A stretch of 64,000 bases of DNA, from the NCBI RefSeq assembly GCF_019391655.1, contig NZ_JAHXPQ010000001.1:372001-436000 (forward strand), given 5' to 3'. The position numbers and the translations under genes are program-made. Numbering within the stretch: the stretch's first letter is position 1; each line of letters opens with the position of its first letter. Positions 1-64,000 of this stretch are shown here, piece after piece. The notes under the pieces were generated by a model, which was not told the origin of the DNA, did not search any database, and was given only the letters and a program-made list of their open reading frames with translations. Source of the DNA: Mucilaginibacter rivuli (GTDB lineage: Bacteria; Bacteroidota; Bacteroidia; Sphingobacteriales; Sphingobacteriaceae).

Positions 1-46
1 GGCCGCGTACAACGCTAAGACCGAAAGTCCGAAAGACAAAATATAA
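1..46 (+). CDS. C-terminal end of an unidentified protein (partial)
   Basis: The frame that enters the window at base 2 reads AAYNAKTESPKDKI and stops at the TAA at 44-46, right before a hairpin terminator. The tail is hydrophilic and lysine-rich. Too little is visible to name the protein; that it is coding rests only on the open frame and the terminator that follows. Confidence 0.35.
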   Translation, partial: AAYNAKTESPKDKI

Positions 47-48
47 TA

Positions 49-79
49 ATCCGCCTTGGCCTCGCTGGGGCGGATTTTT
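49..79 (+). terminator. Intrinsic terminator
   Basis: The stem ATCCGCC (49-55) pairs with GGCGGAT (69-75) and runs into a T-tract (75-79). It closes the plus-strand gene entering from the left edge. Confidence 0.6.
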
Positions 80-102
80 AGTTTGCTAATTATAATCAAA
101 CC

Positions 103-285
103 ATGATTGACAAAGACGAAATACTAAACACGTATAAATGGATCAAAGTCCCCAAATATGTAGACGATGTTACGTTATCATGGGAGGAAAGATATAGCCG
201 ACTAAATGAACATCATATCAAAGAAACCACATTTTTGATAGATAAGATTCGAGAAATTGTGGCAGAATCAACAAACCATCAATAA
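103..285 (+). CDS. Small hypothetical protein, 60 aa
   Basis: A short, charged, tryptophan-containing protein (start MIDKDEILNTYKWIKVPKY, end AESTNHQ) with no signal peptide or membrane segment. I do not recognise a family. It starts 24 bases after a terminator and ends 15 bases before the YhcH-type gene, so the two may be cotranscribed. The composition looks coding (amphipathic, no low complexity) and no better gene overlaps it on either strand. Confidence 0.5.
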   Translation: MIDKDEILNTYKWIKVPKYVDDVTLSWEERYSRLNEHHIKETTFLIDKIREIVAESTNHQ

Positions 286-300
286 CTTAAAAATAAAATT

Positions 301-747
301 ATGATCATAGATACTTTAGCGAACGGCGACCAGTACATCGCTTTGCACCCGGGCTTTAAAGCCGCTTTTGACCACCTGGCTTCTATCGACCTGAACGCGC
401 TTGAGGTTGGCAAATACGAAGTTGATGGTGTTAAATACGCGGTAATGGCAAAAGATGGCGCTACAAAAGAAGCCGCCGCCGAAAAATTTGAGTGCCACGA
501 TAAAAATATAGATATCCAGGTGCTGATCAGCGGAGTTGAAACCATGGGCTGGAAAGCCCGCAACGATTGTAAATCGCTTAAAGGCGAATACAATGCAGAA
601 AAAGACGTTTCTTTTTATAGTGACGCCGCCGAAATGTATTTTACACTAAATGCCGGCCAGTTTGTAATATTTTACCCTAATGATGTTCACGCGCCAATGA
701 TAGGCGACGGTTTTATTAAAAAATTGGTTGTTAAGGTGAAGATATAA
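301..747 (+). CDS. YhcH/YjgK/YiaL family protein (DUF386)
   Basis: A 148-aa cytosolic protein of the YhcH/YiaL cupin-like family (family length about 150 aa). Visible family features are the conserved CHDKNIDIQVLISGVE segment near residues 61-76 (His/Asp/Glu of the putative metal site), the GQFVIFYPNDVHAPMI segment near residues 119-134 and the closing KKLVVKVKI. Members are associated with sialic acid, beta-galactoside or other sugar catabolism; the exact reaction is not settled for most. Start ATG 301 gives the standard N-terminus MIIDTLANG. A strong terminator follows. Confidence 0.85.
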   Translation: MIIDTLANGDQYIALHPGFKAAFDHLASIDLNALEVGKYEVDGVKYAVMAKDGATKEAAAEKFECHDKNIDIQVLISGVETMGWKARNDCKSLKGEYNAEKDVSFYSDAAEMYFTLNAGQFVIFYPNDVHAPMIGDGFIKKLVVKVKI

Positions 748-781
748 TTTTAAGGCTGAAGAATACATAACCCTGAAATAC

Positions 782-819
782 AAAAGCCCGCACATCATTT
801 TTGATGTGCGGGCTTTTTG
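782..819. terminator. Bidirectional terminator between convergent genes
   Basis: Stem AGCCCGCACATCA/TGATGTGCGGGCT with a four-T loop, followed by TTTTTGTT on the plus strand and preceded by AAAA, so T-rich on the minus strand too. It lies between the convergent YhcH-type gene and the sugar kinase gene and can serve both. Confidence 0.85.
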
Positions 820-831
820 TTATATATGCTC

Positions 832-1752
832 TTATTCTATAATAGCGAATTGCGACAAGCTTACAAATTCCTGTATGCGTGCCGAAACTTCGGCAGGGGT
901 AAGGCTCGTTAAACGCTCGGTACCAAATTTCTCTACACAGAAGGAGGCCAATGCCGAACCATATATGATGGCATTCTTCATGTTATTAAAGTTGATAGTA
1001 CCAACTTTAGCCAGGTAACCAATAAAGCCTCCGGCAAAGGTATCGCCAGCGCCTGTAGGATCAAACACATCGGCAAGTGGCAGGGCCGGCGCCGAAAATA
1101 TCTTGCCTTCGCTAAACAGCAATGCACCATGCTCACCTTTTTTAATGATCAAATATTTAGGGCCCATAGCAGCTATTTTACGCGCAGCCTTTACCAATGA
1201 ATATTCGCCCGATAATTGACGCGCCTCGCTATCGTTAATGGCTAAAACGTCAACCATCTTAATAGTTTCAAGCAGGTCATCCATGGCAATGTCCATCCAA
1301 AAGTTCATAGTATCCATCACAATAAGCTTGGGGCGGTTTTTAAGGCGTTTAATAACCGTTTGTTGTATTTGCGGGGTAAGGTTGCCCAGCATCAGGTATT
1401 CGCAATCCTGGTAGCTCTCAGGTATAATGGGGTCAAAATCTGCCAGCACGTTCAGCTCGGTTACCAAAGTATCGCGGCTGTTCATATCATTATGGTACTT
1501 ACCTGCCCAAAAAAACGACTTTTCGCCTTGTTTAATTTGCAAGCCTTCGGTATCCACATTATGATTGTTCAGGTTTTTTATTTCGCTTTCAGGGAAATCA
1601 TCACCAACAACGGCAACAATTTTCACCTTGTCATAAAAGTAAGAAGCGGCCAAACTTGCATAGGTAGCGGCCCCGCCAACAATTTTATCTGTTTTACCAA
1701 AGGGTGTTTCAATAGCGTCAAATGCCACAGTACCAATAACTAATAAACTCAT
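832..1752 (-). CDS. PfkB-family sugar kinase (ribokinase-like)
   Basis: ATP-dependent kinase of the ribokinase/PfkB fold, substrate unknown. The N-terminus MSLLVIGTVAFDAIETPFG is the first beta strand with substrate-binding Asp; GGAATYASLAASYF is the PfkB signature 1 region; DPTGAGDTFAGGFIGYL is signature 2 with catalytic base Asp in GAGD. The frame is open to an upstream ATG at 1821, but the first 23 residues (MCKSMIIQLNS and following) are not family-like, so ATG 1752 is chosen, giving 306 aa. Bacteroidota carry this as a conserved single gene annotated as sugar kinase or adenosine kinase-like. It is transcribed divergently from tRNA-Asn. Confidence 0.85.
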   Translation of the reverse strand: MSLLVIGTVAFDAIETPFGKTDKIVGGAATYASLAASYFYDKVKIVAVVGDDFPESEIKNLNNHNVDTEGLQIKQGEKSFFWAGKYHNDMNSRDTLVTELNVLADFDPIIPESYQDCEYLMLGNLTPQIQQTVIKRLKNRPKLIVMDTMNFWMDIAMDDLLETIKMVDVLAINDSEARQLSGEYSLVKAARKIAAMGPKYLIIKKGEHGALLFSEGKIFSAPALPLADVFDPTGAGDTFAGGFIGYLAKVGTINFNNMKNAIIYGSALASFCVEKFGTERLTSLTPAEVSARIQEFVSLSQFAIIE

Positions 1753-1785
1753 ATAAATAAATTTGAAATTTTTTTTTGACAAATA

Positions 1786-1816
1786 TTGTGAATTTAGCTG
1801 GATAATCATACTTTTG
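1786..1816 (+). promoter_or_regulatory. Promoter of tRNA-Asn
   Basis: TTG at 1786-1788, a 20-nt spacer, then TACTTTTG at 1809-1816, an exact match to the Bacteroidota -7 element TAnnTTTG. The predicted transcript starts about 15 nt before the mature tRNA 5' end. Confidence 0.6.
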
Positions 1817-1838
1817 CACACTCCAAACCGGAAAACAC

Positions 1839-1912
1839 TCCTGAGTAGCTCAGCTGGTTAGAGCATCTGACTGTTAATCAGAGGGTCGCTGGTTCGAGCC
1901 CAGCCTCAGGAG
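1839..1912 (+). tRNA. tRNA-Asn (GTT)
   Basis: A 74-nt cloverleaf. Acceptor TCCTGAG (1839-1845) pairs with CTCAGGA (1905-1911), discriminator G1912. Anticodon stem TCTGA/TCAGA encloses CTGTTAA, anticodon GTT at 1873-1875, and the T-loop is TTCGAGC. Genomic CCA is absent (GCA follows), as usual in Bacteroidota. Confidence 0.97.
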
Positions 1913-1931
1913 CAATTAAAATCAATGATTT

Positions 1932-1960
1932 AACCCCGCTTAGACAAGCGGGGTTTTTTT
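1932..1960 (+). terminator. Intrinsic terminator of tRNA-Asn
   Basis: ACCCCGCTT, loop AGAC, AAGCGGGGT followed by six or more T residues, 20 nt downstream of the tRNA. Confidence 0.85.
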
Positions 1961-1981
1961 ATTCGCATACTTTTCGCATAG

Positions 1982-2074
1982 TCTAAAAAAAATCTACATT
2001 CCCTTCCCCTGCTTAAAAATGCCGACGATGTGAGTACTATGGAAGACCCTGAATATAGTATTATGTGGGAGTAG
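1982..2074 (+). pseudogene. Possible gene remnant after tRNA-Asn
   Basis: A short open frame without a good start ends in MEDPEYSIMWE and stop TAG at 2072-2074. The sequence looks like a protein C-terminus rather than spacer, but nothing upstream continues it because tRNA-Asn and its terminator intervene. It may be the tail left after an insertion or deletion at the tRNA. Weak evidence; the rest of 1961-2111 holds nothing I recognise. Confidence 0.2.
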
Positions 2075-2111
2075 ATCGATTGGATTTTACCTTTTGCAAG
2101 CACTACGTGGA

Positions 2112-3746
2112 TTACCTTTGTTCTATCTCTTTCAAGCTATCCATTTTTTTGTAGGCCAAAAATCCTTTAATATCCTCAAAGTGTTCGCGCACGCGTTTGT
2201 TGCCAAACTCGAATACTTTTTGAGCCAGCCCGTCCAAAAAGTCCCTGTCATGCGATACCAGGATCAGCGTACCATCAAAATCCCTGAGCGCGTCTTTAAT
2301 AATGTCTTTGGTCTTCATGTCCAAATGGTTAGTGGGCTCATCCAGTATCAACAAATTTACCGGCTCCAATAATAATTTGATCATGGCTAAACGGGTTTTC
2401 TCTCCTCCCGAAAGTACTTTCACTTTTTTGGTGGTATCATCGCCGCTGAACATAAACGCGCCTAAGAGGTCTTTTATCTTTACGGTGCCATCGCTTAACG
2501 GTATCTGGTCAATGGTATCGAATACGGTCAGGTTTTCATCGAGCAATGCGGCCTGGTTTTGAGCGAAGTAGCCTATCTTGGCATTATGGCCAACTTTTAA
2601 GCTGCCTTCAAAATCTATCTCGTTCATGATGGCTTTGATCATGGTTGATTTACCCTCACCATTTTTGCCGACAAAGGCTACCTTTTCGCCACGCTCTATC
2701 ACCATCGACGCGTTTTTGAATACAACATGATCGCCGTAGGTTTTAGTCAGGTCTTCTACCATTACCGGGTACTGACCCGAACGCGGCGATGGCGGAAACT
2801 TCAATCGTAATGCTGATGTATCTACTTCATCTATCTCAATAACTTCCAACTTTTCCAGCATCTTTACACGCGATTGTACTTGTAAGGTTTTAGAGTAAGT
2901 GCCCCTGAACCTGTCTATAAATTCCTGATTGTCGGCAATAAACCGTTGCTGCTCTTCGTAAGCTTTTAACTGGTGAACGCGGCGGTCGGCACGTAATTGT
3001 AAATAATGACTGTATTTGGCTTTATAATCATATATCCGGCCCATCGTCACCTCAATGGTACGGTTGGTAATGTTATCTACAAAGGCACGGTCGTGCGAGA
3101 TCACCATTACCGCCTTTGCCGAGTTGATCAGGAAATCTTCCAGCCACTGTATACTCTCAATATCCATGTGATTGGTAGGCTCATCCAGTAAAATAAGATC
3201 GGGCTTTTTTAACAGAATTTTAGCCAGTTCGATACGCATGCGCCACCCGCCCGAAAATTCGGAGGTTTGGCGGCCAAAATCCTTACGTTCAAAGCCCAAA
3301 CCTTTCAGCACTTTTTCTACTTCTGCATCATAGTTTGTTTCTTCTACGGTATAAACTATCTCGCTCAGTTCTGATACGCGTTCGATCAGCTTCATGTAGT
3401 CATCCGTTTCGTAATCGGTACGAATGTTAAGTTGCTCGTTCAATTCGTCAAGCTCTTTTTGCATCTGGTTGGCTTCGGCAAAAGCTTTCATGGTCTCTTC
3501 AAAAACAGTAACCTTATCCTGCGTAAGCAAATGCTGTGGCAAATAGGCTATTACCGCGTCTTTAGGGCCGGTTACGCTACCGGTGGTAGGTTTGGCCTCA
3601 TCGGCAATTATTTTGAGGATGGTGGATTTACCTGCACCATTCTTACCCATCAGGGCTATTTTGTCGTTCTCGTTTATAGAGAAGGTTACATCACTAAACA
3701 AGGTGGTTCCGCCAAATGAAACGGAAATGTTATTTACATTGATCAC
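2112..3746 (-). CDS. ABC-F family ATPase (ribosome-associated, Uup/EttA/YdiF-like)
   Basis: Soluble protein with two tandem ABC domains and no membrane segment, the ABC-F layout; members act on the ribosome as translation factors or in antibiotic protection. Walker A GKNGAGKST and the degenerate signature SGGWRMRIELAK with Walker B ILLDEPTNHMDI mark domain 1. A charged linker follows around residues 240-310 (QLRADRRVHQLKAYEEQQRF region). Domain 2 has GKNGEGKST, LSGGEKTRLAMIKLLL and ILDEPTNHLDM. The frame is open to ATG 3788, but family homology begins at VINVNNISVSFGG, so the GTG at 3746 (544 aa) is preferred. The C-terminal basic coiled coil of Uup appears to be missing. Confidence 0.88.
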   Translation of the reverse strand: MINVNNISVSFGGTTLFSDVTFSINENDKIALMGKNGAGKSTILKIIADEAKPTTGSVTGPKDAVIAYLPQHLLTQDKVTVFEETMKAFAEANQMQKELDELNEQLNIRTDYETDDYMKLIERVSELSEIVYTVEETNYDAEVEKVLKGLGFERKDFGRQTSEFSGGWRMRIELAKILLKKPDLILLDEPTNHMDIESIQWLEDFLINSAKAVMVISHDRAFVDNITNRTIEVTMGRIYDYKAKYSHYLQLRADRRVHQLKAYEEQQRFIADNQEFIDRFRGTYSKTLQVQSRVKMLEKLEVIEIDEVDTSALRLKFPPSPRSGQYPVMVEDLTKTYGDHVVFKNASMVIERGEKVAFVGKNGEGKSTMIKAIMNEIDFEGSLKVGHNAKIGYFAQNQAALLDENLTVFDTIDQIPLSDGTVKIKDLLGAFMFSGDDTTKKVKVLSGGEKTRLAMIKLLLEPVNLLILDEPTNHLDMKTKDIIKDALRDFDGTLILVSHDRDFLDGLAQKVFEFGNKRVREHFEDIKGFLAYKKMDSLKEIEQR

Positions 3747-3908
3747 TGTATGGGGTATTGAATTAACGACAAAGATAAACCAAGGCAAACGATTATGGTA
3801 ATTGAAATATTAAGACGGCTTTGGCGGGTATAATGGTGTAAGATTACGGCGGTTACCAACGCAATATAAACCATTTTTAATTAATGTTATAATAAATGGT
3901 ACTTTGTA

Positions 3909-3939
3909 TTGCATAGTATTATATAAATACATAGCTTTG
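3909..3939 (+). promoter_or_regulatory. Promoter of the amidohydrolase gene
   Basis: TTG at 3909-3911, 20-nt spacer, TAGCTTTG at 3932-3939: a full match to the Bacteroidota consensus. The ATG follows 19 nt after the -7 element. Confidence 0.55.
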
Positions 3940-3958
3940 TTTATATCATTTAAAATTT

Positions 3959-5317
3959 ATGAGATTAGTTACGTTTATATTGGCTTTTTTTGCCACGCTT
4001 ACTTGCTTTGGACAGGCAGCGAAATTTGACCTGGTTATAAAAAATGCAGAGGTATTTAACAGTAAAACCGGGAAACTTGAAGTAAAGCAAACGATACTGG
4101 TAAAAGAGGGTATCATTACTGAAGTAACAGGCGATCAAAAAAAATATGCTGCTACAAAGACTATTGATGCCGGTGGGAAACTGGTAACTCCGGGTTTTAT
4201 CGATACGCACATTCATCCCACTGATGTTTACCGCAGCTATGGCCCTTTACCTGATTACCTGTCAAAAGACTCACTGGAATTTTACAGAAAACGACTCTCT
4301 GATACTTTTTTGCCTTATGGAGTAACTACCGCCATGATAATGGGGCAGCCCGAAAAATGGATGCAGCCGATATTGAGTTGGCATAATGATTCGCAGCCCA
4401 ATTACCTGGACATTTATACCGTTGGCGGGGCATTGGTTTCCAGCCAGAGCCGTAAACCCTATATTAACCATGCCGTTGTTAATTCGCCTGCGGAGGCAAA
4501 ACAAAAAGTTATAGCATATTACCAATTGGGCATAAGGCATATTAAGCTTTACTGGAAATTGCGAAGACCGGAATTTGAAGCGGCGTTTAAAACTGCTGAT
4601 AGCCTGGGGATGAAAGTTTACGGGCATGTTGACCAGAATGTAATGTTTATAGATACCGCGTTTGATATTGGCTTGCGTAACTATGAACATGCTTTGACTT
4701 TGGTTAACAGTGTTTTTCATGTTCAAACCGATGGTAAAGACCTTGATTTAGATATGCGAAAATATTATGCCCCGGGCGCCGAAAAGAACGGGCAGTTAGA
4801 GCGTTTGGAGATGTTTCGTTTTATTCACGATAAAAAGCCTGCAGTGATGGATGTTTTGATAAGCAAACTTACCAAAAGCAATACTACATTTTCTACATCT
4901 ATACACCTGATGGCCGAGCCATTTGGATTAACCTATTTTACTAACAAGCAGGATACCTCGTTATCCGCAGCGCAGTTAGCCAGGTGCAGGGAAAACTTTA
5001 AAATATTTATGGGCTACGTAAAACAATTATCTGCCAGGGGAATAAAACTCCGGATCGGTACCGACTGGCCCAACGGTGGCAAGGCCATTATTTCTGAACA
5101 GCTGCTTTTGGCGGAATATGGTTTTACTATTCCTGAAATTCTGCAGATATCAACCATAAACGGAGCCGTAGCCCTGGGCTTAAATGATAAATATGGTTCG
5201 ATTGAAAAAGGAAAGAAAGCAGATATACTTATTTGGGATAAAAACCCGTTTGATAATTATAAAAACTTTATGGCCGATAAAACAATTATTAAAGATGGCG
5301 TTGTTTTAAACAACTAA
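3959..5317 (+). CDS. Secreted metal-dependent amidohydrolase (imidazolonepropionase-like)
   Basis: A 452-aa amidohydrolase-superfamily protein with a signal peptide (MRLVTFILAFFATLTCFGQA), so probably periplasmic. The metal-binding HxH is His84 and His86 in DTHIHPTD. A later YGHVD motif, HALTLVN and the GTDWPNG segment near residue 360 provide the other expected His/Asp ligands. The C-terminus (GAVALGLNDKYGSIEKGKKADILIWDKNP) is the small beta-sandwich domain typical of the superfamily. Family members hydrolyse cyclic amides, dipeptides or related bonds; the substrate cannot be read from sequence. Monocistronic, with its own promoter. Confidence 0.8.
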   Translation: MRLVTFILAFFATLTCFGQAAKFDLVIKNAEVFNSKTGKLEVKQTILVKEGIITEVTGDQKKYAATKTIDAGGKLVTPGFIDTHIHPTDVYRSYGPLPDYLSKDSLEFYRKRLSDTFLPYGVTTAMIMGQPEKWMQPILSWHNDSQPNYLDIYTVGGALVSSQSRKPYINHAVVNSPAEAKQKVIAYYQLGIRHIKLYWKLRRPEFEAAFKTADSLGMKVYGHVDQNVMFIDTAFDIGLRNYEHALTLVNSVFHVQTDGKDLDLDMRKYYAPGAEKNGQLERLEMFRFIHDKKPAVMDVLISKLTKSNTTFSTSIHLMAEPFGLTYFTNKQDTSLSAAQLARCRENFKIFMGYVKQLSARGIKLRIGTDWPNGGKAIISEQLLLAEYGFTIPEILQISTINGAVALGLNDKYGSIEKGKKADILIWDKNPFDNYKNFMADKTIIKDGVVLNN

Positions 5318-5516
5318 CAATACTTTGTTGATCATTCTGAATGGCAGGCTTACTTCGGCTTTTACTGCTTGCTTTTTTAACACAAAGCTTAATGCCATAA
5401 GTTAAAACATCTGATACTTTTTATAGGGGATTTTGTAAGTTAGCGGCTAAAATATTAGGTAAACTAATATTGCTAAATCGGATTAGTTTATATTTACAAC
5501 ATACAACGCTAATAAC

Positions 5517-6383
5517 ATGCCATCAGGTTTTTTTGCGATATTGGATGATATAGGGGCTTTGATGGATGATGTTGCCGTAACAACCAAAGTTGCGGCAACT
5601 AAAACTACAGGCATATTAGGCGATGATTTGGCTGTGAATGCCGAAAAAGCTACCGGCTTTTTGTCTTCGCGGGAGTTGCCTGTACTGTGGGCAATTACCA
5701 AAGGCTCATTTGTTAATAAGCTTATTATTGTACCCATAGCTTTATTGCTCAATGTGTTTTTTCCTGTTGCTATTAAAATGGCATTGGTTTTAGGTGGGTT
5801 TTACCTGGCTTATGAAGGCGTAGAAAAAATAATTGAATACTTTTTTCATCGCTCAAAAACGGCTCATGAAGTAGTTGCAGATACCGGCGATAATGGTACA
5901 GAGGCAGAAAAAGCAAAAGTTAGAGCGGCCATATTAACCGACTTTATCCTGTCTATCGAAATCGTTATCATCGCGTTGGGAACCGTGTTAGAAAAACCCC
6001 TGCTGATACAGATCACAACGGTTACCGTTGTCGCGTTTTTAGCTACAATTGGCGTTTATGGCATAGTTGCATTAATTGTACGGATGGATGACGCGGGATA
6101 CCGGTTGATGAGGCACGCCAATAACAAAGGTTTCCTTGCGGCACTTGGTTTGTTACTTGTTAAATCATTACCCATTATTATTAAGCTTTTAGCCGTTACC
6201 GGCACAATTGCCTTGATCTTTGTTTCGGGGGGTATTTTTGTTCATAACATTGAATATTTACACCATATATTTCCAAACCTGCACACGATGATTAAGGAGT
6301 TCAGTGCCGGATTGATAGCCGGGTTGGTTATGGTAGCAATAGTAACGGGTAGTAAAAAAGTGATCTCAGTATTTAAACGATAA
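5517..6383 (+). CDS. DUF808 inner-membrane protein (YedI-like)
   Basis: A 288-aa polytopic membrane protein of the DUF808/YedI family. The conserved N-terminus MPSGFFAILDDIGALMDD, the DDLAVNAEKATGF motif near residue 36 and several hydrophobic helices (about residues 70-100, 140-185, 210-240 and 260-285) match the family. Function is unknown. The 199 bases before it contain a poor -7-like TATATTTA (5489-5496) and no gene. It ends 16 bases before the NagB-like gene. Confidence 0.85.
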   Translation: MPSGFFAILDDIGALMDDVAVTTKVAATKTTGILGDDLAVNAEKATGFLSSRELPVLWAITKGSFVNKLIIVPIALLLNVFFPVAIKMALVLGGFYLAYEGVEKIIEYFFHRSKTAHEVVADTGDNGTEAEKAKVRAAILTDFILSIEIVIIALGTVLEKPLLIQITTVTVVAFLATIGVYGIVALIVRMDDAGYRLMRHANNKGFLAALGLLLVKSLPIIIKLLAVTGTIALIFVSGGIFVHNIEYLHHIFPNLHTMIKEFSAGLIAGLVMVAIVTGSKKVISVFKR

Positions 6384-6399
6384 CAGTACAATATCAATT

Positions 6400-8319
6400 A
6401 TGTCACGATTAAATCTTTTAGAAGAAACACGTTTTGAAAAGTTGGCGGTAAAGGTATTTGTTAACCAACTGGAAGCAAGCAAAGTTGTAGCCCGCCGTAT
6501 TGCCGATATTATTGTAAAAAAGCAAAAAGCAGGCGAAAAAGCAGTATTGGGTTTAGCTACAGGCGTTACACCCATTAACGTATATAAAGAGCTGATCCGT
6601 TTGCACAAAGAAGAGGGCTTAAGCTTTAAAAACGTTGTTACGTTTAATCTGGATGAGTACTACCCCATGAAAGCCGACGCGGTACAAAGCTATGTAACCT
6701 TTATGAACGAAAACCTGTTCGATCATATTGATATCGACCGGGCCAATATTCACATCCCCGACGGAACGCTTTTACGTGAAGATATAGAAGCGTTTTGCCT
6801 GGCCTATGAGCAAAAAATAAGCACTTATGACGGCCTTGATATACAATTATTAGGGATAGGCAGAACCGGGCACATCGGTTTTAACGAACCAGGATCGGCC
6901 CCAAACTCGGGTACCAGGCTGGTTACATTGGATGATCTGACCCGCCGTGACGCATCGCGCGATTTTGGGGGTAAAGCTAATGTACCTACCAAAGCTATTA
7001 CTATGGGTATAGGCACTATTTTTAAGGCCAAAGAAATTATCCTGATGGCCTGGAATGCTAAAAAAGCCTCAATAGTAAAAAAAGCGGTCGAGGGCGAAAT
7101 ATCATCAGAAGTGCCAGCAACATATTTGCAACTATCAGATCATGTGGAGTTTGTGCTGGATGAAGATGCAGCTTCGGAACTAACGCGCTTTAATACCCCG
7201 TGGTTAGTAAAAGATTGTTACTGGGACGAGAACCTGATAAAGAAAGCGGTGATATGGCTGGCTAAAACCGTAAACAAGCCGATATTAAAATTAACCGAAG
7301 AAGATTACAACACCCATGGCATGGCGCAGCTGGCTACCGAACAAGGGCCGGTTTACAATATTAATATTAACATTTTCAATAAAATACAACACACCATTAC
7401 CGGTTGGCCGGGAGGCAAGCCCAATGCCGACGACAGCCAGCGGCCCGAACGTTCGCAACCTAATAAAAAGCGGTCGGTTATATTCTCGCCCCATCCTGAT
7501 GATGATGTGATATCGATGGGAGGAACATTTATTCGCCTGGCCGATCAGGGTCACGAAGTACATGTAGCCTATCAAACATCAGGAAATACCGCGGTGTGGG
7601 ACGATGATGCTTTACGATATGTAGAGTTTTCTATCGATCTGGCTAAAAGCGAGGGCCGGGATACCACCGAACAGGAATCGCTTTATATGCAGATGCGTTC
7701 GTTCTTCCAATCAAAATTACCTAACCAGGCCGATACCAAAGCTATACAAACCATAAAAGGCTTGATCCGTAAAGGCGAAGCTATTGCAGGTGCAAGATTT
7801 GCCGGTTTACCGGATAACAATATCCATTTTCAAAACCTGCCTTTTTACGATAGGCTAAAAACACAGAAAGCGGTAAGCTATGAGGATGATATTGTACAAA
7901 CCATGGCGCTGTTAAATACCGTTAAGCCGCACCAGGTTTTTGCTGCAGGAGATTTTGCCGATCCGCATGGTACCCATAAAGTTTGCTTTAACATTGTGTA
8001 CCAGGCCTTGATCCGCTTAAAAGCTACCGAAGACTGGGTAAAAGATTGCTGGCTGTGGTTGTACCGTGGCGCCTGGCACGAGTTTGAGATACACGAAATA
8101 GAAATGGCGGTACCGCTTTCGCCGGAAGAAGTTAAGCGTAAACGCTTAGCCATATTTAAACATCAATCTCAAAAAGATATGCCGGTATTCCCTGGCGACG
8201 ATGCGCGTGAATTTTGGGTTCGAGCTGAAGAACGTACCTGCGAAACTGCCAAAGCCTACGACGGGCTTGGCCTGGCTAACTACGAAGCCATTGAGGCTTT
8301 TAAGCGCTGGGAGTTTTAA
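6400..8319 (+). CDS. nagB: Glucosamine-6-phosphate deaminase-like / PIG-L deacetylase fusion
   Basis: A 639-aa two-domain cytosolic protein. Residues about 20-270 form a NagB domain (glucosamine-6-phosphate to fructose-6-phosphate plus ammonia): GLATGVTP phosphate loop, FNLDEYY with Asp85, and GRTGHIGFNEPGS with His158 as the expected ring-opening base. After a linker, residues about 360-639 are a PIG-L/LmbE domain with the zinc motif HPDDD at 365-369 and a downstream DPHGTHK motif; PIG-L enzymes deacetylate N-acetylglucosaminyl groups. The fusion suggests deacetylation followed by deamination of an amino sugar in one polypeptide. Related Bacteroidota NagB proteins have the same size and layout. 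It is a single gene after the DUF808 gene, with no nag genes nearby. Confidence 0.85.
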   Translation: MSRLNLLEETRFEKLAVKVFVNQLEASKVVARRIADIIVKKQKAGEKAVLGLATGVTPINVYKELIRLHKEEGLSFKNVVTFNLDEYYPMKADAVQSYVTFMNENLFDHIDIDRANIHIPDGTLLREDIEAFCLAYEQKISTYDGLDIQLLGIGRTGHIGFNEPGSAPNSGTRLVTLDDLTRRDASRDFGGKANVPTKAITMGIGTIFKAKEIILMAWNAKKASIVKKAVEGEISSEVPATYLQLSDHVEFVLDEDAASELTRFNTPWLVKDCYWDENLIKKAVIWLAKTVNKPILKLTEEDYNTHGMAQLATEQGPVYNININIFNKIQHTITGWPGGKPNADDSQRPERSQPNKKRSVIFSPHPDDDVISMGGTFIRLADQGHEVHVAYQTSGNTAVWDDDALRYVEFSIDLAKSEGRDTTEQESLYMQMRSFFQSKLPNQADTKAIQTIKGLIRKGEAIAGARFAGLPDNNIHFQNLPFYDRLKTQKAVSYEDDIVQTMALLNTVKPHQVFAAGDFADPHGTHKVCFNIVYQALIRLKATEDWVKDCWLWLYRGAWHEFEIHEIEMAVPLSPEEVKRKRLAIFKHQSQKDMPVFPGDDAREFWVRAEERTCETAKAYDGLGLANYEAIEAFKRWEF

Positions 8320-9022
8320 AATTGTGGCAAATTAAAACAGGCTACGATAAAGTAAGTTCATACTATCCAGAGGCAACTTAAACCTTTGGTATAATCTTCG
8401 GCGGAAGTATTGCCACTATCAGTATTTCAGCTTTACTTCAAATATAATTGCCACATCCCTGCCTCGGGTATTGTGGAATAGCGGAAATAAATATAAAAAC
8501 CAAATATTTGCCCTCATTGGTCAATTTTTCGACCTGTAATATATCTGTTACGTTTAAGTTTGCTATGCAATTCAATCGATTGCGCAATATAGCCTTGTAA
8601 CAAAGGCACCTATATAAACCATTATTATTACCTGCTTAAGATAATCTGAAGCATTTTTTTTGTAACCAATTATTTTCCCGCTAACATAGTCGGGATTGTT
8701 CTTTGTTTTAACCAATAAAACTTAATACATGATGAGAAAATGTTTACCCTTCTTTTTTGTGCCTGCAGTGCAATCACTCAAGGCAATTCCACAAATCGGG
8801 CAAACCGACGAGAAATCGTTAAGAGGCCCTACTAATTTTACCGCCAGTACAATGCACTAAGGAGCGGTTATGGCATGCTAAATTCCTGCAATATAATCAT
8901 GTGTTCCAATTTATTCAGTAACTCAATTACATCAATAATTAAAGATCGCCCAGCGCGCGCCGTCAAAACTTCCATTCCGCTGGGACCTTATTTATGAACC
9001 TCTTATAAAACCTACGTTAATT
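8320..9022. other. 703-bp intergenic leader of the SusC/SusD operon
   Basis: No gene longer than about 43 codons is seen. Visible items are a TAAGTTTG element at 8555-8562 (Bacteroidota -7 match, poor upstream box), the perfect palindrome CAATCGATTG at 8573-8582 and a 43-codon frame at 8729-8860. The region is AT-rich and probably holds the regulated SusC promoter. Confidence 0.4.
8729..8860 (+). CDS. Possible 43-aa leader peptide or remnant
   Basis: ATG 8729 to TAA 8858-8860 encodes MMRKCLPFFFVPAVQSLKAI and 23 more residues. The first 20 residues look like the start of a signal peptide (basic residues followed by a hydrophobic stretch). It could be the front of a decayed secreted protein or a chance frame in the SusC leader. 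No homology is claimed. Confidence 0.2.
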   Translation: MMRKCLPFFFVPAVQSLKAIPQIGQTDEKSLRGPTNFTASTMH

Positions 9023-12000
9023 ATGAATTTTTTTAATCAATCATTATCTGATGCTAAGCATTGGCGACAAAAAATCCAACTTTTTAATTGCCGCTTTTTT
9101 CTCAGTATCGTTTTTATGTTAGTAATGGCCTCCCAGGTATTTGCGCAACAGGATAAAACCATAAATGGTACCGTTCGTGATGATAAGGGAGAAACCATGC
9201 CAGGTGTTAGTGTAACTGTTAAAGGCACAACTAATGGAACCGTTACGGATGTTAAGGGTCATTATACTTTAAAAGTTAATAACACAGCAGGCACGCTGGT
9301 ATTCTCTTTTGTGGGCTTTACTACCAGCGAAGTAACGATCAATAAACGGACAAACATTGATGCTGTTTTAAAAGAAAGCGACAAAACCCTGAGCGAGGTT
9401 GTTGTTATTGGTTACGGTACGGTAAAAAAACGTGACCTTACCGGTTCTGTAGCTTCAGTTAGTGGTAAAGATATAGCGGCTACGCCTGTTCCCAATATTG
9501 CCCAGGCTATGCAAGGAAAGCTGCCAGGGGTAAGTGTTGTTTCGCAAGATGGACGCCCGGGTGCAAGTATCAATATCCGTGTTCGAGGCGGGGGCTCCAT
9601 ATCTCAAAGCAACCAACCTTTGATACTTATTGACGGGATACCCGGCAACTTGAGTGATATTGCTCCTGACCAGGTAGAAAGCATTGATGTATTAAAAGAA
9701 GCATCAACTTCTGCTATTTATGGTTCAAGGGGAGCTAACGGTGTGGTTTTGGTGACCACAAAATCGGCAAAAGCAGGCAAAACCAGTGTTAGCTATAATG
9801 GTTATGCTAAATTTAATACCCCAACTAAATATTTAGAAGCATTAGCGCCATATGACTATTTGAAATACGTTTGGGCAAACTCTGCAGCCAACGCGGTTGC
9901 TTTTCAAACTCCGTTTGAGCAATTATTTGGCCTTGGCTCATATACCACTAAAAACCCCGGTGGGATAGAAAGTTACCGGGATTTGCCAACTGATGATATT
10001 CAGCGACAAGTGTATGGCAGGTCTACGTCTATGAGCCACGCCCTTACCTTAACAGGTGGAACAGATAAAACAAAAATGCTGTTCAGCATTAATTACGCTG
10101 ATGACCAGGGTATGAAGTTAAATTCATACCAAAAACGTACTGCTGCAAACTTCAAGGTAAGCCATAAAGTGTTTGACAACGTTACATTTGATTTGAATGC
10201 ACGTTATTCATACGTCCCTACACTTGGCGATGAAAGCACAACCAGCGGCAGCGGCTCAATTCTTTCTTCTTCTTACCGTTTCCGCCCTATTGCTACCAAT
10301 CATATTTTAGGCGACCTGGCTGCATTACAAAATAGCAATATACAGCAATACGGTACAGCCTCAATGTGGGACACGCATAGCCCTGTTGCGCGTACCATTG
10401 ATAATGAGCCCCTCACTACAAATCAAAATTTTATTGGTATTGCATCATTAAATTGGGAAGTTGTTAAGGGCTTGGTTTATCATACTGATTACAGTATGGG
10501 TGGCGGATGGGGCCAGCGGCAAAACTGGTCGGGCGCTACTTACAATAATTATATTGATGATGTTACCGGTAATAAATTATATGCAGGTAATGCCGCCTAT
10601 ACCAAATCTGACAATTGGAATTTGCGTTGGGCAAATACACTCGCATATGAGTTCAATATCAATAAAGCGAACAAATTAAATGTTTTAGTAGGTACAGAAG
10701 TATCAAATACGGGCGGTACAAGCTTATCTATAACAGCAACCCGCTTCCCTTCAAATTTTACTAAAGAAACAGCCTTCGCTCAAATTAACCAATATGATTC
10801 AGTTAATGGATCATTGTCATTCTCTTCGGGTGTAAATTTCCCTGTACGTCTTAATTCTTATTTTGGGCGTGCTAATTATTCGTTACTTGACCGTTACTTG
10901 TTCACTTTCACATTCCGTGAAGATGGTTCGTCACAATTTGCTCCTGGTCATCAATGGGGTTTTTTCCCGGGTGCGGCTTTTGCATGGCGGGTATCCGACG
11001 AATCATTTATGAAAAACATCAGTTGGCTTGATAATTTAAAACTCCGCGTAGCTTATGGTTCAATTGGTAATAATCAGATTCCTAATGCTACGCAACAGCT
11101 TTTCGGATCAGTAACAGATCAGAGATTGCAATATGCCATTAATCATACACGTACATCTGCTTACCAACCTTCGTCATACCTGGCAAACCCTAATGTAACC
11201 TGGGAAACCACCGTTACCCGCGGTATAGGTACCGATTTTGGCTTGTTTGGAGGCCGATTAACAGGTACTGTTGATCTGTATTGGAATTACACTAAAGACC
11301 TGCTTTTCAACCTGCCAGTTGCGCCAATAACCGGTTATTTAACAACTTATGCCAATGTGGGTCAAACCAGCAACAAAGGTATCGAGATATCGCTTAACGG
11401 TACGATCTGGAAAAACAAAGACTGGAAGGTTACTGCAGGTGGCAATATTAACTTTAACAAAAATAATATCGATCAGATAGATCCGAACGTGAACCCGTAT
11501 TATTCTGCCGGGTGGGCCGGTTCGGCATCATATCCATCGTCAGACTATGTGTTGTTACAGGGCAATCCGGTTGGTTTGATCCGCGGTTTAACTTATGATG
11601 GTATATATACTCCTGCAGATTTTACGTATAACGCAACTAATGGTATGTATACGCTAAAACCCGGCATCCCTGATATTGGTACCTTTGTTGGCGTAGTGCA
11701 TGGGTTAGTAACCACTGACCGTCCTTCGGGCCAGGTCGCTTATCCGGGTCTTCCTAAATTTGTAAACAGGGATGATTCCAATAATAAGATCGATGATAAT
11801 GATCTTTCCGTTATCGGAAAAACAGTTCCGGTTCATACAGGTGGTTTCAACTTTAATGTAAGTTATAAAAATATAGACCTGGGCCTTAATTTTAACTGGA
11901 GTTATGGTAATGATATTTATAATGCAAACAAACTGGCTTCATTGTATGGGCCTAAAGAGGCGGGTGTTTACGAAAACAAACTGGCGATTTTGAATAACGC

Positions 12001-12394
12001 CTATAAAATTTATGATGTTGTTAATGGCCAATTGGTAAGGTTAAGAACCCCCGACCAATTAGACGCGGCAAATGCAAACGCTACCTTACCGCTATCGTAT
12101 GGCGAAATGGGCGTAACTTCTACCCTGGGCATCGAGAAAGGCTCATTCTTACGCTTGAACACACTAACCCTGGGATACAGTGTGCCAACATCTATACTTT
12201 CAAAAATTCATATCAGTAACCTTAGGTTATATGGTAGCATTTATAATGTGGCTACTATTACAGGCTATAGCGGCCTTGATCCGGAGGTTAACGTTGATGA
12301 AGGCAGGAGCAGCCAGTTTCCAACTACAGGTTTGGATTATGGTACCTATCCGCGTGCACGTTCATTCATTATTGGTTTGAACCTTGGTTTTTAA
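9023..12394 (+). CDS. SusC-like TonB-dependent outer-membrane receptor
   Basis: A 1123-aa glycan importer. The signal peptide ends around residue 42 (LVMASQVFA/QQ). A carboxypeptidase-D-like regulatory domain (INGTVRDDKGETMPGVSVTV) spans about residues 45-120 and is followed by the SusC linker VVVIGYGTVKKRDLTGSV and the plug (QAMQGKLPGVSV, IRVRGGGSI, VDVLK-like DVLKEASTSAIYG). A long beta barrel runs to a C-terminal aromatic strand (RARSFIIGLNLGF). It pairs with the SusD-like lipoprotein 19 bases downstream and imports oligosaccharides across the outer membrane. Given the surrounding enzymes the ligand is probably pectic; that is inference. Confidence 0.95.
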   Translation: MNFFNQSLSDAKHWRQKIQLFNCRFFLSIVFMLVMASQVFAQQDKTINGTVRDDKGETMPGVSVTVKGTTNGTVTDVKGHYTLKVNNTAGTLVFSFVGFTTSEVTINKRTNIDAVLKESDKTLSEVVVIGYGTVKKRDLTGSVASVSGKDIAATPVPNIAQAMQGKLPGVSVVSQDGRPGASINIRVRGGGSISQSNQPLILIDGIPGNLSDIAPDQVESIDVLKEASTSAIYGSRGANGVVLVTTKSAKAGKTSVSYNGYAKFNTPTKYLEALAPYDYLKYVWANSAANAVAFQTPFEQLFGLGSYTTKNPGGIESYRDLPTDDIQRQVYGRSTSMSHALTLTGGTDKTKMLFSINYADDQGMKLNSYQKRTAANFKVSHKVFDNVTFDLNARYSYVPTLGDESTTSGSGSILSSSYRFRPIATNHILGDLAALQNSNIQQYGTASMWDTHSPVARTIDNEPLTTNQNFIGIASLNWEVVKGLVYHTDYSMGGGWGQRQNWSGATYNNYIDDVTGNKLYAGNAAYTKSDNWNLRWANTLAYEFNINKANKLNVLVGTEVSNTGGTSLSITATRFPSNFTKETAFAQINQYDSVNGSLSFSSGVNFPVRLNSYFGRANYSLLDRYLFTFTFREDGSSQFAPGHQWGFFPGAAFAWRVSDESFMKNISWLDNLKLRVAYGSIGNNQIPNATQQLFGSVTDQRLQYAINHTRTSAYQPSSYLANPNVTWETTVTRGIGTDFGLFGGRLTGTVDLYWNYTKDLLFNLPVAPITGYLTTYANVGQTSNKGIEISLNGTIWKNKDWKVTAGGNINFNKNNIDQIDPNVNPYYSAGWAGSASYPSSDYVLLQGNPVGLIRGLTYDGIYTPADFTYNATNGMYTLKPGIPDIGTFVGVVHGLVTTDRPSGQVAYPGLPKFVNRDDSNNKIDDNDLSVIGKTVPVHTGGFNFNVSYKNIDLGLNFNWSYGNDIYNANKLASLYGPKEAGVYENKLAILNNAYKIYDVVNGQLVRLRTPDQLDAANANATLPLSYGEMGVTSTLGIEKGSFLRLNTLTLGYSVPTSILSKIHISNLRLYGSIYNVATITGYSGLDPEVNVDEGRSSQFPTTGLDYGTYPRARSFIIGLNLGF

Positions 12395-12413
12395 CAATTA
12401 AAAGTATTAAAAG

Positions 12414-14465
12414 ATGAAAAAGTCAATAAAATATATAGCAGCAGTTGCATTGTGCCTCAGTTTCACACAATGCAAAAAAGATTTCCTTAATGTATCATCT
12501 CCATCCAGTGTAGATGATAGTTTTGTTACAGCTACACCATCAGAAACATTCAAAACATTATCATGGTGTTATGCTAATTACCGCCAAAATTGTGTTATGG
12601 GTGGCTACCGCTGGAACGATCCTGTGGGATCTGATGGTGAGTATTACCCGGAATCTGGTTCTACCAATAACCTAAATGCCATTTTACGTTCAGATTTACT
12701 ACCGGTAAGTACCGCCGAGGGTGCATTTAATGCCCTTTATGCTACTATTGCTCAAGCGGCTAAGATAGCTGATGTTATTGCTACAAAACCTGCTTATCTG
12801 GCGGATGTTGCTGCCAACAAAACTACCGACTGGACCCACCTTTATGGCGAAGCCTTAACCATTCGGGCATTTTGCTATTTTCAGTTAATTAAACATTTTG
12901 GCGATGTGCCATATGGTTATGAAAATACGGTTGTAACAGATTATTCTTTATCGTCGCGTTTTACTATCTATGATAATTTGATAGAAAGCCTTAAAAAAGC
13001 CGAGCCATTAATGTACCGGTTAGGGCAAGGCAATATAAATGCCGAACGTATGTCGAGAACGTTTTGTGATGCCCTTATAGGGGAATTGGCACTAAATTCG
13101 GGCGGGTATCAAACCATCCGTACTGATGTTGCAGGTTTATATGGTAATTTAACCTTTACCAAAAAGGGCAACGAGGCCAACAAGTGCGTTTACGCCCGCC
13201 GTGCCGATTATTTACCTTATTATCAAACAGCTAAAACATATTTCCAGGCAGCTATTGACAATAAAGGATCCTCAGGTTTAATTACCACCGATAGCAGGAG
13301 TACATCCAACAACCCGTTTCAAAGGCATTTTCAATATTTTGCTGACTTAACGGTAAGCCCGGAGTCTGTGTTTGAGCTGGGGAATATACAGGGAGGCACG
13401 TTAACAACTACAAGTGAGTATCCTTATGCATTTGGAAGACCGTCTGATGGTGGTAGCACGCTTGCCGCTCCTACAAAAACGTTTGGTGCTCTTCGCATTG
13501 TTCCTACTGTTTATTTTGGTGAGTATTTAAACGCTGATAAGCGGAGAGATGCCAGTGTAGCCGTTACAGGAAGCAATGGTGACGGTAACGAAAAAATGTT
13601 AACATTTGTTCCGGGCAGTAAAACAGCAGGTGGCGTATCTACAAATAAATGGGATGAGAACCGCATGAACCCGCCATACGTTGCAGCACAGAGGAACTCG
13701 GGGATAAACTGGCCTATTTTAAGGATGGCTGATGTGATACTGATGCTGGCCGAAGTTAAAGCTGAGCTTGGTGAAAATGATGCCATTGCTTTAGTTAATC
13801 AAATTAGGGAAAGAGCCTTTGGTAACGCAAAATATGACTTTGGTGCGCTAACCGGCCAGGCATTAAAAGATGCTGTACTGCAAGAACGCAAGCTTGAATT
13901 AATAGGCGAAGGTACACGCCGTTGGGACCTGATACGCTCGGGTACTTTTTCTGAAAGAGCGATCGCCGTTCAACAAGAAATGGCAGCAGTGGTAGCTGGC
14001 CTTAATGCCAACGGATTTTATCATTTTGCTAATGGTAATGATTTCTCAAAATACATCTGGACAAAAAAGGTTGCCTTAACCAACCCGTTAACTTTTGATT
14101 GTGCGGCAGCGGATACCGTTGCAAACCCGGCAGCATATCCCGCGTGGAGAGGCCAATATAACTATATCACACTTTCAACTGTAAGTAGCAAAGTGGTGGG
14201 TACTACGCATAATATTGCCATACAGGGCATGTTTAAGTACATTGATCCTGCCGGCCCGGTAGCTGCTGCCCTGGTATTGCAGGGATATGTTAAAACCAAT
14301 TGGGGCGTTGACCTTGTTACCGGTTATGCTGATTATCAAAGAAATATTCTTTCAGGTATAACAACTGCCAATGATCCACCAAGGTATTACTGGCCTATTC
14401 CTTTCTCAACCATCAGCCAATCTAAAGGAAAAATCAGCAATGGTTATGGACTGCCACAGCAATAA
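12414..14465 (+). CDS. SusD/RagB-family glycan-binding lipoprotein
   Basis: A 683-aa surface lipoprotein. The signal peptide MKKSIKYIAAVALCLSFTQC ends in a lipobox Cys at residue 20. The SusD N-terminal TPR part (about residues 25-330, with YGEALTIRAFCYFQLIKHFG) and the C-terminal RagB/SusD part (NWPILRMADVILMLAEV, VNQIRERAFG, AVLQERKLELIGEGTRRWDL) are clear. It is longer than most SusD proteins (500-600 aa). It caps the SusC barrel and binds the oligosaccharide; last gene before a strong terminator. Confidence 0.95.
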   Translation: MKKSIKYIAAVALCLSFTQCKKDFLNVSSPSSVDDSFVTATPSETFKTLSWCYANYRQNCVMGGYRWNDPVGSDGEYYPESGSTNNLNAILRSDLLPVSTAEGAFNALYATIAQAAKIADVIATKPAYLADVAANKTTDWTHLYGEALTIRAFCYFQLIKHFGDVPYGYENTVVTDYSLSSRFTIYDNLIESLKKAEPLMYRLGQGNINAERMSRTFCDALIGELALNSGGYQTIRTDVAGLYGNLTFTKKGNEANKCVYARRADYLPYYQTAKTYFQAAIDNKGSSGLITTDSRSTSNNPFQRHFQYFADLTVSPESVFELGNIQGGTLTTTSEYPYAFGRPSDGGSTLAAPTKTFGALRIVPTVYFGEYLNADKRRDASVAVTGSNGDGNEKMLTFVPGSKTAGGVSTNKWDENRMNPPYVAAQRNSGINWPILRMADVILMLAEVKAELGENDAIALVNQIRERAFGNAKYDFGALTGQALKDAVLQERKLELIGEGTRRWDLIRSGTFSERAIAVQQEMAAVVAGLNANGFYHFANGNDFSKYIWTKKVALTNPLTFDCAAADTVANPAAYPAWRGQYNYITLSTVSSKVVGTTHNIAIQGMFKYIDPAGPVAAALVLQGYVKTNWGVDLVTGYADYQRNILSGITTANDPPRYYWPIPFSTISQSKGKISNGYGLPQQ

Positions 14466-14494
14466 AAACAGCTAACAAATAAGCAAATAATTAA

Positions 14495-14527
14495 GGGCTT
14501 GCCGGTAATACCGGCAAGCCCTTTTTT
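14495..14527 (+). terminator. Terminator of the SusC/SusD operon
   Basis: GGGCTTGCCGGT, loop AAT, ACCGGCAAGCCC, then TTTTTT. Twelve-base-pair perfect stem. Confidence 0.9.
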
Positions 14528-14542
14528 GTTGGATGAAATGGG

Positions 14543-16042
14543 TTAAAGCAAGGGCAACGTAAACCAAAAAGTACTGCCAACGCCCGGTTGGCTATCCGCC
14601 CATATCTCGCCATTGTGCCTGCTTACTATCTGGTGAGAAAGATAAAGGCCAATGCCCAGCCCCGAAATATTGGGGTTAACATCATCTACCCTATAAAACC
14701 GCGAAAAAATGTGTTTTAACTTATCGGCAGCAATGCCTACGCCAAAATCTTTAACGCCAATTTTTACCTTACCGGGATGCTGCTCCAGGAATACCTCGAT
14801 CTGATTGGTGCCGGGTGAATACCGTATAGCGTTTGTAAGCAGGTTAATAATAACCTGCTCAATACGGCCCGGGTCGCCCTGCATGTTCAATTCTTTCACA
14901 TCGGAATATAGTGTTATGCGGTATTGGGTATGCGTATGCGATAATAGCCCGATGGCATCATCCACAATTTCGCGGATGTTTAAATTTTCTATAGAAATTT
15001 GCAGTTTGCCGGCCTCTATTTTGGAAATATCCAACAGGTCGGAAACCAACGTACTCAGTTTTTTAACCTGGTGCTGTGATTTTTTCAGAAATTGCAATGC
15101 TTTTTCATCGGTTATCATTCGCTCAAGTATATGGAGGTAGCCATTGATGCTGGTAAGCGGTGTTTTTAACTCATGGCTGGCCAGCCCAATAAACTCGTCT
15201 TTCTTTTCGTTCAGTTTTTTGATCTGCTCGTAAAGTTGCTTCTTTTCCTCCTCATCTGCTTGTTGAACAGATATGTCCCGCGCAATTTTTGATGCGCCAA
15301 TTACTTTGCCTTCCAGATCGGTAATAGGAGAAACAGATACCGAAATAGGTACCAAATGGCCATCCTTTGCTTGCCGAATGGTTTGGAAATGATCTACTTT
15401 ATTTCCTTTTCGTATTTCACCAATAATATAATCTTCCTCATTCAACCGATCTGCGGGGATGATAAGGGATATGTGTTTACCAACAGCTTCTGCTTCGGTA
15501 TAACCGAACATTTTTTCTGCTGCTTTGTTCCAACTGGTAATGATCCCATCAAGGGTTTTACTAAGAATGGTATCATCAGACGTATCTACAATAGCTGCCA
15601 GCATACTTTGTCTTTCGGCTGCTTTACGCTGTTCTGTTATATTTCGTGCAATTTTAGATGCCCCGATAATTTTACCTGTTGAATCTCTGATCGGTGAAAC
15701 AGATATTGACAGGTTTACCAACGATCCATCTTTACGTTGCCGCATGGTTTCGAAATGATTAACCTGGTTACCTTGTGATACCTGGCTGATAATAAAATCT
15801 TCCTCCTTTAATCGTTCCGACGGAATGATCATGGTAATGTGCTGCCCAATGGCTTCCACGCTTGTAAACCCGAACAACTTTTCGGCAGCAGGGTTCCAAC
15901 TGGTTATAATACCATGCAGGGTTTTGCTAATGATAGCATCGTCTGACGATTCAATAATGGCCGAAAGTAATGCACTTGTTTCCTCACGTAAAGTTAGTAT
16001 AGGCTGATTTGTTTGTGAGAATTTAGGTGTATCATGGTCCAT
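14543..16042 (-). CDS. Soluble PAS-PAS sensor histidine kinase
   Basis: A 499-aa cytosolic kinase without transmembrane segments. Two PAS/PAC units lie at about residues 25-150 and 150-270; they share most of their sequence (both have GIITSWN.AAEK.FG and GASKIAR) and so arose by tandem duplication. HisKA follows, with phospho-acceptor His290 in ASHELKTPLTSINGYL. The HATPase domain has N-box INLLTNAIRYSPG, DFGVGI and SGLGIGLYLSHQIV. No receiver domain or output regulator is adjacent, so its partner is elsewhere. It is convergent with the SusCD operon and lies next to the AraC gene. Confidence 0.9.
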   Translation of the reverse strand: MDHDTPKFSQTNQPILTLREETSALLSAIIESSDDAIISKTLHGIITSWNPAAEKLFGFTSVEAIGQHITMIIPSERLKEEDFIISQVSQGNQVNHFETMRQRKDGSLVNLSISVSPIRDSTGKIIGASKIARNITEQRKAAERQSMLAAIVDTSDDTILSKTLDGIITSWNKAAEKMFGYTEAEAVGKHISLIIPADRLNEEDYIIGEIRKGNKVDHFQTIRQAKDGHLVPISVSVSPITDLEGKVIGASKIARDISVQQADEEEKKQLYEQIKKLNEKKDEFIGLASHELKTPLTSINGYLHILERMITDEKALQFLKKSQHQVKKLSTLVSDLLDISKIEAGKLQISIENLNIREIVDDAIGLLSHTHTQYRITLYSDVKELNMQGDPGRIEQVIINLLTNAIRYSPGTNQIEVFLEQHPGKVKIGVKDFGVGIAADKLKHIFSRFYRVDDVNPNISGLGIGLYLSHQIVSRHNGEIWADSQPGVGSTFWFTLPLL

Positions 16043-16123
16043 ATAACAAACATAACCAATAACAAGGTAGATTGTTATTAAAAAGTTAAGCTTTTTATAG
16101 GTTGCAAATCCCGCAAAGGATAA

Positions 16124-17002
16124 TTAAAAATCATTATAGATACGCCGTTTGTATACTCCCGGCGATATGCCTGTGATTTTTTTAAAGGTTCTTGAAAAGT
16201 GCGATAAGCTTTCAAAACCGGTCATTTCAGCAATCTCCGAATAGGTATCCTGGCTGGTTACCATAAGGTATTGCGCCCGCTCAATGCGTTTTTCCTGCAG
16301 GTAAGCCAACGGCCTGATGCCCGTGCCCTGCTCAAACAGGCGCGAAAAATAATCGGGGTGCAGGTTTACGCGGCCGGCAAGTAAGCTAATGGTAATGGGA
16401 GTATGCAGGTTAACACTAATAAAACTAATGGTATCCAGTACTTTGGCAGGAATAAAGCGTACAGGTTTTACATTGAGCAATTCGGGAATGGCAAAGCGCG
16501 ATACCAGCTGCAGTAATATACCCTGTGTCTCTAAAAAATTGGCCATATTTTGATGGTTGTTCAACTCCTGGTATTCCTGGTAAAACATGTCTTTCTCGTA
16601 TATCTTCGGATTGTCAGACCGGTTGATGCCCCGCCCCGGGTTAATGGCCACCAACCGCTTAAAGTTAATTACATCATTATCAGTAGCTGCAACCCGCGCT
16701 ATTGAATGGTTGTTTGCAAATAACGAAATGCCATCTGATGATTCTTCGAAGAATTGTACAAAGTATTGGCTCAGGTAGCTTTTACATACCATGTTACACA
16801 AAGTAAAACTCGGAATGATGTAAAGAAAGCCTGCCTCTAATTGCAGTGTTTTCTCCATATCCGATAATTCACCCTTGCCCTCGTCAATATAATATATGCG
16901 GTGATAAGGGCTTATCACATTTTGATAGTTCCAACGTTCCCCAAGCCGCACATGGTCAGTGTTTAACAATGAAAAGCTATGCTTGAGAATACGTTTGATC
17001 AT
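16124..17002 (-). CDS. AraC-family transcriptional regulator
   Basis: About 292 aa. The N-terminal part (about residues 1-180) is a cupin-like sensing domain (NVISPYHRIYYIDEGKGEL). The C-terminal part holds the two AraC helix-turn-helix motifs (TISLLAGRVNLHPDYFSRLFEQ and YSEIAEMTGFESLSHFSRTFKK) and ends GVYKRR. An in-frame ATG at 17038 would add 12 residues; ATG 17002 gives the family-like MIKRILKHSF start. It is divergent from the GH29 gene, and a 20-bp palindrome in the shared region is a likely binding site, so it probably controls the sugar genes to its right. Confidence 0.9.
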   Translation of the reverse strand: MIKRILKHSFSLLNTDHVRLGERWNYQNVISPYHRIYYIDEGKGELSDMEKTLQLEAGFLYIIPSFTLCNMVCKSYLSQYFVQFFEESSDGISLFANNHSIARVAATDNDVINFKRLVAINPGRGINRSDNPKIYEKDMFYQEYQELNNHQNMANFLETQGILLQLVSRFAIPELLNVKPVRFIPAKVLDTISFISVNLHTPITISLLAGRVNLHPDYFSRLFEQGTGIRPLAYLQEKRIERAQYLMVTSQDTYSEIAEMTGFESLSHFSRTFKKITGISPGVYKRRIYNDF

Positions 17003-17050
17003 ATTGTAACAAATATATGCAATATCTTTTTCAGACAAAAAAAAGTCGGT

Positions 17051-17070
17051 TTTTGTAAAACTTTACAAAA
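17051..17070. promoter_or_regulatory. Candidate operator palindrome, AraC/GH29 intergenic region
   Basis: TTTTGTAAA (17051-17059), centre AC, TTTACAAAA (17062-17070): a perfect 9-bp inverted repeat. Its centre lies about 20 bp before the -7 element of the GH29 promoter, where the -33 element would normally be, and just upstream of the AraC gene. Confidence 0.5.
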
Positions 17071-17080
17071 GCAAACCCTA

Positions 17081-17088
17081 TAGCTTTG
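17081..17088 (+). promoter_or_regulatory. -7 element of the GH29 promoter
   Basis: TAGCTTTG matches TAnnTTTG exactly. No TTG or TTTG lies at the normal 19-21 nt spacing, since the palindrome 17051-17070 occupies that place; this suggests an activator-dependent promoter. Confidence 0.45.
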
Positions 17089-17204
17089 ATTTTATATAAA
17101 CCATCATTTTATTACATAAGGCCAATACAATTATGCTCATGGCAAACCTGTTAGCTATTGCTATCAATTATACTTTGCATTATACCATAACATTAATTTA
17201 GAAT

Positions 17205-18740
17205 ATGAAAACCCCGATCAAAATTTTAATAACCGCCCTCTTATTTTTTGTTGGTGTTAACGTCTTTGCGCAAACCGATTCGGTAACCGAGGCTCGTAAA
17301 AAAGCGCCCGCCCGCCAAACATTAAAACTGCCCAATGGCCGTGCGGCAGCTGGCCCGGCTGGTCCGTATAAACCTGATTGGGAATCTATCAAAGCTAATT
17401 ACCAGGTGCCTGAGTGGCTTAAAGATGGCAAGTTTGGTATTTTTATGCATTTTGGCGTATACACCGTTCCGGCACATGGCAGTGAGTGGTACCCACACCA
17501 CTTGTACACCAACCAGGGTTTTACACAATGGCATATTGAGCATTTTGGTACGCCTGATAAATTTGGCTACAAGGATTTTATACCCATGTTTAAGTGCGAG
17601 AAATTTGATCCTGATGAATGGGCGGATCTGTTTGCAAAAGCAGGCGCCAAATACATTTGCCCTACTGCCGAGCACCACGATGGTTTTGCCATGTATGATA
17701 GCAAACTAACCAAATGGAATGCCAAGAACATGGGCCCGCATCGTGATATTATTGGCGATCTGAGCGTATCTGTACGTAAAAAGGGAATCAAGTTTGGGAT
17801 ATCAAACCACAGGATGGAAAACTGGGACTTTTTGTATCCAACCATCAAAATGAAAACCGACGTGTTAGATCCTAAATACGCCGATTTTTATGGTCCGCCG
17901 CAGCCACCGCCAATACGTGGTGCAAAAGCCGCGGCAGGCACACAGCCCGGTGTTGAAATGGTAACCGACCCGGCTGCACCGCAAAGCCAGGCCTTTTTAG
18001 AAGAATGGCTGGCCCGGAACGAAGAGATAGTAGATAAATATAAACCAGATATGGTGTTTTTTGATAATGGCGTTAATCCGCGCAGGCTCGATTCCATAAA
18101 ACTGCGTTTTGCAGCTTATTACTATAACAGTGCTGCCAAATGGGGTAAACAAGTAACTATTACCACCAAGAGCGATGCCTATTTAGCCGGTACTGTTACC
18201 GATTTTGAACGCGAAGGCCGTGCACCAAAACAACTCACCGATTTTTACTGGCAGGTTGATGACCCTATTGCCGATAAGTTTGGCTATGTAGAGGGTATGA
18301 AAGTAGTATCGGCAGCATCGGTAGTGCGTAAACTGATAGAAAATGTGAGCCGCAACGGTAACCTGATGCTGAATATATCGCCCAAAAGTGATGGCACCAT
18401 TCCGGATGACCAGCGCGCGGTATTGCTTGGCATAGGCAAGTGGCTTGCCGTTAATGGCGATGCTATTTATAGCACCCGTGCATGGACTAAGGCCAGCGAC
18501 GGCGACTACCGCTTTACCACAAAAGGTAAAACATTGTATGCGATAGCTGTAAAGTGGCCGGAAGGCAACCAAGGAACAATAGTGCCATTTGGCACTGCCA
18601 TTGGTAAGGTGAAAAAGGTGAGCATGTTAGGGCATACAGGTGACCTGGCATTTTCGCAGGATGAAAGCGGCTTAAGGGTGACTTTCCCGACCGAAAAGCC
18701 ATGTGATATTGCCTATTCATTAAAAATAGAGCGCGAATAA
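17205..18740 (+). CDS. Alpha-L-fucosidase (GH29), secreted
   Basis: A 511-aa glycosidase that removes alpha-L-fucose by a retaining mechanism. The signal peptide (MKTPIKILITALLFFVGVNVFA) directs it to the periplasm. Family signatures are WLKDGKFGIFMHFGVYTVPA around residues 69-88, EWYPHHLY, the AKYICPTAEHHDGFAMYDS segment near residues 148-166, and KPDMVFFDNG with Asp287 as candidate nucleophile. A C-terminal beta-sandwich (about residues 405-511) is present. Fucose occurs in pectic rhamnogalacturonan II and xyloglucan, which fits the locus. First gene of a plus-strand run, under the AraC-adjacent palindrome. Confidence 0.9.
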   Translation: MKTPIKILITALLFFVGVNVFAQTDSVTEARKKAPARQTLKLPNGRAAAGPAGPYKPDWESIKANYQVPEWLKDGKFGIFMHFGVYTVPAHGSEWYPHHLYTNQGFTQWHIEHFGTPDKFGYKDFIPMFKCEKFDPDEWADLFAKAGAKYICPTAEHHDGFAMYDSKLTKWNAKNMGPHRDIIGDLSVSVRKKGIKFGISNHRMENWDFLYPTIKMKTDVLDPKYADFYGPPQPPPIRGAKAAAGTQPGVEMVTDPAAPQSQAFLEEWLARNEEIVDKYKPDMVFFDNGVNPRRLDSIKLRFAAYYYNSAAKWGKQVTITTKSDAYLAGTVTDFEREGRAPKQLTDFYWQVDDPIADKFGYVEGMKVVSAASVVRKLIENVSRNGNLMLNISPKSDGTIPDDQRAVLLGIGKWLAVNGDAIYSTRAWTKASDGDYRFTTKGKTLYAIAVKWPEGNQGTIVPFGTAIGKVKKVSMLGHTGDLAFSQDESGLRVTFPTEKPCDIAYSLKIERE

Positions 18741-18764
18741 TTATTTACCAATTATAGTTTAAAA

Positions 18765-19052
18765 ATGTATTTCATATCGCAGGCAGGTTTATTGAACGCT
18801 CAGCCGGTTAAAGACCTGAGTAAGAACTATATGTTACGGAGTGCGGCAAATGAAATGGAAGGGCATGTTAATGCTTTTAAAATGAGTGGCTTGCCACAGT
18901 TAGAGTATTGCCGGTTAAATAAGGTAAGTTACAGCAGGTTAGTTTACTGGTTAAGAAAAGTAAAACTTAAAGAACAGGCAGAAAACAAAGAAACAACGGG
19001 AGACGAAAAACAAGAATGCTGCGAACAACATTCCCCGGAATATCACTATTAA
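18765..19052 (+). CDS. IS66 TnpA-like orphan protein, 95 aa
   Basis: The core AFKMSGLPQLEYCRLNKVSY followed by SRLVYWLRK has the pattern of the small IS66 accessory protein TnpA (W..SGLSQ..YC....., then YW.RK), a helix-turn-helix protein. No tnpB or tnpC follows, so it is a remnant or a domesticated orphan. The N-terminal 30 residues are not family-like, and the tail is charged and Cys/His-containing (ECCEQHSPEYHY). It sits alone between GH29 and GH43 genes. Confidence 0.55.
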   Translation: MYFISQAGLLNAQPVKDLSKNYMLRSAANEMEGHVNAFKMSGLPQLEYCRLNKVSYSRLVYWLRKVKLKEQAENKETTGDEKQECCEQHSPEYHY

Positions 19053-19143
19053 GGATAAGTAAGTTGGCGGCCTGTATAAGTAGTATTGTTTGGTAATTGA
19101 TATCGGTTTAAGTGTAAGCTTGTTAGCCGGTGTATCAACACTC

Positions 19144-19193
19144 TTTTACAAAAAAATGCAAGCGATTGCATTTTCTTTTTTACTATTGTAAAA
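19144..19193. promoter_or_regulatory. LacI-type operator nested in a second inverted repeat
   Basis: Inner site: AAAATGCAA (19153-19161), centre GCGA, TTGCATTTT (19166-19174); the core TGCAAGCGATTGCA fits the LacI/GalR-family consensus TGnAAnCGnTTnCA. Outer arms TTTTACAA (19144-19151) and TTGTAAAA (19186-19193) resemble the half-sites of the palindrome at 17051-17070. A weak -7 element TACTATTG lies at 19181-19188. The GH43 gene starts at 19222. Confidence 0.5.
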
Positions 19194-19221
19194 TAAAACC
19201 AACACAGCCTTTTTTATCCCA

Positions 19222-20880
19222 ATGAAAAAACATCTTGCAGCAGCAATTATAACGTTTGCAGCCTTTACGGCAATGGCGCAGCAAAAAAAAGTAACCCCGG
19301 CGGCAACTTCGGCACAACCCCGGTACGTATCGAAAGTTTGGGTGGCCGATAACGGAAATGGTACTTACAAAAACCCGGTATTGAATGCCGATTACAGCGA
19401 CCCTGATGCGATACGTGTAGGTGATGATTTTTATTTGGTATCATCAAGTTTTGAAGATATTCCGGGGCTGCCCATATTACACTCAAAAGATCTGGTAAAC
19501 TGGAGTATTATCGGTCATGCATTATTGCGCCAGCCACCGTATGATCATTTTAATAAACCACAGCATGGCAATGGCGTTTGGGCGCCGGCTATCCGTTTTC
19601 ATAATGGCGAGTTTTATATTTATTATCCCGATCCCGATTACGGCATTTACCTGATAAAAGCCAAAAATCCGGCGGGCCCCTGGTCTGAACCCTTATTAGT
19701 AATGGAAGGCGCGGGCTTAATTGACCCATGCCCTTTATGGGACGAGGACGGGCAACTTTATTTAGCACATGCCTGGGCAGGTAGCAGGGCAGGTATAAAA
19801 AGTATCATTACTGTAAATAAAATGAACGCCGCCGGTACCAGGGTAATTGATGAAGGTGTAATGGTTTTTAATGGCCACGAAACAGACCCTACCATTGAAG
19901 GACCTAAAATTTATAAACGTAATGGCTACTATTACATTTTTGCCCCTGCGGGCGGTGTACCAACAGGATGGCAACTGGTGTTGCGGTCTAAAAATATATA
20001 TGGCCCGTATGAGCGTAAAGTGGTAATGGACCAGGGTAAATCAACTACCAATGGCCCGCACCAGGGTGCATGGGTTGATACCCAAACCGGCGAAGACTGG
20101 TTTTTGCATTTCCAGGATAAAGAAGCTTATGGCCGCGTTACCCACCTGCAACCTATGAAATGGGTAAATGACTGGCCTGTTATAGGTATTGACCCAAAAG
20201 GAACGGGCAAAGGCGAGCCGGTATTAACTTATAAAAAACCCAATGTTGGTAAAGTATATCCCATTGAAACACCAGCCGAATCGGATGAGTTTAATAGTGT
20301 TGTGTTGGGTAAACAATGGCAATGGATGGCCAATTCAAAATCAACCTGGTACGCTACTACAAATTCAGGCGTGCTAACCTTGTTCTCGTACATGGACGAC
20401 AGTGCGAAAAACCTGTGGGATACCCCAAACCTGTTATTACAAAAAACACCTGCCGATGAGTTTATGGTAACCACAAAATTTACCTTTAAACCTAATATTA
20501 AGCTTGATGAAAGAGCCGGTTTGGTAATGATGGGTTTTAGTTATGCCGGTTTAACCCTGCATAGTAAGAAAGGTGAAATCAGCCTTGAATATATTACCTG
20601 TAAAGACGCTGTTAAAGGCAATGCCGAAAAAGCTGAAACCTTAATGAAAGTAAGCAGCCCAACTATCTATTTCAGGATGAAAGTTAGCGCAGGTGCAAAA
20701 TGCAAATTTAGCTATAGCCTGGATGGGAATACGTTTACCGATACGGGTACGGAGTTTCAGGCTGAAGTTGGGCGATGGATAGGCTCGAAAATGGGTATAT
20801 TCTGCTCGCGTACCACACAGATAAACGACTCGGGTTATGCCAATTTTGATTGGTTCAGGGTTGAGCCATTAGTGCGCTAA
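19222..20880 (+). CDS. Secreted GH43 glycosidase (beta-xylosidase/alpha-L-arabinofuranosidase)
   Basis: A 552-aa protein with signal peptide (MKKHLAAAIITFAAFTAMAQ). The five-bladed beta-propeller of GH43 starts with ADYSDPDAIRVGDDFYLVSS, whose Asp near residue 60 is the usual general base. GLIDPCPLWDEDGQLYLAHA and TIEGPKIYKRNGYYYIFAPA (Glu as candidate general acid) follow. Residues about 350-550 form a C-terminal beta-sandwich (ESDEFNSVVLGKQWQW, AGLVMMGF), the GH43 C2-type accessory domain. It probably removes arabinose or xylose from pectic side chains or hemicellulose. It has its own LacI-type operator upstream. Confidence 0.88.
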   Translation: MKKHLAAAIITFAAFTAMAQQKKVTPAATSAQPRYVSKVWVADNGNGTYKNPVLNADYSDPDAIRVGDDFYLVSSSFEDIPGLPILHSKDLVNWSIIGHALLRQPPYDHFNKPQHGNGVWAPAIRFHNGEFYIYYPDPDYGIYLIKAKNPAGPWSEPLLVMEGAGLIDPCPLWDEDGQLYLAHAWAGSRAGIKSIITVNKMNAAGTRVIDEGVMVFNGHETDPTIEGPKIYKRNGYYYIFAPAGGVPTGWQLVLRSKNIYGPYERKVVMDQGKSTTNGPHQGAWVDTQTGEDWFLHFQDKEAYGRVTHLQPMKWVNDWPVIGIDPKGTGKGEPVLTYKKPNVGKVYPIETPAESDEFNSVVLGKQWQWMANSKSTWYATTNSGVLTLFSYMDDSAKNLWDTPNLLLQKTPADEFMVTTKFTFKPNIKLDERAGLVMMGFSYAGLTLHSKKGEISLEYITCKDAVKGNAEKAETLMKVSSPTIYFRMKVSAGAKCKFSYSLDGNTFTDTGTEFQAEVGRWIGSKMGIFCSRTTQINDSGYANFDWFRVEPLVR

Positions 20881-20928
20881 GTTTGTTTGATAATAGGCTA
20901 TAGTACAGCAACATAAAATTGTGATAAC

Positions 20929-21897
20929 ATGAAAGCAGTTGGTGTAATAACAGCGTTAAGTTTACTTGCGGGTAGTGTATTTGCGCAGCTTCCCGAACCG
21001 CGCGATACCTCGTTCACTACTTACAGTGCATATAAGGGCGCGTTAAAAAAGTATCCGAATATCACTATCGCTAACCCACCTGCTCCCGCTACCATCACAT
21101 CAAAAATGAATGTGGTTTATTGCACCATCAATAAGCGCGATCTGCATTTGGATGTATTTTATCCTACAGCAAATAAAGCGCCTTTGCCTGCATTGCTCAT
21201 TATACATGGCGGGGGGTGGCGCTCGGGCGACAGATCGCAGCATATTCCTTTGGCGCAGCAATTGGCCGCCAGGGGTTATGTTACCATTACTGTGGAGTAC
21301 CGTTTAAGCACCGAGGCACTTTACCCTGCCGCGGTGAACGATTTAAAAACCGCATTAAAATGGATGCGTGCCAATGCCAAAGCTTATCATATCGATCCTG
21401 ATAAAATTGCCGCCTGGGGATTCTCGGCAGGGGGGCAACTGGCTACTTTAATAGGAACAACCGCGGGTGATAAAACCTTTCCCGGCGATGGCTGCTATGA
21501 TAAATTTAGCGATAAGGTGCAAGCCATTGTTGATGCCGATGGTACGCTGGCCTTTATCCACCCCGAATCAGGTGAGGGGGATGACAGTAAGAAAAAATCG
21601 GCAGGCACGCTTTGGTTCGGTGCAAACAAAACAGAGCGCCCCGATCTGTGGATACAGGCAGGCCCAATTAGCCATATTAATAAAAATACTCCTCCTATAG
21701 CGTTTATCAATAGCTCGGTTGACCGTATGCATGCCGGCAGAACGGATGTTATACATAAACTCGACTCGATGCATATTTACAGCGAGGTACATTCCTTTCC
21801 AGATACTCCGCACCCTTTTCTGCTATTCAATCCATGGTTTGAGCCGGTGCTTAATTATACTGCCAATTTTTTGGATAAGATGTTTAAGAACCAATAA
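20929..21897 (+). CDS. Secreted alpha/beta-hydrolase, carbohydrate esterase-like
   Basis: A 322-aa protein with signal peptide (start MKAVGVITALSLLAGSVFA). HGGGW at residues 93-97 forms the oxyanion hole, GFSAGG carries nucleophile Ser166, and Asp265 (SSVDRMH) and His295 (DTPHPF) complete the triad. This is the BD-FAE/hormone-sensitive-lipase type often found in polysaccharide loci as acetyl- or feruloyl-esterase. Next to pectinases it probably deacylates pectin or its oligosaccharides. It follows GH43 by 48 bases and is likely cotranscribed. Confidence 0.82.
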   Translation: MKAVGVITALSLLAGSVFAQLPEPRDTSFTTYSAYKGALKKYPNITIANPPAPATITSKMNVVYCTINKRDLHLDVFYPTANKAPLPALLIIHGGGWRSGDRSQHIPLAQQLAARGYVTITVEYRLSTEALYPAAVNDLKTALKWMRANAKAYHIDPDKIAAWGFSAGGQLATLIGTTAGDKTFPGDGCYDKFSDKVQAIVDADGTLAFIHPESGEGDDSKKKSAGTLWFGANKTERPDLWIQAGPISHINKNTPPIAFINSSVDRMHAGRTDVIHKLDSMHIYSEVHSFPDTPHPFLLFNPWFEPVLNYTANFLDKMFKNQ

Positions 21898-22025
21898 CTC
21901 CCTACGGTAACGTTTGCATAAAATAATTTAGGCTTATATGGCGGTTGTGTAGCAAAATCTCCTTAAAATTGCTTTATAAACTAAATATTCCCTAAAACAC
22001 ACTACGCCGGTGACGGCAATTATAC

Positions 22026-22796
22026 ATGCAAATGCAAAAAATATTTGATCTGAGTGGAAAAACCGCTCTTGTTACAGGCTGTAACCGAGGTATTGGCAAG
22101 GCAATGGCTTTAGCTTTGGCAGCTGCCGGAGCTGATATTATTGGTGTATCGGCAAACCTGGCGCTGAGTGGCAGCGAGGTTGAAAAAGAAGTAAATGCCC
22201 TTGGCCGTAAATTCAAAGCATATCAATGCGATTTTGGAAATCGTATATCATTAGAGGCTTTTGCTAAACTGGTATTGGTTGAAAATGCTAAAATTGATAT
22301 CCTGGTAAATAATGCGGGTACCATTATGCGTAAACCTGCCGCCGAGCACCCTAATGATTATTGGGATACCGTATTGAACATTAACCTGGATGCACCTTTT
22401 ATCCTGACAAGGGAAATTGGCCGCCATATGATAGAGCAGGGTTATGGTAAGGTAATATTTACAGCGTCGTTATTAACTTTTCAGGGTGGTATCAATGTGC
22501 CGGGTTACGCGGCAAGTAAGGGCGCTATCGGCAGCTTAACTAAAGCTTTTGCTAACGAGTGGGCATCAAAAGGTGTAAATGTGAACGCTATTGCGCCAGG
22601 CTATATCTCTACTGATAATACTGAAGCTTTACGTGCCGATCCGGACAGGAGCAAATCTATTTTAGACCGTATACCCGCAGCACGCTGGGGTGAGGCAAGC
22701 GACTTAGGCGGAGCAACCATATTTTTAGCAGCGCCTGCATCTGATTATGTTAACGGCGTTATTTTGCCTGTTGATGGCGGATGGATGGGTCGGTAA
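22026..22796 (+). CDS. kduD: 2-dehydro-3-deoxy-D-gluconate 5-dehydrogenase (SDR)
   Basis: A 256-aa NAD(P)-dependent short-chain dehydrogenase that reduces 2,5-diketo-3-deoxygluconate to 2-keto-3-deoxygluconate (KDG). TGCNRGIG is the cofactor-binding Gly motif, NNAG is present, the catalytic pair is Tyr161 and Lys165 in YAASKG, and the C-terminus VDGGWMGR is characteristic of KduD. A second ATG two codons in (MQKIFDLSGK) is an equally good start. It works directly after KduI, encoded next. Confidence 0.9.
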   Translation: MQMQKIFDLSGKTALVTGCNRGIGKAMALALAAAGADIIGVSANLALSGSEVEKEVNALGRKFKAYQCDFGNRISLEAFAKLVLVENAKIDILVNNAGTIMRKPAAEHPNDYWDTVLNINLDAPFILTREIGRHMIEQGYGKVIFTASLLTFQGGINVPGYAASKGAIGSLTKAFANEWASKGVNVNAIAPGYISTDNTEALRADPDRSKSILDRIPAARWGEASDLGGATIFLAAPASDYVNGVILPVDGGWMGR

Positions 22797-22799
22797 TTT

Positions 22800-22821
22800 A
22801 ATGTGCAAATGAGTAGATATG
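22800..22821 (+). repeat. Dispersed short repeat, copy 1
   Basis: AATGTGC, one variable base, AATGAGTA, one variable base, ATATG. The same string with only those two positions changed is at 48280-48301. Both copies are intergenic and both are followed by further short GTGCAG/GTGCGAATG-like words. Confidence 0.5.
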
Positions 22822-22925
22822 TGCAGGTGAATTAAAAAACTGTGCGAATGAATTGGATTGGGCGATAGGCAATGACTGACCCCGATGACTTAATGATAAA
22901 ATAAAACAGAGTAATAAAAAATATA

Positions 22926-23756
22926 ATGGAACAAAGATATCATAACAGCCCAAAAGAGGTAAGCACCATGACCACCGCCGAGATGCGCGGCAATTTTTTA
23001 GTTGATGGTTTGATGCAGCCCGGCGAGCTGAAATTTGTGTATAGTCATTATGACCGTGTGATAGTGGGCAGCGCTGTGCCAACTGATAAAGCAATTGTTT
23101 TGGGTAACTACCCTAACCTGCGCGCCGAATACTTTTTGGAGCGCCGCGAATTAGGCGCCATAAACATTGGCGGCCCGGGTGAGGTTATTGTTGACGGGCA
23201 AACTTTTGCCGTTGACAAGCTTGACTGCGTTTACGCGGGTAAAGAAAGCAAGAACGTAGAATTTAAAAGTGTTGACCCTAAAAACCCGGCGATGTATTAC
23301 TTACTATCGTACCCGGCGCATATGGTTTACCCTACTCGTTTGCTAAAGAAAGAAGAAGCTATGCCGGTAAGTATCGGTTCGCCGGAAACATCTAACGCGC
23401 GTACTATCTATAAATATATCCATCTGGAAGGTATCCGCAGTTGCCAGTTGGTAATGGGTTTAACCGTGCTTTCTACAGGTTCGGTTTGGAATACCATGCC
23501 ATCGCACGTGCATGACCGCCGTATGGAAATGTACTTTTACTTTGATGTACAGCCGGGGCAGATTGTAGTTCACCTGATGGGCCAGCCACAAGAAACACGC
23601 CATTTGGTAATGCAAAGCAACGAGGCGGTAATATCGCCACCATGGTCAATCCACTCGGGTTGTGGTACAGCTAATTACTCGTTTATTTGGGGTATGGGCG
23701 GCGAGAACCAGGTATACAGCGATATGGACCCTGTTGCTATTAACGAGTTGAGATAA
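22926..23756 (+). CDS. kduI: 5-dehydro-4-deoxy-D-glucuronate isomerase
   Basis: A 276-aa cupin isomerase that converts 4-deoxy-L-threo-5-hexosulose uronate, released from unsaturated galacturonate, to 2,5-diketo-3-deoxygluconate. Full family length. Zinc ligands expected from the E. coli enzyme are present: His194, His196 and Glu201 in HVHDRRME, and His243 in PWSIHSGCG. It lies between kduD and the polygalacturonase gene, 7 bases before the latter. Confidence 0.95.
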   Translation: MEQRYHNSPKEVSTMTTAEMRGNFLVDGLMQPGELKFVYSHYDRVIVGSAVPTDKAIVLGNYPNLRAEYFLERRELGAINIGGPGEVIVDGQTFAVDKLDCVYAGKESKNVEFKSVDPKNPAMYYLLSYPAHMVYPTRLLKKEEAMPVSIGSPETSNARTIYKYIHLEGIRSCQLVMGLTVLSTGSVWNTMPSHVHDRRMEMYFYFDVQPGQIVVHLMGQPQETRHLVMQSNEAVISPPWSIHSGCGTANYSFIWGMGGENQVYSDMDPVAINELR

Positions 23757-23763
23757 TCAGGAT

Positions 23764-25422
23764 ATGATAAAAAGGATTATTGGCTTTAGTTTTTGCCTGG
23801 TGTTTGGCGCATCGGCGGTAATGGCGCAATTTGGTAACATAACTTTGCCGGTTGTGCAGCAAACCAAATTTAAAGCCGATACCTTTAATATAAAAAGCTT
23901 TGGCGCTATTAGCGATGGTGTTACCTTAAATACCATCAGTATTAATAAAGCCATAAGCATTTGCAGCCAAAAAGGTGGCGGAGTAGTTTTGGTGCCCGAA
24001 GGTATGTGGGTAACCGGCCCTATCGAATTAAAAAGCAATGTAAACCTGCACCTAAACCGCAACGCGGTGCTGCAATTTAGCGCTGATTTTAACCAGTACC
24101 CAATTATAGAAGGTTTTTACGAAGGCTTAAGGGCCGGTCGTTGTAAATCGCCTGTATCCGGGCGCGATCTGGAGAATGTGGCCATCACCGGTAACGGTAT
24201 TATTGATGGTAATGGTGATGCATGGCGCATGGTGAAAAAGGATAAGCTAAACGCTACCCAATGGGCCGCTAAAATAGCTTCGGGAGGCTTATTGAGCGTT
24301 GATGGTAAAACATGGTACCCTTCTGAAAAATCGCTGAAAGGCGCTATGGCTAAAAGTCCGGGCGTATTGGCTGACGGCGTTACCATTAAGGATTTTGAAG
24401 CGTATAAAGACTTTTTGCGCCCCAATATGGTGGCCTTATACAGCTGTAACAAAGTATTGCTTGAAGGCGTAACCTTTCAAAACTCGCCCGCCTGGAACCT
24501 GCACCCGTTTTTATGTTCAAACATTACACTAAGGGGCGTTAACGTTAAAAACCCCTGGTACGCGCAGAATGGCGATGGCATTGACCTGGAATCGAGCGAC
24601 CACGCGCTGATAGAGAACAGCACGTTTGATGTGGGTGACGATGGCATTTGCATTAAATCGGGCCGTGATGAGCAAGGGCGTAAGCTGGGCAAGCCAACGC
24701 AGGATGTTATTGTACGCAATTGTGTGGTTTACCATGCGCATGGCGGCTTTGTGATAGGCAGCGAAATGAGCGGCGGCGCTAAAAACATATTTGTAGACAA
24801 CTGCTCATTTATGGGTACCGATGTTGGCCTGCGTTTTAAAACCACTCGCGGCCGCGGCGGTGTTGTCGAAAAAATTTACATCAACAACATCAGCATGAAG
24901 GACATTGGCGCCGAGGCGATTTTGTTCGACATGTATTATGAGGCCAAAGACCCCGTGGTTTTGGCAGGCGAAAACCGCCAGGCGCCTAAAGTGGTAACCA
25001 TGCCCGTTACCGAAGCTACCCCGCAATTTAAAGATTTCCATGTGAGCAATATTGTTTGCTCGGGGGCACAAACGGCGTTGTTTATTCGTGGGTTACCCGA
25101 GATGAGCATCAAAGGTTTGTACCTGGATAACATGGTGATATCTGCCAAAAAAGGCATAGTATGCACACAAGCGGAGGATATCCACATCAAAAACTTTAAG
25201 ATGATCACAACCGATACTAACCCGGTGATCAGTATCGATGAAAGTAAGAACATGAGCCTTGATGGCATTAGCTATAATAACGACAGTCAATTACTGTTCA
25301 AGATATCGGGTATGCGTACTGCCGGTATAGCGGTAAGCAATACCAACACTGCATCGGCAAAAAAAGAATTGGTCTTTGCTGATGGAGCAACAAGCAAATC
25401 AATCGAAATAAACAAAAAATAG
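23764..25422 (+). CDS. Secreted GH28 polygalacturonase-like hydrolase
   Basis: A 552-aa protein with signal peptide (MIKRIIGFSFCLVFGASAVMA) and a right-handed beta-helix. GH28 hallmarks appear in order: NGDGIDLES (the NTD motif, with Gly for Thr), GDDGICIKSG with Asp292/Asp293, HGGFVIGSE (GHG region) and LRFKTTRG (RIK region). An N-terminal pectate-lyase-like segment (FNIKSFGAISDGVT) is typical of Bacteroidota exo-acting GH28. It hydrolyses galacturonosyl linkages in homogalacturonan or rhamnogalacturonan. Only two bases separate it from the GH105 gene. Confidence 0.92.
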   Translation: MIKRIIGFSFCLVFGASAVMAQFGNITLPVVQQTKFKADTFNIKSFGAISDGVTLNTISINKAISICSQKGGGVVLVPEGMWVTGPIELKSNVNLHLNRNAVLQFSADFNQYPIIEGFYEGLRAGRCKSPVSGRDLENVAITGNGIIDGNGDAWRMVKKDKLNATQWAAKIASGGLLSVDGKTWYPSEKSLKGAMAKSPGVLADGVTIKDFEAYKDFLRPNMVALYSCNKVLLEGVTFQNSPAWNLHPFLCSNITLRGVNVKNPWYAQNGDGIDLESSDHALIENSTFDVGDDGICIKSGRDEQGRKLGKPTQDVIVRNCVVYHAHGGFVIGSEMSGGAKNIFVDNCSFMGTDVGLRFKTTRGRGGVVEKIYINNISMKDIGAEAILFDMYYEAKDPVVLAGENRQAPKVVTMPVTEATPQFKDFHVSNIVCSGAQTALFIRGLPEMSIKGLYLDNMVISAKKGIVCTQAEDIHIKNFKMITTDTNPVISIDESKNMSLDGISYNNDSQLLFKISGMRTAGIAVSNTNTASAKKELVFADGATSKSIEINKK

Positions 25423-25424
25423 GG

Positions 25425-27347
25425 ATGAAAAAACTAAAACAGTTACCTGTTATTTTGCTGTTGTTCGCGGTGGGCGCGAACGTGCAGGCACAGGAAATAC
25501 CGATGTCGCAAAAAATGGCGGCAACGGTAATGAAGGTATGGACAACAGATACCGCCGATAAAACACAAAAGCCATTTAGAAGATGGAACTATGATGAAGG
25601 CGTAATACTGAAAGGTATTGAAGGCGTTTGGCAGCAAACAGCCGACAGGACGTATTTTAAATACATCCAGCAAAGTATGGATAACCTGATAAGCGCCGAT
25701 GGTAGCCAGATAACCGGGTATAAAAGCGAGGCTTATACCTTAGATAACGTTTTATGTGGCCGTAATTTGCTGATGCTGTATAACGTTACAGGTTTGCCAA
25801 AATACTACAAGGCTGCCACTACGCTATATGATCAGTTGAAGAAACAGCCGCGCACACCCGAAGGTGGTTTTTGGCATAAAAAGATTTACGAAGAACAAAT
25901 GTGGCTGGACGGGCTGTATATGGCCGAATCGTTTTATGCTGAGTATGCAGGAATGGTGCATAAAGATGCCGATTTTGACGATGTGGCCAACCAGTTCATT
26001 TTGATGGAAAAACATGCCCGCGATGCAAAGACCGGCCTGCTTTACCATGGCTGGGATTATAGCAAAAAGCAAAAATGGGCCAACCCGCAAACAGGCCTTT
26101 CGCCCGAGTTTTGGGGCCGCGCAATGGGCTGGTATGGTATGGCTTTAGTTGACGCGCTTGACTATTTGCCCGCTAACCATCCAAAACGCGCTGAAATTAT
26201 CGCGATACTAAACCGTTTTGCTGCTGCTGTTACCAAAGTACAGGATGCCAAAAGCGGTGTATGGTATGATATTTTAGATAAACCAAAGGAAAAAGGAAAT
26301 TACCTGGAAGCTTCGGCGTCGAGCATGTTTGTGTATGCTTTGGCTAAGGGCATCCGTAATGGTTATTTGCCCGATAGCTATTTAGCTGTGGCCGATAAAG
26401 GTTACAAAGGTATTTTGAAGGAGTTTATTGAGACCGACGCCAGTGGTCAGGTGAACCTGAAAGGTACGGTAAGTGTATCGGGACTGGGCGGTAACCCTTA
26501 CCGCGATGGCAGCTATGCTTATTACCTGAGCGAAAAGGTGATCGTTAACGATGCCAAAGGTGTTGGCGCGTTCTTACAGGCTTCGGTTGAGATGGAGCGT
26601 TTAGCTAAGCGCAATTTGGGTAAAGGTAAAACTGTTTTGTTGGATTCATACTTTAACAATGAGCACCGTGCGGATAAAATTATTGGCGACCCGGCACTAT
26701 CTTTCCATTATAAATGGGAAGAGCAGGATAATAATGGTTTTTCGTTCTTCGCGAACGCTTTCCACAATTATGGTGTGAAGACGGAAACCTTGTACCAGGG
26801 CCCGACCGCGGATAACCTGAAAAAGGCCGATATGTATATCATTGTTGACCCGGATATCCCGAAAGAGAACCCTGATGCAAAATATATTGAAACACCGCAT
26901 ATTACCGCCATTACTGAATGGGTGAAAGCGGGCGGAACGCTGATCGTGTTAAACAACGATACCGGCAATGCCGAGTTTAAGCATTTGAACAATTTGCTGG
27001 CTAAGTTTGGTATTCATGACAACGAGGACAGCCGTAACCATGTGGTAACTCCGCATTTTGAAACAGGCGCGGTAATGATACCTGCAACCGACCCTGTATT
27101 TAAAACAGCGAAAAAGATATACATTAAAGAGATATCAACCTTCGCGGTGAAAGCACCTGCCGTTGCAAGTTTGGTGGATAACAAAGACATCATCATCGCG
27201 ACAGCTAAGTATGGCAAAGGCAAAGTATTTGTAGTTGCCGACCCATGGTTTTACAATGAGTATACCGATGGCAGGAAGCTACCGGCAGATTATGATAATT
27301 TAAAAGCCGCCAACGACCTTATAAAATGGGCGCTAACGGTAAAATAA
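25425..27347 (+). CDS. GH105 unsaturated rhamnogalacturonyl hydrolase with extra C-terminal domain
   Basis: A 640-aa secreted protein (signal MKKLKQLPVILLLFAVGANVQA). Residues about 30-390 are an (alpha/alpha)6 barrel of the YteR/YesR type; the catalytic Asp162 lies in WLDGLYMAE. It releases the 4,5-unsaturated uronate left at the non-reducing end by pectate or RG lyases. Residues about 400-640 (from KTVLLDSYFNNEHR) form a separate domain of glutamine-amidotransferase/DUF4350-like appearance (ITEWVKAGGTLIVLNNDT, GKGKVFVVADPWFYNEY). Its product feeds KduI and KduD. Standard GH105 enzymes end near residue 380, so the extension is notable. Confidence 0.9.
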   Translation: MKKLKQLPVILLLFAVGANVQAQEIPMSQKMAATVMKVWTTDTADKTQKPFRRWNYDEGVILKGIEGVWQQTADRTYFKYIQQSMDNLISADGSQITGYKSEAYTLDNVLCGRNLLMLYNVTGLPKYYKAATTLYDQLKKQPRTPEGGFWHKKIYEEQMWLDGLYMAESFYAEYAGMVHKDADFDDVANQFILMEKHARDAKTGLLYHGWDYSKKQKWANPQTGLSPEFWGRAMGWYGMALVDALDYLPANHPKRAEIIAILNRFAAAVTKVQDAKSGVWYDILDKPKEKGNYLEASASSMFVYALAKGIRNGYLPDSYLAVADKGYKGILKEFIETDASGQVNLKGTVSVSGLGGNPYRDGSYAYYLSEKVIVNDAKGVGAFLQASVEMERLAKRNLGKGKTVLLDSYFNNEHRADKIIGDPALSFHYKWEEQDNNGFSFFANAFHNYGVKTETLYQGPTADNLKKADMYIIVDPDIPKENPDAKYIETPHITAITEWVKAGGTLIVLNNDTGNAEFKHLNNLLAKFGIHDNEDSRNHVVTPHFETGAVMIPATDPVFKTAKKIYIKEISTFAVKAPAVASLVDNKDIIIATAKYGKGKVFVVADPWFYNEYTDGRKLPADYDNLKAANDLIKWALTVK

Positions 27348-27484
27348 TATACTATTGAGGTAATTGAGGTTATAAAGTGTTTGTAAAAATTAAACAATTT
27401 TGTCAGGATTATAAGCCAAACAAACACAAAGTATGTAAAACGTGTTTAGTATTTAACTATCACAGCAATTAACCATCAAGTTTT

Positions 27485-29137
27485 ATGAAACAGCGCATTT
27501 TAAAAGTACACCCTTCCGACAACGTAGTTGTTGCATTGACCGACCTGCAGCCAGGCGAGCAGTTGGAATATTCGGGTAAAACTTATACTGTTAAAGAGTT
27601 TATAGCCGCCAAGCACAAATTTGCCGAGCATGATTTTGCCGAGGGCGAGAAGATAATAATGTATGGTGTGTTGGTAGGCAAGGCACAAAACGCTATCGCT
27701 GCCGGTAGCCTGCTAACCGTTGCCAATGTAAAGCACGCGGCAAGCGGCTTTTTAGAGGCACAGCACCATGATAACTGGCAGCAGCCCGATGCATCGAAAT
27801 GGGCGGGCCGTACTTTTAACGGTTACCACCGCGAGGATGGCAGCGTAGGTACAGGCAATTTCTGGCTGGTGATACCAATGGTATTTTGCGAGAACCGCAA
27901 CATAGAGGTATTGCAGGATGCCCTGGTAAAGCAATTAGGCTACGGCCGTAAAAACACGTACGAAAGCAAGGCGCAGCAGCTGATAAACCTGGTAAAAAAT
28001 GGAGGCAGCGTTGACGAAATTTTATACACCGAAGTAAAAGGCGGCGAAGCTACTGCTAAGGAAGAGCGCCTGTTCCCGAATGTGGATGGGATCAAGTTTT
28101 TGATACATAATGGTGGCTGCGGTGGCACGCGCCAGGATGCGCAGGCACTTTGCGGTTTGCTTGCGGGTTACATTACCCACCCTAATGTTGCGGGTGCAAC
28201 TGTGATGAGCTTAGGCTGCCAAAACGCGCAGGTAAGCATACTGGAAGAAGAGATAGCAAAACGCAGTCCGAACTTTAAGAAACCGCTGTATGTGCTGGAT
28301 CAGCAAAAGGTAGGTAAGGAATCGGATATGCTGGAGTTGGCTATACGCCAAACCATGGCAGGCTTAATGGAAGCGAATAACAACCAACGCCAGCCTGCTC
28401 CTTTAAGCAAAATTACCATTGGTTTAGAGTGCGGTGGATCGGATGGTTTTTCGGGTATATCTGCTAACCCGGCTATTGGTTATACGTCAGACCTATTGGT
28501 TAGCCTTGGCGGGACAGTTATTTTATCGGAGTTCCCGGAGCTTTGCGGTGTGGAGCAAAACCTGATAGACCGTTGCGTAACCAAAGACAAGGCAGACAGG
28601 TTTAGTCATTTGGTAAATTTATACAGTCAGCGTGCCGAAGAAGTAGGTTCGGGCTTTGATATGAACCCTTCGCCGGGAAATATTAAGGATGGCTTGATAA
28701 CAGATGCTATTAAATCGGCAGGAGCCGCAAAAAAGGGCGGTACATCACCTGTGGTAGATGTATTGGATTATCCCGAAAAGGTAACCAAACCAGGCTTGAA
28801 CCTGCTGTGCACACCGGGTAACGATGTTGAAAGTACCACTGCCGAAGTAGCCAGCGGCGCTAACGTGGTATTGTTTACAACAGGTTTAGGTACGCCAACG
28901 GGTAACCCGATAACACCTGTGGTAAAGATATCGACCAACACCACGCTCTTCAACAAAATGAGTGACATTATTGATATTGATACCGGGACGATAATTGACG
29001 GTACAGAAACCATTGAGCAGGCCGGTGAACGTATTTTAGATTACGTGATCAGGGTGGCGAGTGGCGAGATAGAAGTTAGCGCAGTAAGGCACGGCCAGGA
29101 CGATTTTATTCCGTGGAAACGTGGGATATCGTTGTAG
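27485..29137 (+). CDS. uxaA: Altronate dehydratase
   Basis: A 550-aa enzyme that dehydrates D-altronate to 2-keto-3-deoxygluconate in galacturonate catabolism. Residues about 1-95 are the SAF-type N-terminal domain (LKVHPSDNVVVALTDLQPGE); the rest is the UxaA/GarD catalytic domain with HNGGCGGTRQDA, SLGCQNAQ, LECGGSDGFSGISANPAIG and FTTGLGTPTGNP, including the conserved Cys residues. Full length. It starts 137 bases after the GH105 gene, so it may have its own promoter, though no clear TAnnTTTG is seen. Confidence 0.95.
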   Translation: MKQRILKVHPSDNVVVALTDLQPGEQLEYSGKTYTVKEFIAAKHKFAEHDFAEGEKIIMYGVLVGKAQNAIAAGSLLTVANVKHAASGFLEAQHHDNWQQPDASKWAGRTFNGYHREDGSVGTGNFWLVIPMVFCENRNIEVLQDALVKQLGYGRKNTYESKAQQLINLVKNGGSVDEILYTEVKGGEATAKEERLFPNVDGIKFLIHNGGCGGTRQDAQALCGLLAGYITHPNVAGATVMSLGCQNAQVSILEEEIAKRSPNFKKPLYVLDQQKVGKESDMLELAIRQTMAGLMEANNNQRQPAPLSKITIGLECGGSDGFSGISANPAIGYTSDLLVSLGGTVILSEFPELCGVEQNLIDRCVTKDKADRFSHLVNLYSQRAEEVGSGFDMNPSPGNIKDGLITDAIKSAGAAKKGGTSPVVDVLDYPEKVTKPGLNLLCTPGNDVESTTAEVASGANVVLFTTGLGTPTGNPITPVVKISTNTTLFNKMSDIIDIDTGTIIDGTETIEQAGERILDYVIRVASGEIEVSAVRHGQDDFIPWKRGISL

Positions 29138-29277
29138 TGAGTTGTGGGTTTTGTGTTGTTGGTTATGAGTTTTTAGGGTTGAATTGCGTATTTTTGTAGT
29201 GGTCGCGAAGCGCATGGGACGTAGCGGAAAGCGTTATAAAATTGTTCTTTAAAATACCTGTTTTTACCTGCTTTTTA

Positions 29278-29392
29278 ACCATGTCATTGCGAGGAACGAA
29301 GCAATCACTGGGGCAGGTTGACGACATACATAGTTCGAGACTTGCCTCAGTGATTGCCACGCCGTTGAAGGAGCGGCTCGCAATGACATGGT
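29278..29392. repeat. REP/MITE-like palindromic element, 115 bp
   Basis: Outer arms ACCATGTCATTGCGAG (29278-29293) and CTCGCAATGACATGGT (29377-29392) are perfectly complementary (16 bp). Inner arms GCAATCACTGGGGCAGG (29301-29317) and CTTGCCTCAGTGATTGC (29341-29357) pair at 15 of 17 positions. No reading frame is inside. The structure is that of a non-autonomous dispersed repeat. Confidence 0.7.
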
Positions 29393-29407
29393 GGGTGATG
29401 CGTGTGT

Positions 29408-29438
29408 AAAATACCCATAAATACCCATAAATACCCAT
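29408..29438. repeat. 10-bp tandem repeat, cluster A
   Basis: Three copies of ATACCCATAA-type units in direct tandem with an exact 10-bp period, about one helical turn. Confidence 0.65.
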
Positions 29439-29526
29439 GTGTTGGCCTCAATCCGGCCTTCTCCAAAAAGAAGGTTTAGGTGAGGATAATTGAGAATTTG
29501 ATAATTGACATGGGTAAATTAATCGA

Positions 29527-29575
29527 AAAATACCCATGAATACCCAAGGATACCCATGGTTTTTTAGATGGGTAT
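29527..29575. repeat. 10-bp tandem repeat, cluster B, with inverted copy
   Basis: Units TACCCATGAA, TACCCAAGGA and TACCCATGGT follow with a 10-bp period. The last ATACCCAT (29550-29557) pairs with ATGGGTAT (29568-29575) across a T-rich loop. A further CATGGGTA lies upstream near 29511. uxaC starts at 29650. Confidence 0.6.
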
Positions 29576-29649
29576 TGCGAAAATGATAATAAATACCCTT
29601 AATATATAATCGGTGAAATCAACTCTCATCGGTGAAATTGAATAACACA

Positions 29650-31050
29650 ATGAAGAAGTTCTTAGACGAAAATTTTTTACTGCAATCGGAAACCGCTATT
29701 AAGTTGTATCACAACTATGCGAAGGATATGCCTATCATTGACTACCATTGCCACCTGCCACCGGATCAGATAGCTAATGATATCAGCTTTGAAAACCTTA
29801 CCCAGATCTGGTTATATGGTGATCATTATAAATGGCGTGCCATGCGTACCAATGGTGTGAACGAAGATTACATTACCGGTAAAAAAAGCGACTTTGAGAA
29901 GTTTGAAAAATGGGCCGAAACTGTGCCTTATACACTGCGTAACCCATTATACCACTGGACACATTTAGAGTTGCAGCGTTATTTTGGTGTAGATGCCATC
30001 CTTTCGGGAAAAAATGCAAAAGAGATATATGATACCTGTACCGCTAAGCTGCAAACCAAAGAGTTCAGCATCCGTAGCCTGGTTACAAAAATGAAGGTAA
30101 AGGTGATCTGTACTACAGATGACCCGATTGATAACCTGGAGCATCACCAAAAGATAGCTGCCGATGGCTTTGAAACCAAGGTATTGCCTTCATTCCGCCC
30201 GGATAAAGCGATGGCTGCCGATGATATACCCGGCTTAAACGCTTATATTGATAAAGTAGCCGCCATAACCGGGATCACCGTTGACACCTTCGACGCGTAT
30301 TTAGCTGCTTTAAAGCAACGCCACCAGTACTTTGTTGATAACGGCTGTAAAGTATCCGACCATGGTTTGGAGCAAATTTATGCCGAGGATTATACCGATG
30401 CCGAGATCGTAGTTATTTATAATAAGATACGTGCAAACGAGGCCATCAGTTACCATGAAATGCTGCAATTTAAATCGGCTATGCTGGTTCATTTCGCACA
30501 CTGGGACCACGCGGCAGGTTGGGTACAACAGTTCCACTTAGGCGCGCTGCGTAACAACAATGCCCGTATGCTGAACAAGCTTGGCCCTGATACCGGTTGG
30601 GATTCGATAGGTGATTTTAGCCAGGCTAAAATGCTGTCGAAATTTTTGAACAAATTAGATTCCACCGACCAACTGGCTAAAACCATATTATACAACTTAA
30701 ACCCGGCGGATAACGAGTTAATGGCCACCATGATAGGTAACTTTAACGACGGATCGGTAGCTGGTAAGGTACAGTTCGGTTCGGGCTGGTGGTTCCTGGA
30801 TCAAAAAGACGGCATGACCAAACAAATGAACGCGCTATCGAACATGGGTTTATTGAGCCGTTTGGTAGGTATGCTGACGGATTCGCGCAGCTTCCTGTCG
30901 TTCCCTCGCCACGAGTATTTCCGCAGGTTATTGTGTAACCTGTTGGCTGAAGACGTAGAGAACGGCGAATTACCGTACGATATTGAATGGCTGGGCAAAA
31001 TTGTTCAGGACATTTGTTACTATAACGCTAAAAACTATTTCGGCTTTTAA
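29650..31050 (+). CDS. uxaC: Glucuronate/galacturonate isomerase
   Basis: A 466-aa amidohydrolase-fold isomerase that converts galacturonate to tagaturonate and glucuronate to fructuronate. The metal motif is DYHCHLPP (His33 and His35); LYGDHYKWRAMR, TDDP, SFRPDKA, the AHWDHAAGW region and the C-terminal LTDSRSFLSFPRHEYFRR are family signatures. A GTG at 29632 is in frame, but ATG 29650 (MKKFLDENFLLQ) matches the family start. kdgK follows after 2 bases. The next enzyme, tagaturonate reductase UxaB, is not in the window. Confidence 0.95.
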   Translation: MKKFLDENFLLQSETAIKLYHNYAKDMPIIDYHCHLPPDQIANDISFENLTQIWLYGDHYKWRAMRTNGVNEDYITGKKSDFEKFEKWAETVPYTLRNPLYHWTHLELQRYFGVDAILSGKNAKEIYDTCTAKLQTKEFSIRSLVTKMKVKVICTTDDPIDNLEHHQKIAADGFETKVLPSFRPDKAMAADDIPGLNAYIDKVAAITGITVDTFDAYLAALKQRHQYFVDNGCKVSDHGLEQIYAEDYTDAEIVVIYNKIRANEAISYHEMLQFKSAMLVHFAHWDHAAGWVQQFHLGALRNNNARMLNKLGPDTGWDSIGDFSQAKMLSKFLNKLDSTDQLAKTILYNLNPADNELMATMIGNFNDGSVAGKVQFGSGWWFLDQKDGMTKQMNALSNMGLLSRLVGMLTDSRSFLSFPRHEYFRRLLCNLLAEDVENGELPYDIEWLGKIVQDICYYNAKNYFGF

Positions 31051-31052
31051 GT

Positions 31053-32066
31053 ATGATAACTAAGGTTTTATGTTTCGGCGAGTTGTTGTTGCGGGTTTCG
31101 CCTGCGGCAGATGATGCGTCGGACAAAAATCCTTTTTTATTATACATGGGTGGCGCCGAAGCCAACGCGGCCACCGCTTTGGCGGGATGGAACGTGCCGG
31201 TAAAGTACTGTACGGTATTGCCCGATAACTTCATGTCGCGCCACCTGATAGATTATTTAGAATACAAAGGGATATTTACATCGTCGATACTGTTCAGCGG
31301 GAACCGTATCGGCGTGTATTACCTGGAGCGCGGCGCCGATCTGAAAGGCAGCATGGTATATGACCGTGACCGCTCCTCATTCTCGGAACTCAAAACCGGG
31401 ATGATAGACTGGGATAAGGTGCTGAAAGATGTATCGTGGTTTAACTTTACAGCGATAAGTCCGGCATTGAACCAGAACGTTGCAGATGTATGCCTTGAGG
31501 CTGTTGAGGCGGCATCCCGCAAGGGAATTACCATATCGGTTGACCTGAACTACCGCTCACGTTTGTGGAAGTATGGTAAGCAACCCATTGAAATTATGCC
31601 CAAACTGGTGGAGCATTGTGATGTGGTAATGGGCAATATATGGAGTGCTAACCATTTGTTAGGGACGGATATTGACGAGCACATACACGGCAAGCAAAGT
31701 AAAGCCGCGTATTTAGCTCATGCCGAAGAAACTTCCAAACAGATCATCAGTATGTTCCCCAAAGTTAAAACGGTAGCCAATACCTTCCGTTTTGATAGTG
31801 ATGATAAGCATTTGTTGTATTACACCAGCCTGTACACCAATGGGCAGCAATACCACTCGCACGATTTTAGTTGCGCCGGTGTGGTTGACCGATCGGGTAG
31901 CGGAGATTGTTTTATGGCAGGCTTGATATACGGTTTCTACAACCAAAACAAACCTCAGGAAATAGTTGATTATGCTACCGCCGCCGCCTTTGGCAAACTG
32001 CAGGAGCAGGGCGATGCAACCGGGCAGGATATTTTAACCGTTAAGAAGGTAAAAGCAGAAAATTAA
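31053..32066 (+). CDS. kdgK: 2-keto-3-deoxygluconate kinase (PfkB family)
   Basis: A 337-aa kinase that phosphorylates KDG to KDPG, where the KduI/KduD and UxaC/UxaA branches meet. N-terminus ITKVLCFGELLLRVSP, YMGGAEANAATALAGW (signature 1) and VDRSGSGDCFMAGLIYG (signature 2 with catalytic Asp). It lies 2 bases after uxaC, so is translationally linked to it. KDPG aldolase is not present nearby. Assignment to KDG rather than another sugar rests on family resemblance plus context. Confidence 0.88.
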   Translation: MITKVLCFGELLLRVSPAADDASDKNPFLLYMGGAEANAATALAGWNVPVKYCTVLPDNFMSRHLIDYLEYKGIFTSSILFSGNRIGVYYLERGADLKGSMVYDRDRSSFSELKTGMIDWDKVLKDVSWFNFTAISPALNQNVADVCLEAVEAASRKGITISVDLNYRSRLWKYGKQPIEIMPKLVEHCDVVMGNIWSANHLLGTDIDEHIHGKQSKAAYLAHAEETSKQIISMFPKVKTVANTFRFDSDDKHLLYYTSLYTNGQQYHSHDFSCAGVVDRSGSGDCFMAGLIYGFYNQNKPQEIVDYATAAAFGKLQEQGDATGQDILTVKKVKAEN

Positions 32067-32151
32067 TCAAGAAATATCTATATCTTGACCAGGAATTTAG
32101 GATGATCTGATAAGCAACCCCGTGCTTTGACTTTACGCGTTAACAAGTTAT

Positions 32152-33297
32152 ATGTATAAAGTTTTACTGGTTTCTATAGCAAGCTTTTTTGACTCGACAG
32201 GGGAAATACCGTTTATGTTTAAACGGGCGGGTTGCCAGGTTGATGTTTTTTGCGACAAGGCGTCGTGGCTGTTATCCAACAAATACTATGATAATTGGAT
32301 AGAAAGCGTTGATGACCACGAAACATTTAAGAACGACCTGGTAGCGCTGATAGAAAAAGACCCCGGCTATTATGATTGGGTGGTACTATTGGAGGATATT
32401 GTTGTAAAACTGTTAAACGATTCCATCTCCTCGGAATGGATGTTCAAAAAGTTGTTGCCCATTACTAAAATTGAGAACAGGGAACTGTTATCATCAAAAA
32501 TGGGGCTGTCCAATGTTTGCAATAAGTATGGGATTGCCACACCCCGGTTTATCAATTATTCTGAAGAGCATGATATCGGATACATTCAGCAGCAGCTTCA
32601 TTTTCCTATCTTATTGAAAGAAGACTTTAGTTTTTCGGGCATTGGGGTGCATTATTGCGAAGAGCCTGCGCTGTTTGAAGAATGTTTGAGCAAAGTGCGG
32701 GTAAAGGAAAACCTGGTTTTGCAGGAGTTTATAAAAGGTGAAGATGTTGGTTTGGAAGCTTTATTTAAAGATGGCGAACTGATAACCTACAATTGCGCCG
32801 AGGTTTTGACGTATATGTATAACCGTTTCTCGTTCACTACACGCAGGCGGTACTATCAAAATGATGAGATAACAGCCTTGCTTAAAACGCTTGGGAAAAG
32901 CATTGGGTTAAACAGTTTTGCCAGCATACAGTACATATATCATCCCGAAAGGCAAATGTATTACCTGATAGAGCTGGATGCACGTACCAACGCCTGGATG
33001 CCATATTCGCGCTTTACAGAGAACGATTTTTCGGACGGTATTAAACGGATCATGGAGGGCAACATCAGCTTTATGCCGTCAAAAACTACCTCATCCAAGA
33101 GGGTTGAAGTATTGATATTTGACCGCGACATCAGACGCTGCATTAAGCACAGGGATATTAAGGGCTTGCTAAAATGGGTATTCAACTATAATGGCTACTG
33201 GAAATTCATCCCATTTTATGATGGGAAGATATTTAAACGGGTAACCAAAAAGATAGTTCACGATTTTACGGCCAAATTCAGAAAAAGCGCGGCTTAA
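32152..33297 (+). CDS. ATP-grasp domain enzyme
   Basis: A 381-aa cytosolic protein. The central part has the ATP-grasp layout: IENRELLSSKMGLSNVCNKY (lid entry), FPILLKEDFSFSGIGVHYC (ATP-binding Lys/Gly region), ENLVLQEFIKGEDVGLEALF (metal and nucleotide site) and YLIELDARTNAWM (the usual E.D.N-type metal ligands). Such enzymes ligate a carboxylate to an amine or thiol; the substrate is not evident. It starts 85 bases after kdgK and begins a run leading into the glycan cluster, so a sugar or cell-envelope role is possible but unproven. It faces the PL10 gene. Confidence 0.75.
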   Translation: MYKVLLVSIASFFDSTGEIPFMFKRAGCQVDVFCDKASWLLSNKYYDNWIESVDDHETFKNDLVALIEKDPGYYDWVVLLEDIVVKLLNDSISSEWMFKKLLPITKIENRELLSSKMGLSNVCNKYGIATPRFINYSEEHDIGYIQQQLHFPILLKEDFSFSGIGVHYCEEPALFEECLSKVRVKENLVLQEFIKGEDVGLEALFKDGELITYNCAEVLTYMYNRFSFTTRRRYYQNDEITALLKTLGKSIGLNSFASIQYIYHPERQMYYLIELDARTNAWMPYSRFTENDFSDGIKRIMEGNISFMPSKTTSSKRVEVLIFDRDIRRCIKHRDIKGLLKWVFNYNGYWKFIPFYDGKIFKRVTKKIVHDFTAKFRKSAA

Positions 33298-33305
33298 ATA
33301 ATAGC

Positions 33306-34499
33306 TTACTTTTTCAGCACATCGTTATCAGGTGCCCACTTTTTTTGCCATGCGGGATAGGTATCTAGCACTTTTTGCGGGTTGTATGTATACCATGCAT
33401 AACCATCGCGGCGCTCGCGGTCAACCTCGGCAAGGGAGTAAACAACTTTGCTATCGCGGTTACAGAACAATGGTTTGTGGGTTTTTAACTCGTAGTAGCG
33501 TGTCCAGATAGGTGGCGCGCCTTGCTCTTCAACCACTATCCTGTCGGCAGTTGATACACGGAAAGGCGTTTGCATACGCTCGGCCGGGATGGTCTTTACG
33601 CGTGTGTTGTAAATTTTAGATGCCTCAAACCATGATACCGCGCCCTGTATCGCAGCTACCAGTTCTTTTGAAGGATGGTCAATAGTCATCAGGAAGGTAA
33701 CCAGGTTAGCGCTTTCGCCGTTGCAAATGCTTGGCGGTTCAAACTTGCGTGCCCAGGCAGGTTGCAGGGTTACCTCATCGTGCTGCTGGCACCAGGCGGT
33801 CAGTTTACCATCGTCTTTTATCTGGGTTTTAAGGATACAATCGAGCCCTTTATTATAGGCTTCGGTTAGTGTAGCACGACGTTTAGTATCAACAAAGGTA
33901 TATTGTGGTTTGTTATCCGCAACGTCCTTCAGCAAGCGCATAATGCCCTCAAAATTGCCGTCGTTATAGGTAATGTATTTGCTGTAATTGTTTTCGAGCG
34001 GGTAATATTGCGGGAAACCGCCATTCTTATATTGCGAAGCCAATATATAATCGAAACCCTTTAATGCCGCGTCCTTATATTTTTCAACCTGGGTAACTGT
34101 ATAAACGCCTGCAAGTGCCGCTATCTGCGTATAGGTACTGCCGTTATCATAGGTGGTATTAAGGGTATTTTTGGCAGCTGCAACACTGTCTTTCTGCGCA
34201 TCGTTAAGTATGGCAAATACATCATAATTTTTAGGCCAGCCGCCATTTGCCTTTTGGAACAGCAGGATGTTATCGGCAATGTTGGTTATTTCGGTAGGTT
34301 TATATTTTGGCCTGCCGGGGAGGGCGTTTATCATGTTGTGCTTATCGGAAATAGAATACCAGTGTCCGGCGTTATCTGCAAAAGGGCCGGGGTTTATCTG
34401 TGTAAACTTAAAGGTGCTATTATCCTGTGCGGATACTATTTGGGTAAGCAATAGTGCCGAACAGGTAAGTATCGCCCGCAGGCTGATATTATTTTTCAT
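33306..34499 (-). CDS. Secreted pectate lyase, family PL10
   Basis: A 397-aa lyase that cleaves de-esterified homogalacturonan by beta-elimination, giving unsaturated ends for GH105. The signal peptide precedes QDNSTFKFTQ. PL10 markers are ILLFQKANGGWPKNYDV near residues 75-91, DNGSTYTQI, YITYNDGNFEGIMRLLKDV, CQQHDEVTLQPAWARKFEPP (catalytic Arg in RKFEPPS) and SICNGESANL. It stands alone on the minus strand, 8 bases from the end of the ATP-grasp gene. Probably part of the pectin regulon despite its separation. Confidence 0.9.
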   Translation of the reverse strand: MKNNISLRAILTCSALLLTQIVSAQDNSTFKFTQINPGPFADNAGHWYSISDKHNMINALPGRPKYKPTEITNIADNILLFQKANGGWPKNYDVFAILNDAQKDSVAAAKNTLNTTYDNGSTYTQIAALAGVYTVTQVEKYKDAALKGFDYILASQYKNGGFPQYYPLENNYSKYITYNDGNFEGIMRLLKDVADNKPQYTFVDTKRRATLTEAYNKGLDCILKTQIKDDGKLTAWCQQHDEVTLQPAWARKFEPPSICNGESANLVTFLMTIDHPSKELVAAIQGAVSWFEASKIYNTRVKTIPAERMQTPFRVSTADRIVVEEQGAPPIWTRYYELKTHKPLFCNRDSKVVYSLAEVDRERRDGYAWYTYNPQKVLDTYPAWQKKWAPDNDVLKK

Positions 34500-34659
34500 G
34501 AATAAGCGATTTAAATTGGTATTGTAAATTTAGTGTTTTAGAGGTGTGTTACAGCCATTTAGTTTAAAACGACTCGGTAATAATTCAGTTACCCGGTTTT
34601 CGTAAGGTTACCTTTTAGCTTATAACGCATTAATAATAAACCATTAAACTTTAAAAATT

Positions 34660-35511
34660 ATGAAAACCAAGCTATTTTATTGGGGTGGATTGCTATGCCT
34701 TTTTTTTATTGCCGGCTGCAGCGGTAATAAATCACATCACTACGAAACTGCATCTGCCGATACGACAGCTATTGTATCAAACAATAGCACTGAGCCGGGG
34801 ATGCCCAAACTGCTTAAAGTGGCAGATATGCATTTTAAAGTTAAAGATGTGCGACACACCGGAGAGGCAATTTCAGTATTAACAGCAGCATTGCAAGGCA
34901 CTGTAATGCATCATTCATTGGTAACAGCAATACAGCATAGTACCGAAGTCGCTGCCAGTATCGATTCCACAATGCGTCTTTCATCCTATAATGTTAGTGC
35001 TGATATGACGGTAAAAATACCATCTGACCGGATGGAAGACTTTATGAACCAGGTTGGCCACATGGCAGCATTTGTTGACACGAGCAATATGGACATACAG
35101 GATAAAACATTAGACTTATTGGCATCTCACCTTAAAGCACCTAATCGCGATGAATTGATCGCAAAACAAAAGCAGGCAAATAATATTGACGACCTGCTTG
35201 CTCAAAAAAGTGCAAGTGTTGATAAGCAAATGGATATCCGACGCGTAGAAGATGCGGTTAAATACAGTACTGTTGGCTTAAAGTTCTATCAAAATAATAC
35301 CGTAACCAAAGAACTGGTTGCAAATGACGATGCATTAGCTTATAGCTTACCGTTCACTAAAAGGCTGGGAAATGCGTTTATAAATGGATGGGTTATTTTT
35401 GATGAAGGGTTGATAGCTATAGCGAACATTTGGGTATTGTTACTTTTCATAATTGTTGCTGTGTTTGGATACAAGCGGTATAAAAGGAAACCATCAACGG
35501 GGGTTTTGTAA
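34660..35511 (+). CDS. DUF4349 membrane lipoprotein
   Basis: A 283-aa protein with lipoprotein signal (LLCLFFIAGC, Cys at residue 20), a central coiled-coil-rich DUF4349 domain (NVSADMTVKIPSDRMEDFMN, then a helical segment with many Gln/Lys) and a C-terminal transmembrane helix (IANIWVLLLFIIVAVFGY) followed by a basic tail. The family is of unknown function. It is isolated by spacers on both sides. Confidence 0.8.
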   Translation: MKTKLFYWGGLLCLFFIAGCSGNKSHHYETASADTTAIVSNNSTEPGMPKLLKVADMHFKVKDVRHTGEAISVLTAALQGTVMHHSLVTAIQHSTEVAASIDSTMRLSSYNVSADMTVKIPSDRMEDFMNQVGHMAAFVDTSNMDIQDKTLDLLASHLKAPNRDELIAKQKQANNIDDLLAQKSASVDKQMDIRRVEDAVKYSTVGLKFYQNNTVTKELVANDDALAYSLPFTKRLGNAFINGWVIFDEGLIAIANIWVLLLFIIVAVFGYKRYKRKPSTGVL

Positions 35512-35574
35512 ATGATGTAATAAATTTGTTGTAGTTTGGCCCGTGTGCTTACCTTTACTATTTAATTGTAGTAA

Positions 35575-36450
35575 ATGAAAGTAGCGGGCTTTACCTTTAT
35601 CAGGAACGCAGTAAAAAATGATTACCCGGTTGTTGAGGCCATAACCTCTGTACTACCACTATGCGATGAGTTTGTTGTGGCCCTTGGCAAATGCGATGAC
35701 GGAACCGAGCAACTGATAGCAACCATAGGTTCGCCAAAGATCAGGATCATTCATACCGTTTGGGATGAAAGCAAGCGTGAGGGCGGGGCGGTGTTTGCCG
35801 AAGAAACCGATAAAGCCTTCGCGGCGATAAGTGCCGATGCCGACTGGGCATTTTATATACAGGGTGATGAGTGCGTACACGAAAAATACCTTGATACCAT
35901 TAAAAAGGAAATGGAGGATACTTTACATGATAAGGAAGTAGAGGGCCTGCTGTTTAAATACCAACATTTTTATGGCTCGTACGATTACTATAGCCACTCG
36001 CGCCGGTGGTACAGGCGCGAGATACGGATTGTAAGAAATAACAAAGCTGTGCATGCTTACCGCGATGCACAGGGCTTCAGGATAGATGGCCGCAAACTGA
36101 ACGTTAAGCTGATAGATGCCTACATTTACCATTACGGCTGGGTAAAACCGCCGAAAGGCATCATCAATAAAATGCACAACTTCGACCATTTTTACCAGGG
36201 CGAGGGCTGGACGGCACCAGAACCGGAATCGTACGATTTTGACTATGGCAATGCCGATAAGCTGATCACCTTTACAGGTACACACCCCGAAGTGATGAAG
36301 AAAAGGGTTGCCGCGGCTAACTGGAAGTTGAACATCGATCAGAAAAAGATAAGGAAGCAAATGGGCGCGCGAAGGCGGTTTCTGCAGTTTATAGAGGAGC
36401 TAACAGGCTGGCGCATTAGTGAGTACAAAAATTACAACCTGATTAAGTGA
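35575..36450 (+). CDS. Glycosyltransferase, GT2-like
   Basis: A 291-aa GT-A-fold protein. FTFIRNAVKNDYPVVEAI at the N-terminus, DEFVVALGKCDDGT, and WAFYIQGDECVHEKY (the position of the DxD-like metal motif) are typical of a GT2 subfamily in Bacteroidota glycan clusters. No membrane segment. Its stop codon overlaps the GTG start of the GT9 gene (GTGA), so the two are translationally coupled. Donor and acceptor sugars cannot be told. Confidence 0.8.
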   Translation: MKVAGFTFIRNAVKNDYPVVEAITSVLPLCDEFVVALGKCDDGTEQLIATIGSPKIRIIHTVWDESKREGGAVFAEETDKAFAAISADADWAFYIQGDECVHEKYLDTIKKEMEDTLHDKEVEGLLFKYQHFYGSYDYYSHSRRWYRREIRIVRNNKAVHAYRDAQGFRIDGRKLNVKLIDAYIYHYGWVKPPKGIINKMHNFDHFYQGEGWTAPEPESYDFDYGNADKLITFTGTHPEVMKKRVAAANWKLNIDQKKIRKQMGARRRFLQFIEELTGWRISEYKNYNLIK

Positions 36451-37436
36451 GCACGGGCCAACATATCCTCATTAGCCGTACCGATGCCATTGGCGACGTG
36501 GTGCTTACACTACCTATGTGTGGCTATCTTAAAAAAATGCACCCTGATTGCAAGATCACATTTTTGGGTAGAACGTATACCGGCCCGGTGATAAACTGCT
36601 GCACTGCTGTGGATACTTTTTTAAACTATGACGAGTTAGAAAAACTGGCGCTATCCGAACAGATTGAAAAACTGAAGGAGCTGAAAATAGATACCATCAT
36701 TCACGTTTATCCCAAAAAGGCTATTGCCGACCTGGCTAAGCGCGCAGGTATTAAAATAAGGATAGGCACTACCAACCGCATACCGCACTGGCTGTATTGT
36801 AATAAATTAGTAAAGCTAAGCCGTAAGAAATCGGATTTGCATGAGGCGCAGCTGAATATCAGGTTGCTGGAGCCATTGGGAATAAAGCACATTCCGGCCA
36901 TTAATGAGCTGCCGGAATACTATTGTTTTCGATCCGCGGAAGCTTTACCTGCTGAATTTGCAGCTTTGTTGGGTAAGGATAAGATCAATATCATACTGCA
37001 CCCAAAATCGGCAGGGAGTGGCAGGGAGTGGGATATTACTAAATTTGCCGAACTGATTACATTATTGCCTCCGGATAAATACCGGGTATTTATTTCCGGA
37101 TCGCAAAAAGAAAAAGAGCTGTTGAAAGACTGGATAACTAAATTGCCAAAGCATGTGGTGGATATAACGGGAAAGCTTACCTTGCCGCAGTTTATTACCT
37201 TTATAGCTAATGCGGATGGTTTGATTGCCAGTGGTACCGGTCCATTACATATTGCCGCCGAAACGGGAATAAACGCTATAGGTTTGTTCCCATCTGTAAA
37301 ACGCATACACGCGGGCAGGTGGGGGCCAATAGGTAAAAAGGCGGTACATATAGAAAGCGGTCAGGATAGCCTGGACAGCATTAGCGCGAAAAGTGTTTTT
37401 AACAAGATAAAAGACTGGATAATTGGAGAAAGATAA
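36447..37436 (+). CDS. Glycosyltransferase family 9 (heptosyltransferase-like)
   Basis: A 329-aa GT-B-fold protein. HILISRTDAIGDVVLTLPM is the classic ADP-heptose:LPS heptosyltransferase N-terminus, and GLIASGTGPLHIAAETGINA with IGLFPSVK and RWGPIG is the nucleotide-sugar site. Starts at GTG 36447, overlapping the stop of the previous gene by four bases. Probably adds a heptose or similar sugar during LPS or surface-glycan synthesis. The next gene starts inside its last codons. Confidence 0.85.
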   Translation: MSTGQHILISRTDAIGDVVLTLPMCGYLKKMHPDCKITFLGRTYTGPVINCCTAVDTFLNYDELEKLALSEQIEKLKELKIDTIIHVYPKKAIADLAKRAGIKIRIGTTNRIPHWLYCNKLVKLSRKKSDLHEAQLNIRLLEPLGIKHIPAINELPEYYCFRSAEALPAEFAALLGKDKINIILHPKSAGSGREWDITKFAELITLLPPDKYRVFISGSQKEKELLKDWITKLPKHVVDITGKLTLPQFITFIANADGLIASGTGPLHIAAETGINAIGLFPSVKRIHAGRWGPIGKKAVHIESGQDSLDSISAKSVFNKIKDWIIGER

Positions 37437-38496
37437 AAAGCCGTCGGTACTGGTAACTGTAGACTCGATGCGGTACCCCAATACGGGCCTGTATTATTTT
37501 GGCAGGAGCTTGGGTAAAGCGTTAGCCGCGCAAAACAACGGCCAGTTTAACCTGAATTACTACGTACATGCTGATGCTAACGAAAAGTTTGATGAGTATA
37601 ACGTAGGGAAAGTAGTACTGAAGAAATTTGACAAGATCACTTTTTTGGATGAGAAACGGTTTGACCTGTACCACTTTGCCGACCAGTTTTCGCGCCTGAA
37701 ACCAAAAAAGGTTTGGAGCCAAAAAAAGATACTGACCATACATGATATTAACCAGGTGCACGAAACAGATATAGCGCCCGAGAAGCTAAAGCTGTATCTT
37801 AAAAAACTTAAAGAACGTATTGATAAGAGCCATAAAATAGTTGCCATATCGCAGTTTTCGGCTAATGATGTGGCGCATTATTTTCCTGAGGCAAAAAATA
37901 GGCTGAGTGTAATTTATAACGGCGCGGATAAGTTAGAATTAAAAGCCGGGCACCAGCCTGCTTATTTACCCACAGGCCCATTTCTGTTTACCATTGGTAT
38001 TGTATCGGCAAAAAAGAACGCGCATGTTTTGCCTGCTTTGCTGGCGGATAATAACCTGCAGCTTATTATATCGGGCATAGAAACAGATTACAAGCAAAAA
38101 GTGTTAGACCAGGCCAAAAAGTTTGGTTGCGAAGACCGCGTGATCATTACCGGTCCCATCAGCGATGATGACCGGGCATGGTACTATAAAAACTGCGAGG
38201 CCTTTGTGTTCCCATCTGTAGCCGAGGGGTTTGGGCTACCTGTTATTGAGGCCATGCATTTTGGTAAAGCGGTCTTCCTGTCCACAGCAACATCATTACC
38301 CGAAGTGGGTGGCGATCTGGCCTATTATTTTAACAGTTTTAAGCCGGAGGCTATGCAACAAGTTTTTGCTGAAGGTTTAGCGCATTACCATGCGATTAAC
38401 CCTGCCGAAGCCATTATGAAGCATGCCGCCAAGTTCGACTGGAACAAAACGGCACAGCAGTACCTGCAGTTATACCACGAGTGTTTGGCTATGTAG
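37423..38496 (+). CDS. Glycosyltransferase family 4
   Basis: A 357-aa GT-B retaining glycosyltransferase. SHKIVAISQFSANDVAHYFP near residue 140, the FTIGIVSAKKNAHVLPALL core, and AEGFGLPVIEAMHFGKAVF (the E.FGLP.IE motif that binds the donor) are diagnostic. The likely start is TTG 37423, which overlaps the GT9 gene by 14 bases; a later in-frame ATG near 37468 would remove the first strand, so TTG is preferred. It ends 8 bases inside the convergent next gene. Confidence 0.85.
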   Translation: MEKDKKPSVLVTVDSMRYPNTGLYYFGRSLGKALAAQNNGQFNLNYYVHADANEKFDEYNVGKVVLKKFDKITFLDEKRFDLYHFADQFSRLKPKKVWSQKKILTIHDINQVHETDIAPEKLKLYLKKLKERIDKSHKIVAISQFSANDVAHYFPEAKNRLSVIYNGADKLELKAGHQPAYLPTGPFLFTIGIVSAKKNAHVLPALLADNNLQLIISGIETDYKQKVLDQAKKFGCEDRVIITGPISDDDRAWYYKNCEAFVFPSVAEGFGLPVIEAMHFGKAVFLSTATSLPEVGGDLAYYFNSFKPEAMQQVFAEGLAHYHAINPAEAIMKHAAKFDWNKTAQQYLQLYHECLAM

Positions 38497-39220
38497 TGTG
38501 TTTGCGGGCGCGCCTGCGGTCTTTAGCCCGTCGCACCAAAAATCTTACCCATAGCCTGAAGCCAAAATTCTTTAATACAAGCATGGCTTTATCTTTTTCG
38601 AAAACAAGATCAAGGCTTTGGCCGGATGCCCCTGTATCGGCAAAGTTGGCTATCGTATAATCAAGATAAACGAGTTTAAAAGCCTTATCATTAAATGAGG
38701 CCATATTGAGGGCATAATCTGCCGAGGTTTTGTATTTGAGGTTATAACTATACTTTTTAAAAACCGCTTTTGGGTATATAATAGATTGCTGAATGATGCC
38801 ATGTTTAGCCAGGTAATAGGTAGATACCGGGCCTAACGGTTTTAAACCCCGTGTAAGCACGCTGCCGTAATAAATGGTGGCCGGGTCGGTTAGTTCATTG
38901 GCCATTTTCGAAAAATCGGGCAGTATATCATCATCAGCACCTAAAAAGTAAATATAGTCGCCGGTAGCTTGGGCTATACCTTTGTTCATGGCATCATAAA
39001 TGCCGGTATCTGGCTCGCTGATGTGGTAATAAAGTTTGGCGGCATTGGCTTCAATAATTTCCGTAGTGCCATCGGTACTTTTACCATCAATAACAATGAT
39101 TTGGATATGCGGGTATGTTTGCCCGAAAACGCTATCGAGACAGGCTTGTAAAGTTTTAGCAGCGTTATAAGTAACAATAATTATTGATACAACCGCGCTG
39201 TTAGTATTTTGGTTAGACAT
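38489..39220 (-). CDS. Glycosyltransferase family 2
   Basis: A 243-aa GT-A glycosyltransferase. VSIIIVTYNAAKTLQACLDSV, IIVIDGKSTDGTTEII, YDAMNKGIAQATGDYIYFLGADDD (metal-binding Asp cluster). The C-terminus is basic (RRAKDRRRARK). Resembles the WcaA/colanic-acid type transferases. It overlaps the GT4 gene tail to tail and lies on the opposite strand from the rest of the cluster. Confidence 0.87.
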   Translation of the reverse strand: MSNQNTNSAVVSIIIVTYNAAKTLQACLDSVFGQTYPHIQIIVIDGKSTDGTTEIIEANAAKLYYHISEPDTGIYDAMNKGIAQATGDYIYFLGADDDILPDFSKMANELTDPATIYYGSVLTRGLKPLGPVSTYYLAKHGIIQQSIIYPKAVFKKYSYNLKYKTSADYALNMASFNDKAFKLVYLDYTIANFADTGASGQSLDLVFEKDKAMLVLKNFGFRLWVRFLVRRAKDRRRARKHTT

Positions 39221-39317
39221 TTATATATTTGATTATATATGCACGGCGGGCTATTTGTTTGACGGATATTAATAGTTTGCCGGCTGCAATTTACCTTTTT
39301 GTAAACTTAATAAAAAA

Positions 39318-40292
39318 ATGATCTTATCCATTTGTATCCCCACTTATAACCGTCGGAATAAAATAGGGGCCACGCTGAAGCTTTTTTACGACCAGATCAT
39401 ATCATCCGGCTATGCAGTTGATATTGAGCTGCTGGTAAGTAATAATGGCTCAACAGATGATACGAAGGCGTTGCTGGATGATCTGAACTACACGGATATC
39501 GCGTTCAGCGTTTTTCATCAGCCGCAAAACCTGGGGTTTGATTTGAATATCAAATTCCTTTTTGCTGAGGCCAAAGGTAAATACGTATGGTACTTTGGGG
39601 ATGACGACATTGTATTTGAAGGCGCGGTTAAAACAGTGTTTGATTGCATAAAGGGTGAAAATTATGGTGGGATGCGTTTTGAGTTTATGCAGCCCATAGG
39701 TAACCACGATTTGGACTTTGGCTTTTCTGATGAACTAACATCAGTTATTACTGATCCCGAAAGGATCGCGAAACTCTGCTTTACATTGCCTAAGGTATCA
39801 ACCTATATCATTAAGCGTGTTGAGCCGATAGAAGAACTTTTTAACCCGATAGCACAGTATGAAAATGAGGGTTACTGGTTTATAGCCCTTTCGGTTCGGG
39901 TGTTTGAAATGATGGGTGATGATAGCGAAGGTTTGCTGATATACCATAAGCAGGTGGCGTCATGCGATGATGATATTTTTGAAGAGCTTAACGTACCACC
40001 CGCAGTATGGAACAACAGGACACGAATAGCCGAATACCCTTTTGTGAAGATGCATGCACCCACATTTGCTGCTAAGTTATTTAAGGATGATTACCGGTAC
40101 ACTATAGACTTTTTATGGAAACATAAAAAGGGTGACTACAAGGTGCGTAACCCGGAAGAGAACGACAGGTTTATTAAAAGCCTTAAAATACGTCTGCCCT
40201 TGCTTTTAAGCCGACGTAAACTACTGTTTAAATTGATTGTGCTAAAACTTAACCTGTTTCCGTTGGTAAGCCGGTTATCAAAAGGCAAATAG
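39318..40292 (+). CDS. Glycosyltransferase family 2
   Basis: A 324-aa GT-A glycosyltransferase: ILSICIPTYNRRNKIGATLK, VSNNGSTDDTKALLDDL and KYVWYFGDDDIVFEGAV (DDD metal motif). A hydrophobic, basic C-terminus (LPLLLSRRKLLFKLIVLKL) may associate with the membrane. Divergent from the previous GT2 gene and 76 bases before the ABC exporter. Confidence 0.87.
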   Translation: MILSICIPTYNRRNKIGATLKLFYDQIISSGYAVDIELLVSNNGSTDDTKALLDDLNYTDIAFSVFHQPQNLGFDLNIKFLFAEAKGKYVWYFGDDDIVFEGAVKTVFDCIKGENYGGMRFEFMQPIGNHDLDFGFSDELTSVITDPERIAKLCFTLPKVSTYIIKRVEPIEELFNPIAQYENEGYWFIALSVRVFEMMGDDSEGLLIYHKQVASCDDDIFEELNVPPAVWNNRTRIAEYPFVKMHAPTFAAKLFKDDYRYTIDFLWKHKKGDYKVRNPEENDRFIKSLKIRLPLLLSRRKLLFKLIVLKLNLFPLVSRLSKGK

Positions 40293-40368
40293 CCGGTATC
40301 AATAAGTAAGATAATATGACAGGCTTATTGCTATCTAATCCTTAATTTTGCTGACTTTGATCTTTTAA

Positions 40369-42189
40369 ATGAAAACTTACTTCAGGCTGCTATCGTTTGC
40401 AAAACCAATTGAAAAATTTGCAATTCCGTATGTCTTATTCACTATATTCTCTGTTATATTCAGTACGTTAAACTTTGTTTTACTGGCGCCGCTATTAAAA
40501 ACACTGTTCAATAAAAATCCGCCCGATCCAAAATTGCTTAACCCCTCAAACTGGTTTGATGTATTGGGCAAGTTTAATTATTACGCCAACCTTGCCGACT
40601 TAAAATTTGGCGCTACCCAAACATTGAAGATAGTTTGTTTGGTTATTGTTGTGTCGGTTTTGTTGGGTAACCTGTTCAGGTATTTGTCGCAGCGGATCAT
40701 GGAGAACCTGCGTATCCATATTTTACTTAACCTGCGTAAATCTGTATTTGATAACGTGATGGACCTGCACATGGGATATTTCAGTAATGAGCGCAAAGGG
40801 GATATCATATCAAAAGTAGCATCGGATGTGCAGGTAGTGCAGTTTTCGGTTACTTCAACCTTGCAGGTTGTATTTAAAGAACCGTTACAACTGATCGCCT
40901 TTTTGTATATGCTGTTCAGCATATCGTTCAAGCTTACCCTATTTTCTATGTTGGTGATACCGGTATCGGCTTTTATAATCTCGCGCATAGTAAAGCGCTT
41001 AAAGCAACAGGCTATCGAGTCGCAAAAATCGTATGGTAACATGATCAGCTACCTGGATGAGGCTCTTACGGGCATAAAGATCATCAAAGCCTTTAACGCG
41101 GTTGATTTTATCAAGAACAAATTTAACAGCGAAAATGTAAGGTATTCGAAAATAGGTAAGTCAATGGCTAAGCGCCAGCAAATGGCATCGCCGGTATCAG
41201 AATTTTTGGGCGTTACCATGATCTCGTCATTAGTTCTATATGGCGGGTCGCTGGTAATCTCTGGTAAATCAGAACTGCCTGCCGAGAACTTTATAGCTTA
41301 CATTATCCTGTTCTCGCAGGTGTTGAGGCCGGCAAAAGCCATATCCGACTCGTTTAGCAATATACACTCGGGTGTAGCCGCGGGCGAGCGTGTACTGGAA
41401 CTGGTTGATGAAAAACCAATGATTAACGATGCCGCGGATGCTGTGGCGATAGATGGTTTTAAAGATAATATCAGCTTGCAAAATGTATCATTTGCATATA
41501 ATGAAAAACTGGTTTTAAATGATGTGAGCATCACCATCCCGAAAGGTAAAAAGGTAGCGTTGGTTGGCCCGTCGGGCGGCGGTAAATCAACATTGATTGA
41601 CCTGATACCACGGTTTATTGAGCCACAGCAGGGCGAAGTATTGATAGATGGTACAAATATACAGCAGCTTACTTCAAATTCATTACGCTCGCTATTAGGC
41701 GTTGTTAACCAGGAGTCGATATTATTTAATGATTCGATATTTGATAACATTGCTTTTGGCAAACCCGGCACAACGCTCGATGAGGTAATTGCCGCTGCAA
41801 AAATTGCCAACGCACACGATTTTATCATGGCTACCGAAGAGGGTTACCAAACTAATATAGGCGATAGGGGATCAAAACTTTCGGGCGGGCAAAAACAGCG
41901 TATCTGTATAGCACGCGCGGTGCTTAAAAACCCGCCAATTATGTTATTGGACGAGGCTACATCAGCATTGGATACGGAATCGGAAAAGTTAGTTCAGGAT
42001 GCGTTGAACAATTTGATGCAAAACCGCACATCGCTTATTATTGCCCACAGGTTAAGCACCATCCAGAATGCAGATATTATTATTGTTTTGGAGAATGGCA
42101 GCGTAGTTGAACAAGGCACGCATACCGAACTCATTGACAAAAACGGCTTATACCGCAGGCTAATAGATATGCAAACGTTTAATAACTAA
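40369..42189 (+). CDS. ABC exporter, MsbA-like half transporter
   Basis: A 606-aa fused permease/ATPase of type IV (lipid flippase/exporter) fold. Six transmembrane helices lie in residues about 15-320, and the nucleotide-binding domain in about 370-606: Walker A GPSGGGKST, Q-loop VVNQES, signature LSGGQKQRICIARAV, Walker B IMLLDEATSALD, and H-loop IIAHRLSTI. In this context it may flip a lipid-linked glycan or lipid A precursor. A -7-like TAATTTTG lies 19 bases before the gene without a well-spaced upstream box. Confidence 0.92.
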   Translation: MKTYFRLLSFAKPIEKFAIPYVLFTIFSVIFSTLNFVLLAPLLKTLFNKNPPDPKLLNPSNWFDVLGKFNYYANLADLKFGATQTLKIVCLVIVVSVLLGNLFRYLSQRIMENLRIHILLNLRKSVFDNVMDLHMGYFSNERKGDIISKVASDVQVVQFSVTSTLQVVFKEPLQLIAFLYMLFSISFKLTLFSMLVIPVSAFIISRIVKRLKQQAIESQKSYGNMISYLDEALTGIKIIKAFNAVDFIKNKFNSENVRYSKIGKSMAKRQQMASPVSEFLGVTMISSLVLYGGSLVISGKSELPAENFIAYIILFSQVLRPAKAISDSFSNIHSGVAAGERVLELVDEKPMINDAADAVAIDGFKDNISLQNVSFAYNEKLVLNDVSITIPKGKKVALVGPSGGGKSTLIDLIPRFIEPQQGEVLIDGTNIQQLTSNSLRSLLGVVNQESILFNDSIFDNIAFGKPGTTLDEVIAAAKIANAHDFIMATEEGYQTNIGDRGSKLSGGQKQRICIARAVLKNPPIMLLDEATSALDTESEKLVQDALNNLMQNRTSLIIAHRLSTIQNADIIIVLENGSVVEQGTHTELIDKNGLYRRLIDMQTFNN

Positions 42190-42192
42190 CGC

Positions 42193-43281
42193 TTAACTAC
42201 GGCCGATACTCCATTTAAATTTGGTTTTGTTGATGCCCATTACCAGCAACAAAGTGCTGCCATAGATCAGGATAAACCGCAAAAGTATATATCCCATTAC
42301 CTGCCATAGCGGAAGTATGTTAACATCGCGCTTTAGCGTGATAAATATCTCGGGCAGCACAGAGCAGGCTATGATAAAGTGGATGAGGTAAATGCCGAAG
42401 GTAGTTTCGCGTGGTTTTATCCAATCGAGGAAATCGAATTTCCTGATCCTGAAAAACAGGAAGAAGCACGCTATAGAGTAAAAAATATTGGTAATGCGCA
42501 GGCTGTTATATGGGTCGATACTATCACGATAAAACAAGTTAACTTCTTCGCCCATGCCAAATATGAATGTGATGATTACAAGGATAACCCAAATGTAAAT
42601 AGGTGTGCGATTGATCCAGTTGTCTAACTTCTCCAGGTTTTTATTTAGCTGGGCACCTAACCATAAAAAGAATACAAACCCAAGCAGGGCCGTAGTGTGG
42701 CGCGGTTCTACCCATCCCACATAAATATTTACCGCATATAATAGCGTGAAAAGCAGGAAAACTGCACCGAGATAATAAGAGTACAGGTAGCGCTTAAACA
42801 AAAGCAGTATGGTAATGCAGCATAGGAAATTAGGGATGAACCAATAACTTGAATGCAGGTAAACCATTTTAACATGATCAATGAATTGATCGGCGTAATC
42901 TGCATCCATATGCCCGTTCCCAAATTTGAATGCCGCTACTACGTTGCCAAGCACTATGGTGAACAGAAATATTAATGACCAGAACAACCAGGGGAAGAGG
43001 GTGTTTTTTATGCGTTTTTTAAGATATTCCCAAGCTGATGAGGTGGAGAATTTTTCTCCGATAAGGAAACCTGCCAGTAAAAAGAAGCTAATGGTCCCAA
43101 ATTTGGTGAGCTGTATAATAAATGCGAATGAGAGCACCCCGGTGAGATCATGCGGCTGGAAGCTGGTAGGATAGATAAACATGGAATGCTCCGCGACGAT
43201 AGAGATCATGGCGAGGCCACGGATGGAATCAATAAAGGCGTAGTTTTTTTTAGCAGGGGTATTATCTATCAAATTTTGCAT
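42193..43281 (-). CDS. Membrane acyltransferase (acyltransferase 3 family)
   Basis: A 362-aa polytopic protein with about ten transmembrane helices. The first helix region has FIDSIRGLAMISIVAEHS, the acyltransferase-3 signature with the conserved Arg and His, and FFLLAGFLIGEK is the second motif. Members O-acetylate or otherwise acylate surface polysaccharides and LPS, in keeping with the glycosyltransferase cluster. It is convergent with the ABC exporter, 3 bases apart. Confidence 0.85.
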   Translation of the reverse strand: MQNLIDNTPAKKNYAFIDSIRGLAMISIVAEHSMFIYPTSFQPHDLTGVLSFAFIIQLTKFGTISFFLLAGFLIGEKFSTSSAWEYLKKRIKNTLFPWLFWSLIFLFTIVLGNVVAAFKFGNGHMDADYADQFIDHVKMVYLHSSYWFIPNFLCCITILLLFKRYLYSYYLGAVFLLFTLLYAVNIYVGWVEPRHTTALLGFVFFLWLGAQLNKNLEKLDNWINRTPIYIWVILVIITFIFGMGEEVNLFYRDSIDPYNSLRITNIFYSIACFFLFFRIRKFDFLDWIKPRETTFGIYLIHFIIACSVLPEIFITLKRDVNILPLWQVMGYILLRFILIYGSTLLLVMGINKTKFKWSIGRS

Positions 43282-43392
43282 GTAAGGTAGCTGTATTTCT
43301 ATTGTACTGTTTTTATCACCAAAGGTTTAGTGTACAGATGAAATCAATATGAAAACTAACGGGGAAGTCAGCATTAGTACCGGGGATAAGTA

Positions 43393-43427
43393 CTAAAAAG
43401 CCCCCGAAATTACTATTTCGGGGGCTT
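43393..43427 (-). terminator. Terminator of the rimP-nusA-infB operon
   Basis: On the minus strand, AAGCCCCCGAAAT, loop AGTA, ATTTCGGGGGCTT is followed by TTT and AGTA. Thirteen-base-pair stem, 31 bases past the infB stop. Confidence 0.85.
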
Positions 43428-43457
43428 GTAATAAAATTATGCGACGTAAGTTGTTTG

Positions 43458-46406
43458 TTACAACTTACGCTTCACTTCAACATTCTCGTAAGCTTCAACA
43501 ATGTCACCTACTTCAATGTTGTTAAAGTTATGGATGTTCAAACCACACTCGTAACCGGTAGCAACTTCTTTCACATCATCTTTGTAACGTTTTAACGAAG
43601 CCAGCTCGCCGGTGTAAATTACCACGCCTTCGCGGATAATGCGGATCTTGCTGTTACGGGTTATCTTACCATCCAGCACCATACAGCCTGCAATGGTACC
43701 CACCTTGCTGATCTTGAAGGTTTCGCGTATCTCAACATTCGCAACGATCTTCTCTTCAAATGTTGGTGCCAACATACCTTCCATCGCTGCCTTGATCTCG
43801 TTGATCGCATCGTAGATGATAGAGTAAAGGCGGATATCGATCTGCTCCTGTTCAGCAAGCTTCCTTGCACCACCCGAAGGGCGTACCTGGAAACCGATGA
43901 TGATCGCATCAGATGCTGAAGCTAACAATACGTCTGATTCGGAGATCTGACCTACCGCTTTCGATATGATGTTTACCTGTATCTGGTCGGTAGATAGTTT
44001 CAATAACGAATCTGATAGCGCTTCGATTGAACCATCCACGTCGCCCTTAACAATAATGTTAAGTTCCTTAAAGTTACCGATAGCCAAACGACGACCGATC
44101 TCATCCAACGTAATGTGTTTCTGGGTGCGTAAACCTTGCTCGCGCTGTAATTGCAAACGCTTGTTGGCAATCTCGCGTGCTTCAGGCTCACTGGTAAGCG
44201 AGTTAAATTTATCACCCGCGGTAGGCGCGCCTTGCATACCTAACACCTGTACCGGTGTTGACGGGCCTGCAAATTCTACCCTTGCGCCACGCTCGTTGGT
44301 TAAGGCTTTAACACGGCCGCTATAGCAACCTGCCAAAATCGGATCGCCAACACGTAGCGTACCGGCCTGTACCAATACGGTGGTAACAATACCACGGCCT
44401 TTATCTAATGCTGCCTCAATAACGGTACCTACGGCACGTTTGTTAGGGTTAGCTTTTAATTCTAATAATTCAGCTTCAAGTAATACCTTTTCTAAAAGCA
44501 ACTCAATATTTAAACCGGTTTTGGCCGATATTTCCTGGGTTTGATATTTACCACCCCATTCTTCAACCAAAATATTCATGGTTGATAATTGCTCACGTAC
44601 CTTATCGGCGTTAGCACCCGGCCTGTCAATTTTATTGAAAGCGAATATAATAGGTGCACCTGCGGCCTGCGCGTGGTTTATGGCCTCGCGGGTTTGGGGC
44701 ATCACACTATCATCGGCAGCTATCACAATAATAACAATATCCGTTACCTGGGCACCACGTGCACGCATCGCGGTAAATGCCTCGTGACCCGGTGTATCAA
44801 GGAAGGTGATCTTACCTTTATTTTCAGGCAATGTTACCTCGTAAGCACCAATGTGCTGGGTTATGCCACCTGCTTCGCCACCAATAACATTGGTTTTGCG
44901 GATAAAATCGAGTAATGATGTTTTACCATGGTCTACGTGACCCATGATCGTAACTATCGGTGCACGAGGGATCAGATCTTCAGGAGCATCTTCCTCGTTA
45001 AGGTTAGCTTCTTCATCCTGTGGTTTAACAAATTCAACTTCAAAGCCAAACTCTTCGGCAACAATGCTCAGGGTTTCGGCATCCAAACGTTGGTTAATGG
45101 ATACGAACATACCCAGGCTCATACACGTCGAGATGATCTGTGTAACCGATACGTCCATCATCGAAGCTAACTCGTTCGCGGTAACAAACTCGGTAACCTT
45201 CAATACCCTTGATAGTAGTTCCTGATCCAAAGCATCCTGTTCTGACATTGCAGCAACATCATCACGCTTTTGACGGCGGAATTTAGCACGTTGAGCAAAT
45301 TTTCCCGATTTACCTGCGCCACTTAAGCGGGCAAGTGTTGCTTTAATTTGATCTTGAATTTCCTTTTCTGAAGGCTCTTCTTTTTGGCCACCTGCCGAAG
45401 TAGGTTGCTGGCCTTTATTCCTGAAATCAGGACGTGATATATTGCTCTGTCCTTTTTTAAACTCAGGACGTGGCGCGCCGCCTGCTTGTGGCTGGCCCGG
45501 TGCACCCGGCTGACCCGGTGCATTGGTTTGCGGCCTTTGGCCCTGACCCTGTTGACCCTGGCCCGGGGCATTATCTTTACGTTTACGTTTACGTCTTTGA
45601 TCGGCAGCACTGTTTGATGATGCTACAGGCTGGTTGCGTTTAGGCTGGCTTACAGGTAACTCTATACGACCAATAATTTTTGGTCCGCTTAGTTGTTCTG
45701 CCTTAGCCCTTATTACTTCGTTATCATCGCCGCCATCCGCTGTTTCTGCTGCTGGCTCGGCCACAGGTGCAGTAGCAACGGGAGGCTCAGTTTTAGCAAC
45801 AGGCGCAGGTGCCGGAGCAGGCTCAGCCTTAGGTTGTTCAACGACAACGGGCTTAGGCTCCTCCTGCAGCACAGGCTTTTCTGCAACGGGTGCAGGGGCC
45901 GGTGCCGGCTCGGGTCTTGGTGCCGGTGGCGCCGCAACTTCTTCAGCCTTCTTTTCGGGACGTGTTTTACTGTTAAGATTATCCAGGTCAATTTTACCCA
46001 CTACCTTAACACCTGGCAAAGCCGCATCGTCCTTATCCTCAGCCACAACTGGCGCAGGTTTAGGTTTTTCAACAGCAGGTGCCGGGGGGGTAAAAGTGTG
46101 TAAGTTTTTAACCAGAATTTCTTCGTGTTCAAAATCTTTTGCACGCGATGGGGCCGGGGTATGCTCGGGCAAACCTGTCTCTTCGCGACGAATTTTACCA
46201 ATGCTTATTTGCTTGGCTTCTTCTTTAATGATCTTATCAACCTGAAACTCTTTTAAAAGTGCATCATACATTTCGCCTTCAATTTTGGCATTAGGTTGTT
46301 TTTCTATCTTGTAACCTTTTGATGCCAAAAAATCTACGATGGTACCTGTACCAATGTTGAGCTCTTTTGCTGCTTTAAATAATTTTATGCTTTTGTCGTC
46401 TGACAT
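43458..46406 (-). CDS. infB: Translation initiation factor IF-2
   Basis: A 982-aa GTPase that brings initiator tRNA to the 30S subunit. An IF2 N-terminal domain ([20 protein letters not shown]) is followed by a long Pro/Ala/Lys-rich and Gln/Gly-rich unstructured stretch (about residues 90-340), as in other Bacteroidota. The GTPase domain has GHVDHGKT from Gly489, DTPGHEAF, and NKID; domains II-IV run to the C-terminus ([12 protein letters not shown]). Third gene of the rimP-nusA-infB operon, 61 bases after nusA. Confidence 0.98.
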
Positions 46407-46467
46407 TTATATTTTATTACCTCTTTATTCTTTTTTGCAAAAATACGTTTTAATTTGGTTATTCTGC

Positions 46468-47703
46468 TTATTCAAATTCGGCCTGTAAAACAGAAAGTAC
46501 ATCTTTTATAGTTTCTTCTTCCAGGTCGGTACGTTTTACCAACTCGCCAACGCTTAGTGCCAGTACAGATTTTGCCGTGTCTAAACCAATACGTTTAAAC
46601 TCATCCAGTATCCAGCCATCAATTTCGTCGCTAAATTCTTCAATGTCCACATCCTCTTCCTGCTCATCGGCATCACGGTAAACATCGATTTCGTAACCTG
46701 ACAATTTTCCTGCCAGTTTAATGTTGTGGCCACCGCGACCGATAGCTAATGATACCTGATCGGGCTTTAAATAAACCGCTGCCGTTTTTTTCTCATCATC
46801 TAATTTAATAGAGGTGATCTTAGCCGGTGATAAAGCACGGGTGATGTATAGCTGGATGTTGTTAGTGTAGTTAATTACGTCGATGTTCTCGTTCTTTAAC
46901 TCGCGAACGATACCATGGATACGTGAACCTTTCATACCAACACAGGCACCAACCGGATCAATACGGTCATCGTATGATTCTACCGCTACCTTTGCACGCT
47001 CTCCCGGTTCGCGAACGATCTTTTTGATGGTGATCAACCCGTCGAATATCTCGGGAACTTCCAACTCAAATAAACGTTGTAAAAACTCAGGCGCTGTACG
47101 CGAGATGATAATTTTAGGATTGCTGTTCATCATATCAACCTTGTGGATGATGGCACGAACGCTATCGCCTTTTTTGAAATAATCGGCAGGGATCTGTTCT
47201 GATTTTGGAAGTAACAACTCGTTACCTTCATCATCCAATACCAAAGTTTCTTTTTTCCAAACCTGGTAAACTTCGCCTGTTACAATTTCGCCAACGCGGT
47301 CTTTATATTTTTTGTAGATCTCGTCTTTCTCCAGTTCTAAAATTTTAGATACCAGTGTTTGGCGCGCGGCTAAAATAGCGCGGCGGCCAAAGCTTTCCAG
47401 CGTGATCAGTTCGATATGCTCATCGCCAACTTCCAGGTCGGCATCTAATAACTTAGCCTCTGCCAGTTCGATTTCCAGGTCGTCATCCTCACTAAAGCCA
47501 TCTTCCATAACCACACGTGTGCGCCAGATCTCCAAATCCCCGTTGTCGGTGTTTACAATTACGTCACAGTTTTCGTCGGTGCCGTATTTTTTCCTGATCA
47601 TGCTTCTGAAAACGTCTTCCAGAACGCTCATCATGGTTGGGCGGTCAATGTTTTTGAAATCCTTAAACTCCTGGAAGGAGTCGATCAAATTAATATTGCT
47701 CAT
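46468..47703 (-). CDS. nusA: Transcription termination/antitermination factor NusA
   Basis: A 411-aa protein. The N-terminal RNA polymerase-binding domain (residues about 1-130), S1 domain (GEIVTGEVYQVWKKETLVLD), KH1 (ARVAVE-like AKVAVESYDDRIDPVGACVGMKG SRI) and KH2 (LAIGRGGHNIKLAGKLSGYEIDV) are in order. It ends with a single short helical module (SVGELVKRTDLEEETIKDVL), without the two acidic repeats of E. coli NusA. Four bases separate it from rimP. Confidence 0.97.
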   Translation of the reverse strand: MSNINLIDSFQEFKDFKNIDRPTMMSVLEDVFRSMIRKKYGTDENCDVIVNTDNGDLEIWRTRVVMEDGFSEDDDLEIELAEAKLLDADLEVGDEHIELITLESFGRRAILAARQTLVSKILELEKDEIYKKYKDRVGEIVTGEVYQVWKKETLVLDDEGNELLLPKSEQIPADYFKKGDSVRAIIHKVDMMNSNPKIIISRTAPEFLQRLFELEVPEIFDGLITIKKIVREPGERAKVAVESYDDRIDPVGACVGMKGSRIHGIVRELKNENIDVINYTNNIQLYITRALSPAKITSIKLDDEKKTAAVYLKPDQVSLAIGRGGHNIKLAGKLSGYEIDVYRDADEQEEDVDIEEFSDEIDGWILDEFKRIGLDTAKSVLALSVGELVKRTDLEEETIKDVLSVLQAEFE

Positions 47704-47707
47704 TGTT

Positions 47708-48184
47708 TTACTTGAATGATATTAAAACTTTTGTTTCTGCAACCTCGCTTAAAGGGATAGTGGCTTCAACCACCTCAACCTTTTTGCCTTTGGCTGCCTT
47801 TACTTTTTCTTCTATTATTATGTTATCGTTATCTATACTTTTTAATGTGCCTTCGCGCTTGGCGCCATCCAGCATTTTTATGCCCAGGTTGCGGCCCACG
47901 TTTTTGGTGTATTGCCTTGGCAGGATAAGCGGACTATCAATCCCCGGCGATGATACCTCCAGGTTATAAGCCTCGGCAATCACTTCCTCTTCTTCCAGCT
48001 TAAAGCCAACAAAGCGGCTTATAGCGGCGCAATCTGCAATGCCTATGCCGTTATCGCCATCAACTAAGATCATCAGTTTGCGGCTAGGCAGCATTTTTAT
48101 CTCCACCAAAAACAAGTCGGGCCTGTCGGCGATCTTCTCCTCGACAAGCATGGCAACCCGTTGTTCTATTTTCTTTTCCGACAT
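47708..48184 (-). CDS. rimP: Ribosome maturation factor RimP
   Basis: A 158-aa protein needed for 30S subunit maturation. MILVDGDNGIGIADCAAISRFV in the first alpha/beta domain and YNLEVSSPGIDSPLILPRQY before the SH3-like C-terminal domain are the family hallmarks. First gene of the rimP-nusA-infB operon, preceded by a well-formed promoter and a leader hairpin. Confidence 0.95.
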   Translation of the reverse strand: MSEKKIEQRVAMLVEEKIADRPDLFLVEIKMLPSRKLMILVDGDNGIGIADCAAISRFVGFKLEEEEVIAEAYNLEVSSPGIDSPLILPRQYTKNVGRNLGIKMLDGAKREGTLKSIDNDNIIIEEKVKAAKGKKVEVVEATIPLSEVAETKVLISFK

Positions 48185-48203
48185 TAATTTTTTGAAAATA
48201 AAA

Positions 48204-48223
48204 GAGGGGACTATTGTCCCCTC
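48204..48223 (-). promoter_or_regulatory. Leader hairpin upstream of rimP
   Basis: On the minus strand GAGGGGAC, loop AATA, GTCCCCTC is followed at once by TTTTATTTT. The hairpin lies between the predicted promoter (48238-48267) and the rimP start at 48184, so it could act as an attenuator; alternatively it terminates transcripts arriving from clpP. Confidence 0.55.
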
Positions 48224-48237
48224 GCACTTATTGAATG

Positions 48238-48267
48238 CAAATATACGAATATTTATTTGAAAGTCAA
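48238..48267 (-). promoter_or_regulatory. Promoter of the rimP-nusA-infB operon
   Basis: On the minus strand TTG (48267-48265), 19-nt spacer, TATATTTG (48245-48238): both Bacteroidota promoter elements at normal spacing. Confidence 0.65.
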
Positions 48268-48279
48268 GAGGAGGAGGTA

Positions 48280-48301
48280 AATGTGCTAATGAGTAAATAT
48301 G
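48280..48301 (+). repeat. Dispersed short repeat, copy 2
   Basis: AATGTGC, T, AATGAGTA, A, ATATG; it differs from 22800-22821 only at the two single positions given between commas. Confidence 0.5.
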
Positions 48302-48313
48302 CAGATGTGCAGA

Positions 48314-48393
48314 TTTTCAGCTTATGGTCGGTGTTATCACCGCACCATTTGTAGGGTTGTGGTACGGTGATAACACCGATCACAGGCTGAAAA
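48314..48393. repeat. 80-bp palindromic intergenic element
   Basis: The perfect core arms TCGGTGTTATCACCG (48328-48342) and CGGTGATAACACCGA (48365-48379) are extended by imperfect outer arms starting TTTTCAGC (48314) and ending GCTGAAAA (48393). Each core arm is itself near-palindromic. The loop region contains TTTGTAGGGTTG. It lies between clpP and the rimP promoter and contains no reading frame; a dispersed REP-like repeat is the simplest reading. Confidence 0.6.
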
Positions 48394-48429
48394 AACTTAA
48401 CTCATAACCCGAAACATGCAACCCACAAC

Positions 48430-49122
48430 TCAATTAGCCCTCACCAACACCTCATCTATCATTCCAAAATCTCTCGCTTCATGCGCCTTCATCCAATGGT
48501 CGCGGTCGGCGGCATCGTGTATGGTTTGATAATCCTGCCCGCTGTGTTTGGCTGTAATTTCGCAGAGTTCTTTTTTTAGTTGTGATATTTGGTTAAATGC
48601 TATCTCGATATCAGAGTGCATGCCCTGTGCACCGCCTGATGGTTGGTGTATCATCACTCTTGAATGCGTTAAAGCCGCGCGTTTTCCGGGAGCACCGGCG
48701 CATAACAATACTGCCGACATAGATGCCGCCATACCTGTGCAAATGGTAGCCACATCGGGCGATATGAATTGCATCGTATCATAAATACCCAGCCCCGCGT
48801 ATACCACGCCCCCAGGCGAATTGATATAGATCTGGATATCTTTTTTATTATCAGTTGATTGCAGGAACAGCAATTGCGCCTGTATGATATTAGCGATATG
48901 ATCGTCAACAGCAACGCCCAAAAAAATGATGCGGTCCATCATCAGGCGCGAAAATACGTCCATTTGGGCTATGTTGAGTTGGCGTTCCTCAATAATATGC
49001 GGCGTCATGGCCATGGGTGTAAAAGCCCGTTCGGCTTGCGCGATGTAACGATCAGTATGGTGCATAGCTATCCTGTGGTGCTTCACCGCATAGCGGCGAA
49101 ACTCCTCTTTATCAATATTCAT
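48430..49122 (-). CDS. clpP: ATP-dependent Clp protease proteolytic subunit
   Basis: A 230-aa serine peptidase that assembles into the tetradecameric ClpP barrel and works with ClpX/ClpC-type ATPases. Catalytic Ser134 lies in GMAASMSA, His near residue 159 in MIHQPSGG, and the Asp near 208 in the DRDHW region. It has a longer N-terminus than E. coli ClpP (about 37 extra residues before the first catalytic block). It is not next to tig or clpX; instead it is the third gene of an operon with a sigma factor and a small protein, 10 bases after the latter. Confidence 0.93.
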   Translation of the reverse strand: MNIDKEEFRRYAVKHHRIAMHHTDRYIAQAERAFTPMAMTPHIIEERQLNIAQMDVFSRLMMDRIIFLGVAVDDHIANIIQAQLLFLQSTDNKKDIQIYINSPGGVVYAGLGIYDTMQFISPDVATICTGMAASMSAVLLCAGAPGKRAALTHSRVMIHQPSGGAQGMHSDIEIAFNQISQLKKELCEITAKHSGQDYQTIHDAADRDHWMKAHEARDFGMIDEVLVRAN

Positions 49123-49132
49123 AAGCTTATGT

Positions 49133-49405
49133 TTATTTAGTTTTGAATAGGTTTAATATCCTTGTCGCGAAACTCCGGTACTCCGTTTGCGTAAATAGTT
49201 TTTGATGTACGGCTTCAATTTCCCGCTTCAATTGCCTGCGCCCGTAAAAGCTGATCAGCTCATATGTCTTTTGTTGATAATGTACTTTTTCTTGCAGTTC
49301 ATCATCTAAGATAAGCTGTGCCTCAAAAACCAAAGCATCTCCCGGCGAACTGCGTTTCAGCAAATGCGCTTCTATTTCCTGCACTTCATTCAATAAAGTC
49401 CGCAT
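49133..49405 (-). CDS. Small helical protein between sigma factor and clpP, 90 aa
   Basis: A cytosolic, mostly helical, charged protein (start MRTLLNEVQEIEAHLLKRSS). The motif EIEAHLLKRSSPGDALVFEAQL-like with LILDDEL resembles the short anti-sigma-like or zinc-finger-less partner encoded after many Bacteroidota sigma-70 genes, but no HXXXCXXC motif or membrane helix is present. Its start lies 20 bases inside the end of the sigma-factor gene, so the two are translationally coupled. Function unknown. Confidence 0.65.
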   Translation of the reverse strand: MRTLLNEVQEIEAHLLKRSSPGDALVFEAQLILDDELQEKVHYQQKTYELISFYGRRQLKREIEAVHQKLFTQTEYRSFATRILNLFKTK

Positions 49406-49931
49406 AGCTTAAGTGTTTTTGTTTAACTTCAGTTCTTAATTTCTCCAGGCACTTGTATTTCTGCACCGTGGCTGAGCGTTCGCTGCTATAGCCAAAGGTT
49501 TTGGTTAATTTTTGCAGAGGCAAATGGTCGTAATAAAAAGCCTTGAGTAGTTCCATGCACTTGCCGCCTGAAGTTTCAATAAGTGTGGTTATCTTACCAT
49601 ACAATAAAGTCTGTTCCTGTTCGCCGCTTAATCCATCTGTGTGCTCATCCAATGGCGACTGCCTGCTATTTTCGCGATACTTTTTGTTCCACAAATGCTT
49701 CACAATACCCATAATGTAAGCTTGTGATGTACTGTGTATGCCATCGTTTGATGCGCAAGCCATCTGGTAATAAACAGCTACAGCATCCTGGAAAATATCC
49801 TTCGCGTCATCAAAGCTGCCACCTCTGCGGGCAATATACTTAGCCGCCGCCGGGAAAACTTTTTTGTATAAACTGATAAATAGTTCTTCACGCTCAAGCG
49901 CCGCTTCTGTTAGCATTATCGTATCTTCCAT
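49386..49931 (-). CDS. RNA polymerase sigma-70 family factor (ECF-type)
   Basis: A 181-aa ECF-like sigma factor. Region 2 (RRGGSFDDAKDIFQDAVAVYYQMA, with AYIMGIVKHLWNKKYREN) and region 4 (LLKAFYYDHLPLQKLTKTFGYSSERSATVQKYKCLEKLR) are recognisable. It lacks a large C-terminal extension. First gene of the sigma / small protein / clpP operon. Unlike SusC-linked ECF factors, no FecR-type anti-sigma or TonB receptor is adjacent. Confidence 0.87.
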   Translation of the reverse strand: MEDTIMLTEAALEREELFISLYKKVFPAAAKYIARRGGSFDDAKDIFQDAVAVYYQMACASNDGIHSTSQAYIMGIVKHLWNKKYRENSRQSPLDEHTDGLSGEQEQTLLYGKITTLIETSGGKCMELLKAFYYDHLPLQKLTKTFGYSSERSATVQKYKCLEKLRTEVKQKHLSYADFIE

Positions 49932-50005
49932 AAGCCTCTTTTTAACTATGTGTAAGTTATAGGCAAAATATCACCCGGGCAAGTAAAATTTATTTTGATG
50001 ATTTA

Positions 50006-50044
50006 GATTTGACAACTTTTGGAAAGTTGTCAAATCTTTACGAA
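50006..50044 (+). repeat. Hairpin repeat flanking the DHFR-like gene, left copy
   Basis: GATTTGACAACTTT (50006-50019), loop TGG, AAAGTTGTCAAATC (50023-50036), then TTTACGAA (50037-50044). Fourteen-base-pair perfect stem. The right copy is at 50697-50736 in the same orientation. Confidence 0.7.
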
Positions 50045-50103
50045 GCGATACGATCGCCCCTTTTTTGTTGCATTAAGCCCTTACGACGATAGCTGCAGTG
50101 TTT

Positions 50104-50111
50104 TATCTTTG
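50104..50111 (+). promoter_or_regulatory. -7 element upstream of the DHFR-like gene
   Basis: TATCTTTG matches TAnnTTTG, 23 bases before the ATG at 50135. No TTG at the usual spacing was found. Confidence 0.35.
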
Positions 50112-50134
50112 ATACGTTAATCAACAAAATTCCA

Positions 50135-50686
50135 ATGAGAAAAGTAACCTTCGGCGTTAACCTCAGTATCGACGCCTGCTACGACCACACCAGGTTTAAT
50201 GGCGATGAAGAAATTCACCAATATTTTGCCGACATATCGCAAGATGTTGACCTGGTGGTGTACGGGCGTAAAATGTACCAACTGATTGTGCCTTACTGGA
50301 CAGAAGTAGCGAAAAACAAAACCGGGGTAGAAGGCACCGATAAATTTGCAAAGGGTGTTAACGACGTTGAGAAGATCGTTTTTTCGCGAACCCTCGAAAG
50401 CGTGGAAGGAAACACCCGCATTCTTCGGGGTAACCTGGAAGAAGAGATACGCAAACTGAAACAGCAACCAGGCAAAAATATTTCTATCGCCGGCATGACC
50501 CTGCGCTCCCAATTAACGGCGCTTGGCCTGATAGATGAATTTCATTTTGTGATTCATCCCGGCATTGTAGGACAAGGGAAAAGGTTTATGGAAGATGAAG
50601 GGCTTACAGAAACACTCAACTTAAAACTGGTAGCCGCTAAGGTATTTAAGTCGGGATGCGTAGCGCTACATTACGTAAAACAGTAG
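50135..50686 (+). CDS. Dihydrofolate reductase-family protein (RibD C-terminal fold)
   Basis: A 183-aa protein of the DHFR/RibD-C superfamily (YwjB/YyaP-like). MRKVTFGVNLSIDACYDHTR, DLVVYGRKMYQLIVPYW, EKIVFSRTLE, KNISIAGMTLRSQLTALGLIDEFHFVIHP and GQGKRFM are the recognisable blocks, with the nucleotide-binding GG replaced by AGM. Enzymatic role is uncertain; it is not the housekeeping FolA. It lies between two matching hairpin repeats as a one-gene cassette. Confidence 0.85.
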   Translation: MRKVTFGVNLSIDACYDHTRFNGDEEIHQYFADISQDVDLVVYGRKMYQLIVPYWTEVAKNKTGVEGTDKFAKGVNDVEKIVFSRTLESVEGNTRILRGNLEEEIRKLKQQPGKNISIAGMTLRSQLTALGLIDEFHFVIHPGIVGQGKRFMEDEGLTETLNLKLVAAKVFKSGCVALHYVKQ

Positions 50687-50696
50687 CATGTGGTCA

Positions 50697-50736
50697 GATT
50701 TGACAACTTTCAAACAAGTTGTCAAATCTTTACGAA
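50697..50736 (+). repeat. Hairpin repeat flanking the DHFR-like gene, right copy
   Basis: GATTTGACAACTT (50697-50709), loop of six bases, AAGTTGTCAAATC (50716-50728), TTTACGAA (50729-50736). Arms and the TTTACGAA tail equal those of the left copy; only the loop differs. It starts 10 bases after the DHFR-like stop codon. Confidence 0.7.
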
Positions 50737-50759
50737 TCCAAAAGGTATCTGCACATTTA

Positions 50760-52061
50760 CTATTTCTGCCTGAAAAATATCTGTATCGGCACACCGGAAA
50801 AATCAAAGTTTTCGCGAAGCTTATTTTCGATGAAGCGATAATAAGGCTCTTTGATATACTGCGGCAGGTTACAGAAAAACGCGAACATTGGCGCGGTGCC
50901 CTGTATCTGGGTGATGTATTTAATTTTTACGTATTTGCCTTTGATGGCTGGCGGCGGGAAAGCTTCGATGATAGGCAGCATTACCTCGTTCAGTTTTGAG
51001 GTAGGGATCTTTTTATTGCGGTTTTCGTAAACCTTATTGGCAGCTTCAATAGCACGGAAGATACGCTGCTTTTCCATTACCGAAGTAAAGATGATAGGCA
51101 CATCAACAAAGGGCGCTATTTTTTGATGTATCAGTTCTTCAAAAACTTTGGTGGTTTTGTTATTCTTTTCAATCAGGTCCCATTTGTTTACCACGATAAC
51201 CAGGCCTTTTTTATTTTTCTCCGCAAGGTGAAAAATATTGATGTCCTGGCTTTCGATGCCTTCAACAGCATCTATCATCAACAGTACTACGTCGGCTTCT
51301 TCCAATGCTTTAATGGTACGCATTACCGAGTAAAACTCGATGTTCTCTTTTACCTTTGTTTTTTTACGGAGCCCGGCGGTATCCACCAACATAAAATCAT
51401 GACCAAACTGATTGTAGTGAATATGTATCGAATCGCGTGTGGTACCGGCAATTGGGGTAACAATATTTCTATCCTTCCCGAGCAAAGTATTAATGAACGA
51501 TGACTTACCCACATTCGGCCTTCCGGCAATGGTGTATTTTGGCAGCGTGTTAGGCTCCAAAACTTCGTCGTCAAAACATTTAACAACCTCGTCTAATAAG
51601 TCGCCGGTTCCTGAGCCTGTCATGGATGAGATGTTGTATATCTCGCCTAATCCCAAGCTATAAAAAGCAGTAGCATCAATTTGTTGTGATGTATTATCAA
51701 CCTTATTCACTACCACAAAAACAGGCTTTTTGCTGCGGCGCAAAACAGTAGCTATATCATCATCAAGATCGGTAATGCCTGTAGTAACATCAACCACAAA
51801 CAATAATACCGAAGCTTCTTCTATCGCGATCAACACCTGCTCGCGGATGGCGGTCTCAAAAACATCCTCGCTGTTGGCTACATAGCCACCGGTATCAATT
51901 ACCGTAAAATCATGACCTGTCCACTCTGATACACCATAATGGCGATCGCGCGTAACACCGCTCTGGTCATCAACAATGGCCTTACGGGCTTCAATTAAAC
52001 GGTTAAATAAGGTAGACTTACCCACATTCGGGCGGCCCACTATGGCTACTATGTTACTCAT
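50760..52061 (-). CDS. der: Ribosome biogenesis GTPase Der (EngA)
   Basis: A 433-aa protein with two consecutive GTPase domains and a C-terminal KH-like domain. G-domain 1: [24 protein letters not shown]-domain 2: [23 protein letters not shown]. The KH-like tail ends in [13 protein letters not shown]. It acts in 50S subunit assembly. Convergent with the DHFR-like gene and 91 bases after era on the same strand. Confidence 0.98.
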
Positions 52062-52068
52062 GTTTTAT

Positions 52069-52152
52069 TAAGATTCAAGAATTAAGAACCAGGAACCAAG
52101 ACCCGAGCAAAGATATTCTCTTTTCTTGGTTCTTGTATCTTGACTCTTGCTT
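52069..52152. repeat. AAGAACCA-type short repeats in the era-der spacer
   Basis: The spacer has words such as AAGATTCAAGA, AAGAACCAGGAACCAAGA and the inverted TCTTGGTTCTTG; GGAACCAAGA pairs with TCTTGGTTCT (9 of 10). It looks like a simple intergenic repeat with hairpin potential rather than a gene. Confidence 0.45.
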
Positions 52153-53031
52153 CTAATTTTCGTACCCAAATTTTTTCAGGTAATTTTTTTTGCTGCGCCA
52201 GTCGGGTATCACTTTAACAAACATCTCCAGGAAAACCTTTTGCAAGAAAAACTCCTCCATGTCCTTACGGGCGTAGGTGCCAACTTTTTTCAGCATTTCG
52301 CCGCCTTTGCCAATGATGATGTTCTTTTGCGAATCGCGCTCCACAATAATTTCGGCACTGATGCGGTATATCTTCGCCTCTTCTTTAAAAGCAGTGATAA
52401 TCACCTCGGTGCTGTAGGGTATCTCTTTTTCGTATATTTTAAATATCTTTTCGCGGATGATCTCCGAAGCGAAAAAGCGGTCGTTACGGTCAGTTAAAAA
52501 ATCTTTTTCGTAATAAGCCGGGTGCTCGGGTATCATTTCCATCACCAGTGACATAATGGCCTGCACGTTATGGTTTAACGTTGCCGAAACCGCAAAAACC
52601 GCCTTTGGCTTTAGGGTTTCTTCCCAGTAAGCTATCTTTTGCTTAACCGTTTCCTCATCCGATTTATCGATCTTATTCACCACCACAATAAGCGGTGCCT
52701 GGCTGCCTTGCAATTTTTCCAGAACATCGGCCTCATCATGCTTTTCGTTAATGTCGGTTACCAGTATCACTACATCGGCATCAACTAATGAGCCGCTTAC
52801 CTGGTGCATCATGGTTTCCTGCAAGGCATAGTGAGGCTTAATGATGCCCGGCGTATCGCTAAACACGATCTGGTAATCTTCCTCGTTAACAATACCCAAA
52901 ATACGGTGGCGCGTAGTTTGTGCCTTAGGCGTAATGATGGACATTTTTTCGCCCACAAGCGCGTTCATGAGGGTTGACTTACCCGCGTTGGGTTTGCCAA
53001 TGATGCTTACGAAACCTGCCTTATGACTCAT
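52153..53031 (-). CDS. era: GTPase Era
   Basis: A 292-aa GTPase with a C-terminal KH domain that binds 16S rRNA during 30S maturation. GKPNAGKSTLMNALVG, DTPGI, and NKID are the G motifs; IVERDSQKNIIIGKGGEMLKKVG is the KH GxxG region. N-terminus MSHKAGFVSIIGKPNAG gives the standard start. Its promoter appears to be the minus-strand half of the palindromic promoter region at 53053-53092. Confidence 0.98.
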   Translation of the reverse strand: MSHKAGFVSIIGKPNAGKSTLMNALVGEKMSIITPKAQTTRHRILGIVNEEDYQIVFSDTPGIIKPHYALQETMMHQVSGSLVDADVVILVTDINEKHDEADVLEKLQGSQAPLIVVVNKIDKSDEETVKQKIAYWEETLKPKAVFAVSATLNHNVQAIMSLVMEMIPEHPAYYEKDFLTDRNDRFFASEIIREKIFKIYEKEIPYSTEVIITAFKEEAKIYRISAEIIVERDSQKNIIIGKGGEMLKKVGTYARKDMEEFFLQKVFLEMFVKVIPDWRSKKNYLKKFGYEN

Positions 53032-53052
53032 TTAAAAATATTTGAAATTTTA

Positions 53053-53092
53053 TTTGGACTGCAAAGAAACGAATTATATCTTTGCAGTCCAA
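53053..53092. promoter_or_regulatory. Palindromic divergent promoters of tRNA-fMet and era
   Basis: Plus strand: TTTG (53053-53056), 20-nt spacer, TATCTTTG (53077-53084). Minus strand: TTG (53092-53090), 20-nt spacer, TTTCTTTG (53069-53062; 7 of 8). Both lie within the perfect 14-bp inverted repeat TTGGACTGCAAAGA (53054-53067) / TCTTTGCAGTCCAA (53079-53092). Confidence 0.55.
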
Positions 53093-53176
53093 TAAAAACG
53101 GAATACAAATTGCATTTCGATAATTGGAAAGCTTATTTTGGAGTAATGATCCAAGCCATACAATAAGCAAACATAG

Positions 53177-53622
<446 letters not shown>

Positions 53623-54351
53623 TGAATCGCTCTTCCAGTCGGGCTATTTTGGTGGTTAATTCCTTGTGCTTTTTCTGCAACACGCTATAGCCGTCCTCAT
53701 AGCCCTTGGTAAACTGGTTAAACGTGGCTATGGCTTGCTGTTTGATAAGTTTTAATACGTCCTTACCCACATCGAGTTTCAAGACCTCCAAGACCTCCGC
53801 AAAGCGATTATTTAGCACGTTTGCATTTCGGTTAGTCCCGCATCCGACCGTTGAGCATTTATAGTAATGAATGCCTTTCTTTTTTACCACGTAGCCGTGC
53901 AACATCTGGTCGCACTTGCCACAGCGCAGAAACCGCTTTAGAGGCAGGTGGTCGTTTTCCTCCTGCACCTTGTACCCGTGGGTGTTGTTGTCCATGAGAC
54001 CGTTTACCCGTAAGAACAGTTCCTGGCTTATCAGGGCTTCATGGTTGCCTTTCACTACCGCACCGTCAAGCAAGTTGTGGGCGATGAACCCTGCGTAGAA
54101 AGGATTGCGGAATATATGCGCAAGTTTTTGTTTGTAGAGGGTGATACCGTTTGAAGCAAGCCTTTTAAGGATTGCTTCATTGGAAAGGTGCTCTTCCGCT
54201 TTCCATTCAAACGCACGGCGTAAGAGTTTGCCTCGTTCGTTTATAACGATCGTTCGTTTGCCGTTTTTTCGAATGCTATCATAACCGTACGGTGCAGTGG
54301 TACACCAATCACCTCGCAAAAGCATTTCGCGCATCCCCGCTGTACATTTGC

Positions 54352-54822
54352 TTATGCCAGTTCGTTTTCCCACGTAGAAAAAAGCAGTGTCATGTTAGCG
54401 TGCATTTGCCCTACTGAACTGGTCATATCAATGGGCTGGGTTACGCTCTCCACCAATATATTCAGTTTCTTTAACTCGGCAGTTACGGCGATGGAATGGA
54501 GGTTGCGGGAGAACCTGTCCAAACTGAACACGATGATATGCGATATTTTCTCATGCGACTTTTTCACAAATGAAAGCATGCTTGAAAACTCCTTGCGCTC
54601 GCTGTCGCTGGTTGCCGATTCGTACGTGGCACCAAAGAATTTCACGACATCATAGTTTCTTTTTAGGGCGTATTCGATACAGGCCTTGCGCTGCGTGTCG
54701 AGGCTAAGATTTGTTGCCTGATCCTTAGAACTGACACGGGTGTAAATCACCGCCCTTTTGCCGATGACTGATTGTTCCTTCGCGCCTTTTCCAAAGGCCT
54801 TTAAGATGGTTGCTCCACTCAT
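54352..54822 (-). pseudogene. Serine recombinase, N-terminal resolvase fragment
   Basis: A 156-aa resolvase domain: AVIYTRVSSKDQATNLSLDT contains the catalytic Ser (YTRVSS), HIIVFSLDRFSRN holds the conserved Arg pair, and it ends FSTWENELA at a premature TAA. The normal protein would continue into the recombinase domain, for a total of about 530 aa. The N-terminal extension (MSGATILKAFGKGAKEQSVI) is present. Unless frameshifting bridges the gap, the enzyme would be catalytically separated from its DNA-binding part. Confidence 0.82.
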
Positions 54823-54835
54823 AATAGTGAGATTT

Positions 54836-55051
54836 TCAATGTATTTCTATGCCTTTAAGATACGGTTTTTTAAGGTGCTTTCCAAATTTTGACCCCGTTT
54901 TTTTGTGAAAATCGAACACTATTTTAGTGAAGGTTTTGAGGGTTTCGATGACCTGCTGTGCCTGCTCATCTGTGAAGTGGGAAAATGACGGACACGCCCG
55001 TACTTCCTCAATGGTGAGGTCGTGTTCCCGTGCATAGTCAATCCGCTCCAT
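54836..55051 (-). CDS. Small hypothetical element protein, 71 aa
   Basis: MERIDYAREHDLTIEEVRAC opens a soluble, charged, helical protein ending in a basic tail (KFGKHLKKPYLKGIEIH). It lies 13 bases before the recombinase start and 13 bases after the 119-aa gene, in the same orientation, so it is likely cotranscribed. Proteins of this size are common before recombinases of Bacteroidota elements, but I do not recognise a function. Confidence 0.6.
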   Translation of the reverse strand: MERIDYAREHDLTIEEVRACPSFSHFTDEQAQQVIETLKTFTKIVFDFHKKTGSKFGKHLKKPYLKGIEIH

Positions 55052-55064
55052 ATCCCTTTACCGC

Positions 55065-55424
55065 TTACAGTTCGAAATCATTGTCCCAATCCTCGTTCCG
55101 TATTTCCGCTTCGGTGTCCAAGTCGGCATAGATGTCGTTGAACTCCTCATCATAGGGGAACGGCTGCCTTTTTTCAAACAGGCGTATGGTTTCAAGTGCG
55201 CTGTCCAATGCCTCCTTTTCCTGCGGGCTGATTTCCTCCTCAATGACTTGGAAGGGGTTGAACGACACGGTTGACTTGACCGTGCCGTTAAAGGTCGTCA
55301 GGCTCGGTTCGGCCTGCCGCTCGAACGCCTTTATGCGGCTGATTGCCCGCACGTAGTCGCTCTTTCTCACTTCCCGTATTTCGTTGAATACTGCCTGCTG
55401 TTTTTCGTCCATTTGCTTTTCCAT
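55065..55424 (-). CDS. Hypothetical element protein, 119 aa
   Basis: A highly acidic protein (many Glu/Asp, C-terminus NEDWDNDFEL) starting MEKQMDEKQQAVFNEIREVR, with predicted helices and no signal or membrane segment. Starts 10 bases after the MobC-like gene. The acidity could mean a protein- or DNA-mimic-type partner, but this is speculation. No family recognised. Confidence 0.6.
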   Translation of the reverse strand: MEKQMDEKQQAVFNEIREVRKSDYVRAISRIKAFERQAEPSLTTFNGTVKSTVSFNPFQVIEEEISPQEKEALDSALETIRLFEKRQPFPYDEEFNDIYADLDTEAEIRNEDWDNDFEL

Positions 55425-55434
55425 TGTCTTGTCG

Positions 55435-55851
55435 TTAAGGGTTATTGTGTATGTATTCCAAAAGCGTTGTTTCCGCTGTTTCTAAAAGTTTTGATACAGA
55501 AAGGATTGAGTTTGTGGATAGTGCATTAGTAGCCATGCTCACCAACTGCAATACCCGCAACAGCGTGTCCCTATCCGCAATGAGGTGCGTTCCTTCCTCC
55601 TCTGCGATAATGACATTTCGTGCGTAGGTAATTGGGCGTTGGTTGTATTTTCGTGCCCGTGCCTTGATGATGCCGTATTGTTTGAGCGTTACCTCGAAGC
55701 GGATTTCCTTCCGTGGTCTGCTTTGCCTTTTCCATGCTCGTTTATACTGCGTTCTGTAGTTTCGCTTGGCTTGCACAATAGCCTCCTTAGTGCCGTGCAA
55801 GACATCGGCATCAAGTAAGAATTGATACAAGGGTTTGCTACGGATTTTCAT
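55435..55851 (-). CDS. MobC-like mobilization (relaxosome) protein
   Basis: A 138-aa basic protein. RFEVTLKQYGIIKARARKYN followed by QRPITYARNVIIAEEEG has the ribbon-helix-helix pattern of MobC-type relaxosome proteins (a strand, a helix with [LI]KARA, then a second helix with Y.R). The N-terminus is rich in Arg/Lys, in keeping with oriT binding. It sits directly after the coupling-protein gene with a 1-base gap. The relaxase partner is encoded on the other side of the cargo, on the plus strand. Confidence 0.6.
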   Translation of the reverse strand: MKIRSKPLYQFLLDADVLHGTKEAIVQAKRNYRTQYKRAWKRQSRPRKEIRFEVTLKQYGIIKARARKYNQRPITYARNVIIAEEEGTHLIADRDTLLRVLQLVSMATNALSTNSILSVSKLLETAETTLLEYIHNNP

Positions 55852-57318
55852 TTATGCAAACAGTGGGATTTCTGTATCGGAGGCATTGGATTGCAATTGC
55901 ACTGGCGGCATGTTGGCGTACTGCCTAAAGTTCAGGTTGCGCCAGTATGGGCTTAGATACCCACGAATAATGGGCACATTGGAGGCTATAATAAGCGACC
56001 TCCATTTTGGCAGTAACCGTGCTTCGGCAACGGTAACGAGGCTTTTAGTTTTCTTTGTACCGTCTTCGTCAATATAATTACACTTTCCACTAAGGGCTTC
56101 GATGTCCCTCAAAACGTCAATATTTGAATTGCCCCCCAAGAAAATTTTGGTGGCGCAGTTGACCGTAATGTTTGGGGCTTCTTCGCCGTAGCGGGACTTC
56201 AATTGGGTAACGCTTTGGAGGCACAACAGCGTTGATATGAGGTGTTTTCTGCCATTAGCCAAGGCGAGGGGTAGGATTTTTATGTAGTATGCCGCACACT
56301 CCTCCAAAATGACGTGTATGGGTAGTTCCTTTTTGGTCGGTATTCGAGATAAGGCGTGATTGAAGAATTGCTGAAAAAACATTCCCGTCAAAATTTGGCA
56401 GTATTCCGCTGTTCCAACGCTTCCCAAAAGATAGACTGCGGTCGGTGTACGCCGTAACTCTGCAAAATCAATTTTGGTAGTTGTCGAGGTAGCCTTGGCG
56501 ATGTCGGGATCTGAGAAGATGACCAAAGCGGCCTTTGCGGAAGCCAAAATATTCTGCAATGTTTTTTCGCTGTTACCGATAAACGACATGTATTCGGTGA
56601 TAAGCTTTTTGTCTCCCGTTTGCGCCACCAGTTCGTCTACTTTTTTTGACGAAGCAGGGGAACAGAGGCAGTGAACAAGGTGCAGAACGTTCGCAAAATT
56701 GCGGTATTCTTCGGGTTGATACAGCGTTAGTTGCGCCAGTAAGACCAAAATCGTCTTCACGGAAAGCGACCAGAATTTGTCCCCTTTGGAGCCTGCATCG
56801 AGCGTTGATGCTACCAGAATGTCAATGACCTGGTATATCTCGTTGGGATTTTCGATGTTGACTATGGGGTTGTACCCAACGCCAACTGTAGGGTCTGAAA
56901 GGTGGACGGGTAGTATCTTAGTGTGGCTTGATTTAAACCCGGAAGTCTTAGTTATCAACTCACCGCTTATATCTGTAATTAAAATACTGCACTGTCGGAG
57001 TAGGAATAAATTTTGACAGATTAACGTTGAAGTTTTGCCCGAACCTGACGGTCCGAACACGGCGGCGTTTGCCATCGAGCGCCTGCGGGACATTCTGCGG
57101 TTGCGCCCGATATACAGGCCCTTTCCCCACGGCGTGGCAATCCGCAGCGTGCTGCTGAATGAGGCGTTCTCGCCGTTTTGCCTGCTTAGCAGCAGACCAA
57201 TTGCTTGAAAGAACTCCACGATAATCATTATCACGCCTCGTATGAAAGATAGTATGAATGAGGTTGCTGTTTCCATGGGTTTTAAATCAGGTGAATGTTT
57301 TTTTTGCTTGTAAAACAA
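55852..57318 (-). CDS. Type IV coupling protein (VirD4/TraG family)
   Basis: A 488-aa conjugation ATPase that links the relaxosome to a mating pore. Walker A GPSGSGKT at residues 89-96 (after SMANAAVF), ITDISGELITKT and VGYNPI near residue 150, Walker B-like HVILEECAAYYI near residue 330, and QSVTQLKSRYG are T4CP hallmarks. One hydrophobic stretch near residues 15-40 (SFILSFIRGVIMIIVEFFQAIGLL) would anchor it in the membrane. It is short for the family (VirD4 about 600 aa), missing an extended all-alpha or C-terminal part. Confidence 0.85.
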   Translation of the reverse strand: MFYKQKKHSPDLKPMETATSFILSFIRGVIMIIVEFFQAIGLLLSRQNGENASFSSTLRIATPWGKGLYIGRNRRMSRRRSMANAAVFGPSGSGKTSTLICQNLFLLRQCSILITDISGELITKTSGFKSSHTKILPVHLSDPTVGVGYNPIVNIENPNEIYQVIDILVASTLDAGSKGDKFWSLSVKTILVLLAQLTLYQPEEYRNFANVLHLVHCLCSPASSKKVDELVAQTGDKKLITEYMSFIGNSEKTLQNILASAKAALVIFSDPDIAKATSTTTKIDFAELRRTPTAVYLLGSVGTAEYCQILTGMFFQQFFNHALSRIPTKKELPIHVILEECAAYYIKILPLALANGRKHLISTLLCLQSVTQLKSRYGEEAPNITVNCATKIFLGGNSNIDVLRDIEALSGKCNYIDEDGTKKTKSLVTVAEARLLPKWRSLIIASNVPIIRGYLSPYWRNLNFRQYANMPPVQLQSNASDTEIPLFA

Positions 57319-57399
57319 TGTCTAATGCCATTTTGAGGGTAAACTCTGCTACCGCCAACAGGCAGTAGCAGAGGAATTTCAGGAACTGAACAACTACCC

Positions 57400-58115
57400 T
57401 CATAGTAGTTGAAATTTGGTGGCTATGTGAGTGGTTGCGCCGTGTGCGGTGAGCATGTGCTGATAGAACCCTGCAATCTTCATATAAGTATTGTTTTGTG
57501 TGAAGGATTGCGGGTTATAGATAAACCACATTTCGAGGCCATGTAATTGTGTTAGCGATACTTCTGCCTGTAATTGGTTTTCTATATCGTGAGGCGTTGC
57601 GTGCAATCGGGCAATGGTGCGGGCATCGTAAAAATTGGCAACGTTGCTGTTCTCCATTAGGTCGCTGTAGATTAAGAGGTATTGATGTGTTGCTTGAGAC
57701 ACGGCAAGTTTATTGGCCTGCCTTGCGATGGTGCGAAATGCGATTGAGTAGGGTCGGGTGGTAGTGTGGATGCTGACGTCAAGGCCTTGTTGCACCTGTT
57801 GGATGAACTGCTGTATTTTCGCCTTACGCATGGGGAGGTTGCCCGTCCACTGGCTCTCTGCATCCAATGTTGCCACCTGCACATCATTCACGTCTAAGTC
57901 GGATATATAGGTGGTGGTAATGCGGACGCTTTGCCACGGGTTTGCCTTTAGCCCTAATTGCGAAACAACTTTTTGGGCTGTGGGTGTGACCGTCATGCTG
58001 TCCGTTATATCACGTACAATAACTATATCAGTATCAATAACGGCGGTTCTTCCTGTGCAACCTATCGCCAGCGTATACATACTATAAGCGAGGCGTATTT
58101 GATGATCGTTTTCAT
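57400..58115 (-). pseudogene. Lipoprotein-like MIDAS/VWA-type protein with an apparent frameshift
   Basis: The main frame (from 58188) contains LAIGC, a lipobox, then VIVRDITDSM, a DxTxS metal-site pattern as in von Willebrand A domains, and YLLIYSDLMENSN as a possible second metal-binding strand. The frame's own N-terminus is not signal-like. A separate ATG at 58115 overlaps the upstream stop (ATGA) and reads MKTIIKYASLIV, a proper signal start, then stops; one extra base near 58094-58098 would join it to SMYTLAIGC. I infer a coupled lipoprotein gene of about 238 aa with a one-base lesion. Family not recognised. Confidence 0.6.
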
Positions 58116-59185
58116 GGATTCGGTTGTTTGGGATGAAAATTGGTGTTGAACTCAAAAGGGTAATGATCAGCGTACTGTGGGTGTGCATTATCCCTTCGGT
58201 GCATCATGTTGTGCTTTATAAACAGTGACAGGCCTTCGTGTGCCTTGTTAATGATAATTGCTTCAAGCGATTGGCCGTATTCGATTATTGAGGCATTCAG
58301 TTGCCGAACTTCGAGATATTCAATTTCAATTGCTCGTTCCTCTTGTTTCAAGCGTTCTAGTTCGACCTCATTTTCAAGTTTGTCGCTTATCAACTTTCTA
58401 TACTCCCGCATCTCGTGGCGCAGTTCTCGGGACGGCACATAGAAGTAGTTGATAGCAACCGTTGCGCTAAAGATGAGTTGTGAAATGATGATAAATGGAA
58501 TAGGGGAATACTGAAAATGAACTTTGGTATTTTCGAGTGCCTGCTGTTCGAGGTATAAGGCACGGTGCATTGCCATGTAGGTGAACAGGCAGGCCATAAC
58601 AGAAAAGATAACTGTCACTATGAGACGTTTTTGGAAGGGCGTTTTGCCAAACGATACAATCCATTTAAAGAAATGAGTTACAGTCGCCACTAAAAAACCA
58701 AAGAACAAGCCTAACACCATCGCTTCCGCATACCCCGATCCCCAGGCGGTGAATACCTGAATATTGTATATGCTGTCGAACATGCAGAGGATGCCAGTTG
58801 CCACGTGAGCCAACAATACTATGAGGTGGCTGTACGGTTCTTTCTTTCCTTTCAGGCGTACTTCTATCTGATGGCCTTTCTCTTTATTTGCTGTTTGGCG
58901 ATTGTGGACATCTTGCAAACGGCTTTCGGTTACCTGCTTATGCTCGGCTACCTCATGGATACTCGTTTTAATTTGCAGGTGGCGATTAACTTCATCTACC
59001 AGACCTTGAAACTTTCGATGGTCTTCTCCCCAGTACACCCCTATATTGTTGTTGTCAGGAGGGGGTAGATTACGATGTGCGTAGGTCTCTGCGTTGATGG
59101 CAATCAGCCTGCGGATTTCCGCAAGCTGATGCGCTACCAGTTCGTCCAGTTCGGGCAAACAGTATCGGTTTTTACTTAGTGTCAT
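58112..59185 (-). CDS. Element-encoded membrane protein with coiled coil, 357 aa
   Basis: The N-terminal soluble part (residues about 1-115) is followed by three to four transmembrane helices (SHLIVLLAHVATGILCMF, EAMVLGLFFGFLVATVTHF, LIVTVIFSVMACLFTYMA, IPFIIISQLIFSATVAI) and a charged coiled coil (KLISDKLENEVELERLKQEE) at about 265-310. Members of no family come to mind; in this position it is probably membrane support for transfer or the partner of the coupled lipoprotein gene downstream (ATGA overlap). Confidence 0.7.
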   Translation of the reverse strand: MTLSKNRYCLPELDELVAHQLAEIRRLIAINAETYAHRNLPPPDNNNIGVYWGEDHRKFQGLVDEVNRHLQIKTSIHEVAEHKQVTESRLQDVHNRQTANKEKGHQIEVRLKGKKEPYSHLIVLLAHVATGILCMFDSIYNIQVFTAWGSGYAEAMVLGLFFGFLVATVTHFFKWIVSFGKTPFQKRLIVTVIFSVMACLFTYMAMHRALYLEQQALENTKVHFQYSPIPFIIISQLIFSATVAINYFYVPSRELRHEMREYRKLISDKLENEVELERLKQEERAIEIEYLEVRQLNASIIEYGQSLEAIIINKAHEGLSLFIKHNMMHRRDNAHPQYADHYPFEFNTNFHPKQPNP

Positions 59186-59360
59186 GCTCTTTTGGCTTTA
59201 TGTTATTGATTTGTGTTGGTTCGGTATATCGCTCCTTGAATAGCTGAGTTGCTTGCACGGCGTTTATTTTTGATTCGATTGCATATAAGTATGCAATACT
59301 TATCTTGTTATCGATTTCCGCTTCGAAGTGGGAAATGTTTTTCTTTTTTTGCTTTTTCAT
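59172..59360 (-). CDS. Small hypothetical protein, 62 aa
   Basis: MKKQKKKNISHFEAEIDNKI starts a charged, soluble, helical protein. Its end overlaps the start of the membrane protein by 14 bases, which fits translational coupling. First gene of the minus-strand element operon, transcribed away from the cargo. Unknown function. Confidence 0.5.
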   Translation of the reverse strand: MKKQKKKNISHFEAEIDNKISIAYLYAIESKINAVQATQLFKERYTEPTQINNIKPKEHDTK

Positions 59361-59412
59361 ATCTTTCGTATCTTGTTAATACAAAGATTTCAATCTAAAA
59401 AATCACCATAAA

Positions 59413-59454
59413 GCCAATGATGCGCACATTGCGCCCTTTTGCGCGCACATTGGC
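59413..59454. promoter_or_regulatory. Repeat-rich divergent intergenic site
   Basis: Two direct copies of GCGCACATTG (59422-59431 and 59443-59452), embedded in an imperfect inverted repeat that begins GCCAATG and ends CATTGGC. It separates the minus-strand mob operon from the plus-strand cargo; a regulator site or part of an oriT are both possible. Confidence 0.35.
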
Positions 59455-59471
59455 CTATTTGAATCAAGAAT

Positions 59472-60662
59472 ATGAATGCAAGAAATCCTAACGGCGATCC
59501 TTATACTGTCAGTTTTCTTATTAACTTAAGAGATAAGATTATCTGGCGATATGGATTAAACAAAAAAGCGGAGAAAGATAATCCTACGTTGCTAATACCT
59601 GACAGTAAAAATAGCCCACACATAAAAAGACTGAAAGAGGATATTAAGATTAGGACTGGTAGAGAAATTTCAACCGGAAGTTTACATAATGCCTTATATC
59701 ATGAAGATAACGATGACAACAGGAAGCTATTAAAGTGGTTAAAAAAGAAGACAATCGATACTCTAAATGATTATATATCTACGGTACACCCTAATGATTC
59801 AACTTTTGAAGAAGCGGGAGAAAACAATTTATTGGGAGCAAAGGAAATTAGCAAAGGGTATAAAAACTATCTTGAAAACAGCACATTGGCATTTTCTCCC
59901 GAAGACTTTTATATATACAAATTACTTGATGACTGCCAATGGTATGGCGTCGCTAAAGGTTGGGATAAGGAAAGAAAACGCCATGGTTTTGCAAAACAAC
60001 AGATATTATTATCTTTTAAGGTGCCAAGCGCAGTATCCATAATTATGAATGGCGATCATGGCTCCGGCAAATCTACTTTCTTAAGGCGACTATGCCTTTC
60101 TATTACTGATTTCGATTTTAAGGTGCTTTGGATAACAGACTTTGTTTATTTTACCGACAAAGAACTGCTGGAACTATCGAAACAAAAAGAAACCAATTAT
60201 ATTCTTTTTGTTGAAGACTGGACTAAATACGCAAAGCACATTATCTCAACCCAATTTTTAGACCGTATCAATAACATCAAAAACGTCAGAGTTGTGATAG
60301 GTGACATATTGAGAACAAATAGGCAGGATTACGAAAATTATCTTAGTTCACCCAAAAATGTAATCACACTTAGAGCCAATGAAAATAAAATCATACTTGA
60401 TCATGTTTTTGGTTATATGAAGACATGGAAGGAAATTTCCGAAAAAACGTTACCAGATGACTTTTTTAAAAGCCAATTATTTATCATTTTATTTGTTTTG
60501 GCTCGTTCTCAATCACAGGACGAAAACGCTTTTAATAAGACTGAACCAGTAGCAGGTCAATTTAGAAAGATTGTTTTTAAAGACTTGAATGTTTTGATGA
60601 ACTTATGTCCAGCTATATGTTTGGGAATTTTTTTTCTACGCATTTTTATATTCAAAACATAA
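59472..60662 (+). CDS. P-loop NTPase, N-terminal and ATPase portion (frame interrupted at an 8-T run)
   Basis: A 396-aa frame. Residues about 1-100 form a helical domain with KRLKEDIKIRTGREISTGSL, a helix-turn-helix or effector-associated-like pattern. Walker A GDHGSGKST lies at residues 194-202, after SIIMN, and ILFVEDWTKY near 255 is a Walker B-like strand. RVVIGDILRTNR may be sensor 1. This resembles a STAND-like ATPase. The last 10 residues (IFFLRIFIFKT) are out of frame: after T8 at 60628-60635, dropping one T would continue IFFYAFLYSKHKV into the next frame (60688-61128). No homology search was run, so family level is tentative. Confidence 0.65.
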   Translation: MNARNPNGDPYTVSFLINLRDKIIWRYGLNKKAEKDNPTLLIPDSKNSPHIKRLKEDIKIRTGREISTGSLHNALYHEDNDDNRKLLKWLKKKTIDTLNDYISTVHPNDSTFEEAGENNLLGAKEISKGYKNYLENSTLAFSPEDFYIYKLLDDCQWYGVAKGWDKERKRHGFAKQQILLSFKVPSAVSIIMNGDHGSGKSTFLRRLCLSITDFDFKVLWITDFVYFTDKELLELSKQKETNYILFVEDWTKYAKHIISTQFLDRINNIKNVRVVIGDILRTNRQDYENYLSSPKNVITLRANENKIILDHVFGYMKTWKEISEKTLPDDFFKSQLFIILFVLARSQSQDENAFNKTEPVAGQFRKIVFKDLNVLMNLCPAICLGIFFLRIFIFKT

Positions 60663-60687
60663 AGTAACAATAAGTCATAACTCGTTT

Positions 60688-61128
60688 TTGTGGCTTGTTC
60701 ACCATGGTTCTCGCACAAAAGAAGAAGGATTAAAATTACAAGATCGATTTAGCAAACCTGACGAGAATGATCCTGTATGGCAAATACTATCTCGCTATAT
60801 ACATTTAAAGTGGGAGGTGCTTTCTAATCGCCGTGACGGATATTTTAGTTGCTTTCATCATGATTTGTTAGTCAGTGAAGGTTTTTTGCCTTATATCGAA
60901 GAAAGAGGCCTACCTCTTGAATCAATAGAGAACAAATTAATTGGGATATTACAACGAGCAGGTGAAATACATTTCTATGATACAAATGATGGGACTGTAA
61001 AATGGGACTGGATGAAGAATTTACGTTGGGGACAAATAATTGGTAATAAATTTGAGGGGATGAATGACGTCCTTAACGCAGCCTTAAAAGCTATGTTTTT
61101 GGATTCTTATGGCCCAATTAAACCCTGA
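60688..61128 (+). pseudogene. P-loop NTPase, C-terminal portion
   Basis: A 146-aa frame (MWLVHHGSRTKEEGLKLQDR onward) that stays open upstream to the T-run at 60628. It encodes the helical C-terminal part (VWQILSRYIHLKWEVLSNRR, YFSCFHHDLLVSEGFLPYIE, and FEGMNDVLNAALKAMFLDSY). Joined to the upstream frame it gives about 551 aa. Its ATG is internal. Whether a single protein is made by slippage at the T-run, or the gene is broken, cannot be told here. Confidence 0.6.
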
Positions 61129-61180
61129 TATTTACAAATTCCAAGCAATTTAGTATACTGCCTGAAATCCTGCAAAATCA

Positions 61181-61237
61181 TGTTGCTAGGTAATTAGAGT
61201 AAAGTCGAGAATTATTTACTCTAATTACCTAACAACA
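61181..61237. repeat. 23-bp inverted repeat before the 190-aa gene
   Basis: The left arm at 61181-61203 begins TGTTGCTAGGTAATTAG, and the right arm at 61215-61237 ends CTAATTACCTAACAACA. The arms are complementary at 22 of 23 positions around an 11-nt loop. The ATG of the next gene is at 61244, six bases after the right arm, so in mRNA a strong hairpin would end just before the start codon. Possibly an operator, a translational lock or a recombinase/relaxase site. Confidence 0.65.
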
Positions 61238-61243
61238 GAAACC

Positions 61244-61816
61244 ATGAAAATAATATCTTTGACTGATGAACAACACACCCATCTAAAGAATCTCCACAAT
61301 GAATTACTAACCTCAAATTCACTTACTATTGCTGATCGAGAATGTATCATTGACTTAATTTCCCCGTTTTTGACTTCAGATAATGTTATTTTCACTAACA
61401 ATGTCCCAGAATTACCACCGCAACAGGATTATACGATAAATGAGCACATAAAGATGTTACTCAGTGATTGGAAAAAATTGTTGCTCAGTTTGCCTGGCTT
61501 CGACTTTTGCCCTACTTGTTATATCGTTAATGATGATGCAAAAGAGTTTTTAGAAAAAAATATAGTTATGATTTCTGAATTTTCTCCAACGATGTCTTTT
61601 AATATGAAAAGAGACAGTGGATTTGAATTGCGTCTAAAAAATGATGGAACAGGAGATTTTTGGTTCCCAACTTTCGAAGATGCAAAACAATATCCCGAAC
61701 TGTACAACTTCAAAGGTTCGTGGAAAGAAGCGTACGACCTCCTTATTGAAACATTGAAAAAAGGCTGGCCGATGGAAGAGTTCCCCGAAGAGCTGTTACC
61801 GCTCTTGAAAAAGTAA
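61244..61816 (+). CDS. Unknown cargo protein, 190 aa
   Basis: A soluble protein with no signal peptide or membrane segment. It begins MKIISLTDEQHTHLKNLHNE, has FDFCPTCYIV (CxxC pair) near residue 88 and ends in an aromatic segment (DGTGDFWFPTFEDAKQYPEL) plus a helical tail. I do not recognise a family. It is flanked by the 23-bp inverted repeat before and a terminator after, so it forms its own transcription unit. With the NTPase it makes up the cargo between the mob arms. Confidence 0.6.
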   Translation: MKIISLTDEQHTHLKNLHNELLTSNSLTIADRECIIDLISPFLTSDNVIFTNNVPELPPQQDYTINEHIKMLLSDWKKLLLSLPGFDFCPTCYIVNDDAKEFLEKNIVMISEFSPTMSFNMKRDSGFELRLKNDGTGDFWFPTFEDAKQYPELYNFKGSWKEAYDLLIETLKKGWPMEEFPEELLPLLKK

Positions 61817-61822
61817 CACCCC

Positions 61823-61853
61823 AAGCACCGATATAAATGTATCGGTGCTTTTT
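61823..61853 (+). terminator. Intrinsic terminator of the cargo gene
   Basis: AAGCACCGATA, loop TAAATG, TATCGGTGCTT followed by TTT. It closes the 190-aa gene. Confidence 0.8.
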
Positions 61854-61886
61854 ATGGATTGGCAAATACATTGAGTAGCTTTAGCT

Positions 61887-62717
61887 ATGGCAATCGTCAA
61901 AATTCTTGCTCGGCACAGTCCCTCCTACACTTCGCTTATCAAATACATTTTGAACGAAGCAAAGGCGGACAAGTTGCAGATGTTTACCAACAATCTGCGT
62001 TCTAATACTGTAGACGAATATGTGAAGGAATTTATCACTAACGAGGCTTTTCGCAAACAATCACGCTCCGACCAAATATACTTGTTCCATGAGATAGTGT
62101 CATTTAGTGCGGTTGAAAACAACACACTCCTTACACCTGAATTGCTCGATGATTTGGCGCACGAATATATGCGGCTGCGTGGTAATACTGGCGTGATGCT
62201 CGGTGCAGTGCATCGAGATAAAGGCCACGTCCATATTCATTTTTGCGTATCAGCCCTACATTTTCGCACAGGCAAATCGTTTGGACTTGGCAAGGCTCAA
62301 TTGTTAGAACTAAAATCATCCTATCAGAAATACCACCAGTTACACTATCCCCAACTTTCAAACAGCGCACCCGCTCATGGCAAGGGTGGACGGTATATGA
62401 GCGACAGGGAACGCCGGGCTAAAATGAGGGAGAGCGTCAAAGAGAGGGTATCGCACTGCCTTTTGGAGGCTAAGTCCCAAAGCCACTTTCTCGAATTGCT
62501 TCGACAGGCAAGCCTGCCTCATTACGAGCGAGGTGCCAAGCCCGCTGGCGTGGAAGTCGAGGGGATAAAATTCAGGTTTTCCCGCATTCTTGAACCCAAC
62601 GTGTTTGAACTGCTGCCAAATGAGCGAAGTGAGGAGCAAAGAGTGCTTTCGGAAATCGCTGCCATCAGAGCCAGGCAGAAAGGGCACGATAGGGATATTG
62701 AGGAAAGGGAGCGGTAA
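61887..62717 (+). CDS. Relaxase / mobilization nuclease
   Basis: A 276-aa MOB relaxase. It nicks the element's oriT and pilots the single strand. Motif III is HRDKGHVHIHF with His114, His116 and His118 (the HUH/HxH metal-binding His residues); the YLFHEIVSFS segment near residue 70 is relaxase motif-like; and the first 20 residues (AIVKILARHSPSYTSLIKYI) contain the candidate nicking Tyr. The C-terminus is charged (RARQKGHDRDIEERER). It is truncated relative to many MOB-P relaxases and has no primase part. MobC-like and T4CP genes are on the far side of the cargo. Confidence 0.82.
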   Translation: MAIVKILARHSPSYTSLIKYILNEAKADKLQMFTNNLRSNTVDEYVKEFITNEAFRKQSRSDQIYLFHEIVSFSAVENNTLLTPELLDDLAHEYMRLRGNTGVMLGAVHRDKGHVHIHFCVSALHFRTGKSFGLGKAQLLELKSSYQKYHQLHYPQLSNSAPAHGKGGRYMSDRERRAKMRESVKERVSHCLLEAKSQSHFLELLRQASLPHYERGAKPAGVEVEGIKFRFSRILEPNVFELLPNERSEEQRVLSEIAAIRARQKGHDRDIEERER

Positions 62718-62747
62718 TTTTGTACTTTTATCAATTATCAATTTGCC

Positions 62748-63722
62748 ATGGCATTCAAAGCACTGTTCAGCATCCGCCACCTTATTCTCAGCGACTTGGA
62801 GGTGGCGCGAACCCCCTCATTTCACCTTACCAACCACCATCCGATCAAAAGCCGTATTCTCGATGGCGACATATTGCAAGTTGTCGGGGTAAAGGCGGCC
62901 CGTTCATTTTTAAAACACACCTTAGGATACGCGATATTTGACATAGGGAGCGATGATGCCAGCTATTCAGCCGTAAGCGGCAACGCCTTCAGAATTACGA
63001 CATATAGCATACAGACGTTTCTTGCGTTCCTGTGGTTCGTAAGGGACAACAGCATAAAGGTGGAAGAGGCGTACTTCGTGGATAGCGAAACTGGACAATG
63101 GCGGTGGTGGAACAGCCACCCCGACTGCTCCCTTAGCGACGGCACGTCAGGGGACACGCCATTCACGAAAGCCGAAATACATGCAGCGACAGGCCTCTTG
63201 CTGACATATACCAAAGTCTGTCCGAAGGATTTTGCCAGCCCCAACCCTGATGACATTGTAACCGAGGCAAAAAATCTTGACGAAACCGTTTCAGCCCGCA
63301 AGTTAAACTCAGCGTTTGACAACAGCATCGAAAGAGCCATGGCGTTCCTAAACACCGCACGATGGACTTCGAATATCCCCCAGAAGATCACGCACTACAT
63401 GTCAATTTTGGAATGCCTGTTCTCGGTTGACGCAAACGAGATAGTCCACAAGGTTTCCGAAAGGGTAGCGCATTATGTCGGTGGAAGCAGCACGGAAAAG
63501 TTGGAGATTTTTAAGCTCGTGAAGGCGGCATATGGAGTTCGGTCTACCTATGTGCATGGCGGTACAAGCAAGATGAGTTCCGTTCAATTGTGCGAACTGT
63601 CAAAACAGACCGATGACATTATTCGCAGGGTACTGACCAAAGTGATAACGAAAGACCATGTTCAGTTCTTGAAGTCAAACAATTCCATGACGGAATATTT
63701 CAACAGCCTCATTTTTCAATAG
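62748..63722 (+). CDS. HEPN-domain protein (Apea-like)
   Basis: A 324-aa soluble protein. The C-terminal part has ITHYMSILECLFSVDANEIV followed by AAYGVRSTYVHGGTSK, in which Arg265 to His270 makes the RxxxxH motif of HEPN domains, many of which are RNases in toxin, CRISPR or abortive-infection systems. The N-terminal part (about residues 1-190) is unrecognised. It starts 30 bases after the relaxase, so it travels with the transfer genes. A host-defence or toxin role is inference from the motif and location. Confidence 0.6.
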   Translation: MAFKALFSIRHLILSDLEVARTPSFHLTNHHPIKSRILDGDILQVVGVKAARSFLKHTLGYAIFDIGSDDASYSAVSGNAFRITTYSIQTFLAFLWFVRDNSIKVEEAYFVDSETGQWRWWNSHPDCSLSDGTSGDTPFTKAEIHAATGLLLTYTKVCPKDFASPNPDDIVTEAKNLDETVSARKLNSAFDNSIERAMAFLNTARWTSNIPQKITHYMSILECLFSVDANEIVHKVSERVAHYVGGSSTEKLEIFKLVKAAYGVRSTYVHGGTSKMSSVQLCELSKQTDDIIRRVLTKVITKDHVQFLKSNNSMTEYFNSLIFQ

Positions 63723-63737
63723 AGTGAGTAGGAGTAG

Positions 63738-63815
63738 CAAGATAGTGTGTCCCTCCGAGACAGATTGGTATCTTGCCTTGTCGTCGGGACACACTATCTT
63801 GCGGGGATATCCCCG
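63738..63815. repeat. 17-bp inverted repeat plus 12-bp palindrome
   Basis: GCAAGATAGTGTGTCCC (63738-63754) and GGGACACACTATCTTGC (63787-63803) are perfectly complementary with a 32-nt loop. Next to them is the perfect palindrome GGGGATATCCCC (63804-63815). A further CCCCT/AGGGG pair lies at 63845-63862. No gene covers this stretch; candidates are oriT, a terminator for the HEPN gene or a replication/transfer signal. Confidence 0.6.
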
Positions 63816-63944
63816 TACCCCTTAGGCGCATCGCAAAAACTAAGCCCCTCAAATGCAAGGGGTGCAATTACGGGGAAAGAGACATTGGCCGAGTGTAATT
63901 GTACCGCATCACGCCGAGCGTGACGGAATCGCCGTTCACCGCAC

Positions 63945-64000
63945 CTATTGATTGAGCAGCTTTTTCTTCTGAACGTCGTATTCTGCCGCCGTGATTGCGC
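63945..64000 (-). CDS. Possible SHOCT-type C-terminus (partial)
   Basis: On the minus strand the right edge reads AITAAEYDVQKKKLLNQ followed by TAG. The pattern (I)T..E(Y)(D).(K)K..LL matches the C-terminal SHOCT module found at the ends of many membrane or DUF proteins. The frame beside it is also open (to 63868), so coding assignment is tentative. Confidence 0.35.
   Translation of the reverse strand, partial: AITAAEYDVQKKKLLNQ

Follow-up and report, generated by a model that had tools for sequence, protein, structure and literature searches.

What does a long, nearly perfect inverted repeat do when it ends only a few nucleotides ahead of a start codon? This question is raised by a locus in a 64,000-nt stretch of DNA from Mucilaginibacter rivuli (contig NZ_JAHXPQ010000001.1, positions 372,001 to 436,000; referred to here as the window). 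The original prediction had offered three options: an RNA hairpin blocking ribosome access to a 190-aa cargo gene, a DNA operator for a dimeric repressor, or a strand-transfer site. Our analysis favours the first of these, leaves the operator as a weaker option and speaks against strand transfer. The parts of the locus that raise the question are the following (positions are those of the window).

61181-61203, plus strand: 5' arm of the leader hairpin (TGTTGCTAGGTAATTAGAGTAAA), with pairing kept across 8-9 leaders
61204-61214, plus strand: 11-nt loop of the leader hairpin, differing in length and sequence among leaders
61215-61237, plus strand: 3' arm of the leader hairpin (TTTACTCTAATTACCTAACAACA), stopping 6 nt 5' of the ATG
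61244-61816, plus strand: 190-aa gene behind the hairpin, with homologues in 7 other genomes and no database match

Results

The inverted repeat is predicted to form a stable hairpin at the start codon

Each arm comprises 23 nt, and the two are complementary at 22 of 23 positions, a C/A pair being the single mismatch. With the ATG of the 190-aa gene at 61244, a gap of 6 nt remains behind the repeat; pairing, loop length and distance to the start codon are thus as originally described. Folding of the leader, which the original prediction had proposed, placed the structure far beyond chance: the RNA from 61160 to 61290 folds with -32.4 kcal/mol (z = -6.7; 0 of 200 shuffles matched), and the hairpin reaches z = -7.8 when folded as single-stranded DNA.

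In a hairpin scan of the whole window, the leader hairpin ranked second behind an inverted repeat with 34-nt arms at 48314-48393, which lies some 130 nt ahead of a rimP-like ORF. The claim that nothing of this strength precedes other genes therefore has to be narrowed: the repeat at 48314-48393 is stronger, but the leader hairpin is the strongest one lying directly against a start codon. The repeat at 48314-48393 has a 12-nt loop, sits between the rimP-like ORF and the preceding gene and is possibly a terminator.

Scattering of the repeat throughout the genome had been named as an outcome that would speak against a specific role. This is not what we found: any other match to the 17-nt arm core in the genome has at least two mismatches, and the counts of weaker matches equal those of the control. 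As the arm is without a second good match, the repeat is not a dispersed REP element in this genome. A screen of positions 60000-62500 against Rfam returned only two chance matches, far under the gathering scores.

The 190-aa gene probably belongs to the backbone of a mobilizable-element family

The 190-aa gene sits within an integrated mobilizable element, of which the following plus-strand features surround the hairpin.

59472-61128, plus strand: nSTAND NTPase gene upstream of the leader (PF25199, E 2.8e-10); an intact nSTAND gene lies at the same place in relatives
61823-61850, plus strand: terminator-like hairpin with a T-run, 3' of the 190-aa gene
61887-62717, plus strand: MobP-type relaxase gene adjoining the 190-aa gene (Pfam PF03432, E 8.9e-15)
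63737-63802, plus strand: inverted repeat GCAAGATAGTGTGTCCC..GGGACACACTATCTTGC, oriT candidate of the element, conserved in sequence and located beyond the relaxase gene

The order on this strand is thus nSTAND NTPase, leader hairpin, 190-aa gene, terminator-like hairpin, relaxase and inverted repeat. Encoded on the minus strand are a serine recombinase (in pieces), a mobC-like gene, a coupling protein of the VirD4/TraG type and two conserved membrane or lipoprotein genes; "mobC-like" here denotes a small gene beside the coupling-protein gene, similar to the one found ahead of the relaxase in other families. The terminator noted originally behind the 190-aa gene was recovered as the terminator-like hairpin with its T-run, and a GC-rich hairpin with a T-run likewise trails the gene in the other Mucilaginibacter elements.

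Two genes of the element are interrupted. The NTPase gene reads as two ORFs with a broken frame (59472-60662 and 60688-61128), which is split at about 60630, beside a run of eight T; we read this homopolymer indel as sequencing error, decay or phase variation, without ranking these. The three ORFs of the serine recombinase (53209-54822, minus strand) match, one after the other, successive stretches of an intact 535-aa relative in genome G013, and we read them as a broken gene or as assembly indels.

The 190-aa gene occurs in eight related mobilizable elements, seven from Mucilaginibacter and one from another family. Among 150 Mucilaginibacter genomes, seven carry the gene, that of the window included, and a close copy of the relaxase is found in exactly these seven and in none of the others; the relaxases of the six other Mucilaginibacter elements are 53-62% identical to that of the window in one comparison and 55-63% in another. 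Since the gene is present in all seven relaxase-carrying genomes and no others, the label "cargo gene" is probably wrong, and the gene is probably a backbone gene of this element family, not random cargo. The one further homologue, in G494 from another family of the same class, has a related relaxase nearby and lies in a different gene arrangement that lacks the NTPase. Extending the search to further genera and families brought up no homologue beyond G494. The C-terminal third of the 190-aa protein is strongly conserved. Searches of Pfam, NCBIfam, PADLOC, PDB, plasmids, phages and viral contigs yielded no match to the protein, domain and profile searches found no RNA-binding domain in it, and a structure model built with two sequences had a mean pLDDT of 45.

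The proximity of the hairpin to the relaxase gene (650 nt) bears on the proposal that it is a strand-transfer or recombination site, namely an oriT, a single-strand origin or an integration site for cargo. A string ATCCTGC, like the nic sites of MobP relaxases, is present at about 61167, which would fit this proposal; the string is, however, not kept in the other leaders, and in G494 and G163 (an ICE-like element described below) the hairpin is placed elsewhere relative to the relaxase or the oriT-like repeat. A far better oriT candidate is the inverted repeat at 63737-63802, which has GGGG-N-CCCC downstream and recurs with the same sequence near the relaxase in six of the seven Mucilaginibacter elements (one half site only), with a variant in G163. 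It is likely the oriT of this element family. Because this repeat is conserved with the relaxase and the sequence of the leader hairpin is not, we rejected the leader hairpin as oriT, and a role in strand transfer in general appears highly improbable.

A promoter-like site resembling the E. coli sigma-70 type precedes the hairpin

Upstream of the hairpin, the best sigma70-type site consists of two boxes.

61131-61136, plus strand: predicted -35-like box TTTACA (site score 10/12, spacing 17)
61154-61159, plus strand: predicted -10-like box TATACT, 17 nt past the -35-like box

The predicted transcription start lies at about 61166, so that the hairpin would fall within the 5'UTR. Together with the terminator-like hairpin after the gene, the promoter-like site makes it most likely that the hairpin is part of the 5'-leader of a monocistronic mRNA. 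An ssDNA promoter of the Frpo-like kind was set aside, since the promoter-like boxes lie outside the stem, which is too short to hold both.

All nine leaders (those of the eight homologues and of the G163 element) have a predicted promoter-like site of the form TTGACA-N16-18-TATAAT-like (TAnnnT), located 102-130 nt before the ATG. The spacing obtained in the scan is 17 in most leaders, 16 in G494 and 18 in G014. These sites score above the upstream regions of 111 other genes from the same loci (p = 2.5e-6), and an exact TTGACA occurs in 6 of 9 leaders compared to 6 of the 111 other genes. No such enrichment over the 111 genes was seen in the leaders for the Bacteroidota-type site, TTTG/TANNTTTG. 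The known primary sigma factor of Bacteroidota prefers TTTG/TANNTTTG, and E. coli promoters are reportedly not recognised by it (PMC6847099). By its letters, the site of the leaders thus resembles the sigma-70 type of E. coli and not the Bacteroidota type; it may serve as a promoter read by another sigma factor, or else as a binding site.

The structure of the hairpin is kept while its sequence changes

All eight homologues of the 190-aa gene are preceded by a strong hairpin whose end lies 0-9 nt from the ATG. Homologues without the repeat, the other outcome that the original prediction had named as a refutation, did not turn up in the related elements searched. The hairpin sequences differ among the elements and the structure is kept. 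When the eight leaders were aligned with MAFFT, the stems fell into register over 19 pairs, with 83.8% of the cells paired, double changes at 11 of 19 pairs and a covariation of 0.398, although a misalignment of the right arm of G494 by about three columns lowers these figures. Sliding one arm by 1-3 columns as a register control reduced pairing to 31-52% and covariation to at most 0.164, and none of 500 shuffles reached as high a value. Correspondingly, the arms of one element pair with each other at a mean energy of -23.1 kcal/mol, compared to -10.9 kcal/mol for arms taken from different elements. In a comparison of 129 ORFs, the leaders of the 190-aa genes gave some of the most extreme folding z-scores.

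The leaders of G023 and G053 (loci L073 and L074) have a second hairpin with the start codon inside it, which competes with the conserved stem and excludes it; in G023 this second hairpin is formed by GGCATTTCGG/CCGAAATATGCC. This arrangement is as in a two-state switch and is not general among the leaders.

Arms that change in step would also be expected of a DNA palindrome bound by a dimer. As an operator, the palindrome would be recognised as double-stranded DNA just past the transcription start by a dimeric or tetrameric regulator from the element itself, which would block or activate transcription, and the arms would co-change since the half-sites fit a diverging regulator. The copy in the window is indeed a near-perfect palindrome on either strand, its one mismatch being A.C and not G.U; it adjoins the promoter-like site, and some related elements carry XRE-type HTH genes. 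However, G.T pairs and the kept G.U position would be mismatches in a DNA palindrome: the innermost stem pair is G.U in 8 of 9 leaders, and G.U outnumbers A.C by 32:10 in strand-neutral scoring, a signal that is modest after correction for composition, which predicts 64% G.U (the observed excess was reached by 1 of 200 shuffles). In addition, seven of eight leaders fold better as the sense strand than as the antisense strand, the exception being the hairpin of the window with a slightly better antisense fold. A dimer would not usually bind half-sites that are separated by 25-50 nt and by variable loops, and the position of the hairpin is tied to the ATG and not to the promoter. We therefore consider an operator unlikely; action at the RNA level is clearly favoured, though not proven.

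A transcribed hairpin could also act on the stability or processing of the mRNA, either by shielding the 5' end or as an RNase III-type cleavage site (about 22 bp); translation would then not be its chief target. The stem lies between a few and about 30 nt from the predicted 5' end and measures about 19-24 bp in several members, its letters drift freely with the pairing kept, and hairpins this stable could equally stabilise an mRNA. Without exception, though, the stem lies right against the ATG, a site that a stabiliser does not need and at which initiation should suffer in this phylum. A role in mRNA stability hence appears decidedly improbable to us, also when set beside the operator.

A ninth hairpin is found in an ICE-like element

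A covariance model built from the eight hairpins was run on the 150 Mucilaginibacter genomes. It recovered the seven known hairpins, and its best new match was in G163 (38.7 bits, per-genome E 2.7e-4; locus L107, G163:C4:33000-51000, hairpin at L107:9118-9187, minus strand). At the right distance, this hairpin is preceded by TTGACA-17-TACACT, and 17 of 19 positions pair in the same register; the other new matches have no promoter-like site. A stretch of the right arm, AAATGGCATTTC-GGTCACT, is common to G163 and G023. The gene pair behind the G163 hairpin is a different one, encoding a 74-aa membrane protein and a 310-aa protein that belongs to no known family. The element is ICE-like: it encodes a TrwB/TraD-like coupling protein, and an oriT-like repeat of the same kind as in the mobilizable elements lies 2 kb from the hairpin. 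With this member included, the nine leaders, which are few and related by descent, show 84% pairing, double changes at 12 of 19 pairs and a covariation of 0.444. The compensatory changes expected of a cis-acting RNA leader were thus seen with eight as well as with nine leaders. A second covariance model that included the promoter found no further convincing member. G163, as a single case, suggests that promoter and hairpin form a portable cassette.

The weaker matches of the model touch on the possibility that the hairpin is an ordinary dispersed REP-like palindrome, or a chance remnant before a gene. Other Mucilaginibacter chromosomes do carry palindromes of the GTCATTAGGTCATT type that score weakly with the model. 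These matches lie between chromosomal genes and lack the promoter-like site, and the genome search had shown the window arm to be unique; moreover, the hairpin is kept in eight of eight homologues. We therefore rejected this reading, which we regard as the least probable of those considered, the weak matches being chromosomal GTCATT-type palindromes without promoter. Long intergenic palindromes of the form GTCATTAGGTCATT..AATGACC were seen at loci L086, L088, L092, L096 and L116-L118 on chromosomes of other Mucilaginibacter species, and form a dispersed repeat family that is apparently missing from the genome of the window.

The stem may hold translation low by default

Translation in Bacteroidota starts without functional Shine-Dalgarno pairing and tolerates little structure around the AUG; the best reading of the hairpin is therefore a cis-acting RNA that holds translation low for as long as the stem stays closed. 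We consider it somewhat more probable than not that the repeat is a conserved cis-acting RNA leader with its own promoter and a stem at the ribosome landing zone, keeping translation low by default. The opening of the region from -20 to +6 is predicted to cost 9-26 kcal/mol in the leaders, compared to a median of 5.5 kcal/mol for 100 other genes (p = 1e-6). Expression in Prevotella bryantii fell to about a fifth when a hairpin of just -5.2 kcal/mol lay in the start region, and one of -9 kcal/mol placed 20 nt upstream was harmless (PMC3155529). In Flavobacterium, the region from -20 to +20 is unstructured, and more so in well translated genes (PMC6847099). Given these data and the predicted opening cost, low default translation of the 190-aa gene would be expected and, by analogy and modelling, is likely. 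Blocking of ribosome access, as in the first option of the original prediction, is accordingly favoured without being proven, on account of the compensatory changes in the stem and its location between the promoter-like box and the ATG.

Mechanistically, a promoter of the TTGACA-N17-TATAAT type (61131-61159) would start a short mRNA of the 190-aa gene, whose 5'UTR would fold into a hairpin of about 19-23 bp stopping 0-9 nt before the AUG and covering the ribosome landing zone. As this phylum lacks working Shine-Dalgarno pairing, the stem would lower default translation, and it may be opened or remodelled by a protein, a small RNA, a ribosome arriving from upstream or another event. Upstream ATG frames exist in only five of the eight leaders and encode unrelated peptides, so that no conserved opening device is visible; a leader peptide or attenuator of the tetQ or erm type was rejected on the same grounds.

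More tentatively, and with a probability that we would put on the low side, promoter and hairpin could together constitute a portable two-lock cassette of Mucilaginibacter mobile elements that is opened in a special state by a trans-acting factor. One lock would be a promoter type that the primary sigma factor of the host is not expected to read well, the other the hairpin blocking the ribosome, and expression would thus be confined to the special state, for example transfer, entry into a new host or phage attack. Such a cassette would be shared by the mobilizable elements and the ICE-like element and stand ahead of different genes.

Discussion

The recurrence of the hairpin suggests a so far undescribed RNA element, either a switch or a brake on protein synthesis. 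To our knowledge, few natural leader RNAs in which structure serves as the brake are known in Bacteroidota, and a covarying hairpin against the start codon, combined with its own type of promoter, provides a compact and testable case in a family of mobilizable elements. Should the cassette indeed be common to an ICE-like element and its probable passengers, it would reveal how the timing of backbone-gene expression is set in elements of this kind. The hairpin also offers a handle on a protein family without database match that travels with a relaxase.

The closest known system is the translational attenuator of tetQ on the Bacteroides element CTnDOT (Wang et al. 2005, cited in PMC5418344). Both cases concern a leader RNA of a Bacteroidota mobile element in which structure at the start region sets translation of the next gene; tetQ differs in that ribosomes are described as stalling on a leader reading frame with the antibiotic as signal. 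In contrast, the leaders described here share no reading frame, and the 190-aa gene is not a resistance gene.

Single-hairpin operators on phage and ribosomal-protein mRNAs are similar in another respect. There, one hairpin at the start codon limits ribosome access and can be bound by a protein, often the product of the gene itself. Likewise, a single hairpin at the start codon would limit ribosome access in the leaders studied here. However, the phage and ribosomal-protein operators keep the sequence of the recognised loop or bulge, whereas here the loop and most letters of the stem change.

A third parallel is the Salmonella genomic island SGI1, which is controlled by the activator AcaCD of its helper plasmid, so that a mobilizable element and a conjugative helper have regulatory signals in common (PMC7826253). 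By analogy, the same promoter and hairpin on elements of the IME type and on an ICE-like element suggest shared regulatory signals in Mucilaginibacter as well. The shared component in SGI1 is a DNA-bound activator, whereas here it would be a promoter-like site together with an RNA hairpin.
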